DNA of 64,000 bases from Sipunculus nudus (lineage: Eukaryota > Annelida > Sipuncula > Golfingiida > Sipunculidae). Positions 1-64,000 of this stretch are shown here, piece after piece; position 1 is the stretch's first letter; each line of letters begins with the position of its first letter. The DNA is taken from NCBI GenBank assembly GCA_026874595.1, contig CM049309.1, positions 52,178,079-52,242,078 of the forward strand, written 5' to 3'. Made by a program: the position numbers and the translations under genes. The notes beneath the pieces were generated by a model. It was not told the origin of the DNA and made no database searches. It saw only the letters and a list, made by a program, of their open reading frames with translations.

Positions 1-461
1 TAAACACAGGTCACGTGTGTCTGCAGATCATAACAAGTCCGCATGACCGGAGGTCTGATTGTGAGCCACAACAAGAGATGTTTCAGCCAGCAGGAACATG
101 TATTACATTTTTTGGGCCAAGTCAGTCATAACATCTAATGGACACGTGTTGTGACCGGGTTATACACTCGCTGTGTTTATGTTGACACCTGTGATTGCGC
201 CCGGTGCACTGTTTTTTTCGAGTGCAAAAACAGTGCACCGGGCGCAATCACAGGTGTCAACATAAACACAGCGAGTGTATAACCCGGTCACAACACGTGT
301 CCATTAGATGTTATGACTGACTTGGCCCAAAAAATGTAATACATGTTCGAGTAAGCAAACAGTTTCAGGGCAATATTTTGGCAGGTACAAATATATTTTA
401 AAAGAAAGAAGCTATTTTTTGTGTTATTCAACATGCTTTATAGGTGATTAGGCCCCTTTAA
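1..461 (-). mobile_element. TTAA-flanked non-autonomous DNA element, copy 1 (cut by window start)
   Basis: Read on the minus strand, this matches the copy at 1,569-2,071 over its whole visible length, sharing the GGGGCC-AATCACCTATAAAGCATG end, the CCCTGAAAC-GTTTGCTTACT block and the CAGTGCAC-GGGCGC-ATCACAGGTGT block. The outer end is TTAA (458-461) followed inward by AGGGGCC, as in copy 2. No coding capacity is visible, so it is MITE-like. Unlike copy 2 it holds an extra 123-bp inverted segment (see 94-348). The TTAA flank recalls piggyBac-type target choice, but the terminal AGGGG is not the usual piggyBac CCC end, so the superfamily is left open. Confidence 0.7.
94..348. repeat. perfect 123-bp inverted repeat with 9-nt spacer
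   Basis: Positions 94-216 and 226-348 are exact reverse complements with a 9-nt spacer (217-225). I found no mismatch when pairing base i with base 442-i. The left arm is the normal internal sequence of the element, as shown by comparison with the copy at 1,569-2,071. The right arm is extra, sits between two copies of TTCGAGT (217-223 and 346-352), and ordinary element sequence resumes after the second copy. This fits a local fold-back or template-switch duplication, or an assembly artefact. Confidence 0.95.
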
Positions 462-1568
462 TGGACAACTTGACTCCAGGCACTGTCATTTGAATTGCTC
501 CTGATTTTAGGGGAAATGGGAAGAAACTGATAAAGTATGGGACAAATGTATGTTTTTGGCACCTCTTTTCTGACACATGCAAACAAAGGAAAACATAACC
601 TTATACTCATTTAGTGCACAGTTAATTCCATTTCTCAATAAAATCACACCCAAAAATAGGGATTCAAGCAGCTGTGCTTTGAATGAGCAATATTTACAGT
701 AATATATTTTCTTAGTTCTTCCAAGCACGTACATTGACAAATCATTCCTCTCATAAAGCCTCTCTAGTTATCTTATACTGTGCAATCTGGTACAGATGTG
801 TTAATGGTCAGGTCATGTCTGAGGGATGCCTTTTACAGGGGGCTGCAGTGCTGGGATAGACATGTCTCTGATTACAGAGCAGATTTGAATACAGAGTGCA
901 TCATCTGAGCCCAAGGGAAAAATAACTTGTCAGATACTTGAAATTAGCCTTTGTGACTGGGATATGCTTTCACAGACAGTTTATGTCAGGTTACATATTA
1001 CAGGAAACCCAGCATATCTGGTTCTGTGATTTTTATCAATTTTTTTAGACTGGCAACTTTTTTCTTAAGATAAACATTTCTTAAAGTTTTAAAAGCATTT
1101 ACTTTTCTCACTAAATTCATTTGAAAGATGGTGATATCTTATTTTCAAGCAGATATTGTTGGATTTTTTAGACTTATTGGCGTAAACTTTTAGCCAGTTC
1201 CTTATATAACCAGACTATTGTTTATGTGGAAAATATGTTAAATTTAGAATTCCTCAGTTATAGATCCTTAATTTACAGGGTTCATAATACTTTGTTATGT
1301 TCACATTTCCTCATTTCAGAAAATAGTACCAGTCTTTGAAATATTCACATTTCCAATAGAAAGACATAAATCTAGTTTTGCCTTTCCACAGGAAAATTTG
1401 CCTTTCCACTATAGATGCATCCTATCATCTTATCAAAATTTCAGTCAATGACTTCTGTTTTGACATTTCTGAGGAACGATCAACCTGCATCCTAATGGCA
1501 ACACCTGGCAGTCTATTTGTTATGTACTTTGTGAACAAGAACCTTACAAAATTAGAATGGGGTCAGGC
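462..1568. other. AT-rich non-coding stretch
   Basis: About 1.1 kb of AT-rich sequence with no supported gene, tandem repeat or recognised element. Short open frames here are of chance length and composition. Confidence 0.6.
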
Positions 1569-2071
1569 TTAAAGGGGCCCAATCACCTATAAAGCATGTT
1601 GAACTAACACGAAAAATAGCTTCTTCCCTTTAAAATGAATTGATACCTACCAAACTTTTGCCCTGAAACCGTTTGCTTACTCCGGTTGACGAGTTTTAAA
1701 AACAGTGCACTGGGCGCGATCACAGGTGTAAACAAAAACACAGCGTATGCATCGCAGGGCTACAAAAAGTGTCATTCTGGAGATTTTAGGACTCCTTGGC
1801 CGAAAAAATTGAAATCACGTTGCTGCTGGCTGAAAAATCACGTGTTGCAGCTCAAAATCGGACCTCCGACACGCGGGATTATTTTGGTAAACAAACACAC
1901 GTGGACTTTGTTTATCAACACGCAGAGCCATAACAAGTGCTAAACCGCCGTATGCGAGGTACTTAGCCTATGTGCTAGGATGTTTTTGCTGGAAAACTTT
2001 TGTATAAAGGAAAACTGAACTATTAGTGTGGAAGAGTAGGCAAAATATTACTCCTGATTATGTCCCTTTAA
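1569..2071 (+). mobile_element. TTAA-flanked non-autonomous DNA element, copy 2
   Basis: TTAA occurs at both edges (1,569-1,572 and 2,068-2,071). Imperfect terminal inverted repeats follow: AGGGGCCCAATCACC at the left, AGGGACATAATCAGG read inward from the right. The interior aligns with copy 1 in reverse orientation, and weaker relatives lie at 13.57-13.87 kb and 61.08-61.21 kb. At 503 bp with no coding region it is MITE-like. Element limits rest on the TTAA and inverted-repeat pattern, so assignment to a transposase family is open. Confidence 0.7.
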
Positions 2072-2169
2072 GACTCATACTCAGCTCTATTATCGATCTG
2101 CTGCTTAAATAATGCAAATCACAGAGCTATATGATGTCATTAGTGATGCAAAGCCATAATAGCGTAGGG

Positions 2170-2350
2170 TACCTGGGTTAAGCTTGGGGTTTCCAAGTTA
2201 CCACTTCGCAAGGGAAAATTTTGTTTTTGTGTATTTTTCATTATTTGAGATGTGGGGAACATCTGAAAGTTCACCTTCCCAACAGATTGGTACAAAATAA
2301 AAAATGCCTTTCCGTTTATCTGTTTGCCTGTCTGAGACAGGTGGAAAGGT
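2170..2350 (+). repeat. dispersed repeat H, copy 1
   Basis: The stretch with TGTGTATTTTTCATTATTT, GTGGGGAACATCTGAAAG and the CCTTTCCG/GTCTGAGACAGGT block matches 18,105-18,290 in reverse complement with scattered differences. Nature and true ends are unknown and no coding signal is seen. Confidence 0.55.
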
Positions 2351-2462
2351 GTTAGTAAGATCCCTACTTTACAACAGACAACTTTTCATTTTCAAAGAAT
2401 GTGTGCAAACAGCTTTATGGAAATTGATGCGCATGGCTAAAGGTATCATAATTGTACCCGCC

Positions 2463-2631
2463 AGAACAGTTTTGCAGATACTGTTTTCAGCTGAGTTCTG
2501 CCACTGCTGCTTTTGTCTCTTGAGAACTCCTCTGAGCTCCAGACCCCAGACCAAGAGTTCTGAAACCCATCATATATTGCATCACATGTGAACCCATGCC
2601 TAACAAAGATTGGTTGCACCACCACCACTGG
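2463..2631 (+). mobile_element. family A Helitron-like element, 5' fragment
   Basis: The sequence from GTTTTGCAGATACT through the CTCCTCTGAG and TCACATGTGAAC blocks matches the 5' parts of the family A copies at 18.5 kb and 44.5 kb. It is cut at about 2,631, where family D sequence with a T-run and AGCGAACCTGTG begins, suggesting that D inserted into this A copy. Confidence 0.55.
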
Positions 2632-3414
2632 TTTTTAGCGAACCTGTGAGCTTATGCGATGGCGCAGCGTCGTCCGTCCATCGTCCGCCGTCCAGGGCTG
2701 GCTTTCCGCCTTCCATGGCTGTAAGTCAGAAACTGTCGGAGCTAGCAGCTCCAAATTACATGTAAGAATTCTTCACATGTGAAACTTGGTGCCCTGGAGC
2801 TTATTATTGGGTATCTGCATTAATTTAGATTTTACAGAGAAAAAGATTAAAAACCTTTAAAAACCTTCTTCTCTGAAACTGTCCAGCCAAATTGTCCAAT
2901 ATTTCACAGAAATGATCCCTGGAACAATCTCTCTCAAGTTTGTTCGAATAGTTCCAGTTCGGAGATTTTTGGTCAAGTTACAGGAGGTTGAACTTAGTCA
3001 TCTGTCCAAAAAAGCACACTAAAATTAAAATCTCAGAAACAGCTAGAGCTATAATGACCAAATTTTATACGAATGTTTGTCACATATGTCATATCTGATT
3101 TTGAGGTATTGGTGGTGCCACCTACATTGATGTGTTTTTTACACTGGTTATACACTGATTTATGATGAAACTGTTAAGCTGATTGGTTTAAACTTTACAA
3201 GAATTATTCTATGGTAGGGTTCTGCCAGTTTTATAAGAATAGATACAGTTTTATAAAAGCATTGTAGCCAATTGAAAAAGGCTTTCTGTATTTGAAAACA
3301 GATTTGACTGCATGCTGAGTTTCAGCAGCTAAGTCAAGAGGTCACTCAGTACAAACAGGTGGGGTCCAGACATCACCATGGCAACTGACCTGGCTCTTGG
3401 GGGTGTCTAGACAA

Positions 3415-3457
3415 TGTATCTAGACGTCTAGACACAGCGATTAGACGTCTAGATACA
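3415..3457. repeat. perfect 16-bp hairpin rich in TCTAGA
   Basis: TGTATCTAGACGTCTA (3,415-3,430) and its exact reverse complement (3,442-3,457) are separated by 11 nt. Extra GTCTAGAC copies lie on either side (3,404 onward and within the spacer edge). It lies between the D and A segments of the mosaic and is not present in the other D copies I compared. Confidence 0.9.
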
Positions 3458-3540
3458 ATGTTTAGATGCAGAATTCCCAGATTATTGGAACTATATCTTT
3501 CAGCTGTTTGAAATAACTTGGTTTGCATTTTAAGCGAATC

Positions 3541-4604
3541 GAGTTTATCATCAGGTCACATTTGAACTGCTGCGCCCTCATTTTTGGTTGACCTCTGACC
3601 TTTCCTTGCTGCCCAGCATCCATTTGTGTGTCTGTTTCCACACATAAACCCACATATCTCGGGAACCGTTTGACCAATCAGGCTAAAAATTTTGCACAAA
3701 TGTAGCCCTTTGATAGCTTTATAACATACACTAAAAATGGTGGCGCCACCTACAACCATTTTTGCACAGCGTCCATCTGTTCATCTGCCTTGGGATAATA
3801 TTACTCATATCTCAGCAGTGGTTTGACTTATCCACCTGAAATTTTGCAGGTGCATACATCAAGGACAGCTTACTTGATTTTATGACAGGTGGCGCCACCT
3901 ACATTCACATTTACTCTGCAAACATCCAAGCTCATATCTCGGGAAGAGTTTGACCGATTGGGCCAAAATTTTGCATGTGTATAGATCTTACATAGCTCTT
4001 CATCATAGGCAAAACTGGTGGTGCCACCTGCAACCATTTATGCACAGCATCCATCTGTTCATCTGCTTTAGGTTAAAATCACTCATATCTCAGCAGTGGT
4101 TTGACTTTTCCACCTGAAATTTTGCAGGTATTTTACATCTGTGACAGCTTTTTCGATTTTATGACAGGTGTCGCCACCTACATCAGATTTACTCTGCAGA
4201 CATCCAAGCTCATATCTCAGGAACCGTTTGACTGATTGGGCCAAAATTTTTCATGTTTATAGATCTCACATAGCTCTTCATCATAGGCAAAACTGGTGGC
4301 GCCACCTGCAACCATTTATGCACAGCATCCATCTGTTCATCTGCCTTTGGATGAAATTACTCATATCTCAGCAGTGGTTTGACTTGTCCACCAGAAATTT
4401 TGCAGGTTTATACATCCTGGACAATTTTCTCGATTTTATGACAGGAGGCACCACCTACATTCACGTTTAAGCTGCAGACATCCATGCTAATATGCAACAC
4501 ACCACGCTCTATTCCCCTTGCCACTTAATCCATGCCTCACTTCACCCTTCCCACTCTGATTTCTGCGGATACACATATTGGCTTGTCGACTACCCATATT
4601 CTGG
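3541..4604 (+). mobile_element. family A Helitron-like element, copy A1
   Basis: A body of alternating monomers built round GGTGGCGCCACC-type palindromes, with phrases such as CTCATATCTCGGGAACCG and CCAAAATTTTGCATG, repeats about every 275-280 bp (for example near 3,740, 4,013 and 4,292). The 3' end has the family's terminal block: a sequence like GTAGTC-ACTTGTC-GACTAC (hairpin in better copies), about 7 nt, then CTGG here (CTAG elsewhere). A hairpin just before CTRR is the canonical Helitron 3' end. No coding region is seen, so it is non-autonomous. The 5' limit is uncertain. Confidence 0.6.
3589..3601 (-). promoter_or_regulatory. perfect DR1 nuclear-receptor-type motif in family A
   Basis: TGACCTCTGACCT reads AGGTCA-G-AGGTCA on the minus strand, the consensus DR1 bound by RXR/HNF4-class receptors in animals. 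The same 13-mer is present at the equivalent point of copies A3 and A4, so it is an inherited feature of the repeat. Binding is not shown by sequence alone. Confidence 0.5.
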
Positions 4605-4778
4605 TTTTAAAATGTCCTAGTCCGAAACTTGCAGGTCAGAAACGTCCATTTTGCTGAAATCATAATGACTAAGGTAGATATGCAGGACTTAGGAGGATCA
4701 ATATTAAATTTTAAAAATAAACCTCCATTCATACTCCTAAACTTTGCACAGGTTCGCATTAGGCCTGTAGGCCTTGTT

Positions 4779-5075
4779 ATATGCCCATCTGACGAGACGT
4801 ATTTTGGGATTCCCACAGTTCCTCTGTCTGTCTGTCCGTTAACTTTAAGAGTCTCCCGATAACCGGCACTTTAATGGATTTTCATGGAACTCACCATAAC
4901 TACTTTCCAATAGATTACGTCGCCCAAGTTTGATTATGGGTGAAACCAACGCATATTAAATAAGGTCAGGGGTCACTAGGCTTCTCTGTGTTGTCTCTAC
5001 CATAGCTCATAGGGAATATGATGGATTTTGATCAAACAGAGAGCAGAAATATTAATTTCATACTTTTTTCATTAT
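4779..5075 (+). mobile_element. family C repeat, copy 1
   Basis: It starts directly after the D1 3' hairpin and matches 14,951-15,215 at moderate identity. Shared parts are the CTGTCTGTCTGTCCGTTAAC tract, the CTCACCATAACTACTT block, the TTTAATAAGGTCAGAGGTC-like block and ATGGATTTTGAT. It looks like the 5' part of another Helitron-like or HINE family whose start has a GTCATATGAC-type palindrome in a better copy at about 41.88 kb. Confidence 0.6.
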
Positions 5076-5203
5076 AAAATTTTTCCTCTCAGTGTTTATA
5101 CTTTTTGGGTCAGTGTGATATGTAAATGTGATAATTAATGTTAGCACTGAATCCAGCATAGCATATCAAGCAGAGTAGAAAATCTTGAATAGGCAAATTT
5201 AAA

Positions 5204-5383
5204 TTCAAGATAGAACCCCGCCTTATGACAAGCCCACAGTGACAATGCAATCATCCCACACCTACAATTATAACTAATTTTCTTGATTCTGAATATATGA
5301 TCCCAGTAACAAATATGACCAGCCCCAAAATAACAAGCACTTTGGTCAGTCCCCAAGGTGGTTGTAATTGTATGGTTCTACTG
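5204..5383. mobile_element. TA-flanked MITE (family J), copy 1
   Basis: The right end, read inward, is CAGTAGAACCATACAATTAC followed by AACCACC. The left end is the diverged inverse (TAGAACCCCGCCTTATGAC). At about 180 bp it has the same length as the copies at 8,832, 26,801 and 38,152. TA at 5,384-5,385 suits a Tc1/mariner-type target site. Confidence 0.6.
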
Positions 5384-5509
5384 TACCATTTAGGTAAAAA
5401 AGTAAAGGTAGTGGGGGTTTAAAGTCTGATATCACCGACAATGTCAGTCTCATCTGACTTAATTTTACACTTCATGGTCTTTCGGGCCTGTTCATTCTTT
5501 TACTTTTAT

Positions 5510-5735
5510 TTCTCAGCTCCCTGGGGAGCATACACCAAGCAGCCACAAACGACGCTAGGTTATTCATTCTATATTTGCCTGACACCCATGTTTTGAACAG
5601 TACCCATTCACTCCTGGGTGAAGAGTGCACCCTTGTGGTAAAGACTTTGGCTTGAAGTCTTAGCATAGAAAGCGGTCAGATTGGGACACGAACCCATGTA
5701 GTATGGATGAGACAAGCTAACACATTACCTTTCCT
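5510..5735 (-). mobile_element. decayed tRNA-derived SINE-like repeat
   Basis: On the minus strand a tRNA-like T-arm is visible (GGG-TTCGTGT-CCC, near 5,684-5,696), preceded by a D-arm-like GTGTTAGCTTG. Forward phrases such as CACTCCTGGGTGAAGAGTGCACC and GGGACACGAACCCATG are typical of old animal tRNA-derived SINE bodies. Diverged, with no target duplication recognised. The call rests on pattern recognition only. Confidence 0.4.
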
Positions 5736-6118
5736 TCATTATATTAGCAGGAGGTATTTTTTTGTCTTGGTTACTTAGTTGGTTTGACTTTTACCAGTTT
5801 TACCTTAAGAATTTGCGTCTGGATTTTGATGAAATTCCAAGGATGGTTAAGCGACAATCCATACAATGTTTTAGTTAATACATATTCCTGTAATATGATT
5901 TTATATAAAGGATCCTTTACCATCTTCAGATAGGACAGTTTGTATTCCCCCTTTTTTCAAGCTCACAGAGCTCACTGAGTCAGATGTATTAATTGGTGAA
6001 TTGTGGCACACATTTCTCTGGACTTGCTTTTGTTTATTTCCTGCTCACCAGTCATCAGTTAATTGATTAATTGTATCCACCAAAAGAGAGTTATGTGGAT
6101 GCTGTGTTTTCAGTTGCA
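5736..6118. other. unannotated AT-rich gap
   Basis: No gene, repeat or motif I can support. Confidence 0.5.
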
Positions 6119-6835
6119 TGCTACCTGCCGCCTCTGCCGCATAGGTTTCCGGTGAACTTCACTGTAACCACTAGGCAGAATTTTTTAAAATTCCAAATTA
6201 CGATCAGGTCACAAGTGAAATGCTGCGCTCTCATTTTTGGTTGACCTCTTGACCTTTCCTCTCTGCCCAGCATCCATCTGTGCGTCTGTTTCCACACATA
6301 AACCCACATATCTAGGGAGCCGCTTTGGGTTAAAAGCACTTCTATCTTTGCAGTGGTTGGACTTATCCACCTGAAATTTTTAGATTTTATGACAGGTGGC
6401 ACCACTTACTTTCACGTTTTTGCTGCAGACATCCAAGCTTATATCTTGGGAACTGTTTGACCGATTTGGCCAAAATTTTGCATGTATATAGATCTCACAT
6501 AGCTCTTAAATATCATACACAAACTGATGGTGCCACCTGCAACCATTTTTGCACAGCGTGCATCTGTTCCTTTGCCTTGGGTTAAAATCACTCATATCTC
6601 GGCAGTGGTTTGACTAATCCACCTGAAATTTTGCATGTGTATACATCTTGGATAGTTTCTCATTCAAATAACAGGTGGCACCACCTACAATCATGTTTAC
6701 ATGGTAGACATCCATCCTAACATGTAACACATGTAACTTTATTTCCCCTTGCCACTCAATCCATGCCTCACTTCACCCGTCCTACTCTGATTTTGGGGGA
6801 TACTCGTAGTCACTTGTCGACTACCCGTACTCTAG
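6119..6835 (+). mobile_element. family A Helitron-like element, copy A2 (shortened)
   Basis: The body shares the family A blocks, with the TGACCTC-TGACC site widened by one base so the DR1 is lost. The 3' end is well kept: GTAGTC (6,806-6,811)-ACTTGTC-GACTAC, then CCGTACT and CTAG at 6,832-6,835, followed by T. The internal monomers are fewer than in A1 or A3. The 5' boundary is approximate. Confidence 0.65.
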
Positions 6836-7875
6836 TTTATTAATGTCATGTTCATACCCCTGTATGTTGTAAAATGGAAAAAGGAGGTGCCAGCTATTCA
6901 AAAGTTTAAATATATGATGTAAAGAATGAAAAATTAAGACCTTTAAAGGTGGTCGTTTTTTTGAGGTGGTCGCAATAGCGGAGTGATCATAATGTGAATT
7001 TTTACTGAACCTCCTAAGGGGGAACAGCAATATGAAAAAAAAATACATTGTGTGATTGAGGTTATTAAGCATGAAATTATAGAATTGTTCACACTTTTTA
7101 TGCAATTTAATATAAATAGACCATTTAAGTCTGAAGACATACTGAAAGATATGTTTTCCTCATACCACTCTTATTTAATTACTCATGGCATTACCTGTAT
7201 ATTTAATATTACATCATCATGGCAGATGCGAATCACATTAAAAGATTTGTACTGGACATCTGACAGCTCATAATTTTGCCAAAAAGCTTTCAAAAACAGC
7301 CTGTGTTATGCTTTTATCTGAGAAGATGACTTCCACAGACATCTAACAGCAGACACAAGCCATAGAACTTTCTTTAAAAGGAATGACATGCAGGATGTCA
7401 CAATGTAATCCAGTGCTTAGCTATAATTACCTAGGTGCATTAACGGGTGCCATGATTGAGTTACCTGGAATTATATCAGCGTAAGTGATATGACATATTT
7501 ATTAAAGTATCCTCTCACCCCTGTACACTTACACATCCATGCCCTGCTCCAGGCTGCTGTTTGATCATTGAACATGTGACTGTTACATTGATTTTACACA
7601 ACTACACTCACAGGTATATAACTTAATATGCTCCAGTATCAGTCAAAGGAAAGACATTCACTATGGGCTTAATTTGAACATACACTCATAAAAAAACCCT
7701 TTACGATTCTATAAAAAATCCTTATTATTATTAAAATTTTAGGAAACACTTATGATATTAAAAGTTGTGGTATAATATATATAAGTGATTGAAAAGCCAT
7801 AGATGACATTCAGGAAATTAAAGGTAATAAAATTTGATTTGATTTACTGTCAGTCTGCCAGTTTCAGTATCAGTG

Positions 7876-7880
<5 letters not shown>
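6836..7880. other. AT-rich non-coding stretch with a MITE J fragment
   Basis: Near 6,940-6,985 GGTGGTCG-type phrases suggest a fragment of the family J MITE. The rest is AT-rich with no supported gene. Overlapping short open frames near 6.8-7.3 kb look like chance. Confidence 0.5.

Positions 7881-7913
<33 letters not shown>
7881..7913. repeat. (TA)n microsatellite
   Basis: Thirty-three bases of uninterrupted alternating A/T, followed by a short ACACACAC tract at about 7,930. Confidence 0.98.
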
Positions 7914-7918
<5 letters not shown>

Positions 7919-8749
7919 GTTCTCTATATACACACACACCTATGGGCATTAATGTTGCTGCCCTAGGCTATATACAGAGAGATCAATATTCGTAGTGGCA
8001 CCTTTCATGTGGTGTGACATCATTGTCCTCTGTGCATGACATCATTCATGTCATGTTATTGCGCTTAATGGGTGACCATCAGCACATGATATAAGTCCTT
8101 GTGATAAACATTATGCTACCAAACCTTATAAAACACTCACCAAAAGCAAAATTATTTTAGCAGGGGTATACACCAAAATGAAATCACTGATATGTCAAAT
8201 TTCAATAACATCTGTAATAAAATTCTTGAGGTATATTGTAGGTACACACAAAAAAAAACACACAATCAACAGAAACAATAACCTTTGCTTTGCACAAGGT
8301 TAATATTAAACTTACTCTGAAATGATTTCCCAGTTTATACCAAAAACTGCAGTAGTGACTTAGCAATCATTGTGTTTATCAGTAACTGCACCAGCAGTAA
8401 TTAAATGAAGTGGCTGAAAAAATATTTGCTGAAACTTTCTTGTAAAAAGTCAGTTCAAATTTAAAAGATACTTGATACCATCAACTAATAATAGAATTTT
8501 CACAGTCTGAAAGTAAAGTTTTGTGTCTTTTTTTGAAAGTTTCCTAACAGGTTTCAAACAGGGCTGATATGTTTATTTCTAGATAAATATGTGCATTATT
8601 CCAGATCTATCTTTGAAGGCTCTTGAAAGTGTTTCCTTTCCTTTTTCCTTCACCTTTGAAATTCTTGAAAAGTGTTGAAGCAAAAGATGACATACCTGTA
8701 GATCATTTTCGTGATTCTTCACAAAAAATGCACACCAGTATATTCTTCT

Positions 8750-8750
<1 letters not shown>
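7914..8750. other. AT-rich non-coding stretch
   Basis: No gene, RNA or repeat could be supported. Confidence 0.55.

Positions 8751-8832
<82 letters not shown>
8751..8832. repeat. (TA)n microsatellite
   Basis: Eighty-two bases of alternating A/T with one AAAT interruption near 8,776. It produces spurious Y-I repeat open frames on the minus strand and abuts the TA target of the next MITE. Confidence 0.98.
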
Positions 8833-8833
<1 letters not shown>

Positions 8834-9009
8834 AGTTGAACCCAACCTTGCAACAACCCTGCAAAATGGAACATCCCACATTTTCCACCACATTTCTTGG
8901 TCCCAAATTTATGATCCATTTATCTTAGAATTTCACAAATATGACCATCTCCAATTATGACCAATTTGAGCAGTCTGCAAGTTGGTCTTAATTGTGGGGT
9001 TCCATTTAA
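8832..9009. mobile_element. TA-flanked MITE (family J), copy 2
   Basis: The left end AGAGTTGAACCCAACCTTG and the right end, read inward as AATGGAACCCCACAATTAAG, are diverged forms of the family J terminal repeat. The interior holds ATGACCA-type phrases. Its length of about 178 bp matches the other full copies. The left TA is part of the adjoining (TA)n, suggesting insertion at the edge of a TA microsatellite or later growth of the TA target. Confidence 0.55.
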
Positions 9010-9189
9010 TTTTAGAATCAATAGTATTAAATATTTTGTAAGGCATGTTAATCTTCTATTTCTGAATAAACCAGTGTTAAATATTTTCATTATGTACACA
9101 TCCCTGTGGAAGAGAATTTAGAACTAGCAGAGCTGGTTCCCATGGGTGAGTTATCTACAGCACACAGTTTAGCCGCAAGCCTTTAGTAA

Positions 9190-9560
9190 ATCATGCTAGC
9201 AGCAGTCCCTTTTAAAGCACTGTTGCAATCCTAATGCTAATTGATTAAGCTTTAATTGAGACAAGGGTGTTTCACACATCAGACTTGGCCACCTGACAGG
9301 CGATAAAACCTGTCCCATTCATGTTCATTAATATTTCCCAGTCTAATTCCCATTTGCTCAACCAGCAATCACTGTAATGATTAGATACCGTTAATAATTC
9401 ACAAACCTCCATCCACAATAAGTTAAAACCCTGTTTCATCTGGGAAATATTTGTGCTGTGTTAGTTAGGGCCCGGACAGGCAAAATAAAAATGAAAATTA
9501 AGAGCATTAAACATTAATCTTCACCACAATTACAGTGATACAATGAAAGAGGTCTTTAAT
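9190..9560. promoter_or_regulatory. single-copy block dense in homeodomain-type motifs
   Basis: This non-repeat stretch holds GCTAATTGATTAAGC and TTTAATTGAGACAAGG, then ATTAATATTTCCC, TCTAATTCCC, ATGATTAGATACCG and GTTAATAATTC. Clustered TAAT/ATTA with ACAAGG-like Sox cores resembles animal developmental enhancers or conserved non-coding elements. AT-rich DNA gives such words by chance, so only cross-species conservation would settle it. Confidence 0.25.
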
Positions 9561-9725
9561 ATTAAGGGCTCATTGCAATGATCATGATAGAGCTATTTAT
9601 TTTAAGGTTATCTGACTCTTCTTGTTACTGTGAGTAGAGGTACAGGGTCATAAAAGTCAGAGCAATAAAGCAATAACAAATGTAAAAAAAACAAGGTGAA
9701 ATTCTTAAGTGTTTGAGCTGATGTA

Positions 9726-12100
9726 TTTTTTAGCGAACTGTGAGCTTATACAGTGGTCCGTCCGCTATCTTCCTTACATTAACCCATATGCTATCTCAAA
9801 AAACGGCAGGAGCTAGCATCGCCAAATTTTTGGTAAAATCAGTCATCTAAAGCACTTTACTAACTCTGCTAATTTTTTTTTGCTATTTTCATTGACATTT
9901 ATAGGGAAAAAGCTGAAAACCTTAAAAAATCTTCTCTGATATCATTCTGCCAAATTGTTCAGTATTTCACAGAGTTAATCCCCAGAGATGAGCTCTCTCA
10001 AGTTTGTTCAAATGGATTGGGTTCAATGAATTTTGGCCAAGTTACAGGAATTTGAACTTAGTCATTTGGCAAACTAAGCATACTAACATAACAATCTCAG
10101 AAACAACAGAAGCTGGCATCAACACGTTTTGAGCAAATATTGGTCACATGACTCATTTTAGAAAATGAGGTTTTTGTGGCACCTCCTACATCAACCTGTT
10201 TTTTATTGGCAAAACCTTGTCTTTATAATGTTAGCTTCTTTGAGATTATAAAAATTGTATGATGAATCTCTCAAGTTGAATGGTACATTTTCACATGGAT
10301 TATCCTATGGTAGTGTTCTCTCAGTTGTATAAGAATAGATTGGGTTCATCGATTTTTGGTAGAGTTATACAAAGCTGAAGTGGTCTTGTGGTCATTAGTA
10401 AGCCTATTTAAAACTGAGGGCTGCAATAGTCTTCTTCTGCGAAACTATTGTTTCAACTTCTGTATCATTGCACAAATATTAAGAGAAAAACATCAAGACA
10501 AAAATTTACAAATATTTTTTTCCTAGAAATTGTTTGGCCACATTTCACAGCCTTGTGCATATGTGTGCCCATGTGTGTGTGCTGTGTATGTTATATTTAC
10601 ATAATACAGAAGAACATAGATTATAAATATTCCTAAAATAATAAGTTAAACATGTTACTTATAATTATTAGGCAACATTTCACAGACTTGTGCAGATGTG
10701 TGATGGTGTGTGCATATGTGTATATTAAATTTACATAATACAGAAGAATATATATTATACATATTCCTCAAATAATTTAAATTGAAGCATGTTTCTCATA
10801 ATTATTATGCACCCTCGTATGTATTAATTGCTAAATTATCATAATAAAAATTTTTTTTTAAATATTCACAATTATTCTAAGGTGGCCTTTGTTCAAGTTT
10901 TCTTAAATGATTTTTTTGTTGAACTATTAGACCTTAAACAATAAAAGGACTGAGATACTGAGATAACCAAAGGTAGTAATTTTATTCCTTTAACAAACTG
11001 AGCTCATTGGGTATGTAAGCAGAGCTGTACAGGCAACTTAAATAAATGGTTTTCATATCCAGCTTATGTGTTAGATAAATCCATGAATAAAATATGTCTG
11101 TATTCTGATTTTGCTTTCAATAGGCATCTCTGTTATTTTAAACATTTTGATAAAAAAAACTTATGAATATGAAGCTTGAAAAAAGCATTGTAGCAGAGTC
11201 CTTCAGTATGTATAAACAGATTTGACAACATGCCAAGATTTTATCTGTATCTATAAATAGCTTGGCAACTATTTCAGACTTGGCAACAGGCCAAGTTTCA
11301 GTTTCTATCAGTTTATAGCTTTGGCAGACTGCCAACTGAAACAGATATTGTAATGGGTTAAGAGTTCACTCAGTGCAGCCAGGTACAGGTCAAGAGTTCA
11401 TTCAGTGCAGTAGCTGCACCTGCCAATTTGCTTCGCTTGATTTTGGGCATCTGCCTAATTCTTCAGCTGAGCTTGGTCAGCCTAGTGCACCTTATCCAAA
11501 AGAAGTTTGATGTATCAGCCTGAAATATTTTTTGCACAGTGTATTTGATATATCAGCCTGAAATTGGGCTAATGTAGACATCTGGGTTAGCTGTGTCATA
11601 TACAAGACTGGTGGCACCACCTACATAATTTTTACACAGTGTATGTCCATGCTTATTTTTCAGGAGTGATTGGACAAATCAGCCTGAAATTGTGCATGTT
11701 TATACATCTTGGATAATTTTGTTGTAAACAAGACTTTTTGTGCCACCTACAACTGTTTTTTTAGGTTTCATGGATCTGTCCACATAGCTCAAGAGAGGTT
11801 TGAAGTATTATCCTGAAACATTACATGTCCATGAGTTGTCCGTGGCTTTCTAATACACAAGACCAGTGGCACCACCACAATCATTTTTGTGTTGTCTACA
11901 GCAATGCCAGTATTTCAGGAGTGACATTTGTGTAATTGTTGCTTATACTCAGGTTCAGTATGTTTAGTTCATGCATTGTACATATACATGTGATGTCACA
12001 CATGCACTTGAAATATAACGGTCAAGCATGTTATCATGGAAGCATTATACCTGATGTATATCTCTTTGCACAGCTTTGCATTAAGCCTGAAGGCCTTGTT
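9726..12100 (+). mobile_element. family D Helentron-like element, copy 2
   Basis: The 5' end is a T-run then AGCGAACTGTGAGCTTATA (9,732 onward). The 3' end is CACAGCTTTGC (12,069-12,079), a diverged AAGCCTGAAGGCCTT hairpin, then TGTT ending at 12,100. The interior matches D3 and D4 in order: TTTCACAGAGTTAATCCC-like monomers, ATTGACCTGTTTTTTAT, the CTTGGCAACAGGCCAAG and TCACTCAGTGCAGCCAGGTA blocks, then 'TTTGCACAGTGTATG' monomers. It is one of the more complete copies, with no Rep/helicase frame. Confidence 0.7.
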
Positions 12101-13057
12101 TTATTTTTTAAGGATAGCAATATTAATTAAAGTACTGGTACCATATAACATTAGCTTGTGTGTTTGCATAATACAGAAAGAGACTACAGGTGAATACAAA
12201 ACCACAAAACATGAATTTTTCATCTTTCCAGCAGCAATTGATGATTTTACAGGCTTTTGATAGTGGGAATTCCAGTCCATGTTAAGCTTAAAAAGTGAAA
12301 TAACATGTTTTCACTTAGGCTTCAAACGCCATAAAAAATGACTAGCAGCATCAGAGCACCTGGTGCAGTCTGTTTTTGATGTTTCCTGGGTGATTTCAAT
12401 CAGTCAGACCAGGTTTATTTCAGAACCTTTAGAGTGGAGAGGGACTAAAGATGGTAATTCATTACTCAGAGATGTGCAATAATTATTTATCATCAGTTGT
12501 AAACGTCTTCAAGGAAATATGGAAATGATTGTACAGAAGAATGTGGCAGCGGTAAAATTTATTGCCTTATGAATATTCATTGGGAAGGAGGCTAAGTGCT
12601 CTTTAATATTCCTAAGTTCATGCATGACTATGACAGCAGTGAAACTAGTTCTGCTGTCTGATTCACTTATTGTATAATATAACTGGATTTATATATGGTA
12701 CTTTATTTGTTTCTTAGAATTGAAGTTGTTCTATATAAAAATCATTTGATGGATCAAGGTTAAAAAAATTAGATAAATATGGATTAATGTCATATGAAGG
12801 ATTTTGTTTTTTAGATAAAAAGAATTCAGGCTATGCTGGTACAGTTGTGCATTCATCATGCAGTGCTATTTCAGAGTCTTCATAAACTGATGCTGAGAAT
12901 CGTTCGATCAGCAAAATTGAAAATTTATTTTAATATGTTTCTACTAAAATTAATTATTTAAGAAATGTGTTAAAATTAACCAAACTAGAGATTTGGGACC
13001 ATAAAGGTCCTCAATTAGGGCCCAGCAATTGCCAGTTCCTCAAAATGGCAGCCCTAT
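12101..13057. other. AT-rich single-copy stretch
   Basis: No gene or repeat is supported. The part at about 12,540-12,700 has higher complexity but no recognised motif set. Confidence 0.5.
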
Positions 13058-13495
13058 GGCCATATATTTGATGTCAGATTGGTCTGTAATTGATTGGGCT
13101 GGAGCCCTCATAAAATCATCCCTGTGAATTTGAGAAAGATCAAGCATATTCTTGTTGAGATATTGTGCATGAAAAAAATCACAGTTTTTTGCTGTGATGG
13201 CCATATTAGAATTCAGACAGGTCTGTAATTAGACAGATCTAGAGCCCTCATAGGCACCAATCATTACTGTGACTTTGATAAAGATCAAGCATGTTCTCTT
13301 GGAGATATTGTACATGAAAGAAAATCAACAATTGTGGTCCATCGGCCATCTTGTAATTTGGACAGGTTTGTAATTTGATTGTCTCGAAGCCATTTAGGTA
13401 CCAATCATCCCTGTGACTTTGAGAAAGATGAAGCATATATTCTCTTTGAACTATTGCGCTCGATAGAACAGATTGTGCTCTGGCAGCCATATTGG
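13058..13495. repeat. tandem array, three 141-145-bp units
   Basis: Units begin with GGCCAT-like words at 13,058, 13,199, 13,344 and the relic at 13,485. Each carries GGTCTGTAATT, GAGCCCTCATA, a CATCCCTGTGA-like word, AAAGATCAAGCAT and GAGATATTGTRCATGA. Units are diverged from each other. An open frame on the minus strand through the array is a by-product. Confidence 0.85.
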
Positions 13496-13559
13496 AACCT
13501 ATTCACATACAAGGTATGTTACATATAGATCTAATATAGTTTTTTCTTCTTAAAATAGT

Positions 13560-13870
13560 ATTATAACTGCAAATACTAAAACTGTTCGCTTACTACTGTA
13601 CACAGGTGTAAATAAGCTTGCACCAGGCAGGGTCAGTGGGGCAAAACATAACCATAACAAGCATGCCACCTGTTGGCCATATGGCACAATCTCAAATCAA
13701 GATTTCTCAAGCTTTAAACTAGCATTTCTTCTGTGTATTTTCTTTCATGTGTTTTCTCCTTGTTTTGGAGTTGACATGCATGTTCAAAATCTCACCTTTG
13801 GTCACACATAGACTTGTTTTAGTAAACAGACACACTGTAACTTGCAACAATGTCTTAAAATGACAGGCTA
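13560..13870 (+). mobile_element. relic related to the TTAA elements
   Basis: The order of blocks GTTCGCTTACT, ACACAGGTGTAAA, then TTTTAGTAAACAGACACAC follows the interior of the TTAA element at 1,680-1,900, with many differences. Ends are not recognisable. Confidence 0.45.
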
Positions 13871-14950
13871 TGATTATGACATCTTAATAATAGATATAAT
13901 ATATGTATTTTAATATATAAGCTCTAAAATATGGTTACCTTTATACTCATGTACATTTAGTAGACATATCCATGTACCTTTCCTTGTACCTCTTAACAAA
14001 TCAGTACATGGACACAAGTGGTTTTAATTTCTCATTATATATGATAAAGGTACTTTGAGAACTGTTTTCATGTTGAAAGAATAGAATTTTCATTTAGCTT
14101 CTCACCTAATTAAAATAAAGAATTCACAACACAAGAAGGGTCAGCCATCAGTGCACCAAAGAGCAATTACTGCTTGCTTGTTTTTTTTACAGTATCTAAG
14201 TTGTCCTCGGTATTATATATCTTATATCAAAATGACAAGCAATTTTACCACACTGCTCAGGATATCATATTAAAGGTATAGCGTTGACATATTCCATGTG
14301 ATAGTTGAACCAAATTAACAGTTCCCATATCATGTCCACATATTTTCAGACATCTTTCTAAGAATGTTATTTTGATGGATCTGCACCATCAACCATTAAA
14401 TAGCATCAGTGAATGTCAAAATGTGAGATCATCTCATTTGAATGTATAGGAATGATTCCAGCCTCCAGGAATATTTATGCCCCACACTATATGATAGAAA
14501 TATGAGAGGAATTAACTCTTCAGCACAGATCGATCTGCTGATACATTAATGCTTCCCCTCACCAGACCCAGCTATCTCTGCACATAAACAAATGCCCAAG
14601 TGAACTGGATCATGGTCGTGCCAGATCTCAACACACATATAAAAGTCATAGATAATCAACAGTATCCTGTCTGAAATGTTCTGACGGCTGCTCTTTTTAC
14701 AATTTCTTCATGCAGTGACAGGGTGACACATATGGGACTTTTTTTTACAACATGTCAGCAACTGCCTATAGCTTAAAACAATACAGATATCTGAGTTATT
14801 CTAACCTGTTACTTAAATCTGAAATATAGATATAAAGTTAACTTTTAGCTCATCCGGCCACAGGCCTTATGGTCAAGCTTACTGTGCCATGGCTATGCGG
14901 AGTCCATTTTCTTCTCCTTCATTTCTTTACCAGGTTTTATTTTTTATATG
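13871..14950. other. AT-rich single-copy stretch
   Basis: No gene was found. The part at 14,450-14,670 is less AT-rich and of higher complexity, without recognised repeats, and could be conserved non-coding DNA; this cannot be tested here. Confidence 0.45.
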
Positions 14951-15215
14951 TCTATGATAGGACTTATTATGGTATATCCACCGTCCGTCTGTCTGTTAAC
15001 TTTCAGTGTCACTGCGATAACTTAAGGTGAATTGATGGATTTTCACAAAACTCACCATAACTACTTACCAATAGATTATATCACCAAAGATCAATTACGG
15101 GCAAAATCCACGCATATTTAATAAGGTCAGAGGTCTCTAGGCTACTTTGTGGTGTTGCTGTGATAACTTGCAAGGAATATAATGGATTTTGATAAACGTT
15201 AACAGAAATTTTAAT
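14951..15215 (+). mobile_element. family C repeat, copy 2
   Basis: It matches 4,779-5,075 through CCGTCCGTCTGTCTGTTAAC, CTCACCATAACTACTT, AATAGATTATATCACC and ATGGATTTTGAT. The start TATTATGGTATA matches the family C start at about 41.9 kb. The 3' end is unknown. Confidence 0.6.
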
Positions 15216-16715
15216 CAATAAAATATCTTACCTAACAAGACTGACCTTTGTTTGCACAGCAAAGCCATGAAGTATATACTGTGGTGATCATTGAATTACA
15301 TGGTTTGGTAATCAGCTAAAGATAAATCGATCCTTCCCCCATGTGTCAGATAATGACATGTAATGATCAGCTACAGGGCAGACATTTTGCTCATGAACAG
15401 TATAACAAATACAAATAAGATTCAGTCGTGTAGGTCTTGTTCAGGACCAACAAATAAAACATTAAATAATAATACTGTGGTGAACCTGCATTATTGTTCA
15501 TATTTATGATGAGCCCTTACAAAAAATGTTGATATAAGGCAAAAATAAAGTTATGGTTCTTAGGCACTTTTTTTCAGAAATCAGTGCAGGCAGGAGATTT
15601 TTTTTTTACCTTTTTTTGTATGTTTCAAGAAAATGTTATATGATCAGGGAAAAGCATGATAATAACATAATTTTTTTGGTAAACAGGTAAAAAAACTACA
15701 TAACAAAGGAAATCTTATCAAAATTGTATTATTTTTATCTTCTTGAAAGATGAAAGTCAGAATAAAAACTTTTGATGCAGGCGGTGCCTGAGAACCATCC
15801 CTAGCCTTTTTGGTCTAATTTCTTAGGAATTTGCCATAGACCTTTTCAGAATACTTACTTATTCAAGTTTTATCTTGATTTGTTCTCAGTCTTGGGCTTC
15901 CCCCTATGGGTGTGTTATAAGCCTTCCATACACAAACTGGTTTCAAACAGTGTTTTAAGCAAACATGTTTCATATAACTTGTTTCAACATGCTTGATGCA
16001 TTCACATGAACACAAGGACAATTTGATTTTGCAGGCTGCCAGTGTATGATGTGACATGTCTGTCTTTGCAATGAAACAGCAGTTGTGCTTGTAGATTCAA
16101 GATTTCAAACTGAATTGGTTAAATTTATTTAAATTTAAAACATATTGGATTGCTTTATATATATGAGTTTTCAATTTATAGTAAAATGGTTTCAAATTAT
16201 ATAAGCATCTACCCTATATGGAATAGGCACTGGCACTGGTCTAACCCTTTCTTTTTAGATGTGTTGCTTCATTTTCCAGTAGGCTCCACTATCCCCAGTG
16301 TAACCCTGGACGGCCAGCACTGGTTAACCAGAGTAAAGTGCTACTTGTTAATTCAAGGACACTGCCTGAGCATCCTGATCTGACTTCATTGGTCCGTGAG
16401 CAACATGACCACGGTGACTTCTGTTAATGCTGGAGCTTGCCCACTGCCAGAATTGGCAGTTATTTTAAAGCTCTGGCTGAAAGTCTGACATGGCACAAGA
16501 CCAAGCGTTATAATGTTCATATGAACATCAATACCCTGTACCACTAATCGGTAAGATGCTTATATAGTTTTGCTAAGTATGACTATATTGGATAGGTTTG
16601 ATCATAGTGTTATGCGTAGTTTAGAAGAGTATCATTCCTCATAGGAAATATATGCAGTGCTAGTATGGAATTGTAATTTTATAGATTTTAAAAATTAATC
16701 CTGGTTATTGGTCAG
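15216..16715. other. AT-rich stretch with a less AT-rich island at 16.25-16.55 kb
   Basis: The island at about 16,250-16,550 follows a good acceptor-like tract (CTTTCTTTTTAG, ending 16,258) and shows open but stop-interrupted frames. No protein family is recognised and no donor is obvious, so I do not call an exon. The remainder holds nothing I can name. Confidence 0.4.
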
Positions 16716-17070
16716 GGGCAAATCAAGGGCTTTAGAAAAGACCTGGAGGGGGTTCTCCAACCCAGGAAGATTAACCGTATAACCTGAAAAACGTCCCTAG
16801 GTTCAGAATAGGCAAGGGTTGACCCAGACAACAAAAATTGGTTTTAACCCCATAAACTTACAGCAGCTGGAAAGGGGGGGGGGGGGTGTAATCCCTGCCA
16901 GCCCCCAATCCATTACTGTGGTTTGTCTACATGTTTAATTTGTATATATGGACAGCATACCTAGCTAGCTCAGTCCCAAAATTTGTTTAAACCCCTAAAA
17001 CTTGGGGCAGCTGGAAAGGAATTTAGGATTAACAAACCCTGGAACCCCCCCCCCCCCCCCATCCTCTGGA
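16716..17070. repeat. G-rich dispersed repeat with 13-G and 15-C homopolymers
   Basis: The blocks AGCAGCTGGAAAGGGGG and GGGGCAGCTGGAAAGG occur twice, with poly-G at 16,874-16,886 and poly-C at 17,046-17,060. A related part with ACAAAAATTGGTTT recurs near 32.1 kb. The family is common-looking but I cannot name it. Confidence 0.5.
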
Positions 17071-17654
17071 TCTGCTAGTGTGGGTAGTCTATATGTTTAA
17101 TTTATATCTGTATTGCAAACCTCCATCTAGTGATATGCCATAAAATAGGAAATTATTGAAATTTCATGTGTCACACAGGGTGTTGGGAGTCTGCACTACC
17201 ATGTACAACATTCATGACTTATATACATGACTCACATATGTTCATTAAGTCTTTTTGGGGCAGGCAATAACTGATAATTATCATTTAAATAGACTAATCA
17301 CAATATTACCCATATCAGTCATCATCACTGTAAAACATAGGCTTTTGAGTCATCAGAGTAAATCCTTTCACTTTTCATTCTGGACATGTTAAAATGAAAG
17401 TGAAAATGTAGCCTACTGGGGAAAGGGGTGGGTACAGCTTTAAAAAACTTGACACAGAGGCGTAAATGGTGATTTTATGTTAGAACATCAGTGATTCTTC
17501 AAATATGTCTTAAATAAATAAAGGTTATTCCTGATCATCTATATATATCAAGCCTAATCGTGGGAAACAGTTATTAACAGTGTATCCATCTTATCATAAT
17601 TGGTTGTCTTCATCCTAGTTTAGTAGACAGTGCAACCTACATGCAATTTTTATT

Positions 17655-17990
17655 GAATCAAAATTTTTGTTTCAGTTTTGAGGTAGATAGAGATGTACAT
17701 GATTTAGGACTAACAAAAAATACTTTTGAGATATTGTATTGTAGTTTAATATTAGTCCGCTAAAAAAAGGCCTGCTGCGCTACTGGGTGCTTCAAATATT
17801 GTACTATTTAAAAATGTTGAAAAATAATTAAATGTTAAAATATTGTATGAAAAGGAATGAAAATTAAAAACAATAACTATACCATCAGCACAAACATTGT
17901 ACCAGGTTTAAAAATGTATACTTAATGGATCTAATATTGGTTTAAAACAGCTTTTAGACTGATTGTAGGAATATATGACTTTTTCACAGT
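17655..17990 (+). mobile_element. relic of MITE family I
   Basis: It aligns with the complete copy at 27,979-28,400 through GTAGTTTAATATTAGTCC, TGTACCAGGTTTAAAA, ATGTATACTT and AGACTGATTG. Terminal repeats are no longer recognisable. Confidence 0.6.
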
Positions 17991-18104
17991 GCTGCTACCT
18001 AAGTACTTAATACAAGTAAGGTGATGGAATGGGCCCCTTTAAAGCAGGTTTAAAAAAGTCACAACAGTTTGTTATATCAGGGGTCGTAACAACACTTTTT
18101 GACC

Positions 18105-18290
18105 TGTTTCAGAAAGACAAACACATGAACGGAAAGGAATTTTAAATTTTGTACCAACCCATTGAAAAGGTGAACTTCCAGATGTTCCCCACATCCAAAA
18201 TAATGAAAAATACATAAAAATGAAATTTTCCTTCACATAATTGTTACTTTGAAACTAAAAAACTAGGTTTTTGCCTTTCTGCTGGAAAGG
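18105..18290 (-). repeat. dispersed repeat H, copy 2
   Basis: Reverse-complement match to 2,170-2,350, including CATCCAAAATAATGAAAAATA, AAGGTGAACTTCCAGATG and GAACGGAAAGG. It ends near the GGGCCCCTTTAA block at 18,030. Confidence 0.55.
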
Positions 18291-18499
18291 TAAACATTTA
18301 AAAGTATTGTGACCCCTGAATATGTATCATACAGGTCTCTTTGTGATCTTAAGGCTGCAGATCAGTCATCTAAGTCTTTTATTTGTATCAAGCCACATGA
18401 TGGTAAATTTCGCATGTTTTGGACCAGTGAAGAGTTTAATCAGGGCTGTTACATTGCTTTCAACAATCATTAAAGCAGTAATTTTGAAACATTTCTGCC

Positions 18500-19959
18500 T
18501 AATTAAACAATTATTTTATCTGCCAAAACAAAGTTTTGTGGGTACTATGTCTTTGACTGGGTTCCGCTGCTGCATTCGTTTCCGGAATACCCCTCTGAGA
18601 CCACGGGACTGATTTTTCCAAAACTTTACCCCATTATTGGGTCACATGTGAACTGGTGCAAAATAATTTTGTGTTGACCTCTGACCTTTGCCCTCTGCAG
18701 TGCGTCCATCTGTGCATGTGTTCTCACACATTAAACCCACATATCTTTGGACTCATTTGGCCAGTCGGGCTGAAATTTTGCACAAGTGTAGCTCTTGGAA
18801 TGCTTTATATCATATAGAAAACTGCATGGTGGCGCCACTTGCACAGTGTCCATCTGTTTGTCTGGCTTTGTTTAAAATCACTCATATCTCATAATGTGGA
18901 TGGACTTATCCTCATGAACTTTTGCATGTGTATACATCCTTGATATCTATCTTTCTTTTATAACAGATGGCTATATTCACGTTCACACTGCAGAAATCCA
19001 TGATAATATCTCAGGACTGGTTTGATGTATCCTCCTGAAATTTTGCATGGATATATAGATTTCACATAGGTCTTTATCATGTACGCAAAACTGGTAGTGC
19101 CACCTGCAACCAATTTTGCACAGCATCCATCTGTTTTCTGCCATTGGATAAAATCACTCATATCTCGGCAGTGGTTTGATCTGCCTTGAATTTTGCATAT
19201 TTATACATCTTAGACAGCTTTGTGGCTTTTGTGTCAGGTGGCACCACCTACATTCACGTTCATGCTGCAGACATATATGATAATATCTGACAACTGGTTT
19301 GACATATTGGCCTGAAAGTTTGCATGAGTATAGATCTTATACATAGCTCTACAGCTTATACAAATTTGGTAGCCCATTTTAACAACCATTTTTGCATGGT
19401 GTCCATCTGTTCATGTGCCTAGAGTAAAAATCTCCCATATCTCAGCAGAGGTTTGACTTATATCTGCCTAATATTTTGCATATATATACATCTTGGACAA
19501 CTTTCTCGCTTTTGTGTTAGGTGGCGCCACCTATATTTACATTTACACTGCAGACATCCATGCTTTTATCTCAGGACTGGTTTGACGTATTGGCCTGATA
19601 TTTTGCATGAGTATAGATCTTACATAGCTCTACAGCTTACAAATTTTGTGGCACAACTTGACTACCATTTTTGCATTGTGTCCAGCTGTTCATGTGCCTA
19701 GGGTAAAAATCACTCATATCTCAGCAGTGGTTTGACTAATCCACCTGAAATTTTGCATATGTATACATCTTGGATAGCTTTCTCTTCCAAATAACAGGTG
19801 GTGCCACCTACAATCATGTTTCCATCACAGACATCCATATACTAATATGCCACACATCTCACTGTTTTTCCCTTGCCACTCAATCCATGCCTCACTTCCA
19901 CCGTCCCACTCTGATTTTGGTGGATGCATGTAGGCGCTTGTTGACCTCCTGTATTCTAG
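18500..19959 (+). mobile_element. family A Helitron-like element, copy A3 (near full length)
   Basis: The 5' part (AAGTTTTGTGGGTACTATG at about 18,531) matches A4 and the fragment at 2,463. It is followed by CTCCTCTGAG-like sequence and TGACCTCTGACCTTTG. Five to six alternating GGTGGCGCCACC monomers (GCGCC core near 18,832 and 19,524) then extend to the 3' block GTATTCTAG, with CTAG at 19,956-19,959. There are no open frames of family size. The hairpin before CTAG is degraded here (TAGGCGCTTGTTGACC). Confidence 0.65.
18675..18687 (-). promoter_or_regulatory. perfect DR1 motif in family A copy A3
   Basis: TGACCTCTGACCT, the same 13-mer and same relative place as in A1 (3,589) and A4 (44,633). 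Confidence 0.5.
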
Positions 19960-21114
19960 TTTCCACTGATCTCACCTCTCAGCATAAATCATTTTATAAT
20001 CACTGTGAAATATCACATAGCAGGGACAGTATGAGCTATAAGATGATATATAGAGTCAAGCTGGTTAAATGTTTTAATAAATGAGATAGTGTATTGCAGC
20101 AACCTGTATTAAACTGAAAATCTAATGAAAAGATGAGAACCAACAGGGTTTATTGTTTAAAGATAACAGAAAGCTAGAACATGATACTAGGACATGAGTA
20201 TCCAGTTTTACTGCGCTTCCAATGACTCCTGAAATTCTTCTGTTTTCCTATGAAAATATTGTCGTCTATGTTATCATATATTTTCCGAACAATCTGACCA
20301 TAATCTCTCAGAAATTTTTCTATATACTTGTTCACAGCACAATCATGTTTCTGTGATAACTTATAATTATTGTTATTTAGACATCTTATGTAACATACAT
20401 TTGATTTCCTTCAAATAGATCACTGTCTCCTTCTTTTGTAGTGTAATAAAAATGGCAATGAAGTTATTTTTTTTTTCAAAATTGCTGATGATTGCTTCTT
20501 TTAAATATTGTGAAGGCATAAGGGCACCATAATAACAATGAGTACTTGTTTGTGCTGTCAGGGAAAGAGGGAAAAATTTCACAATAATGGCACAGTAGAT
20601 CATTTATCTTGATATGAACTTTGCAATATTCCTTGTTTAATATGACAGGTAGCTGGAGATTTGGAAGGTTCTTTGATAATTTATAGGTCATTTATAAGTC
20701 TAAATAGTACAGGTCTAATCAGGTAATTTCCTCCTGTGACAAGTATCGTCAGATCATATTACACCTGACGGGTTAATCAGTTTTGTTTTTGCCAGTGACT
20801 TATTAATTTCTGCAGGGAAGAAGATATTGATTTATTGTATTTGTGAAGTAACAGTGGCCTTCAGTGTTGACTTTTGTACATATGTTTCATATAAATATCA
20901 ATCTATTAAAGGTTAACAGATGAGTTACTTGATAAGTGAGACATCTGAGCAAGATATAGTAAGGTGCAATTCACAGAATGAATGGTGTCTGTGAATGAGC
21001 TAAGTTTAATGAAACAACTGAAATTTGCACTGAATTTATGTTTTCTCCTCTGCTAGTATATGTCACATAATTATGTCAATGTCAGGATTTGTAATAACCC
21101 TTAAAGGAGCCAAT
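19960..21114. other. single-copy AT-rich stretch with a minus-strand open frame
   Basis: On the minus strand, from about 20,430 down to 20,176, a frame stays open for about 78 codons without a start. It reads charged, protein-like sequence (for example YIEKFLRDYGQIVRKIYDNI) ending in SIMF and a TAG stop. I do not recognise it. The upstream acceptor is weak, and chance frames of this length are frequent here. It may be a terminal exon, an old transposon relic or nothing. Confidence 0.2.
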
Positions 21115-23099
21115 ATTATTCCAGTATCTGTTAGGTATTTAATAAAGATAATCTGTTTAACCTTTTTCTGAAAATAAGCCAGAAAGCACCAGTCCCATGA
21201 TACACAGCATTTTTTGGCTATCTGCATTTACTTAGATTTTATAGGGAAAGAGCTTAAAAACCTTTAAAAATCTTCTATTCTGAAACTGTCCAGCCAAATT
21301 GTCCAATATTTCACAGAAATAATCCCAGAAACAATCTCTCTCAAGTTTGTTCAAATGGGTAAAGTTTGGTGATTTTTGGGAGAGTTACAGGAAGTTGAAC
21401 TTAGTCATCTGTCCAAAAAAAATCTTTCCAAAAAAGGGTATTAAAATCTCAATCTCAGAAAGGGCTGGAGCTATCATCACAAAATGTTATGCCAATGTTG
21501 GTGACATGAGTCATATCTGAAATGGAGGTATTGGTTGCGCCATCTGCATTGGCCTTTTTTGTACAGGGGCCATCAGTGCCTGTATCACACTGAGGGCTAC
21601 AAAAAACTTCTTCTCTGAAACCATATAGCCAAATTATTAAAAATCACACAGAAATGATCCTAGGGTAGTGCTTTCTGAAGTTTGTTAAAATGGTCTCAGT
21701 GCAGTGACTTTTGGCTGGGTTATGGGAAGCTAAATTTAGTCATATGCCATAATAGCCCATTTTAGCTCGGTGGCTACAAAGATCTTCTTCTCAAAAATCA
21801 CTTGGCCAAATTCTTAAATCTCACACATTAATTATCCTCAGATGTTGATAATTCAAGTTTGTTCAAATGGTTTTTTGGTTTAGTGCTTTTTGGCTGAGTT
21901 ACGGAAAGCTGAACTTAGCCAGTGTGCTGTATCTTCCTGTATAAGTTATAAACCTGCAAAATGTTTTTTGACTGACGATACTGAAGCCAATTTGTTTAAT
22001 ATTTTACAAGAATAATCCTAACAATAATTCTCATAATAATTGTCTTTGATGGTTCCACATGAATAATTTTTGCTGAATTATGGAGATTGAATTGAGTCAT
22101 TTTACCATATATGTTAACTGTGTGAAGCAGTTACATCTAGCCTGGCACCAGTTTATCAGCATCTATTATATCATGCCACCAAACATTTAGATTACAGGTT
22201 AAATAGCTTGGCAGACTGCCATCTATTTCAGATTTGGCAACAGGCCAACATCCAGCCTGGATCTATTTATAGCTTTGGCAGACTGGCAACTATCAGTTTA
22301 GGCAACAGGTCAAGAGTTCACTCAGTGCAGCCAGGTATAGGTCAAGAGTTCACTCAGTGCAGTAGCTGCATTCTATTTATAGCTTTGGCAGACTGCCCAC
22401 TGTACCAGATTTGGCGCCAAAGGTCAGTCTGGATGTATTTATAGCTTTGGCAAACTGCCAGCTGTTTCAAATAATGCAACAGGCCAAGAGTTCATTCAGG
22501 GCAGCCAGGTACAGGTCAAAAGTTCACTCAGTCTAGCCAGGTGCAGGTCAAAAGTTCACTCAGTCTATCCAGGTGCAGGTTAAGAGTACACTCAGTGGCG
22601 TAGCTTGAGCCAGCAATTTGTCACAGTTCACTCACGCCAAATGCCTTTCTCAACTAAGCCTGGTCAGCCCAGTGCATCAAACTCAAAAAGTTTGATGTAT
22701 TGGCATGATATTTTGACCTGTCTATGCACATTTGATGCCTTTCTCGTTCACAAGATAGATGTTGCCACCTACATTGACTTTGCACAGTGTATGTGCCCAC
22801 TTATTTCTCCAGAGGAATTTGATATATCAGCCTGAAATTGGGCATATTTATACATATTGTAAAGCTTTGTCATTTACAAGACTGGTGGGGCCACCTACAA
22901 TAATTTTTGTTCAGTGTATGTCCCGGCTTATTTCTCAGGAGGAGTATCAGCCTGAAATTGGGCATATGTATACATCTCTGATACCTTCTCCGTATACAAG
23001 ACATGTAAGCCAACTTGAAAAGTAATGGCCCAGCATTGAAGCATTATACCTGGTGTTTAAACCATTGAACAGGTTCGCATTAGGCCTGTAGGTCTTGTT
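21115..23099 (+). mobile_element. family D Helentron-like element, copy 4, after a family G fragment
   Basis: 21,100-21,215 matches the start of the TTAA-flanked element G (32,395) (AAAGGAGCC, CAGTATCTGTTAGG, CCCATGATACACAG). From about 21,216 family D internal sequence begins without its 5' end. It runs through ATTGTCCAATATTTCACAG monomers, the GGCAACAGGCCAAC, CACTCAGTGCAGCCAGGTA and TTTGGCAGACTGCC blocks to the 3' end AACAGGTTCGC (from 23,069), TAGGCCTGTAGGTCTTGTT. It appears 5'-truncated or recombined with G. Confidence 0.6.
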
Positions 23100-23370
23100 A
23101 TGATTGTCAGCATGGTTATATGTACCATGTTTACAAACAGTTTGTAGATCAATAAGCTCATACATCTCTTACAGAGGCCTCTAATCATGGTAACACAGGA
23201 GAGAAAAAATATTTTGCTAGACCCCATGAAGCTCAAAGCAAAATATCTAGATAAAGGAAAATGGTAATTTTAAATTATAAACTTTATTTATTTTAAACAT
23301 TAAATAGTCATCAGTTCTGATTGTAATTAAAAAGATTGCGTTTTTGCAGCCATGTTTATTCAGATGCTTT

Positions 23371-23383
23371 AGGTCAAAGGTCA
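23371..23383 (+). promoter_or_regulatory. perfect DR1 motif outside a recognised repeat
   Basis: AGGTCAAAGGTCA is the classic HNF4/RXR-type direct repeat with one-base spacing. Unlike the family A and F sites, its flanks do not resemble any repeat in this window. It overlaps the start of the exon-like patch 23,373-23,574. Confidence 0.4.
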
Positions 23384-23574
23384 CGGAAGAATATGTGAAT
23401 TTGACAATCCTTTGGCAGTCTCATATGATGGAGTCTTTGCAGCCATTCATGATGCTGCCACAGCCACAAGAAAATCTGATTACTGGGGATAAAAAGCTAG
23501 CCAGCAGCTCAGTACAAAGGCTGCGGTGATGAGGAGTGGGACCTTACACACTTGTGGGCAGGGCCTTGTTACAG
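23373..23574 (+). other. exon-like patch, one in-frame stop; unrecognised
   Basis: After an acceptor-like GATGCTTTAG, phase 0 reads a protein-like stretch (for example NPLAVSYDGVFAAIHDAATA, then RKSDYWG), a TAA stop at 23,490-23,492, then KASQQLSTKAAVMRSG and LHTCGQGLVT, ending at a strong donor (CAG then GTACGT, 23,572-23,580). GC is higher than around it. It could be a decayed exon, a terminal exon ending at the TAA, or coincidence. A second frame (from 23,344) is open for 61 codons but looks less protein-like. I do not recognise a family. Confidence 0.2.
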
Positions 23575-23599
23575 GTACGTGATGCTTGATGTCGCAATA

Positions 23600-26030
23600 C
23601 TGATGGCTGAATAAGCAAATATTGACAGCTCACACATAGTCCTTCCATCACGCAGAAAGGCTAGCTTCTTCAAAAGAATTTTCTTATTATCCACCATGTT
23701 TTCCATAGTTTTTCTCATTATCCACCATGTTTAACTCTAGTATGTGGTAAAATGATCCTAGAAATGTCTATACAATTACAGTGTTACTTGACTTTGCATG
23801 TCAGAACTTCTTGTTGAATTACACCTACCAAAGTAGTATGGTTTACCGGTGTTTGTTCATTTGTTTGCTAACAATTTTGAGACCAGCAACTACATCAAGA
23901 CCAGTAGACACATTGTCTGCTAGCTAGGATTTGTATGTTTTTCAGCATCAAAGACTGACACATGAATTATATTTGTACTATTAGATGGTCAGAATTATTG
24001 AGCATATCTAGTGTATTTGTCATATCTAGTGCATTTTACTTTTCATATGTTATAAAGTATGCAATTCAATTTTGCAAAAAGTGATTTTTCATTTTGAGTC
24101 AAGCACATAGATTTAATTTCCTTACTCTATTACGGTGGACTGACACGCAAGGGGAGCAAGCTGTCCAAATGCAATACATCAAGACATAAATGGAGCTTTG
24201 GCTTACAGTAAAATTAATTACAAAGAAATTATAAAACATGAGAATCTAAATACAGTTTAGCCTTCATATATTAATCAAAGTAAGATAATTTTTGAGAAAT
24301 ACATGTACATGGTTTAGATGAGTAGAATTTGTGTATATTTGTTGTAACAGGGTGACCTACCTTATATCTGACCCAGAAAACAAAAAGTAATTTTGTTGCC
24401 TCATATGACCAGTTTCCAGCACCATGGCACCATATATCTTTCCCTAGCAGGGTGTAAATAACATACGAGTCTGTATGTGTATCTGATATTATTGAATTAA
24501 CCATCAGAGCCACCTGGGGCAGCATGTGAAGTTGCCAGAATCCAGACAGATCAGCCAGATACATAAAGTAGTATTGGTATGTCACCTGCCTGAATGTCAC
24601 TTATTGTTACCATAAGGTAACACTGATATATATTTATTCCGCTAAAACAGGTTTTTTTTGTTATCTATCATGAAATACTGCAAAACACTTCAAATTTGAA
24701 GCAAAAATTGGGCATTATTTGATACATTGTAATCTGTTGATTATTTCAGTGCAGTGTTTTTATCCATAGTTATAATTATTTGTAATATTATTTGCAGTCA
24801 GTTCACTACCAAACACAGCAGTGTCAGTCTATGTCAAACTAAATTAGCACATGAATGTGTTTAACATTAATCAAACACTTGCATTTAAATTTTGTTTTAC
24901 AAAGTTTTGCCAGTTTACTTAGTAGAAATATTCAACAAATGATTAATTATCAATTGGTGCCACTGTCTGCTTCAAATTTGAGGTTAAATGGGTATATCAC
25001 CGTGTTTAATCACAGGTACCCAGCGGAGCTTATATTTTAGAGGCAGATTTATTTCTGCAGGCAAAACCAACATGGTTAATGCTTTTGACTTTTTTTACAA
25101 AGAGATTAAGAAAATTATTCCATTAAAGCATTTAAAGTTAATGATACCTGTATGGAATGATGGAATACAATTTTTTATCTCTTTAAGCACAAAGAACCCT
25201 TTTATAGTTAGAAGCATGAAATTTTGTGAATAATATTGCAGCATCATTAGTATAGTCCTATATATAGTCAAATGTGTGCCCATCAACAATACTGCCAGAT
25301 ATAATATGTCATGTGGATTGTATTTTGCATACACATGAGTAAATGGTCATGGCAAAAATTAAGCTACCAACAGTAGTTTGAAATAATTAAGACTTAAATG
25401 GGTGTATATGAGTGTGTGATTACTGAAATGGCAGTTAATGACTTTGTTATAGATGAACAACTGTAAATTGATTCAGAAATCTTCCTCTCCCTGTTTCCTG
25501 AGTTATAAATAATTCTTTGATGTTACACATAATGGTTGTTAAACATTTATTATTACTCTCAACAAGGAGTGGTTGCATAATGTACTGAAGTACAATTATT
25601 TAATAAATTGATATAATTAAATTGACCTGTTCACTTTAAAACTTATTATTTTCCTGAAATGGAAAGGCCTTATTAATCTCTTTCTTTCTCTCTCTCTCTC
25701 TTTCTCGCTTTCCAACTTGGCTGACAGGGAGTCATTTCAGTCAATGGGATCACTCTTAATTTTATGTTATCTTTCCATTATGCTGTTCATCTGGTCATGT
25801 GGTTATAGGGCAATGGGAGACATGGGGATATAAAACTTCACATGTATGCAGACGAATCCTAATTGGTCTTCTGTGAAAACAAAAAGTTGGTCACTGTAAC
25901 CTATATTCTGTGAGCAATGGTGCAGCAACATGTATCAATGAGTTGTCAGTAAAAACCAATCACAAATGCTTAGATTCCTCAGTAAAGGCTTAATTTATTT
26001 GTCATCAGATTTGAATGCTCTTTTATCATG
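23600..26030. other. AT-rich single-copy stretch
   Basis: No gene is supported. A (TC)n tract lies at 25,676-25,705. A phrase near 25,888 (GGTCACTGTAACCT) recalls the family K/B monomer and may be a small relic. 26,060-26,230 has a GGTGGTGCCACTTGCAG word like family A monomers. Confidence 0.45.
25676..25705. repeat. (TC)n microsatellite
   Basis: A CTTTCTTTCTCTCTCTCTCT-type pyrimidine tract with minor interruptions. Confidence 0.9.
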
Positions 26031-26800
26031 AATAACTTGAACTGCTGCAGAAGACTGCATGCATGGTGGTGCCACTTGCAGTCTTTCCATTTTTCTGTGT
26101 TTTGGCACCAAAACTTGTGTTTTGGGAACTTTGAAGGAGAGACACCTATCAGTAAATGTACTTATTTAAAGGCTAGATTCCTCAGCAATATCTGGATGGA
26201 TTTTTCACAAAAATTGGTTGAATAGTTAATCATTGGAGACATAAACTCCCACAGAAGAGTGGTAGCAATATCTGCAATTTTTATATTTTAACATTTTTTT
26301 ACGTATGTTTACATGTTTTGACAGCAGAATGTGTGTCCAGACTATAATTATATCTAAAGTATTTCAGGATGTTCAGATAGAATATGCTGACAGATACTTT
26401 ATGAAGACTTAGAAGTTGCTCATGGTCAGAAATAAACATTCCACCATATTTAACACAGGTTACATCACCTTAGAAGTTAAAACTCATGCCATTTAACACA
26501 TACTAAAAGGCAAATTTGATAGGAATGGTTCTGCTTATTGTCTTGGGAGTTAGTACACTAATTGACTTCAGAGAATAATCATATATATTATTTATATAAA
26601 TACCTGAGAAAATTTAAGATTCTCCATGGGCAAAAGGCATTTTACAGAAAAATGTATCACTATATAACTGCAGGATTTTAGTGGACATTCATATCTGATA
26701 GCTGATGTACGCTACCAAGATACCTTGAGTCATTGAGTCACACTGGCATGAACTATGAAATCTCTGCTGCCAATCAAATCCAACAAACCAAATGTTAATA

Positions 26801-26977
26801 CAGTAAAACCTTAGAATTACCACCACCATCAGAACCTCAATAAAGTGACTGCATTTGCGAGGTGGTCGTCTAAGCGAGGTCTTTATTAGGAGCAAAAAAA
26901 GAATTGGAACCCTGGAAAGTGGTCATTGTTTTGAGGTGGTCACTAAACCATGGTGGTCGTCAAGCGAGGCTTTACTG
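26801..26977. mobile_element. TA-flanked MITE (family J), copy 3, best preserved
   Basis: The left end is CAGTAAAACCTTAGAATTAC then CACCACC. The right end read inward is CAGTAAAGCCTCGCTTGACG then ACCACC. TA is duplicated at 26,799-26,800 and 26,978-26,979, the Tc1/mariner target signature. Internal GAGGTGGTCG words are further inverted copies of the terminal sequence. It is 177 bp with no coding. Confidence 0.85.
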
Positions 26978-26989
26978 TATTACACTATT

Positions 26990-27978
26990 CAGTATTTACA
27001 TGCTGTCTGCACAGGAATACATGCACCATAAACAGGATGGGTTTACAAGGCTTTATTTGATTGGTCAGAATCTCCATGCCCTTCTGCATATTAGCAATTG
27101 ATGTGCTTCAGGAGCCATATAAAGCAAGTGTATGCGAGTGTATTTTTTATTGAACATCTCAGACTCTGTAATCTTCTGTGATGGAAACATGTTGTATTGA
27201 TGCTATTGGGGAGCAATAGCCGAAGTTCATTTGAGAGTCGGAATTCCATGGTTGCTATAGCTCCTGTGACCATAGGAGCCTAATTCAGTTTTATTATGGC
27301 ACTAGTGTCTCTGTCAGCAGTATTGAATTTTAATCATTTGCTTCAGAATGTTGATCTAGATGGGTCGTGCAAGTTGTGTGTAGTCAGATCACATGAGCCT
27401 TGCTAGTCCAGTGGATAACAAAGATGTTTTTGTACAAATACTCTTGGCTACTAATTGACAGATACAAATGGTGTTGATGTTTTTTTTATTGCCTCTGCTT
27501 ATTAAGTTATACATGACAAAATATACAGATGTGTGGAATATTTTATCCCTGTTAAAAGAAACATTTTGGTGGTGTATTCTTTCATATCTGCGGAGGCTAA
27601 TATAATACAGAATGTTATAGGAAGTAGACGTGCCCCTTAAGATTTACATGGACTTAGTGTTATAAAATCCTCTCAGATAAAATATATTACACAGTCATTT
27701 TAATACTTGGTGACATTTGTCATATATTATACTTTTTTCCTTTATTTTTATAGCTATTCCTGGAGACGATTGCAATACATGCTCTAATATTGTAATGAAG
27801 TTGATGTATGGCTTGACTCAGTTTTCATTTTTTGTTAAGGTTTGGTCTATTTACTGTAGGTGGCACTGTCTACTGAATGAGGATGAAGAACACAGGATAA
27901 GAATGCTTGTTATTAATTAGGTTACAGGTTAAATTATATGATTGTTGCCATGAAAATTCCAGAAGTTACAACCTGTTG
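26990..27978. other. AT-rich stretch with a good acceptor-like site
   Basis: At 27,735-27,754 there is a long pyrimidine tract ending TTTTTATAG, followed by about 55 open codons to a TAG at 27,918-27,920. No donor, family or conserved motif is seen, so I do not call an exon. Confidence 0.3.
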
Positions 27979-28400
27979 TTAAGATATCATTACTGTTTGA
28001 AACCCCTATATCTAAGTTCAGTTCAAAAGTGCTTAAAATTCCTATTTAATTTTCATTCAATAAATTGTTAAATAAAAACTTAAAATTTCAGTTTGAGGAT
28101 AGATAGAACCATGATAGAGGAAAAACAAAAAACCTTTCTGAGAAATTTTCATGTAGTTTAATATTAGTCCATTAAAAGAGGATTATTGTTACTTGGAGCT
28201 TATATGGTACCTTTTAAAAAAATATTTTTTTTAATGTAACAAATTATGTAAAAATGAGTGAAAAATTCAAAAATATGTCTACTGTCAGAAGGATCACTGT
28301 ACCAGGTTTAAAATAATGTATACTTTATGGGGTCTCATATGAATATAAACCACTTTGGATTGATTTTGATATAGGGGTTCCAAACAGTAATGATACCTAA
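27979..28400. mobile_element. MITE family I with 33-bp terminal inverted repeats
   Basis: The left end 27,979-28,012 (TATCATTACTGTTTGAAACC core) and right end 28,368-28,400 (inverse, TATCATTACTGTTTGGAACC) match with one gap and two mismatches and continue into CCCTATATC. The length is about 422 bp. A diverged relative lies at 17,655-17,990, confirming a dispersed family. No coding capacity; no clear target duplication. Confidence 0.85.
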
Positions 28401-28495
28401 AGGAATCAGAGTTGATTTCTGAGGTTGTTGCAAGGTTTCACCATTATGCCTTCATTAAGACCAACATTAGAAGGACTTTAGAAAAGGGGGCTGGT

Positions 28496-28514
28496 GGGGG
28501 GGGGGGGGGGGGGG
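28496..28514. repeat. 19-base poly-G
   Basis: An uninterrupted G run directly after CTGGT, within a G-rich context (28,470-28,530). It creates a glycine run in a spurious plus-strand frame. Confidence 0.95.
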
Positions 28515-30841
28515 AGCAACACCCTGGTCCAGGTGAGCATATGTGTCAGGAATGGCAGTTGACTTTATACAAAACTGTCCTGCCTGCAAATATAGTGAAA
28601 TAAATAGTGATTAAAATGCAGTCACTCTCTTTGGTACCTGTAATAAGCATGATTTTTTTCTCTATTTCATATCCCTAGGTTGAAAAGGGGGACATGTGGC
28701 CCCTGCTCCCCCTCCTGAAATTGTTCCTTCTATTAATATGTATGAGTATTTCAGTCTCTTCAAAATGATCTACCAAGGTCTAGTTGGCAATTCATTCATG
28801 GAATTTAGATGCATTTCTTTGAAAAATAACTGTTTTCTACTGCTTGTTCCAAAGAAACATGAATGGCTTTCTTTTACAAACTTTTCTATGGCCGTGAAAA
28901 AATGACATTTTTGGCATTATGTATTGGACTGGTAGGGCTACTTACAGACCTTTCCATAGCCATGAATACATGATGATTCAGGCATTATGTATTGGACTGG
29001 TAGGGCTCTTCAACTGTGACACAAGTCATAAGGGGGAACTCCACTGCAAGGGTCATCCATCCTGTTGAATCAGTATCATTGTGAACAGCTGGTAATCTTA
29101 AGAATAAGCAATGATTTATGAGTTAACACAAAAGAATATACAGGAACCCACAGACAAAAGTGTATATCCAGCTTGAGACTATGGTAACTAGTCATTTTCT
29201 GTGCAAGTTACATGTTGGTTATTGTCCAGTAACCTGGATGAGGCATGCATAAATATTCATGCCATCAGAAATTCAACAAACATGCAGGGGGATTTACCAA
29301 TTTTCTGTATTATGACAGTAGATGTTGGTAGAAATTACACAACTACATTACTTATAAGCATGGCACTATGACAGGTCGATACTGGAAGACTCTCTACTGG
29401 TGAGCTAAAGGAGTGAAATTGTTTTATCACCATTCCACCACTGGTTGTTAACATATTGTTTCAGTTGAGCTGACTTTCTGTCATACATCATCTATGATTT
29501 CATCCTGACATATCATTTATTATCTGGAATATTTTCTTTACATGCATTATTACCTTTAAGATACAGCACTTGGCCAGATGCGTATCTTGCCATATTTTGT
29601 CAGAATCAGATTTTTTTTGAAATTGTATTAATTAAAAATACTCTTTTAGGTCACTATACTCAAAATAATGATAATGAAGTGGACATGACATGATGATATG
29701 ACAGAATATTATCATGAGTGCAACATGGAGTCACTGTAAATTTCTGTCATAAACATGAGCCTGAAGGTTTCATTAGCACAATGGTTTCCTTAATTAGCCT
29801 TCACTCAGTACAGTTGGCCACCCACTGATCAGAGAACCACCATTATGGACAGCTAAATGTGGCCTCATGCAATCCCAGTGTGACCTGTATCACAATTTGC
29901 TGCCGGGAACCGGTTGTCATCGATGGGTCATGCTCCGAGATTCTGCAGCCTAGTGATGTTCATGACTCACACTGATAATGTTCCGTGGAACATGGGTGAC
30001 TGATACGTCCCACATCCAGGCATATAATTATAAAAAAATAGGGCTGGTTATTGGCAGAAATTTTGTTTTTGATTTTCAGTCCCAGTTCGAAGATGCAGTT
30101 ATCAATGAAATTTTAATGTTTGAATGATCAGAGAATGTAAAAATATTTCTAATAATCAAGGCTTTTACCTAATAGGTGTGAGTTTTTACTGTCTTAAACA
30201 TGTTGATAGACCCTTGTGTCTTTTTGCTATAATTTGTATTACTGCACATTTATATGTGGTGCCACACCTATTTGTGTCACCAGACAAAATCTGTATGGTT
30301 TTAGCACTGCTGCTGCTGTTACAGAAAAATCTTATGTGCAAGATAACTAAAAAAAATATATCACCAATCTTTATCGAACATTACATGTGCATAGATATTG
30401 TGTACATGTACCTGTATAAAATTAAACATTCTGAGACTAAAAAATCACATTTATATTTATGCAATAATTGAGAAAATTGCTTAGTATAACATTAAAAGTG
30501 AAAGTATAAAACAGCATCAACACATTTCATTATTTTTAACATATATTCATAATTTAGTTGTGCAGTTTCATGGCCATATTCTTCAATGCTAATTATAAAG
30601 AGATCCAGAGATGTAAAATTATATCCATGCAAGTTAAAAAATTTGGTAAGGTAAATAATAATGATAATAGTAACAGGAAAATGAATATGTAATCCTATAG
30701 TGATAATTCAACCAAATTATTTTTTGAACAACAAAAAATAAAAAAGCTTGGAACATTTGATAAATTGTTATATCATCTCTAATAATTCAAAATTTAAACA
30801 ATATAAGTAATAATATTATTAAATCTCCATGAATAAGGTTT
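28515..30841. other. single-copy AT-rich stretch with one dispersed repeat
   Basis: No gene is supported. 29,000-29,400 belongs to a repeat shared with 40,020-40,345. A block at 29,800-30,010 (CTGCCGGGAACCGGTTGTC, CCGTGGAACATGGG) is notably less AT-rich and of high complexity. It matches nothing else in the window and could be conserved non-coding or exonic DNA. Confidence 0.4.
29000..29400 (+). repeat. dispersed repeat N, copy 1
   Basis: Shares with 40,020-40,345 the blocks AGTCATTTTCTGTG, AGTAACCTG-GA, ATGC-ATAAATATTCATGC, CAGAAATT-AACAA and ATGCAGGGGGATTTACCAAT. Ends and nature are unknown. Confidence 0.6.
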
Positions 30842-31210
30842 TCTGAGATTACTTAAAGCTATTAATCCAAAATTAATTTTTATTATATCTTTAAAGAGAA
30901 GCCACTGCTGAATATCAGATATTATGGGGGCCAGTTTATTCCAAAGCCTAGTGGCACCATGCAGCTCTTGTTTAACCTATCAGAGTCCTTACTGTATTAG
31001 GAACATCTAAAAGTAGTCCTTGGCCATATGACCTTAGCTGCCTTATTTGAACATAAAAGCATAATTTTTCCAATATAAATAGGTCATATAGACCATTTAC
31101 AGCTTTGTATGTCAGTAACAATAATATAACCACTTCTTCATCTGACTTTCCATAAAAGTCTCACAAATGAGTCAGTGCCATTAATTCCAAATGTCCTTGT
31201 TGCAATAATG
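30842..31210 (-). pseudogene. decayed LINE reverse-transcriptase C-terminal region (CR1/L2-like)
   Basis: Minus-strand translation gives LLLLTYKAVNGL, then YVQIRQLRSYGQGLLLDVPN, and after stops and a frameshift GATRLWNKLAPIISDI followed by WLLFKDIIKINFGL. This is the order of the C-terminal region of many animal CR1/L2/jockey-type reverse transcriptases (TYKA.NGL ... P.R.LRS ... LL..P ... LWN.LP..I ... FK..LK..L). There are at least two in-frame stops and one frame change, so it is inactive. No 5' part (endonuclease, YxDD) is in the window, fitting 5' truncation. The clade is inferred from pattern only. Confidence 0.8.
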
Positions 31211-31359
31211 AAGCTGGGTAATAGTTTGCCTTTAGGTTCATCACAATCACATATTACACAAAATTAAGTTTTGGTTTCCATTAGGATCTGGATTAACCTA
31301 AGATAAACATCAGTATTGGCTCTGATTGAGTGAAGGCCATGATCCAGACATAAGGTCAG

Positions 31360-31570
31360 TGACCAAAATTAATCAGAGGGGTCGGGGGGGGGGGGGGGGG
31401 GGAGTCCAGGGAGTCTAGACCACCTTTCTCAGCAGCTGCTACCTTTTTGTAAAGGTTTCAGACCAGTTTTCACAGCCTGGATCCCCCCCCTTTTTTCAGA
31501 TCTGGGGAACTTTTTTAGGTTTAGTCATTAGTCCTTTTGGGGTGGACCCCTCCTTTTCCTTAATCCTTGA
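31360..31570. repeat. G-rich dispersed repeat with 19-base poly-G
   Basis: Poly-G at 31,384-31,402 is followed by GAGTCCAGGGAGTCTAGACC. Downstream GATCCCCCCCCTTTTTTCAG and GGTGGACCCCTCC read as an opposed G/C-rich partner. The same style of repeat occurs at 16.7-17.1 and 32.0-32.2 kb. Confidence 0.5.
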
Positions 31571-31984
31571 TCTGCCTTTGTTAATACATTGTTTCTATGA
31601 ACTCTACTTAGCTAATTACCTACATTGTTAATCAGGTGCAGTTAGGTATATCAGTGTCAGTGGTGAAGATAAATTGTTATAATAAAGACAGTGATTAAAT
31701 AACTAAATTTAACTTTATACATTTTTTATTTAGTTAAACAGGTGCAGCAGCATAAAAACTTAAAAGATGACAGGTTGGTAGAATTAATTCAAAATAGCGA
31801 AGTCCCAAACTCTACAGGGGATAGTACCTTGAGCAATCTAAAATTTATTGATCAAATAGTGCAATCTAGTGTCAAAATGTATTGTGTTGTGACAAATTGC
31901 ACAAAAAAGTGACCTCATCTTAATTATTGACATCCAGTTATTTTCAAATTTTAATTGGTACTGAAATATATGTTACTCGACATA

Positions 31985-32209
31985 TAAAGTGTATAAGTAG
32001 GGGCGGGTCCAATATTTTGAAAAAAGGAAAGGGGGAGGGCAGGTTCAACTGAGGATGGCTAATGGAAAAACACAAAAAAGGTCCTCAGGTCAAGAAAAAA
32101 AGGGGGGAGGGGTGTAGGCCACAAAAATTGGTTTGAAACCCTTATATAAAGGAGCCTCTTGGAGCCCCTCTGGATGACTGCTGGGGTATGTATATGTATA
32201 TGTATATGT
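31985..32209. repeat. G-rich repeat relic ending in (TATATG)n
   Basis: GGGGCGGGTCCAAT, AAGGGGGGAGGGG and ACAAAAATTGGTTTGAAACC resemble the repeat at 16.7-16.9 kb. It is followed by (TATATG)n at 32,186-32,209. Confidence 0.5.
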
Positions 32210-32394
32210 TTTATTACTTGTAAATATCATAGAAAACTTATACACATTCCAGGAAAATCTATTTTTACAAATAATGTTTGTATGGTCACAAGAGAACACT
32301 ATAGCTCTAATGTGAGCTTATTTTACTGAAAAGTTTTGTCAAAAGCTAGCAAAGGTAAAAATATGTGGGTCTGATGTCCCTTGCTTAAAGGGGC

Positions 32395-32850
32395 CTATTC
32401 TGACATCTGACATCTGTTAACTGATGATAATGTTGTAAACTTTCATAAAAAAATAAACCAAAAAAGCAGATCCCATGTTACACAGTTTGTTTATTTTGTT
32501 TATATCCAGGTATTTATAACATGAGAGGCCCATCTAAATAATCAAAACACATTCATCAGAGACATCTTGTGGAACATCAGAGGAACCAGAGTTTTGCATA
32601 TGTCATTTTACAAATAATGACCATTCAGCTTCAGCACCTATGAACCCAACCACCTTACAGTAACATGGTTTGTCTGTTTGTCAACATGGACACATATCCT
32701 GTGTTTACTAACAGCATGTAGATAAAAAAAAGGTCATACTTCTGTCATAGAGGCATTTAAAGAACCTTTCTTAGCATGCAGGAATTAGTTACAATTCATT
32801 AATAGTCACACAGAGTAAGCCAGAAATCATATCAATTCTACAGATAGAGC
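32395..32850 (+). mobile_element. TTAA-type element G, copy 1 (uninterrupted)
   Basis: TTAA at 32,395-32,398 is followed by AGGGGCC. The interior, with TTTGTTTATTTTGTTTATAT, GATAAAAAAAAGGTCATAC and CACACAGAG-AAGCCAGAAATCA, aligns with 37,591-37,970. It acts as the empty-site reference for the element interrupted by family B1. The right end is degraded. Confidence 0.6.
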
Positions 32851-35539
32851 AGATTATTAGCTGGTTTCAAGAATGGAATGCAAAAGAGAGCATTCTGGTA
32901 CTTATGTGGAAAATGAGCAATTAAGGATTGCCTTAGGAAAAGACTAGAGTAACGATTCTTATCTAAAATAAGAAACAATGTCCTATTGTAAGCATAACAG
33001 CTAACTATGACCCATCTTTCTTTATAACAGATTAACCCATTGTTCCCCAAACCTTACAGTAGGTTGCTGTATAGGTTAAGGAGGGGATAGGGATGTTGAA
33101 CACCTGTCCACTAGCAAGCGGAGGGCCAGGATATAGGCTAATGTCTAGCTACAACAAGACTCTGCCACATGGCATTGGCAAGTCGTGCACTTGTAGTAAC
33201 TTTGCTCCAATTTGCCTCGGATAAAGTAAACAATGTCTAGCCTCAGCTTTTAGATTCACCAAAGGAGATAAGCTTGCATCATATGGGTTTTAGTTAAGGT
33301 TAACTAGTTAATCTTAAGGTTTATCTGAAGCACTGGCAGTATAGCATGTTTTGGCTCAACTGAATAATATTATTAATTCCAGATTTAAACAAATTGGTCT
33401 TTAGGTAATTTTGGTGATATAAAACTAAATTTCTGTGTTGTTTAATTTTATATGTAAGAAAAATCCAAACAAGATGCTGCTATTAAAGTATTTGATAAAA
33501 TGTCTGTAAAACTCCTCAAGTTTGGGCCTCTTTTTGACAACCTTTTCTTAAACAAAACTTTTTACCTGTGAAAAGTTGTCTTTTTGTAAGTCCGTAATTA
33601 AGGACAAGGGAATTTGGGTTCTGCAACCTTTTTGTCATAGTTCTAGTCTGAATAACATGTAGTTGATGCCAATCCATTTATAGTCTCAAACCAGCCACAT
33701 TGCACAAGTATTGGATTGGACCCAGAGTGGAAAATACCTGGCCTACACTTTTCCATATATTAAAAATACATATATGTAAATAAAATGTATAAAATCAAAC
33801 ACTAGAGCTAGTTTTATACAATATATATTGCAAACAGCCAATCAGAGCTGGAATAATTACTACAATTGACTCCGAGCTTATTTGTGCCTTGTTGATTGAC
33901 CAATATGTGTATTTAGAAGACCCTGTAAGATTAAATGCTGGTAAGCTAAGGACATGTTGCCAATAGCTAGAAACAGCATTATATTTGTCTTTTTCACTAT
34001 ACATAAAATAAGGTCATTAAACTTAAAATTTTGTGCTGAAAATAATTTAAAAACTAGTGTAACTTGTTAAATATGGCAGAGAACAGAATGTGTGTTTCCA
34101 CATATAGACAAGGAGAAAACACTCACTATGCATGTATCAAAATGTTTGGTGAAAATATGCAAAAAAATATGTAAAATTTGTACGTTAGAAGGTGGTCAAG
34201 GAGATGAGAGCTTCACAGGAAGTCCTTTGGGCATCTTCAAAGTAGACACAATCTCATTTATATGTATGAATGATAATTTAAGAGAATTGCAGGTAAGTAC
34301 ATCTCATGCATTTATCTTTACAAAACCATTTAAATATCCAAGTGTCCCTGTTCCATTTTTATCATGCTTATAAGGAACATCAGTGCTATACTGGCTGCCC
34401 TAGATGTTTTGAAAGCACTGTTTAAACTTCTGAGAAACCATGGGGACCTTGTCTTTTATTCAGTATAATCAAGGGCTGCCAAAGCCAATTATCCATGAAA
34501 TCTTTGAAGACTAAGTTGCCTCACTCCGTTAGGGATCATTATGCACTGTAAGTGCGTCAGGCTTCTGCCCAACTATTGATCCTTCTGTGTTTAAGCATCA
34601 TCGCATCTCCTTTGGTGCAGTATAACAGCATGCCAGATTATCATATTCTTCTTGTGTATATAATACAACCTGTCTAGTCTTTCTTCCTATATGCATTTAT
34701 TAAATCAACAACTGATGTTTCCAAGCTTTCTCTGATGTCATACAAATGGAGTTAGTTTTTTTTCTTCAGGTGACTTTCATGTGGTTTACAGCTACAACCC
34801 AATTAATGTGAACCATGCAACTTAATGGACAGTTCTTTGTAGGCAACTTTATGGATGGTAATCATGCATTCTTAATAAAATGTTATCTAGTGCATCTTGA
34901 AAGTGGATTGATTTTCAATATAAAGCTTCCATGAATGGATATTTAGGACATAATCTCTACCTCAGTGAGCTCAGATTACCAAATTGTTTTATATTTTATT
35001 GTCAAATCCATAGTTGCCACTGCATACAGCCAGATTACTGATTATGCAGGTTATTGCTGTTGAGTAACATGGATGTTTAAATGAATTACCAAATGTCCAT
35101 ACAATGCATGTTCTAAATAAGTTCTAAATATTCTCAGATGTTGGTTCTGTGTCTATAACTTTATCAAACTTATTTGAGCTATAAAGATACATTATTATGG
35201 TATGACAGGTACTCCTTGGCGACTTTTTTCAAAACTTTAAAATAGATAGCTTTGTAATTAAACCCATTTGAAACATGTGAACTCTTGTTTCTTTTCATAA
35301 AGATTATAATGTCTTTTTTGAGCTGTAGCTAGTCTGATAATCTGCGTATTGAATATCAAATACTGAGTTTACAGGGCTGTTTGAGAAAAAATTATCACAT
35401 GCAGGTGCATTGGAACTTACTCTGTGCCATCTAAAGCTCTGTTTTAGTTATTTTATTCATAATTGAACAGTAGGTTTGATTGCTAATGCAGATACCTTGG
35501 AAATGTATGAAATGATGCACTAGCTATGGACATAACAGT
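32851..35539. other. AT-rich single-copy stretch
   Basis: No gene is supported. A perfect donor-type word (CAG then GTAAGT) occurs at 34,290-34,298 after an unconvincing open frame. 34,450-34,640 is of higher complexity without recognised motifs. Confidence 0.45.
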
Positions 35540-35596
35540 AAAGAGGCCCAATCACCTATCTGACCTTTAAAACATAAAGGTAATCCCTTGGAGTTT

Positions 35597-37590
35597 TTAG
35601 CTCAGCTGACTGTAAGTCATCTCAGCTATAGCGATCACTCTTTTTGTCTGTTGTCCGTCTGTCTGTCTGTCGCGCTGTCCGTCTGTCTGTCCGTTAACCA
35701 GGCACAAATCGTAACCGCTGGACCTAGAATCTTATAACTTGACATTCTGAGAGGTCTATAAAAAATCTCCTTGGAAACCAGAAATTAGGTCTCTGTTACC
35801 CATATTCTTCGAGCTATGGGACCCCAAAGTACCCCCCAGAATAGTAAAAAATTTCATACAAAAACTTCAATATCTGACCGGCTTCTGTGGCTCAGGGGTA
35901 GAGCGCAGGACTCAAAGCCGGTAGATCGTGAGTTCGAACCTCAGCTGAGGCGGTGAGGTTTTTCACGGTCAGCTCCTACCCAGGGTGAGCGCTCTGCAGG
36001 CTTAATGGGAAGTTTGTGCCCAACAGCCGTGTTTCAATCACAAACGAGTGCGCCTTTCGAGGGTCCTTGGTGGTATGATTACCAACCCAAGGCCCGCAGG
36101 TGCAGTAGTCACCGGGCCTGGTTAAAGTCAGGATATCAAATGAGAGGAAGCGCGTGATACTGCCCTGTCACGTAGTCCGAAACTGAAATGGAAATCTGCA
36201 GATGTACATATAATTAGTTAAGCTAGCATTGAAAAAATGGAGGCGGTTACCTCCAACAAAAAATATTTAAAAAATAAAAAAATAAAAAATAAAAACTTCA
36301 ATATCTCATTAACTACATCACTGATAGTCATGATTTTTGGCATACATATTGATCATGAGATGTTCCATCAGTTCCTGCAGACTGGTGGCACCACCTATAT
36401 TTTTCGATTTTTTAAGAATAGTTTTCTCTATTTTTGAGACCTTTAAAAATGTGAACATCTGTTAACAGGGCACAAATCGTAAAGACTGGACCTAGAATCT
36501 TCATTCTTGACACACTGAGAGACCTATGAAAAGTCTCCATGGAAACCAGAAATTATGTCTCTGTTACCCATATCCTTGAGCTAGGGGGCCCCAAAGTACC
36601 CCCCCCCCTGGAATAGTCAAAAATTTCATACAAAAACTTCAATATCTCCTTAACTACATCACTGATGGTAATGATTTTTGGCATACATATTGATCATGGG
36701 ATGTTTCATCAGTTTCTGCAGACTGGTGGTGCCACCTGTATTTTTCGATTTTTAACGAATTGTTTTCTCTATTTTTGAGACCTTTGAAGATATGAACATC
36801 TGTTAACAGGGCACAAATCATAACAACTGGACCTAGAATCTTCATTCTTGACACACTGAGAGACCTATGAAAAGTCTCCATGGAAACCAGAAATTAGGTC
36901 TCTGTTACCCATATCCTTTAGCTGTATGGGTTCAAAATACCCCCCAGAATAATGAAAAATTTGATACAAAAACTGCAGTATCTCAATAACTGCAACACTG
37001 ATATTTATGATTTGTGGCATACATATTGATCATGAAGTGTTCCATCAGTTTTTGCAGACTGGGTGCGCCACATCTATTTTTTTCAAATTTTTACGAATTT
37101 TTTTCCTTATTTTTTAGACCTTTAAAGATGTGGTTATCTGTCAACAGGGTATAAATCGTAACAACTGGACTTAGAATCTTCATTCTGGTCATGCAATGAG
37201 GCCCATGAAAAATGTCTGTGGAAACCTGAAATGAGGTCTCTGTTACCCATATCCTTTAAGCTTTAGGACTCCGAAGTATCCCTCAGAATAATGGAAAATT
37301 TAATACAAAAGCTGAAGTATCTAAACAACTAATGCAGAGTTCACCATGATTCTTTGCATGGATTTTAAAGCCTTAAGTGTTTTTATTAGTTTCTGCAGAC
37401 TTTTTTTTTAAGTTAATGCATTTTTTCTCTATTTTTGATATACATATAAATACAGACACAATCTTGGCCTGTTGGTTAATCTGTTTGATGCTTCAGTTGA
37501 ATGGGTATATAATACCATTCAGATGATAAAATTTCCTTTTGCGAATCTCTTCCCAGTCACCTGAGAGTCATGACCCATGGGTCACTTGTT
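35597..37590 (+). mobile_element. family B Helentron-like element, copy B1
   Basis: The 5' end is AGCTCAGCTGACTG (35,599 on). The 3' end is a CAGTCACCTGAGAG form of the inverse, then the hairpin TGACCCATGGGTCA and CTTGTT (to 37,590). Between are a GTCTGTCTGTCCG tract and four monomers of 337-341 bp (GGACCTAGAATCTT words at 35,718, 36,486, 36,827 and 37,165). The first interval becomes 337 bp once the SINE unit is removed. Left flank is a T run and right flank starts after CTTGTT, suiting TT insertion as known for Helentrons. No coding. Confidence 0.75.
35876..36290 (+). mobile_element. tRNA-derived SINE with perfect 16-bp target duplication
   Basis: The head is tRNA-like with a Pol III box A (TGGCTCAGGGG, 35,888-35,898) and box B (GTTCGAACC, 35,932-35,940). 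A body of about 270 nt follows, then an A-rich tail of AAATAAAA units. AAAAACTTCAATATCT flanks it exactly at 35,860-35,875 and 36,291-36,306. The uninterrupted sequence survives in sister monomers of family B (for example at 42,357), so insertion is proved from the window itself. It is about 415 bp, probably transcribed by Pol III from its own boxes. Family name not assigned. Confidence 0.95.
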
Positions 37591-38151
37591 ATACAAATAG
37601 GCCAGAAAATGTGGAAATAACCTCACACAGGCCAGCTGTTTGTTTTGTTTATATTTACATGTTTATAATATGTGAGGGCCAACAAATAAAAAAATTCAAC
37701 AAAGGCATCTGTCTTCAATTCAGATAAGCCAGTACTTTGCAAATAGAGTTTTGCAACAAGTGACCTTTCTACCTCCACTTATATGCAAAGTACTACCTTA
37801 GGTTACATGTTTTTCCTGTTTGACAAAAAGCTGTATTTACAAACACGTTGTTGATAAAAAAAAGTTCATACATCCTTCACATTATAAGAACTTTTCATTA
37901 CTAGAATTATACCCTTAGATCTTTTATATATACACAGAGGAATCCAGAAATCACTTAAATTCTTTTTAAAAAGATAGGTGAATGGGCACCTTTAAGGGTT
38001 ACCCATTAATAAAATGCAGTGGCAATACACACAGTGCAAAATAGTACTCACGTGAGGAAATCCTTCCCTACAGTGCACTATAGGGCTTCTAAACGCACCA
38101 GATGTGGAGGAGTAAACTTTAGTGAAGGATTAAATGTGGTCCACTGAAATA

Positions 38152-38331
38152 CAGTTAAACCTATATCTAGTAAGACCACCCTTTGGACTGGACACAAGTG
38201 GTCTTAATTCACAGGTGGTCTGATAAGATAGGTCAGGTATAACCAATATGAATGACTTCAGTTGACTAAAGGGTGATCTTAATAGACAGATGGTCTTATT
38301 TAACAGGTGTTCTTTCAGACTAGTTTCACTG
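38152..38331. mobile_element. TA-flanked MITE (family J), copy 4
   Basis: The left end is CAGTTAAACCTATATCTAG and the right end read inward is CAGTGAAACTAGTCTGAAAG. TA is duplicated at 38,150-38,151 and 38,332-38,333. It is 180 bp with internal GGTGGTCT words as in copy 3. Confidence 0.8.
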
Positions 38332-38339
38332 TATGTTGG

Positions 38340-40019
38340 ATTATAATTGTTCCAAGGCAAATAACATTAAAAATAAGGCTTTGTGGTGGAACTTAAAAGA
38401 AGAAATTATATTTGGTAAGCATGCATGTGTGCAATGTAACAGAACAGGCTTTTTCTTAAGTTGTAAAAAAAATTGATTTTCAAGTTTGACAGTTGAGACA
38501 AGTTCCTGGCAATCCCACAGTTCCTAACTTGAAGAGGTTGATTTTGAATAGAAACAATCTCTGGTGGGAGGGTGATGACAATGGAATTGCATTTTAAAAT
38601 GCTGAATCAGCACTTTAGCACAGACTCTACCTTTTGATGCATATTTGCCTAAAAATTTCAAAACACTTAAATACTGCATTAACTACATTACATATTGCCT
38701 TCATAGCTGAAATATCACTCCCTTCTAAGCTTGATATTTTATATTCAGATAATCATATATCAGATTTCCATGGTATTGTCACGTCTCAGATCAACCCATC
38801 AGATCCTGCCTGATTATATGTGGAAAAAAAGGTTCATTAGACCCAGACTCGTCAAACAGCTGTCATCATTAAATCTGTAAGTTCCAAAAAATATGTTGTC
38901 TATGTTTTTTTTGGATGTTAATTGCTCCAATATTTACCAGTCCTGTGGTCTGGTGATTGGCATATCTGAGCTATCACAGCTTAAGATGGTTCAATTGACC
39001 TCACCACCAGAGCCCTAATGCCCCACCCTTTCGACCTAATTATTATAATGAGCCCCAAAAACGCTCCTACATAGAGGGTCTTCCTTGAGACAGCTTTTAA
39101 CAAGGCAGTAATGACGTTACAAAGGTGGATGACATAGACGTCACATTGACTGACGTCATTGACTGGAATCACTGAACTGATGAATATCTTGCAGTCATTG
39201 TGAACCGTCCTTCAATATTTTGGATTATTTGTCTCATACAAATTACATGCCATGCAGGTAAGACATTATTTATGCGGTAGTCGGAGGAATGGCCCCTGCA
39301 ACTGTTTGCTTAGAACTTTTTACACTGTCTATTTTGTATACAGACTACACGTGTTCTGTTTGGGAGAGGTCTCCCAAATTACGCAGATTATATTATGGTC
39401 AGGTGACTTACAGTTTACAGTAATATCTGCAACCTGATTGGCTGCATGGAACAGTTATTCTCATGATTATTCATTAAATGAATATGCTCTAAAGGTCATG
39501 TAAAGTTCATGGATAGGTCACTTCTGTAAAATGCAGCTGGTATCAGGCATTATGAACCATCTCTATGCCTATCAAGCATCTGTCAGCAGTGCTTTCAGGG
39601 ACCTTGATTCAGCAAGGAAAATGTACTGCAATGGCTATTCATCCTATTGCATTGAGAGAGAGAGAGAGAAAAATATTTTATTCGACATAAAAGTAAAGTA
39701 TACATACAAAATATATTCAATATGTCAATATTTTTGTTCTTATTATGTCTGGAGACTGTTGTTAAGGATTTTTATCCACTGACACAACAGCCACCTGTGT
39801 ATGACACATAGAGAGTGAGAGAATTTGTACATAAATATGGAGGTTAAATGATTATACATTCCATAATTTTTGAGACTATATGATTTAATGAGGAAATTTG
39901 TGAAAAAAATGGGAAGATTTAAAACTTGAAATACTGAAATTAGTTTTTTATGGAAAAAAATTTTTTTTTTGCTTTCACTGATTTTTGTTACAGATGTAAC
40001 AGTTTATCTAGAGGTATTT
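38340..40019. other. single-copy stretch around a CRE-like cluster
   Basis: No coding gene is supported. It contains the CRE cluster (39,112-39,158), a donor-type word CAG-GTAAGA (39,254-39,262), an inverted CCAAT (GATTGG at about 39,433) and a (GA)n at 39,654-39,669. These could belong to an unannotated promoter and first exon. Confidence 0.3.
39112..39158. promoter_or_regulatory. cluster of three CRE/ATF-type sites
   Basis: TGACGTTA (39,112-39,119), GACGTCAC (39,137-39,144) and the full palindrome TGACGTCA (39,151-39,158) lie within 47 bp of non-repeat sequence. A full CRE plus two strong variants is unlikely by chance at this spacing. It suggests a CREB/ATF-responsive promoter or enhancer; a donor-like GTAAGA lies about 100 bp downstream. 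Confidence 0.45.
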
Positions 40020-40345
40020 ATATGGTGATAAACAGCTTAAAATTAACCTTAAGCTTAGAGTGATGAATATGCCCAAAATAACACATCAATTCACAAACCA
40101 ACTTGTAAATCCATCTCTATGGTCACAAGTCATTTTCTGTGTCATGTACATGTAACATCTAGTAACCTGTGACATGCTTGTATTCATGCAGTCAGAAATT
40201 TAACAATCACGCAGGGGGAATTTACCAATATGCTAAGTTAAAACAGAATGAGGCATTGTCAAAATTGATGAAAAATAATTGCATCCTAATCAGGCCATAC
40301 AAAGAGTTTCTCCTCATTACTAAGCAGGGCACTCTGACATCTCAA
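40020..40345 (+). repeat. dispersed repeat N, copy 2
   Basis: Partner of 29,000-29,400, with shared AGTCATTTTCTGTG, CACGCAGGGGGAATTTACCAA and a GGCACT-TGACA block. A 120-codon plus-strand frame beginning inside it has no family resemblance. Confidence 0.6.
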
Positions 40346-41003
40346 TTGATTCTCTTATGTCAGATTGGTAAAATGGCATTAATGATCAGAGACATGGATC
40401 AGAGGATGAGTCTCTTGTCTCATCATAACGGGGTGTTCTGTCTGATACTGGCATGGTCTTATTTTAATACTCCTGGGGGTCTCATCAAGGTTGCCAGGGT
40501 GACTGATACTATTCCTCAAGGATTCTTCTGATCTGATCAACATTAGCACTTCCTATAGACCATGGTTTGGGGTTATTTATTTTTCCTGTTCATCAGTTTG
40601 ATATTATTATGACAGAACAGCAAATAAAAGTTATGCAAACAAGCAAACATTTTTCTATGGATTCCCCACTTCCATTTTTCATGGAGCAAATTTTTCTTAC
40701 AAATGATGAACTGGTCCTTGGTAATGTTGCTAATTTGTGCTGTGGCACAATTTCCTTTAAAGAATTCTTAAAGATATGGCAAAAAGGGCTAAATTTAGTG
40801 TTGATGAGTTACATCATTTCAAGAAATGAGATTTTTCCCAGCTGAATGAAAGTCATCTTAGCTACAGTGATCACTCTTTGTCCTTGTACTGTCCAGCTGT
40901 CTGTCTGTCCGTAAACAGGGTACAAATTGTGAACACTGGACCTAGAAATTTTTCACTGTAGATCCATGGAGGTCAATTAAAATCTCTTTGGTCTTTGGAA
41001 ATT

Positions 41004-41018
41004 AGGTCACTGTGACCT
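41004..41018. promoter_or_regulatory. perfect palindromic AGGTCAnnnTGACCT site 1
   Basis: AGGTCACTGTGACCT is the consensus estrogen-response-element type inverted repeat (3-base spacer). It lies in the first monomer of family K. Confidence 0.55.
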
Positions 41019-41387
41019 ATTTTCTTTCAGTTATGGGACTCACAAGTACACCCCCCAGAATGGGGGTTGTGTCCATCTGACTTATTGGTACTCAAATCAT
41101 ACTCTTTCACATAGCTCACAGATATATTTCATAATGGCCTTACTTTTGATGTAAAAGGAGACATAACAATGACCACCCTTTACATTAAGAAAGGAATTTC
41201 TTGATTCAACAGTTAAGAATTGTGACCTGTCTGACTTTCTGGGTGTTTAAAATTAGGTATTCTGTTCATAGCTCACAGGTCACAGTGGCCTAATTTTAGG
41301 ATTAAAAGGAGACTTACCAAGTTTTGTGCCCTGTCTGACTGTCTGGATGGTCCTAATCATATTTTTGGCTGGTCACTTAAAAAATAT

Positions 41388-41402
41388 AGGTCACCATGAC
41401 CT
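41388..41402. promoter_or_regulatory. perfect palindromic AGGTCAnnnTGACCT site 2
   Basis: AGGTCACCATGACCT, both half-sites perfect. The nearby 41,277-41,291 copy has a single change in one half-site (TGGCCT). Confidence 0.55.
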
Positions 41403-41488
41403 ATTTCCAGGTTTTCAAGGAAATTTGACCAGAACCTCCAAAGATTTTGTGTTATTTTGTGTTTTTTTCCCTATTGCTTGCAAAATGT

Positions 41489-41503
41489 AGGTCACACTGA
41501 CCT
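41489..41503. promoter_or_regulatory. perfect palindromic AGGTCAnnnTGACCT site 3
   Basis: AGGTCACACTGACCT, both half-sites perfect, 101 bp after site 2. A further one-mismatch copy (AGGTCACCAAGACCT) lies at 41,650-41,664. Confidence 0.55.
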
Positions 41504-41873
41504 AATTTTATGTTACCAAGGACATTTATATAGGAGCTCCACGAATGTCACATTAGAAGATTCTAGACAAAATGGATATAATTTGTGCCCCATCTGACTC
41601 TCTGCTGGGTGCTCAGAATCATGTTTACAACCAGTAGCTCACAGAATATAGGTCACCAAGACCTAATTTCAGGTTTCCAAGGAGATTTGCCTTGGACATC
41701 TAAGTCTAATGATTACAGTTTGTGCCCTGTTAACATTTCTTCATTTGAAGGTTTCAAAAATAGAGAAAAAAATTAGCTTTTCAAGTGCTTATTTATATAT
41801 AAAAAAAGAAAAAGTATATTTTGCATTTGCTAAAATTAAAAAAAAAATCAGCTATATTTTGCATTTGCTCAAC

Positions 41874-42110
41874 ATTTTATACGCCCGTCATATGACAGGA
41901 GTATTATGGTATACATATTTATATAAATTTCCTGTGGTATTGTATCAGTGGACATTACCAGTATTTCCTATGGTTTTTCAATCAGTGGACATTTCCAGTA
42001 TATCCTTTTGTATTGTATCAGTGGACATTACCATTATTTCCTATGGTATTTTTATCACTAGACATTACCAATATTTCCTATGGTAATTTTATCAGTGGAC
42101 ATACCATTTT
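41874..42110 (+). repeat. family C-type start and 36-bp minisatellite, part 1
   Basis: It starts with ACGCCCGTCATATGACAGG (palindrome GTCATATGAC) and ATTATGGTATAC, as in family C. Then 36-bp units follow (GTGGACATT words at 41,949, 41,985, 42,021 and 42,057) with CAGTATTTCCTATGG-like content. Because 36 is a multiple of three, a spurious peptide repeat (VDITIISYGIF) is seen. The array is interrupted at 42,111 by element B2. Confidence 0.8.
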
Positions 42111-43053
42111 TTAGCTCAGCTGACAAAAAGTCATCTGAGCTATAGCAATCACTCTTTGTCCGTCGTCCGTCTGTCTGTCCATCTGTCCGTTAACCAGGCA
42201 CACATCGTAACCGCTGGACCTAGAACCTTGTTACTTGGGATTCTGAGAGGTCCATGGAAAATCTCCTTGGAAACCAGAAATTAGGTCTCTGTTACCCATA
42301 TCCTTCAAGTTATGGGGCCCCAATGTACCCCCCAGAAAAGTAAAAAATTTCATACAAAAACTTCAATATCTCATTAACTACTTGACTGATGGTCATGATT
42401 TTTGGCATACATATTGATCATAAGATGTTCCATCAGTTCCTGAAGACTGGTGGTGCCACCTGTATTTTTCGATTTTTTATGAATTTTTTTCTCTATTTTT
42501 GATACCTTTAAAAATGTGAACATCTGTTAACAAGGCACAAATCGTAAAGACTGGACCTAGAATCTTCACTCTCGACACACTGAGAGACCTATAAAAAGTC
42601 TCCATGGAAACCAGAAATTAAGTCTCTGTTACCCATATCCTTTGAGCTATGGGGCCCCAAAGTACCCCCCAGAAAAGTAAAAAAAATTTCATACAAAAAC
42701 TTCAATTTCTCATTAAATACTTGACTGATGGTAATGATTTTTGGCATACATATTGATCATGAGATGTTCCGTCACTTCCTGCAGACTTGTGGCGCCACCT
42801 GTATCATTCAGTTTTTTTATGAATTTTTTTCTCTATTTTTGAGACCTTTCAAAATGTGAACATCTGTTAACATGGCACAAATTGTAAAGACTGGTTCTAG
42901 AATCTTAATTCTTGACACACTTAGAGGTCCATGAAAAATCTCCTTGGAAACCAGACATTATGTCTCTGTTAACCATATCCTTCGAGCTATGGGGCCCCAA
43001 TTTTAAGTACCCGCCAGAGTAGTCAAAAATTTCATACAAAACTTCAATATCTC

Positions 43054-43730
43054 AATAACTACGTCACTGATGGTCATGATTTTTGGCATACATATTGATT
43101 ATGAGATGTGTCATCACTTCCTGCAGACTGGTGGCGCCACCTGTATTGTTCGATTTTTTATGAATTTTTTTCTCTATTTTTGAGCCCTTTCAAAATGTGA
43201 ACATCTGTTAACAAGGCACAAATCGTAAAGACTGGACCTAGAATCTTAAATCTTGACACACTGAGAGGTCCATAAAAAATCTCCTTGGAAACCAGAAATT
43301 AGGTCTCTGTTACCCATATCCTTTGAGCTATGGGGCCCCAAAGTACCCCCCAGAAAAGTAAAAAATTTCATACAAAAACTTCAATAAATCAATAACTACA
43401 TCACTGATGGTCATGATTTTTGGCATACATATTGATTATGAGATGTGTCATCACTTCCTGCAGACTGGTGGCGCCACCTGTATTGTTCGATTTTTTATGA
43501 ATTTTTTTCTCTATTTTTGAGCCCTTTCAAAATGTGAACATCTGTTAACAAGGCACAAATCGTAAAGACTGGACCTAGAATCTTAAATCTTGACACACTG
43601 AGAGGTCCATAAAAAATCTCCTTGGAAACCAGAAATTAGGTCTCTGTTACCCATATCCTTTGAGCTATGGGGCCCCAAAGTACCCCCCAGAAAAGTAAAA
43701 AATTTCATACAAAAACTTCAATAAATCAAT
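43054..43730 (+). repeat. two nearly identical 337-bp monomers in B2
   Basis: Words such as TGAGCCCTTTCAAAATG recur at exactly 337 bp (43,181 and 43,518), and TGATTATGAGATGTGTCATC at 43,094, 43,431 and 43,768. These neighbours are far closer to each other than to the flanking monomers, showing a recent local amplification. Confidence 0.85.
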
Positions 43731-44459
43731 AACTACATCACTGATGGTCATGATTTTTGGCATACATATTGATTATGAGATGTGTCATCACTTCCTGCAG
43801 ACTGGTGGCGCCACCTGTATCGTTCGAATTTTTAGGAATTTTTTTCTTTATTTTTGAGACCTTTAATGATATGAACATCTGTTAACAGGGCACAAATCAT
43901 AAAAACTGGACCAAGAATCTTCATTCTTGACACACAGGGAGACCCATGAAAATTCTCCATGGAAACCTGAAATTAGGTCTCTGTTAACCATATTCTTAAG
44001 GCTGTATGGCTGGAAAATTTGATACAAAAAGTGCAGTATCTCAATAACTACAACACTGATGGTCATGATTTTCGGCATACATATTGATCATGAGCTGTTC
44101 CATCAGTTTCTGCAGACTGGGTGCGCCACCTCTATTTTTTTCAAATTTTTACGAATTTTTTTTTTGAGACCTTTAAAGATGCGGTTATCTGTCAACAGGG
44201 TACAAATTGCAACAACTGGACCTAGAAACTTCATTCTTGTCATGCAAGGAGGCCCATGAAGAGTGACTGTGGAAACTTGAAATTAGGTCTCTGTTAGTGT
44301 TACCCATATCCTTCAAGCTATAGGACTCTGAAGTATCCCTCAGAATAATGGACAATATGATACAAAAGCTGAAGTATCTGAACAACTAATGCGGAGATCA
44401 TCATGATTCTTTGCATGGATATTGACCATTAAGTGTTTTTATTAGTTTCTGCAGACTGG

Positions 44460-45634
44460 TGGAGCCAAAATGAAGTTTTGCAGATACTATGTTGTTGACC
44501 GGGTTCCTCCACCACCGCCACGTTTGTTTCCAGAGAGCTCCTCTGAGAAAAATGGACCGATTTTTCTGAAACTTGCACCAATTATTGAGTCACATGTGAA
44601 CTAGTGCCTAACCAATTTGTGTTGACCTCTGACCTTTCCCCTCTATCCAGCGTCGATTTGTGCGTCTGTTTCCACACATAAACCCTCATACCTCGGGAAC
44701 CGATTGACCAATCAGGAAATAAAATTTATACAAATGTAGCCCTTGGATTGCTTTATAACATACACAAAAATGGTGACGCCACCTGTAACCATGTTTGCAG
44801 TGTCCATCTGTTCATCTGCCTTGGGTAAAAATCACTTATATCTCTGCAGTGAATTGACTAATTCACCTAAAATTCGGCATGCATATACATCCAGGATAGC
44901 TTTCTTGATTTTATGACAGATGGCGCCACCTACATTTACGTTCACGCTGATCACATCGAAGCTCATATCTGGGGAACCGTTTAACCGATTGGGCCAAAAT
45001 TTTGCATGTGTATAGATCTCACATAGCTCTTTATCATACGCAAAATTGGTGGCGCCACCTGCAACCATTTTTGCACAGCGTCTGTCTGTTTTCTGCCGTG
45101 GGATAATGTCACTCATATCTCGGCAGTGGTTTGACATATCTGCCTAAAATTTTGCAGTTTCATACATCCTGGATAGCTTTCTTGATTTTATGACAGGTGG
45201 CGCCACCTACATTCTAGTTTATGCTGCAGACATCCGAGCTCATATCTCGGGAACCTTTTGAACGATTGGGCCAAAATTTTGCATGTGTATAGATCTCACA
45301 TAGGTCTTTATCATACACAAAACTGGAGTTGCCACCTGCTACCATTTTTGCACAGTGTCTGTCTGTTTGTCTGCCGTCAGCTAAAATCACTCATATACAT
45401 GTAGTGGTTTGACTTTTCTGCCTAAAATTTTGCATATGTATACAACTTGGACAGCTTTCTGGATTTGTGGTAGGTGGCACAAACTACATACACATTTAGG
45501 CTGCAGACATGCATGCTAATATGCAACATACCTCACTCTATTTCCCCTTGCCACTCAATCCATGCCTCACTTCAACCGTTCCACTCTGATTTTGGCGGAT
45601 ACACGTAGTCACTTGTCGGCTACCCGTATTCTAG
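44460..45634 (+). mobile_element. family A Helitron-like element, copy A4, inside B2
   Basis: The start AGTTTTGCAGATACTATG at about 44,472 matches A3 and the 2.46-kb fragment. The body has clear GGTGGCGCCACC monomers (for example 44,921-44,932-type, 45,049-45,060 and 45,197-45,208). The 3' end is GTAGTC-ACTTGTC-GGCTAC, CCGTATT, CTAG at 45,631-45,634. B1 at 37.38-37.42 kb shows the uninterrupted family B sequence, so A4 inserted into B2 after B2 existed. Non-autonomous. Confidence 0.75.
44633..44645 (-). promoter_or_regulatory. perfect DR1 motif in family A copy A4
   Basis: TGACCTCTGACCT, the third copy of the same inherited 13-mer (see 3,589 and 18,675). Confidence 0.5.
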
Positions 45635-45819
45635 TTTTTAAAGTTTACACATTTTTTCTCTATTTTTGAGATATATAAATACAGACTAAATCTTGGCCTG
45701 TTGGTTAATCTGTTTGATGCTTCAGTTGAATGGGTATATACTACCATTCTGATGATAAAATTTCCTTTTGTGAATCTCTTCCCAGTCAGCTGAGCGTCAT
45801 GACCCATGGGTCACTTGTT

Positions 45820-46112
45820 TCTATGGTATTTTGTCGTGAACATTACCATTATTTCCAATGTTTTTTTTATTTATGGACATCATGATTATTTTCTTATGGT
45901 AATTGTATCAATTGACATTACCAATAATATCTGTGGTTATCAGTAGGCATTACCATTAAATCCTATGGTTATCAGTGGACATAACCATTATTTCCTATTG
46001 TATTTTATTAGTGGACATTACCAATATATCCCCTGGTATTATATCAGTGGACATTACCATTATTTCCTATGGTATTTTTATCAGTGGGCATCACCCTCAT
46101 TTCCTATGGTTA
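45820..46112 (+). repeat. 36-bp minisatellite, part 2
   Basis: Units with GTGGACAT words at 45,975, 46,011 and 46,047 and then 46,084 (GTGGGCA) continue the array interrupted by B2. It stops at 46,112 where element B3 begins. Confidence 0.85.
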
Positions 46113-46450
46113 TTAGCTCAGCTGACTGAAAGTCATCTGAGCTATAGCGATCACTCTTCATCTGGCGTCCGTCTGTCCGGTCGTCCGGCAGTCTGGCAGT
46201 CCGTCTGTGAACAGGGCACAAATGGTAACCCCTGGACCTAGAATCTTCTTACTTAACATCCAGGGAGGTCCATGAAAAATCTCCTGGGAAACCTGAAATG
46301 AGGTCTCTGTTACCCATATTCACCAAGTTATGGGTCTTGTAAGTAGCCCCCAGAATAATCAAAAATGTTATACAAAAGCTCATGTATCTGAAGTGTTTCA
46401 TCAGTTTCAGCAGACTTTTTATGAATTTTTTTCTTTATTTTTGAGACCTT

Positions 46451-47272
46451 CAAAAAGCCTCATCTTGTAACATGGCACAAATCGTAACCCCTCCCCTAGA
46501 ATCTTCATACTTGACATCTAGATAGGTCCATGAAAAGACTTCATGGAAATCTGAAATAAGGTCTCTGTTACCCATATTCTCCGAGCTATGGAGCTCATAA
46601 GTACCCCTCAGAAAAGTTAAAAATTTGATTCCGAAACTCGAGTATCTGAATAACTAATGCATTGAACACCATGATTTTTTGCATGATTATTGATCATGGA
46701 GTGTTCCATCATTTCCTGCAAACTGGTGGCTCCATCTGTATTTTTTTCTAATTTTTACAAATTTTTTTTCTCTATTTTTGATACCTTCAAGGAAGCTGTC
46801 ATCTGTTAACAGGGCACAAATTGTAACCTCTGGATCTGGAATCTAAGATCTAACTTGACATTCAAAAAGCCTCATCTTGTAACATGGCACAAATCGTAAC
46901 CCCTCCCCTAGAATCTTCATACTTGACATCTAGATAGGTCCATGAAAAGACTTCATGGAAATCTGAAATAAGGTCTCTGTTACCCATATTCTCCGAGCTA
47001 TGGAGCTCATAAGTACCCCTCAGAAAAGTTAAAAATTTGATTCCAAAACTCGAGTATCTGAATAACTAATGCATTGATCACCATGATTTTTTGCATGATT
47101 ATTGATCATGGAGTGTTCCATCATTTCCTGCAAACTGGTGGCTCCATCTGTATTTTTTTCTAATTTTTACAAATTTTTTTCTCTATTTTTGATACCTTCA
47201 AGGAAGCTGTCATCTGTTAACAGGGCACAAATTGTAACCTCTGGATCTAGAATCTAAGATCTAACTTGTTAT
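46451..47272 (+). repeat. 412-bp near-identical tandem duplication in B3
   Basis: CAAAAAGCCTCATCTTGTAA starts at 46,451 and 46,863. I see only about four single-base differences and a one-base T-run change between copies, so this is much younger than the 335-bp monomers it arose from. Confidence 0.9.
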
Positions 47273-48077
47273 CAAGGGACGTCCATGAAAAGTCTCTGTG
47301 GAAACATGAAATGAGGTCTCTGTTACCCATATCCTCCGAGCTATGAGGCTCCTAAGTACTCCTCAGTATAAATTAAAAGTTTGATACAAAAACTCCAGTA
47401 TCTGAATAACTAGTGCACTGATGGCCATGACTTTTTGCATGCCTATTGATCTTGGAGTGTTTCATCAGTTCCTGCAGACTGGTGGCGCTACCTGTATTTT
47501 TTTTAAATGTTTTCACATTTTTTTCTCTATTTTTGAGACCTTCAAATAAAGCGTCATCTTGTAACATGGCACAAATCGTAACCTCTGGCCCTAGAATTGT
47601 CATACTTGATATCTAGAGAGATCCATGAAAAGTTTTCATGGAAATCTGAAATTAGGTTTCTGTTACCCATATTCTCTGAGCTATGGAGCTCGTAATTAAC
47701 CCTCAGAAAAGTTAAAAATTTGATACAAAAGCTTCAGTATCTGAATAACTACTGCATTGATCATCATGATTCTATGCATGAATATTGATCATGGAGTGTT
47801 CCATCATTACCTGCAAACTTGTGGCGCCACCTGTATTCTTTCTAATTTTTAATTATCTAATTTTTTTCTCTATTTTTGTTACCTTCAAAGAAGCTGAAAT
47901 CTGTTAACAGGGCATAAATCGTAACTGCTGGACCTGGAATCTTTGAACTTGACATCGAGGGAGGTCCATGAAAAGTCTTCATAGAAATCTGAAATAAGGT
48001 TTCTGTTACCCATATTCTCTGCGCTATGGGGCTCGTAAGTACCCCTCACAATAATTAAAAATTTGATATCAAAACTC

Positions 48078-48800
48078 TGCGTTCGTTTCCAGAGAACTCC
48101 TCTGAGATCCTTGGTCCTATCTTTCCGAAACCCAACTTAGTTGTTCCCTTCACCTATGTGGTTGTCCCTAACAAAGACAGGTGGCACCATCAGCATGTGC
48201 AATCCTTTCTGTGCAGTACAAAGCTGGGTGTCTTTTAGATAACAGCCCATATCTCAGGAGTGGTTTAATGTATTAAGCTGAAAGTTTGCATGTCCATAGA
48301 ACTTAGATCTCTCCATCTCATTATCATGACTGGTGGCGCCACCAACAATACTTTTTGCGTAGTGTTCATCATTGCATTTGCCATCTTGTCATCTTAGTTG
48401 TTCTTCAATGTATTGGCTTGAAATTGTGCATGTTAATAGATCATCAACATCTACATCTCATTAACAAGACTCTTGGGACCATCTGCAGTCATTTTTGTGT
48501 GGTGTCTATCTGTATATTAGCTTTTGATGAAAATTGCTCAAGTCTTAGGAATGGTTCAAGATATTGGTCTGAAATTTGGCATGTCCATCCATCTTGGTAA
48601 GTTTTCTTAAAAACCAGCTACCTACCACCTACCTTCCCATTTTTGTAGAATAATTAATGCCCTTTTCTCAGGAGTGATTCGCAATAATAGCCTGAAATGG
48701 TGCATGGACTCTTCCATCTTGTACTCAAGACTCATGGTGCCATCTGCAAATGTTTTCCTGTGGCGTCCATCATCTATTTATGAAACCTTCAAATGAAGTG
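48078..48800 (+). mobile_element. family A-like segment inside B3
   Basis: TTCGTTTCCAGAGAACTCCT then CTGAGAT matches the family A 5' block. Diverged monomers with GGTGGCGCCACC (about 48,332-48,343) and TTTGCATGTCCATAGA follow. No hairpin-CTAG end is recognised. Confidence 0.45.
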
Positions 48801-48941
48801 GTCATCTGTCAAAAAGCCCATTGAAACCCATTTCTTAGGACTCATCATGAAGTCATGATTTGTTGGCACTCTGGCAGTCATTTTGCTCATTTATAAAAAT
48901 TCCTTGAATTCAGCTGAGCTTCATGGCCCATGGGCCACTAG

Positions 48942-49035
48942 TATTGTATCAGTGGGCATAACCAGTATTTCCTGTGGTGACTGTATCAGTGGATATTGCC
49001 ATTAATTCCAATGGCTTTCTGTCATGGACTTGTAT
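48942..49035 (+). repeat. 36-bp minisatellite, part 3
   Basis: GTATCAGTGGGCATAACC, AGTATTTCCTGTGG and TATCAGTGGATATTGCC words continue the interrupted array and then decay. Confidence 0.75.
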
Positions 49036-49839
49036 GTCCTTTGACATTATATCTATATACTGCTATTTTATAAGTACATTAAATTCAGATGATGTGGTCA
49101 TAGACCCCATTAAAAACATTAACACCATGTGTACAGATTCATTTGTGTTATACATAATTCAAAGCAATGCTGTTATTAAATTAGGAAGCCAGTGCTGATA
49201 AAAATAAGATTAAATTAAGTGACTAAAACAGATTTCAGCAAGTATATCAAGAAAAATCATCCATCATTTCTCCTAATCTTGATAACGGTCAGGTCAATCT
49301 TCTTGGTAAGTTTTTATTTGATTGTTTTCTTTTTGTAATCTACTTTGTGGTGTTTGTCCTCAGTTTCTTAATTTGTTTATCCTTTTTCTATTTTTCACAT
49401 GTGTAACTGAGACTTTTCAGTAAATGGAAGCTTATAGGTGGGATTTTCACAAACAGGTCAGTTGGTGCATGTAGCAGTGCTCATGAATGTGAATTATTGA
49501 CTAGCGGAAATCTGGTTCCGCCATAAACTGTGGAGCTGGGATCTTCATGCAATAAAGAAAGCAGAGGTGGAATAATCGTTATTCCCTGAGGAGAATTGCC
49601 CTTTCATCACCAGATAAAATGCAGGTGATCGCAGAAATTACAGATGTATTGACTGTTAATCGAGGCCTTGGTGACCTTGGTCATGTTTATTCCAATTTAT
49701 TATGCATGTTTATGCTAATTTTCAGTTGCAGTGTATTTTCATAAAACATTTGTTTTCTAACAAGTTCTAATGAGCCAGTTGATCTCCTCTCATAATTTAC
49801 AGATTTGATAGGTTTTGTTTTTTTGTTCTATCTTTATCA

Positions 49840-49842
<3 letters not shown>
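49036..49842. other. single-copy stretch with enhancer-like composition at 49.45-49.72 kb
   Basis: No gene. 49,450-49,725 is complex, non-repeat sequence with POU/octamer-like TTATGCATGTTTATGCTAAT, a GATA-type AGATAAAATG, a RUNX-type TGTGGAG and TGACCTTGG. It is a candidate regulatory block on inspection only. Confidence 0.25.

Positions 49843-49901
<59 letters not shown>
49843..49901. repeat. (TA)n microsatellite
   Basis: Fifty-nine bases of alternating T/A followed by a short (TTA)n. The source of Y-I repeat frames on both strands. Confidence 0.98.
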
Positions 49902-49905
<4 letters not shown>

Positions 49906-49914
49906 ATTATTAGT

Positions 49915-50240
49915 TTGTTATCCACCAAAGTTTCCCTGGATCGGCCACACTTACATGGACAAACAGGCGCCATCCCAGTTACCATTGCCAATAGTGATTT
50001 GTGCAAAGCCGGCAAAACTGAGGTGTCAGCAGCTGGCGTCCACACAGTAAAGGTGAACAGACCAGGACAACTGCATGTCTGGTGACAAATGAATTGTGGC
50101 TTTTGTTGACACCTTGGCAACAGACATGCCCAAGAGTACAAAGTATGCCTGCTGAATAAAAACGAAGCTGTTTTCTCATGCTTCCACCTAAATCCCAATC
50201 ACTATGCCTTGGTCCCTGCATCAGCCAGGGCTTATGTATA
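49915..50240. other. less AT-rich patch with open frames; unrecognised
   Basis: The plus strand reads protein-like sequence (for example VTIANSDLCKAGKTEVSAAG, then VHTVKVNRPGQLHVW and TGA at about 50,083). The minus strand is also open across it. There is no good acceptor upstream; the (TA)n sits there. No family is recognised. It could be a decayed repeat-borne frame, an exon remnant or conserved non-coding DNA. Confidence 0.2.
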
Positions 50241-50544
50241 GCATACATGAAATGCCTACAATGTAATGTATGGCTAGCAGAGATAATCCATTAATTTATC
50301 TAGTATGAAATCCATTTAATAAAATTTCACAAATAAATATTTTAGATAGGGCATAGAAATATTGGATAGTACCACTAGCTGTTGGTGTATATTATTCAGT
50401 ATGCCACCCTGAGCTGACTGTGACTGGTTCATACATTTAGGATTTACTGTATTTCACAGATCCCAAATAATACTGTTATACCTTCACATGGAGGTGTTAT
50501 GTTTTCTTTGCCTTTTGCTAGTTTGTTACCATCTTTCCTGAAAA

Positions 50545-51020
50545 AATTATATATGAATGGATCAAATGTGTGAATGTCTGAATTAATAATAAAGAAAAAG
50601 AACAATACAAAACTGTTAATCTAAGATCCCACTATATGAATGGATTTTAATAAAATGTGTGAATGTGAAAACTTCTCAGAATTAATATAAAAAATGAGAA
50701 CAGTACAAAACTGTTTATCTAAGTTCGAACTATATGAATAAATTTTAGTGAAATGTGTGAATGTGAAAACTTGTCTGAATTTATATTAAAAATAAGAACA
50801 ACACAAAACGGTTAATCTAAGATCCAACTATATGAATGGATTTTAATGAAATATCTGAATGTAAAAACTTCTCTGAATTAATATTAAAAATAAGAACAAT
50901 ACAAGACTGTCAATCTAAGATCCAACTATATGAATGGATTTTAATGAAATATCTGAATGTGAAAACTTCTCAGAATTAATATTAAAAATAAGAACAATAC
51001 AAGACTGTTAATCTTAGCTC
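50545..51020. repeat. 98-bp tandem array, about five units
   Basis: ACTATATGAAT words recur at 50,631, 50,729, 50,827 and 50,925, exactly 98 bp apart, with a shortened first unit from about 50,545. Each unit holds TGAATGTGAAAACTTCTC and AAGAACAATACAA. The last two units are the most alike. Confidence 0.95.
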
Positions 51021-52761
51021 CTGATATTCTCTGAAATAATCATTTGAAACATCAGCATCCCCTGCATGATATTATAAGCCTACCCCTGATGACTGCCTGC
51101 GCTGGAGTGACATCAGGAAGACAGTCAGGTCTTGCTGCTGATGGATTGATGTCAGATGCTGTAACAGCATGCCAATCCAGCCGCTGACGGTTCAATCATC
51201 AAGCCTTATACAGCCAACTGTCTGCAGGCTCTGCAATGTCAATAATTATACCTCCATCAGGCAGCAAGGTATCGTGTGATCCTGTGGGTTGGTTGCATTG
51301 CTTGTCTTTTACTAGCAAGTTAACTCAGAAAGTTATGGACCAATATGATGAATTGTTTTTTGTTTGTTAGCGTTTTGTTTGCTAGATTAGCATTAGTGTT
51401 TGAAATGTAACAAATTTTGACTTTGAAGATTAACAGTTGAGACAAGTATTCCCAGCAATCCAACAGTGCCCAAGAAAAGAGAATTTGTTTCAAGTAGTAA
51501 CCACCTCTGATGAAAAGGTCCTGGTTTCTCTGTACTTGGGGCTGTGTAATATTAGTTAAATTTCACTCATTTTCTTTCAAAGATGGGGCAAGAGGATTTT
51601 GACCTACGGGGGAGACTGTTGTGAGCAAAGTGGTTGCTTTTAGGAAGATATTTACAAGAAAAGCGATTTTATAAACAAATTGATAGGTCTGTTAGCTTGG
51701 TTTACTGATTTTCTTGGCCTATCCAGATTTTTAGACCAGAGAGAACCAGAGGAAATTTAAACCAGAAGAAATTGACCCAAGAAGATTGTCCTTGATAAAA
51801 TGGTGTTTAAAATACATGATGTAGCAACACCTGCTGTTTTTTGTGGCCGACCTACAATCGTTGTGCCATCATGAATCTTCCTGAATAGCCACAAGGAGAG
51901 ACGGAATAACGATTTATACCAGCAAGCTGTCACTGTTGCAAACAATGGATAGATTTAAACACAGCTCTTCCTTTGTATTAAAATCAGGGGAGGATAATTT
52001 CCAGAGTAAAGGACCAGTAAAAGCAAGGGAAGATAGGATATTGTAAACTCTTTGTGCAGATAGGCAGGGCACATGTAACAAGGATTAGAGGAGATAAATA
52101 ATGAATAATTTAAACACAGAGTCATATGGCTTTGCTAACTTATGATTATGTTGGGTGAATAACAGTGGCAGGAAGGATGACATATAGTTTATGTATATGT
52201 TTTTTAAGGAGGACTAAGCACACATGCTGTATTGTTTATATTAGGCCTGTGAATTGTGAGGGGCTTTTGAATCAATTCAATTAATCAATTCTTTACCTTT
52301 AACTTTTTGTCCATTTTACTACTATTTTAGTGTCAAATTTCAGACTTTCCTGTAAATAAAAACAAATATTTACCATAATGGAAATTAGTTAATTGTTGGA
52401 AAAATATTGCTTGCCCTCTGTTTATTGCCTCCAATTTCGTTCCTATGCAAGTGGAGCGCTTTACAACCAAGTATTGAAATGATATCTTGAGCACATACAC
52501 AATAAAAAGTCTTGACATTGCAGCTTGCTCCATCAATGTTGATAGATCACTTATAATCAAAACAAATAAATTTGGAGGTTATGAATTTATAATGTAATTG
52601 ATGCATTGTTACACCCCTAGTTGATGTTATAGGCAGGATTATCCCTGTTTAAAGAACCATCTGAGCCTACAAGTGAATTCTCAAAACAGTAATGCTGAAA
52701 GGAGTATTGAGTAAGCACTCGTGTTTGAAATATAGACTCAAGCCTCCATGTAGGTGTGTAT
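51021..52761. other. single-copy stretch
   Basis: No gene is supported. 51,060-51,310 is less AT-rich with TGGATTGATGTCAGATGCTG (PBX/MEIS-like words) and could be regulatory. The rest is AT-rich. Confidence 0.4.
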
Positions 52762-55700
52762 TTTAAGCCAACCTGTGAGCTTATGTGATGGTGCTGTGGC
52801 CTCCATCGTGCGTCGTCACCATAGCAAACTCAAAAACGGCAGGAGCTAGCATCACCAATTTTTTTTGCAAATAATCAGTCATCTGAAAAACTCTATCAGA
52901 ATTTGCTTATTTTTTTTTCTTACTGTATTTTCTTTCTGCCGTCCATGGCTATAAGTCAGAAACCGTCAGAGCTAGCAGCTCCAAATTATATGTAAGAATT
53001 AGTCACATGTGAAACTTGGTGCCCTGGAGCTTATTATTGGGTATGTGCATTAATTTAGATTTTAATGGGGAAAAGCTAAAAAAACTTTAAAAATCTTCTC
53101 CGAAACTGTCTAGTCAAATTGTCCAATATTTCACAGAAATGATCCCTGGAACAATCTCACTCAAGTTTGTTCGAATGGTTCCAGTTCGGAAATTTTTAGC
53201 CGAGTTACAGGAGGTTGAACTTAGTCATCTGTCCAAAAAATTCTAAGAAAAGGCTGGCCCTATCATCAGCAAATTTTCTGCCAATGTTGGTCACGAGTCA
53301 TATCTGAAATTGAGGTATTGGTGGCGCCAGCTGCATCGGCCTTTTTTGTACAGGGGTCATCAGTACCTGTATCACAGTGAGAGCTACAAAATACTTCTTC
53401 TCTGAAACCATATGGCCAAATTGTTTAATATCCCACAGAAATAGTCATCTGTCCAAAAATCTCAGAAACAGCTTGCCCTATCATCACGAAATTTTATGCC
53501 AATGTTGGTCACATGAGTCATATCTGAAATTGAGGTATTGGTGGCGCCAGCTGCATTGGCCTTTTTTGTACAGGTCTTCAGTACCTATATCACACTGAGG
53601 GCTACAAAATACTTCTTCTCTGAAACCATTTGGCTAAATTATTTAATATCGCACAGAAATGATCCTAGAGTAGTGCTTTCTGAAGTTTGTTCAAACGGTC
53701 TCTGTTCAGTGACTTTTGGTTGAGTTATGGGAAGCTTAATTTAGTCATATGTCATAACAGCCCTTTTTAGCTCAGTAGCTACAAAGATCTTTATCTCAAA
53801 AACCACTGGGCAAAATTCTTAAATGTCACACATTAATTATCTTCAGATGTTGAAAATTCAGGTTTGTTCAAATGGTTTTGGTTCAGTGCTTTTTGGCTGA
53901 GTTACAGGAAGCTAAACTTAAAGTTTACCCATACTATCTTGAAAACGGCAATAGTTAGCATCACAAAATTTTATGCAAAAAATTAATAATCTAAAAAACA
54001 GATTTTGCTTTTTTTTTGGCTAACTGCATTTTCTTAGATTTTATAGGGAAAAAGCTAAAAAACGCTTTAAAAATCTTCTTTTCTGAAACTGTTCAGCCAA
54101 ATTGTCCAATATTTCACAGAAATGATCCCTGGAACAATCTCTCTCTAGTTTGTTTGAATGGTTTAGGTTCAGTGATTTTTGGATGAGTTACAGCTAGTTG
54201 AACTTAGTCATCTATCCAAAAAAGCATACTAAAATTACAGTCTTAGAAACGGCTGGAGCTATCATCACAAAATTTTATGCCAATGTTGGTCACATGAGTC
54301 ATATCTGAAATTAAGGTATTGGTGGCGCCACCTGCATTGGCCTTTTTTGTACAGGGGTCATCAGTGCCCGTATCATACTGACAGCTACAAAAAACTTCTT
54401 CTCTGAAACCATATGGCCAAATTGTTTAATATCACACAGAAATGATTCTAGGATAGTGCTTTCTGAAGTTTGTTCAAATGGTCAGTGACTTTTGGCTGAG
54501 TTATGGGAAGCTGAATTTAGTCATATGCCATAACAGCCTATTTTAGCTCAGTGGCTACAAAGATCTTCTTATAAAAAAAACACTGGGCCAAATTCTTAAA
54601 TCTCACACATTAATTATGTGTGAATTTTGGCTGAGTTATGAAAAGCTTAACTTCGCCAATTTGCTTTATTTTTCCATATGAGTTATAAACCTGCAAAACA
54701 TTTTTTGACTGATGCCATTGAGGCCAATTTGTTTCATATTTTACAAGAATAATCCCCTGAATTATTCTTATAATAATTTCCTTTTATGGTTACAAAGAAT
54801 CAATTTTGGCTGAATTATAAAGATTGAATTGAGTCATTTTACCATATATGTTAGCTGTGTGAAGCAGATACATCTAGCCTGGAACCAGTTTATCAGCATC
54901 TGTTACATCATGCCTCCAGACATTTAGATTTCAGGTTATCTTTGGTTAATATTGACAAGAATGTATTTTTAAAACTTTTAAAAAATGTAGATTTATGATT
55001 TTAGATATTCCTTATGCCAGGCAATGTTTACAATCACAGGTATACGTTAACCCATACTATTTCGAAAACAACTGGAGCTAGCATCATAATTTGCAAAAAA
55101 TTAGCCATCTGAAAAAATCTGCATTTTCTCAGATTTTATAGAGAAAAAGCTAAAAAACCTTTAAAAATCTTCTCCTCCAAAACCGTCAAGCCAATTTGTT
55201 AAATATTTCACAGAAATAATCTTTTATACCATCTTTCTCAAGTTTGTTCAAATGGTTCAAGTTCTGTGAATTTTGGCCAAATTACAGGAAGTTGAACCTA
55301 GTCATCTGTCAAAAAAAGCATACTAAAATGACAATCTCAGAAACAGCCAGAGGTATCATCACCAAATTTTATGCCAGTCTTGGTCACTTGAGTCATATAT
55401 GAAATTCAGGTATTGATGGCACCACCTGCATTGACCTTTTTTTGTACGGGGTCATTGGTCATCTGTATATTACCTATAATTTCTCAGGAATAGCAGGAGC
55501 TACCATCCCCAGATTTTATGCAATAATCTGTCACATATAAAATGTTGTGGGATTCAGCTTATTTTTTTGCTATCTGCATTTACTAGGATTTTATAGGAGA
55601 AAAGCTGAAAAACCTTTAAAAGTCTTCTTGTAAACAGTACAGCCACATTGTTCAATATTTTACAGAAATGATCCCAGAGGCAAGCCCTCTCAAGTTTGTT

Positions 55701-56724
55701 CATATGGTTTGCATTTGATGAATTTTAGTGGAGTTAAATGAATTTGAACAGTAATTTGGCCAAGTAAGCATACTTCCATAGTTATCTCAGAAATGACAGA
55801 AGCTAGCATTACCAAGTATTGTGCAAATGTTGGTCACATGACTCATATTTGAAGTTGCAGATTTTGTGGTGCCACCTACATTGACCTGTTTTTTATGGGC
55901 AAAAACCTCATAATTTTAGCCTCTTTCAGCTTAAAATGTTGATGGTGAAACTGTCAAGTTGAATCGTTCAATTTTTCAAAAGAATTATCCTAGGACATGG
56001 TTCTTTCAATCATATCAGAGAAGCTTAAGTTGGTCTTAACGCCATTATTATGTCTAACTCAAACTGAGGACTGCAAAACTGTTCTTCTAAAAAAATTTTG
56101 TTTCAATTATAACTTCTGTAACATGGCACAAAAATTATTCTTAAGTGGCCTTTGTTCAAAATTACTTGAATAATTTTTGGGAGAATTATTGGACCTTTAA
56201 CAATGAAAGAACTGCATCTTTTAATATTTTAGATATTTCGATATAAAGTTTATGAATATTTCAGCTTGAAAAAAAGCATTTTAGCCAAAGTCTTTCAGTA
56301 TGTGTTAACAGTTTTGCCAACAGGCCAAGATTGTGTCTGTATATTTAAATAGGTTAAGAAAGTGCCAACTGTTTCAGATTTGGCAATAGATCAAGAGTTC
56401 ATTCAGTGCAGTCAGATATAGGCCAAGATTCAATCAGTGCAGCCAAGCACAAGGCATGTGATCCCCTCATGGGTGACATGTGAACACTTCATGGGCACCA
56501 TGTGATCACCTCATGGGTGTCATGCCCCTTAGGGCTGCATGTGGAGCCAATCTATTTATAGCTTTGGCAGACTGCCAACTGTATCAGATTAGAGTTCACT
56601 CAGTGCAGCCAGGTACAGGTCAAAAGTTCACCCAGTCTCGCCAGGTGCAGGTCATGAGTTCATTCAGTGAATATTTTTCTATTTATTTACTATAAAAGAC
56701 AACAATCATGTCAGTTTCTCAGCT

Positions 56725-57709
56725 GTGATTACATCTGGTGTCCCAAAACCCGGTGTGTTTAGTGATCACAAGTGGATGCCCTATACTAATCACCCTGTCT
56801 GTCTGTCTGTTTGTATGTCCGTCTGTCTGTCAATCTGTCCATCCACACAAATTTATTTCAAGACGATAACTCCAGGTTGGATTGGCACATGGATTTCAAA
56901 CTTGACTTAGACATGGCCCACCACTAAAGCAAGAACCTATATGATTTTGGGGTCATGAGGTAAATGGTCAAGGTCACAGGACTCACTTAATTAAAAAGAT
57001 TATGGCTGCATTTTAAACTAAGCTTTTCATCCCAAACTTTTCGTCTTGAGCATTTAGCTGACTTGCCAGTATGGGAGAGCATAAATTAATATGGGGTCAC
57101 AAGGTCAAAGGTCAAGGTCACAGGACCCATTTTTTTAAAAGGAATGTGTATGCATTTGAAGCTTAACTTTTCATCGCAAACCTTCCATCTTCAAGATATT
57201 GCTAACCTGCCACTAGGGGAAGATTCTCTTTGATTTTTTGGTCATAGATCAAAGGTCAAGGTCACAGGCCCCATCCATTCACAATTTAGTTTATGGATGA
57301 TAATTCTGCTTTGGATAGACAGACTGGATCCAAACTTGATTTCATAATGACCAACCACATAAGTAAATTCATTTTGATTTTCAGGGTCCAGCTATCTAAG
57401 TTGAAGGTCACAGAAGCCACATCTTTAAAAAGATTGTGGATGCACTGTCAAACTTTTCATTCTGAACTTTCCAACATTCACATATGGCTTACTTGCCCAA
57501 AGTGGGGAAACCTGAAGAATTTGAGGTTATCTGGTCAGAGGTCAAGGTCACTTTTTAAAAGATTGTTACAATAATCCTAATGCTGCAAGTTCAAGGATAT
57601 TAAGTTCTAAGATTTTTTGGTCACAAGGTCATTGGTTAAGGTAAAAAAATTTCTTTAAAATATCCTTATAGACAAATTCTGCTGAGCGTTGAGACCAGTG
57701 GGTCCCTAG
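56725..57709 (+). mobile_element. family F Helitron-like element, inside D3
   Basis: It starts near TTACATCTGGTGTCCCAAAA, with a CTGTCTGTCTGTCTGTTTG tract and ATCCACACAAATTTATTTCA. It then holds diverged monomers with GGTCAAAGGTCAAGGTCACAGG. The end is GCTGAGCGTTGAGACC, AGTGGGTC, CCTAG (CTAG 57,706-57,709), a hairpin-CTAG Helitron-like terminus. The D sequence resumes immediately with TGTCTGCACCCATGCCAG. Confidence 0.6.
57102..57120 (+). promoter_or_regulatory. triple AGGTCA (DR1 plus DR0) in family F
   Basis: AGGTCA-A-AGGTCA-AGGTCA, three perfect half-sites in 19 bp. Similar but imperfect words recur in neighbouring family F monomers (for example 57,250-57,272 and 57,537-57,551). Confidence 0.5.
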
Positions 57710-57887
57710 TTGTATTGTCTGCACCCATGCCAGAATTTTAGCAGTGATGTTTGTGTAATTGTTTCTTATTCAAAATGTTTAGTACCTGCATTGTTCATAT
57801 ACATGAGAAGTAATGGTCGTGCATTGAAGCATTATACCTGGTGTATTTCCCAATGCACAGGTTCGCATTAGGCCTGTAGGCCTTGTT

Positions 57888-59319
57888 GGCTGAAATATGG
57901 AGATTTAATTGGGTCATTTTATAATATATGTTAGCGGTGTGATGCTGTTACATCTAGCCTGGCACCAGTTTATCAGCATCTATTACATCATACCACTAGA
58001 CAGATTTCAGATTATCTGTGGTTAATATTGATAAGAATGTTTTTTAAAAAGCTTTTAAAAAGATTAGATTTATGATTTAAATTATTCATCATACCAGACA
58101 ATGTTACAATCATGGATATTCAGCCCTCTGTGGCTATACGAAGACGACTGTACATGGATTATAAATTATTGGTATCCATACTCAACTTAATTCAAGAATT
58201 TGCCATCAATGAGTTGTATCTGTATTATAATTTTGCATTCAGTATGCATCTGTAATAATTTTTCATATATTCCTGATTTCTTTAAAAAAGTCAGCTGAAA
58301 AGCGTTTTGTAAAATGTGGGAAAATTTATTTCAAAGTTATTTCAAGTAGGGTCCACTGAATTCTTTGTACAGATGGCAGCACTTATTTTACCATTGGCAG
58401 ATTGCCAGTGCCTTGATGTTGGTCAATTGCCAAGATGATGTCAGCTCTATAAAATGTTTTGGCACAGTGCCAGGATTGGAAGAAGTGCAGCCAGGTATAG
58501 GTCAAGAGTTCACTCAGTGCAGTAGCTGCATTCTACTTATAGCTGTGGCAGACTGCCCATTGCATCAGATTTGGCACCAAAGATCAGCCTGTATCTATTT
58601 ATAGCTTTGGCAGACTGCCAACTGTGTCAGATTATGCAACAGGTCAAGAGTAAACTCAGTGCAGCCAGGAGCAGGTCAAGAGTTCACTCAGTGCAGTAGC
58701 TTGAGCCTGAAATTTGTCACAGATCACTCAGGGGCAACTGCCTTGCTCACCTAAGCCTGGTCAGCCCAGTGCATCAAACTCAAGGGAAGGTTGATGTATT
58801 GGCCTCATATTTTGACCTGTCTATGCATCTTTGATGGCTTTCTCATCTACAAGACAGGTGTCCCCCACCTACACTGACTTTTGCACAGTGTATGCGCCTG
58901 CTTATTTCTACAGAGGAATTTGATACATCAGCCTCAAATTTGGCATATTTATACATATTGGATAGCTTTATTGTGTACAAGACTTCTGGCGCCACCTACA
59001 ATAATTTTTGCACAGTGTATGTCCCTGCTTATTTCGCATGAGGGGTTTGACATATCAGTCTGACATTGGGCATATGTATATATCTCTTCAGTGTTTACAA
59101 GACTGGTGGTTCCAGCTACAATCATTTTTGTGTTGTGTGCACCAGTGCCAGAATTTCAGCAGTGATGTTTGTGTAATTGTTTCTTGTTCAAAGTGTTTAC
59201 TACTTACATTGTTCTGATACATGTTACACATGTTCTTGAATAGTAATGGTCCAGCATTGAAGCATTATACCAGGTGTAATCTCATTGCACAGGTTCGCAT
59301 TAGGCCTGTAGGCCTTGTT
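57888..59319 (+). mobile_element. family D Helentron-like element, copy D5 (5'-truncated)
   Basis: It starts abruptly within family D sequence (TATGGAGATTTAATTGGGTC) directly after D3's 3' end and continues in family order to its own 3' end (CACAGGTTCGC at about 59,288, hairpin, TTGTT at 59,319). Such head-to-tail D copies are typical of Helitron-class arrays. Its 3' part is duplicated downstream. Confidence 0.6.
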
Positions 59320-60849
59320 TAGGCATTTAAAGCCGACTCTTCGCCTACCTTGTCTGTAGAATTTATGTGATTCTGACTTACTCCCGAACATATTAATGAA
59401 CTGTTGGTAATTCCTAATGAGAAACATTCTTATTACACTTCTGTGATCGATGCATGAGCTTGTTTATACACAACTTGTTAGTAAACACAGCAATGTTGAC
59501 ACATGGTAAAGTAGAAGAAGTAGTAGTAGTTTATTTTTATTGTGACATGTACATCATATTTTAATTCCCAATGTATATACATACATATTCTAATTCGTAC
59601 CCGAGCCCCCTGGACTTAAATGTCACCAATTACTAGACATAGTTACATAGTTAAAACTGCAGGTTGAAATAACATATATACAAGAAAATTATCATGTTAA
59701 ACCAGACGTGTCTTCCTTATCTATTTATAGCTTTGGCAGACTGCCAACTGTGTCAGATTATGCAACAGGTCAAGAGTAAACTCAGTGCAGCCAGGAGCAG
59801 GTCAAGAGTTCACTCAGTGCAGTAGCTTGAGCCTGAAATTTGTCACAGATCACTCAGGGGCAACTGCCTTGCTCACCTAAGCCTGGTCAGCCCAGTGCAT
59901 CAAACTCAAGGGAAGGTTGATGTATTGGCCTCATATTTTGACCTGTCTATGCATCTTTGATGGCTTTCTCATCTACAAGACAGGTGTCCCCCACCTACAC
60001 TGACTTTTGCACAGTGTATGCGCCTGCTTATTTCTACAGAGGAATTTGATACATCAGCCTCAAATTTGGCATATTTATACATATTGGATAGCTTTATTGT
60101 GTACAAGACTTCTGGCGCCACCTACAATAATTTTTGCACAGTGTATGTCCCTGCTTATTTCGCATGAGGGGTTTGACATATCAGTCTGACATTGGGCATA
60201 TGTATATATCTCTTCAGTGTTTACAAGACTGGTGGTTCCAGCTACAATCATTTTTGTGTTGTGTGCACCAGTGCCAGAATTTCAGCAGTGATGTTTGTGT
60301 AATTGTTTCTTGTTCAAAGTGTTTACTACTTACATTGTTCTGATACATGTTACACATGTTCTTGAATAGTAATGGTCCAGCATTGAAGCATTATACCAGG
60401 TGTAATCTCATTGCACAGGTTCGCATTAGGCCTGTAGGCCTTGTTTAGGCATTTAAAGCCGACTCTTCGCCTACCTTGTCTGTAGAATTTATGTGATTCT
60501 GACTTACTCCCGAACATATTAATGAACTGTTGGTAATTCCTAATGAGAAACATTCTTATTACACTTCTGTGATCGATGCATGAGCTTGTTTATACACAAC
60601 TTGTTAGTAAACACAGCAATGTTGACACATGGTAAAGTAGAAGAAGTAGTAGTAGTTTATTTTTATTGTGACATGTACATCATATTTTAATTCCCAATGT
60701 ATATACATACATATTCTAATTCGTACCCGAGCCCCCTGGACTTAAATGTCACCAATTACTAGACATAGTTACATAGTTAAAACTGCAGGTTGAAATAACA
60801 TATATACAAGAAAATTATCATGTTAAACCAGACGTGTCTTCCTTATCTA
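58592..60849 (+). repeat. exact 1,126-bp tandem duplication
   Basis: 58,592-59,723 and 59,718-60,849 are the same sequence shifted by 1,126 bp; I saw no differences. The shared TATCTA at 58,592, 59,718 and 60,844 is a 6-bp microhomology at the junctions. The unit spans the D5 3' end plus about 400 bp of downstream non-D sequence, so the boundary ignores element ends, pointing to replication slippage/unequal exchange or an assembly duplicate rather than transposition. Confidence 0.95.
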
Positions 60850-60872
60850 ACAAATGTGTGAGTGCAAATGTT
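60640..60872 (-). mobile_element. LINE 3' untranslated region and tail
   Basis: On the minus strand this follows the LINE stop codon and ends in AAAATAAA then (CTA)n/(CTT)n repeats (60,640-60,660), a simple-repeat tail as in several non-LTR families. A second copy of the UTR alone is at 59,514-59,723 through the tandem duplication. Confidence 0.5.
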
Positions 60873-61076
60873 CTATATTTCAATAATAAAACAAGCCATT
60901 ATTTCAAATTTGTTTCCAAATAGGAATATGAATTCATCTTCATCATTCAGGTGAATAAATTCTGAATTCCTGTCGTATATAGCACCATACAACTCTGTCC
61001 TCCTTTCTGAGTAAATGATGCATTGACAGATAAAATGAATTTCATCCTCTACTTTTTTAGTAGGAAAACCATGTGA
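60873..61076 (-). pseudogene. LINE reverse-transcriptase C-terminus (5'-truncated)
   Basis: Minus-strand translation runs SHGFPTKKVEDEIHFICQC, IIYSERRTELYGAIYDRN, then FIHLNDEDEFIFLFGNKF and MACFIIEI before TAG (60,873-60,875). The pattern VEDEIHF...C..Y...R..L is the C-terminal motif of many invertebrate non-LTR reverse transcriptases. About 67 codons remain open. A TAA immediately upstream (61,077-61,079) and the following TTAA-element-like sequence show the rest of the ORF is missing, so only the 3' end inserted, as is usual for LINEs. Confidence 0.8.
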
Positions 61077-61079
61077 TTA

Positions 61080-61210
61080 ACTCTTGATTTATGAAGTTAC
61101 AAAGTACAGCCGCCATGTTACAAGTGTGCTGTGTTTATGTTTTGCACAACTGATTGTGCCCAGTGCAAGCTTTTTCCACTTAAGTATGAACAGGAGGAAG
61201 CAAATGTTTT
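61080..61210 (-). mobile_element. fragment of the TTAA element family
   Basis: CTGTGTTTATGTTTTGCACAA, CTGATTGTGCCCAGTGCAAGC and AGGAGGAAGCAAATG follow the 180-230/340-360 section of copy 1. Diverged and short. Confidence 0.5.
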
Positions 61211-62177
61211 TACAATGAAATATTAACATCATGAAATGTCAAGGAGAAAACACAGTATTTCATGTAAATATTCAGCATACCTGGTATGTGAATTCAGTAG
61301 CTCCCTTTAAATATACAAATCATGACTTTTGGGTTGTTCTTCACTCTTCATGTATTACAGACTAACTGCCATGGATATGACTTTCATAATTAATCTGAAA
61401 AATCAGTCTTGCCCTGTACATATATAGGTGTATGCATCATCACTCCATATACATGGCCACCTGCAGTTATACACTTAGCTTGTAAGAAATGTAATGTCTA
61501 GATCAGAAAATAAACTTTTTGTGAATCCAGACAAAAAATGTGTTTTCTGTTGAATCTTAGTCAGTTTTATTGGTAATATGTGTGAACGTGTCACCTTCCC
61601 TGCAACCAAGTGCAGAATTTCTGTCTACTGTAGAAACATATACATTTTATTGTGCAATATTTGTGAATATGACATCTCTGGCAACTGTTTTCTGTTGAAT
61701 AACTTGTATTTTTATGGGCAGTGCTTTTGAATTTGTCCCAAGTGGTAATAACCTATTAGTGTGTCGAGGAATATTTCATTTTAGCAATGTCTGGCCATTG
61801 CAAGTGCTATGGGATTGTTCCATGTTGCAGTTCATTAAACACATGGCCTGGGTGGTCTGCAGTCTGTTTGATTTTAAATGCCAGGAGAATAGAGATGAGC
61901 CTGAAAAACTTGCACTTTGTTGTGACTACAGATCATGTTCATCATTCAAATCAAACCCCACTGGAGATGTGCCTGTGTCCTCACATCTTCCAGTTATTAC
62001 TTATAAATAGTACACTGCAGGTAGTCACAAAGGGTCAGCCCTTTACTGTGATCTAAATATGTAACACTTGTGTAATGCTATCACCGTCTGGGTCCGTGAG
62101 AGGACTCAGACCATCTGTGCATAGTCCCTCTGTCAAGTGTACAGGCTCTCTCACACAAACTGAAGTACAAGGATCTT
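61211..62177. other. AT-rich single-copy stretch
   Basis: No gene is supported. A 98-codon plus-strand frame at 61,714-62,010 has no family resemblance and no splice context I trust. Confidence 0.45.
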
Positions 62178-62190
62178 TATATATATATAA

Positions 62191-62242
<52 letters not shown>
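62178..62242. repeat. (TA)n microsatellite
   Basis: Alternating T/A over 65 bases with AAATAAAT interruptions near 62,189. Confidence 0.97.
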
Positions 62243-62244
<2 letters not shown>

Positions 62245-62336
62245 TTTCAAGATCCTAGGCCTTTTTTCTGTAGGGGGAAATATTTTAAATATTTTATTTT
62301 TAAACACATTTAAACCTCTTTTTTTGGCTCACTATA

Positions 62337-62420
62337 CAAGACCTCACTTAGACGACCACCTCTGAAATGCAACCACTTTATCAAAGTCCCGATGGTGGTC
62401 ATAAATTTAAGGTTTTACTG
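62337..62420. mobile_element. family J MITE, internally deleted copy
   Basis: The left end is CAAGACCTCACTTAGACGAC then CACC. The right end read inward is CAGTAAAACCTTAAATTTAT then GACCACC. It is only 84 bp against about 180 bp for full copies, so the middle is lost. Confidence 0.65.
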
Positions 62421-62532
62421 CATATTATACAAGCAAAGGTGAAATGTCATGAAAAATATTCAGATGGGAAGGGACAGAATAATCATATATGTTATGTATA
62501 ACTACTATGTTCATCTATATAAGGCTAGAATA

Positions 62533-62556
62533 TTAATAATAATAATAATAATAATA
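62533..62556. repeat. (TAA)n microsatellite
   Basis: About eight TAA units followed by TATATATG. Confidence 0.95.
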
Positions 62557-62789
62557 TATATGTATGTTGTTATTTACACATATATTTCTGTTCAAGCTGC
62601 CTCTTTTTGCTTTAATGTTATATGTCTTTTATCCTTACCCCACGCCTATACCTAACTAGTTAACTGCATCTACTGCCAGGATCCATGTGATGAACATACT
62701 GAAACTTTCTGCTGTAGAGTGACTTACCCAGTTACATTGTTCATCATCCAATTTTATCCTAGTCAAGAATATCAAATTTACATAGTTTT

Positions 62790-62975
62790 TCAGCTCTGCT
62801 GACTGGAGTAATACCAGGGTCTGTAGGGAAGGTCTTTTTTTTCCGTTATCTGTGTGTCAATCTGGCCATGGTCATTTGACAAAGAGACTTTAGACATCTA
62901 GAAAAATCCTGAGAGAAATTCTGAAATTAGGTCACTATTACCTAAATCTTGCATCCTTAGGGGCAACCAGAGCTA
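62790..62975 (+). mobile_element. relic of a family K/B element start
   Basis: CAGCTCTGCTGACTGGAG, a CCGTTATCTGTGTGTC tract and GAAATTAGGTCACTATTACC follow the family K/B order. The palindrome here is AGGTCACTATTACCT, one change from consensus. Confidence 0.4.
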
Positions 62976-63126
62976 AAAAAGACTTACTCAGAAATATTTG
63001 TGATAAAGATATGATTTTACAATAGTTACAACAAAGGATTGTCATGAATGCTTTTTGATCTTAGGTACATCATTAAACATGTATTATACATTGTATATGC
63101 CAAAGACAGGAGGTGTCACCTTTAAT

Positions 63127-64000
63127 TATGCCCCCGCCACAAAGTGGCCGGGGCATATAGTTTTACCCATGTCCGTCATTCCGTCCTTCCGTCATTCCGA
63201 AATCAAACAGTTGTACGGACTTTTTTTCGCAGTGCCTGCAGATATTGGCCTGATTTTTGGTGTGTGGGCAGATATAGACCAGTTACAGATCAAGTTTGCG
63301 TTTTGTCCTGGTTGACCTACTTTTGACCGTTTTACGGCTCCTAAACTTAAAAAATTTCATGAAAAATAGAAATTTCATGACAAATACACATGTACGGACT
63401 TTTTTTCACAATGCCTGCAGATATTGGCCTGATTTTTGGTGTGTGGGCAGATATTGACCAGTTACAGATCGAGTTTGCGTTTCGTCCCAGTTGACCTACT
63501 TTTGATTGTTTTACAGCTCCTGAACATAGAAAATTTCATGTTAAATATAAATTTTCATGACAAATACACTTGTACAGACTTTTCTTCGCAATACCTGCAG
63601 ATATTGGCCTGATTTTTGGTGTGTAGGCAGATAATGACCAGTTACAGATCGAGTTCGCGTTTTGTCCCAGTTGCCTTACTTTTGACTGTTTTACGGCTCC
63701 TAAACTTAGAAAATTTCATGAAAAATAGAAATTTTCATGACAAATGTACACATATACGGACTTTTTTTCGCAATGCCTGCAGATATTGGCCTGCTTTTTG
63801 TGTGTGGGCAGATAATGACCAGTTACAGATCGAGTTCGCGTTTCGTCCCGGTTGACCTACTTTTGAACGTTTTACGCCTCCTTAACTTAGAAAATTTCAT
63901 GAAAAATAGAAATATTCATGACAGATACACATGTACAGACTTTTTTTCGCAATGCCTGCAGATATTGGCCTGATTTTTGGTGTGTGGGCAGATATAGACC
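63127..64000 (+). mobile_element. family M Helitron-like repeat with 180-bp monomers, cut by window end
   Basis: It opens with a hairpin TATGCCCCCGCCAC-AAA-GTGGCCGGGGCATA (63,127-63,157, one mismatch). A CCGTCATTCCGTCCTTCCG tract follows, then five monomers with CCTGCAGATATTGGCC-type words at 63,235, 63,414, 63,594, 63,776 and 63,955 (179-182 bp). Open frames through the monomers are by-products (FFRNACRYWP-like peptide repeats). The architecture (hairpin start, pyrimidine-rich Tn tract, monomers) parallels families B, C, D and K. The 3' end lies beyond the window. Confidence 0.75.

What the first reader, a model, noticed from the sequence alone, without database searches (positions are those of the whole stretch)
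40839..41740. Transposon-like repeat carrying an array of consensus ERE-type palindromes
Seen: perfect AGGTCAnnnTGACCT sites at 41,004, 41,388 and 41,489, and one-mismatch sites at 41,277 and 41,650, all inside one repeat. A given 12-base-constrained palindrome is expected about once per 17 Mb by chance, so three in 500 bp reflects the repeat monomer. Known: this is the consensus for estrogen-receptor-class nuclear receptors. Inferred: an amplifying element may have spread receptor sites through this genome. Family B monomers have the decayed form AGGTCTCTGTTACCC at the same point.
Basis: partly seen in the sequence, partly recalled or inferred. Interest (0 to 1): 0.7.

Follow-up and report, generated by a model that had tools for sequence, protein, structure and literature searches.

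The report
Jumping repeat carrying estrogen-receptor-type sites
A family of non-coding jumping DNA repeats carries, as a standard part of its repeat unit, the exact palindrome that estrogen-type receptors recognise, and the genome holds thousands of exact copies of that palindrome; nothing here shows that the receptors actually use them.

Summary
The palindromes are real: AGGTCANNNTGACCT is perfect at 41004, 41388 and 41489, with one mismatch at 41277 and 41650. The window's genome (1.43 Gb) holds 13,608 perfect sites against 93 for the reversed control pattern. The "K repeat" is not one element: a plus-strand 5' part of a HINE-like element (non-autonomous Helentron, about 40835-41061) abuts a minus-strand monomer array (41108-41775). 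In 20 loci fetched because they hold the palindrome, 33 of 36 perfect sites lie in monomers of this family. Forty copies found by flanking sequence only have the consensus TAGGTCATGGTGACCTA; 18 of 40 have perfect arms. The palindrome is therefore a family trait. In those 40 copies arms and spacer decay alike (0.909 vs 0.899), arm changes are rarely compensated, and the same box is highly conserved in related "B" monomers where it is not palindromic. I read it as a conserved monomer box that happens to be a consensus ERE and was spread by transposition. Receptor use is untested here; a snail ER-like protein binds this core in a published gel-shift (PMC3778743, passages).

The parts
40835..41061 (+). 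HINE-like 5' head (degenerate subTIR, inverted repeat, GTCY-like microsatellite) plus its first monomer
   Evidence: 71-73% identity to the heads of three B elements; 5'-end scan with 6 mismatches over 33 bases
41004..41018 (.). perfect palindrome AGGTCACTGTGACCT in the head monomer
41108..41775 (-). minus-strand array of diverged monomers; no head or tail of its own recognised in the window
   Evidence: five minus-strand hits of the B monomer model, 41108-41735; self-alignments; 41635-41774 aligned to the reverse of B units
41277..41291 (.). AGGTCACAGTGGCCT, one mismatch
41388..41402 (.). perfect palindrome AGGTCACCATGACCT
41489..41503 (.). perfect palindrome AGGTCACACTGACCT
41650..41664 (.). 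AGGTCACCAAGACCT, one mismatch
35599..37590 (+). B-type HINE (head, ~341-bp units with AGGTCTCTGTTACCC, 3' subTIR with 2 mismatches and hairpin), interrupted by a tRNA-derived SINE-like insert
42113..45819 (+). apparent B-type HINE with both ends (it also holds a 277-bp array, so it may be compound), between two stretches of a 36-37-bp tandem array
46115..48943 (+). B-type HINE; 3' end degenerate (hairpin with 5 mismatches at 48920, subTIR with 2 at 48907)
25720..25926 (+). strongly diverged head (25720-25760) and monomer with TGGTCACTGTAACCT at 25888
62790..62964 (+). strongly diverged monomer with AGGTCACTATTACCT at 62929, after a subTIR-like stretch (62793, 1 mismatch); the head model gave no hit here

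Best explanation
The locus is two broken copies of a non-autonomous Helentron-like (HINE) family of the kind known from bivalves. Shown: the family's monomer contains a conserved box that, in head monomers and in the short (~155-bp, K-type) arrays, reads TAGGTCANNNTGACCTA in consensus, a perfect ERE. Inferred: Helentron enzymes acting in trans multiplied whole elements, arrays included, so the palindromes were spread as passengers. Inferred: most copies then decay neutrally; each fresh copy is a potential docking site for AGGTCA-binding receptors and may occasionally be used.
For: Genome count 13,608 vs 93 control; the narrower AGGTCACNNTGACCT gives 9,032/8,957 vs 45/36. 33 of 36 perfect sites in 20 palindrome-selected loci lie in hits of the B monomer model: 17 in arrays, 14 near a head, 2 in single monomers, 3 without a hit. 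K-type relatives have recognised ends in the orientation of their array; L053 has head, array and tail within 1.6 kb. The K consensus has the perfect palindrome even after dropping every monomer that could have selected its own locus (34 of 54 left), and in 40 copies found by flank only. K monomers of different loci often group together on the tree, as expected if whole arrays were copied. Arms 0.909 and spacer 0.899 identity in the 40 copies. HINE anatomy as described in PMC7492417 and PMC4067079.
Against: Between K monomers the arms (0.89 all; 0.82 after removing ascertainable rows) are better kept than the spacer (0.58) and the other columns (0.76), which could be read as selection on the sequence; without the ascertainable rows, however, the site ranks only 22 of 145 windows. 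In the 40 flank-found copies the arms also exceed the downstream columns (0.909 vs 0.825), and 18 perfect sites were seen against 4 expected at the downstream rate. Those 40 are the best-scoring copies of a consensus query, so young copies are favoured. No autonomous Helentron was looked for.
Confidence: 0.8

Rival explanations
1. The palindrome is a working receptor site: the element (or the host) benefits because an AGGTCA-binding receptor, e.g. an ER ortholog, ERR or another dimer binder, binds the monomers, driving element transcription in the germ line or host gene regulation.
For: Exact match to the consensus; an ER-like protein of the snail Marisa binds GGTCAnnnTGACC in EMSA (PMC3778743, passages). 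Arms better kept than spacer between K monomers, and than downstream columns in the 40 copies. 14 of 36 sites lie 92-171 bases after a recognised head. The genome encodes many nuclear receptors (67 zf-C4 matches), including an ERR-type DNA-binding domain.
Against: In the 40 flank-found copies arms and spacer are equally kept. The non-palindromic B box is among the most conserved stretches of its monomer (rank 4 of 139 windows over 91 rows without a site filter) and belongs to an arrayed family too. No ER-type domain was seen in the zf-C4 exons read, and the direct search did not complete. In Marisa, ERR did not bind the ERE (data not shown in PMC3778743).
Confidence: 0.12
2. The palindrome matters as a single-strand hairpin in rolling-circle replication or array expansion, not as a protein site.
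For: HINEs are assigned to rolling-circle elements, and palindromes are part of their 3' ends (PMC4067079, passages); the CTG-spacer form is symmetric over 8+1+8 bases.
Against: In 54 K monomers the arm pairs (7 per monomer, flanking T-A included) show 63 one-sided changes and 10 two-sided changes, only 3 of which still pair. B monomers break three of six arm pairs (by inspection) yet form long arrays.
Confidence: 0.05
3. Chance cluster of palindromes.
For: None found.
Against: 13,608 vs 93 genome-wide; family consensus contains it.
Confidence: 0.01

Closest known systems
Cg_HINE elements of Crassostrea gigas (PMC7492417; abstract and sections 7 and 9 read)
   Same: 5' subTIR with complementary inverted repeat, GTCY-type microsatellite, satellite-like central monomers, 3' subTIR plus palindrome, T-rich insertion sites
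   Different: The parts read mention no receptor-type palindrome; monomer sequences there were not compared (supplements not available)
HINE/DINE-1 non-autonomous Helentrons (PMC4067079; passages seen)
   Same: Same end structure; some copies with microsatellites or tandem repeats
   Different: Mite and Drosophila elements; no receptor-type sites in the passages seen
HNF4alpha sites in human Alu repeats (PMC3252374; title and start of abstract in the search listing only)
   Same: An abundant transposon spreads nuclear-receptor sites
   Different: There a SINE and an HNF4 site; here a rolling-circle-type element with consensus EREs in arrays
Transposons and transcription-factor binding in the human genome, with estrogen receptor in the search hit (PMC3478180; search listing only)
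   Same: Transposons linked to factor binding sites
   Different: Human genome, details not read; here only sequence

Membership tests
HINE (non-autonomous Helentron) | 5' subTIR of about 11-13 bp with a nearby complementary inverted repeat | tested here: met
   B elements at 35599, 42113, 46115 (2, 2 and 0 mismatches over 33 bases); window K head with 6
HINE (non-autonomous Helentron) | Short microsatellite after the 5' end | tested here: met
   GTCY-type tract after each of the four heads, by inspection (rows 35645/35646 and 46166)
HINE (non-autonomous Helentron) | Central tandem repeats | tested here: met
   337-343-bp B arrays; ~155-bp K arrays in seven fetched loci
HINE (non-autonomous Helentron) | 3' subTIR followed by a palindrome | tested here: met
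   B: 37554-37590 (subTIR 2 mismatches) and 45783-45819 (0); tail-model hits after the array in L053, L040, L042, L039, L047 and L044. Not met for the window's K copy itself, which lacks a tail
HINE (non-autonomous Helentron) | Insertion at TT, no target-site duplication | tested here: inconclusive
   T-run before three of four heads and TTATT before the fourth; element 42113-45819 lies between two stretches of one 36-37-bp array whose edges fit together by eye; no genome-wide empty-site search
HINE (non-autonomous Helentron) | Autonomous Helentron partner with the same ends | not tested
   no search made
Estrogen response element | Sequence AGGTCANNNTGACCT | tested here: met
Estrogen response element | Bound by an estrogen-type receptor of this species | not testable with these tools
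   only the published binding of another mollusc's ER-like protein to the core
Estrogen response element | Genome encodes an ER with an ER-type DNA-binding domain | tested here: inconclusive
   67 zf-C4 matches, 66 of them in DNA that I held; ERR type found; ER type not seen by the motif patterns used; direct search did not complete

The most novel reading that the evidence does not exclude
A rolling-circle transposon family has seeded a mollusc-like genome with over ten thousand perfect estrogen-receptor palindromes, many in tandem, enough to titrate or redirect a ligand-independent ER or related receptors. Other repeats in the same genome carry direct-repeat receptor sites (DR2, DR1, DR0), so mobile DNA as a whole supplies its nuclear-receptor landscape.
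Probability: 0.15. Interest if true: 0.85.

Novelty: new variant of a known kind. Interest (0 to 1): 0.58.

Why it matters
[quoted passage not shown] If the host here is a mollusc, as its repeats suggest, this gives a count for one genome, and in the loci sampled nearly all perfect sites sit in one transposon family. Counts of EREs near genes in such genomes could then largely measure transposon insertions unless these are masked. It also makes a test case for whether consensus receptor sites delivered by a transposon are used or ignored.

Tried and rejected
Searches for relatives outside this genome found nothing: two palindrome/box patterns and one head pattern in viral contigs, the head pattern in genome contigs, K against plasmids and one B element against phages by blastn. 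These collections hold microbes, plasmids and viruses, so this says little.

Considered and rejected: K as a single element (orientation of head and array differ); K as a fold-back element with a family-wide inverted layout (in the seven K-type loci the array and at least one recognised flanking end share orientation); hairpin function; conservation of the palindrome as proof of receptor function (B box control). The tree of monomers did not fix whether the palindrome or the B form is ancestral.

Paper searches with no hit: ERE, transposable element and mollusc; a five-term nuclear-receptor search; bivalve, ERE and repetitive. Searches gave 2, 3 and 2 papers whose titles and abstract starts do not describe such a case; they were not opened. 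This covers open-licence PMC papers only.

Not answered: spacing series, count of the B form AGGTCTCTGTTACCC, count of DR2 AGGTCANNAGTTCA, and the ER DNA-binding-domain search.

Failed scripts: no BLAST output, parsing error; time limit.

Full report
Observation. AGGTCANNNTGACCT occurs without mismatch at 41004, 41388 and 41489 and with one mismatch at 41277 and 41650. Eleven matches with up to two mismatches lie in the window, against a mean of 2.62 and a maximum of 8 in 100 shuffles. The window's own assembly (G000, 1,426,538,692 bases, 153 contigs; window = C4:52178079-52242078) has 13,608 perfect sites, against 93 for the pattern read backwards. The narrower pattern AGGTCACNNTGACCT has 9,032 forward and 8,957 reverse matches, against 45 and 36.

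Anatomy. The region is not one repeat. Stretches 41470-41590 and 41635-41774 align with such elements in the minus direction. A model built from 17 B-element stretches finds one plus-strand monomer (40908-41059) and five minus-strand hits (41108-41735) in K. K is therefore a plus-strand 5' fragment next to a minus-strand array; no head or tail of the array itself was recognised in the window. The same model finds two very diverged relatives at 25866-25926 and 62892-62964, with TGGTCACTGTAACCT and AGGTCACTATTACCT at the site.

What the elements are. B elements begin after T-rich DNA with AGCTCAGCTGACTG or a close variant, followed by a complementary inverted repeat, a GTCY-type microsatellite, 337-343-bp tandem units and, at the 3' end, the subTIR again in inverse plus a hairpin GTCATGACCCATGGGTCACTTGTT. 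3' ends are at 37554-37590 and 45783-45819; a degenerate one is at 48907-48943. This is the layout of HINE elements, non-autonomous Helentrons, as described for the Pacific oyster (PMC7492417, abstract and two sections) and for DINE-1/HINE (PMC4067079, passages). No stop-to-stop ORF of 150 or more residues was listed in the window. The apparent element 42113-45819 lies between two stretches of one 36-37-bp tandem array (41927-42106 and 45821-46110), which supports its boundaries; it also contains a 277-bp array, so it may be compound. I did not look for an autonomous partner.

Where the palindromes sit. Twenty loci (158,120 bases, contig C1, first 4.9 Mb) were fetched because they hold the site, so they are biased. 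They contain 36 perfect sites; 33 of 36 lie in, or within 10 bases of, a hit of the B monomer model. By position, 17 are in arrays, 14 lie 92-171 bases after a recognised head, 2 are in single monomers, and 3 have no model hit. One of those 3 (L041) is just upstream of a HINE-like 3' end by eye. The outer bases are T and A (TAGGTCANNNTGACCTA) in 22 of the 36. Seven of the loci hold ~155-bp K-type arrays. In L053 head, array and tail follow within 1.6 kb in one orientation. L040 and L044 have the same order with gaps of 1 to 2 kb. L048 has head and array. L039, L042 and L047 have array and tail; in L042 the nearest head is followed by another tail and so may belong to a different element. Thirty nuclear-receptor loci (94,674 bases), fetched for another reason, have no perfect site; about one would be expected at the genome-wide density.

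Is the palindrome a family trait? In 57 K monomer rows from 8 arrays the consensus is TAGGTCATGGTGACCTA. After removing 3 overlapping rows and then all 20 rows whose own site could have brought in the locus, 34 of 54 remain and the consensus is the same. A cleaner sample used a 60-base query that ends before the site. It gave 45 matches, 40 candidates of 2,270 being scored. I fetched the 40 best matches with the adjoining site and left out the 5 weakest. They favour copies near the consensus. One (L110) lies in L040, which I already held, and at least two pairs are near-identical over the stretch fetched (L091/L102 with 0 differences, L115/L116 with 1). One (L120) carries the B form. The consensus is AAATTAGGTCATGGTGACCTATATT. 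In the aligned version, 18 of 40 have perfect arms, 10 have one mismatch, 5 have two and 7 have more. In the ungapped version the figures are 18, 9, 4 and 9.

Selection or passenger? For selection: between K monomers the arms are better kept (0.89 all, 0.82 in the unascertained subset) than the spacer (0.58) and the other columns (0.76). In the 40 flank-found copies the arms (0.909) exceed the downstream columns (0.825), and 18 perfect sites compare with 4 expected at the downstream rate. Against: in those 40 copies the spacer is as well kept as the arms (0.899, overlapping intervals; 0.875 vs 0.860 ungapped), so the whole box is kept, not the arms in particular. Among K monomers the best-kept window lies just upstream of the palindrome, and in the unascertained subset the site ranks 22 of 145 windows. 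In B monomers the same box, in its non-palindromic form, ranks 2 of 139 windows over 85 rows that were filtered on site letters. Without that filter it ranks 4 of 139 over 91 rows, 10 of 139 when the AC-form rows are added (109 rows), and 5 of 139 over the 17 full-length window rows, none of which the filter dropped. Arm pairs show 63 one-sided changes and 10 two-sided changes, of which 3 still pair, so pairing is not maintained. I conclude that the monomer has a conserved box, perhaps through repeated copying of a master array or a need of the element, and that its palindromic form is not needed for array formation.

History. A tree of 103 monomers without the site columns (38 K, 23 with AC at site positions 6-7, called H, and 42 others, B, a random 30 plus the window's) often groups K monomers of different loci. 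For example, window 41590 lies in a starred group of four with L047 and L039 monomers. Window 41230 lies in a starred group of four with an L039, an L047 and an H-labelled L035 monomer. Some K monomers of one locus also pair with each other, e.g. two of L053. This fits copying of whole arrays with some local duplication. H rows lie both outside and inside the B rows, so the direction of change is open. The two most diverged relatives in the window carry the AC...ACCT form, which leans towards the palindrome-like form being older.

Receptors. The genome has 67 matches to the zf-C4 family; 66 of the 67 places lie in DNA that I held. Exons picked out by motif patterns show an ERR-type domain (P-box EACKA, L019; second half L033) and many others; naming them is my recall. 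I saw no ER-type domain, but many first-finger exons end before the deciding residue and the direct search did not complete, so this is not evidence of absence. In the snail Marisa, the ER-like protein bound GGTCAnnnTGACC in EMSA and ERR did not (data not shown there), and its authors noted that the extent of EREs in mollusc genomes was unknown (PMC3778743, passages).

Host. That the host is a bivalve is an inference from the HINE style and from recall of genome and contig sizes; no call names it.

Wider pattern. Other receptor-type geometries are also in excess in the window against 60 simulated sequences: DR2 12 vs 0.20, DR1 6 vs 0.27, DR0 3 vs 0.22, IR4 2 vs 0.07, ER2 2 vs 0.10. Several DR2 sites lie in a dispersed repeat with a 32-base unit. 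The 20 palindrome-selected loci also hold 25 DR2, 19 DR0, 12 ER2 and 11 DR1; the 30 nuclear-receptor loci hold only 1 DR2, 1 DR0, 0 ER2 and 2 DR1 in 94,674 bases, so the excess is not uniform. Genome-wide counts were not obtained.

Verdict. A real, family-wide feature of a known kind of transposon with an unusual passenger. That an amplified element carries perfect ERE-type sites, and that the genome holds thousands of them, is shown; that nearly all of the 13,608 lie in it is extrapolated from 20 loci. Use by receptors is not shown, and the decay data lean against it.

Noticed in passing
window 11387, 22307, 22339, 22513, 22545, 56617, 56649, 58499, 58673, 59799: Ten AGGTCANNAGTTCA sites (DR2, retinoid-type by recall); nine were viewed and lie in a dispersed repeat with a 32-base unit (59799 not viewed). 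DR2 total 12 vs 0.20 in simulations.
   Followed up: partly
window 3589, 18675, 44623: DR1 site AGGTCAGAGGTCA on the minus strand, each about 130-300 bases before the start of a ~277-bp satellite array.
   Followed up: no
window 57109, 57253, 57539: AGGTCAAGGTCA (DR0) three times in or near a ~144-bp repeat.
   Followed up: no
window 35876-36290: tRNA-derived SINE-like insert (Rfam tRNA match at 35881, 29.4 bits; ends by eye) inside a B-type HINE array.
   Followed up: no
window 41927-42106 and 45821-46110: A 36-37-bp tandem array on both sides of the apparent HINE at 42113-45819; a second HINE starts at its right edge (46115).
   Followed up: partly
L050 3823/4870/5914, L054 2860/3903: Palindrome-bearing head monomers recur every 1,043-1,047 bases, so head plus monomers form a higher-order repeat.
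   Followed up: no
window 63212-64000: ~179-bp tandem array running to the window end.
   Followed up: no
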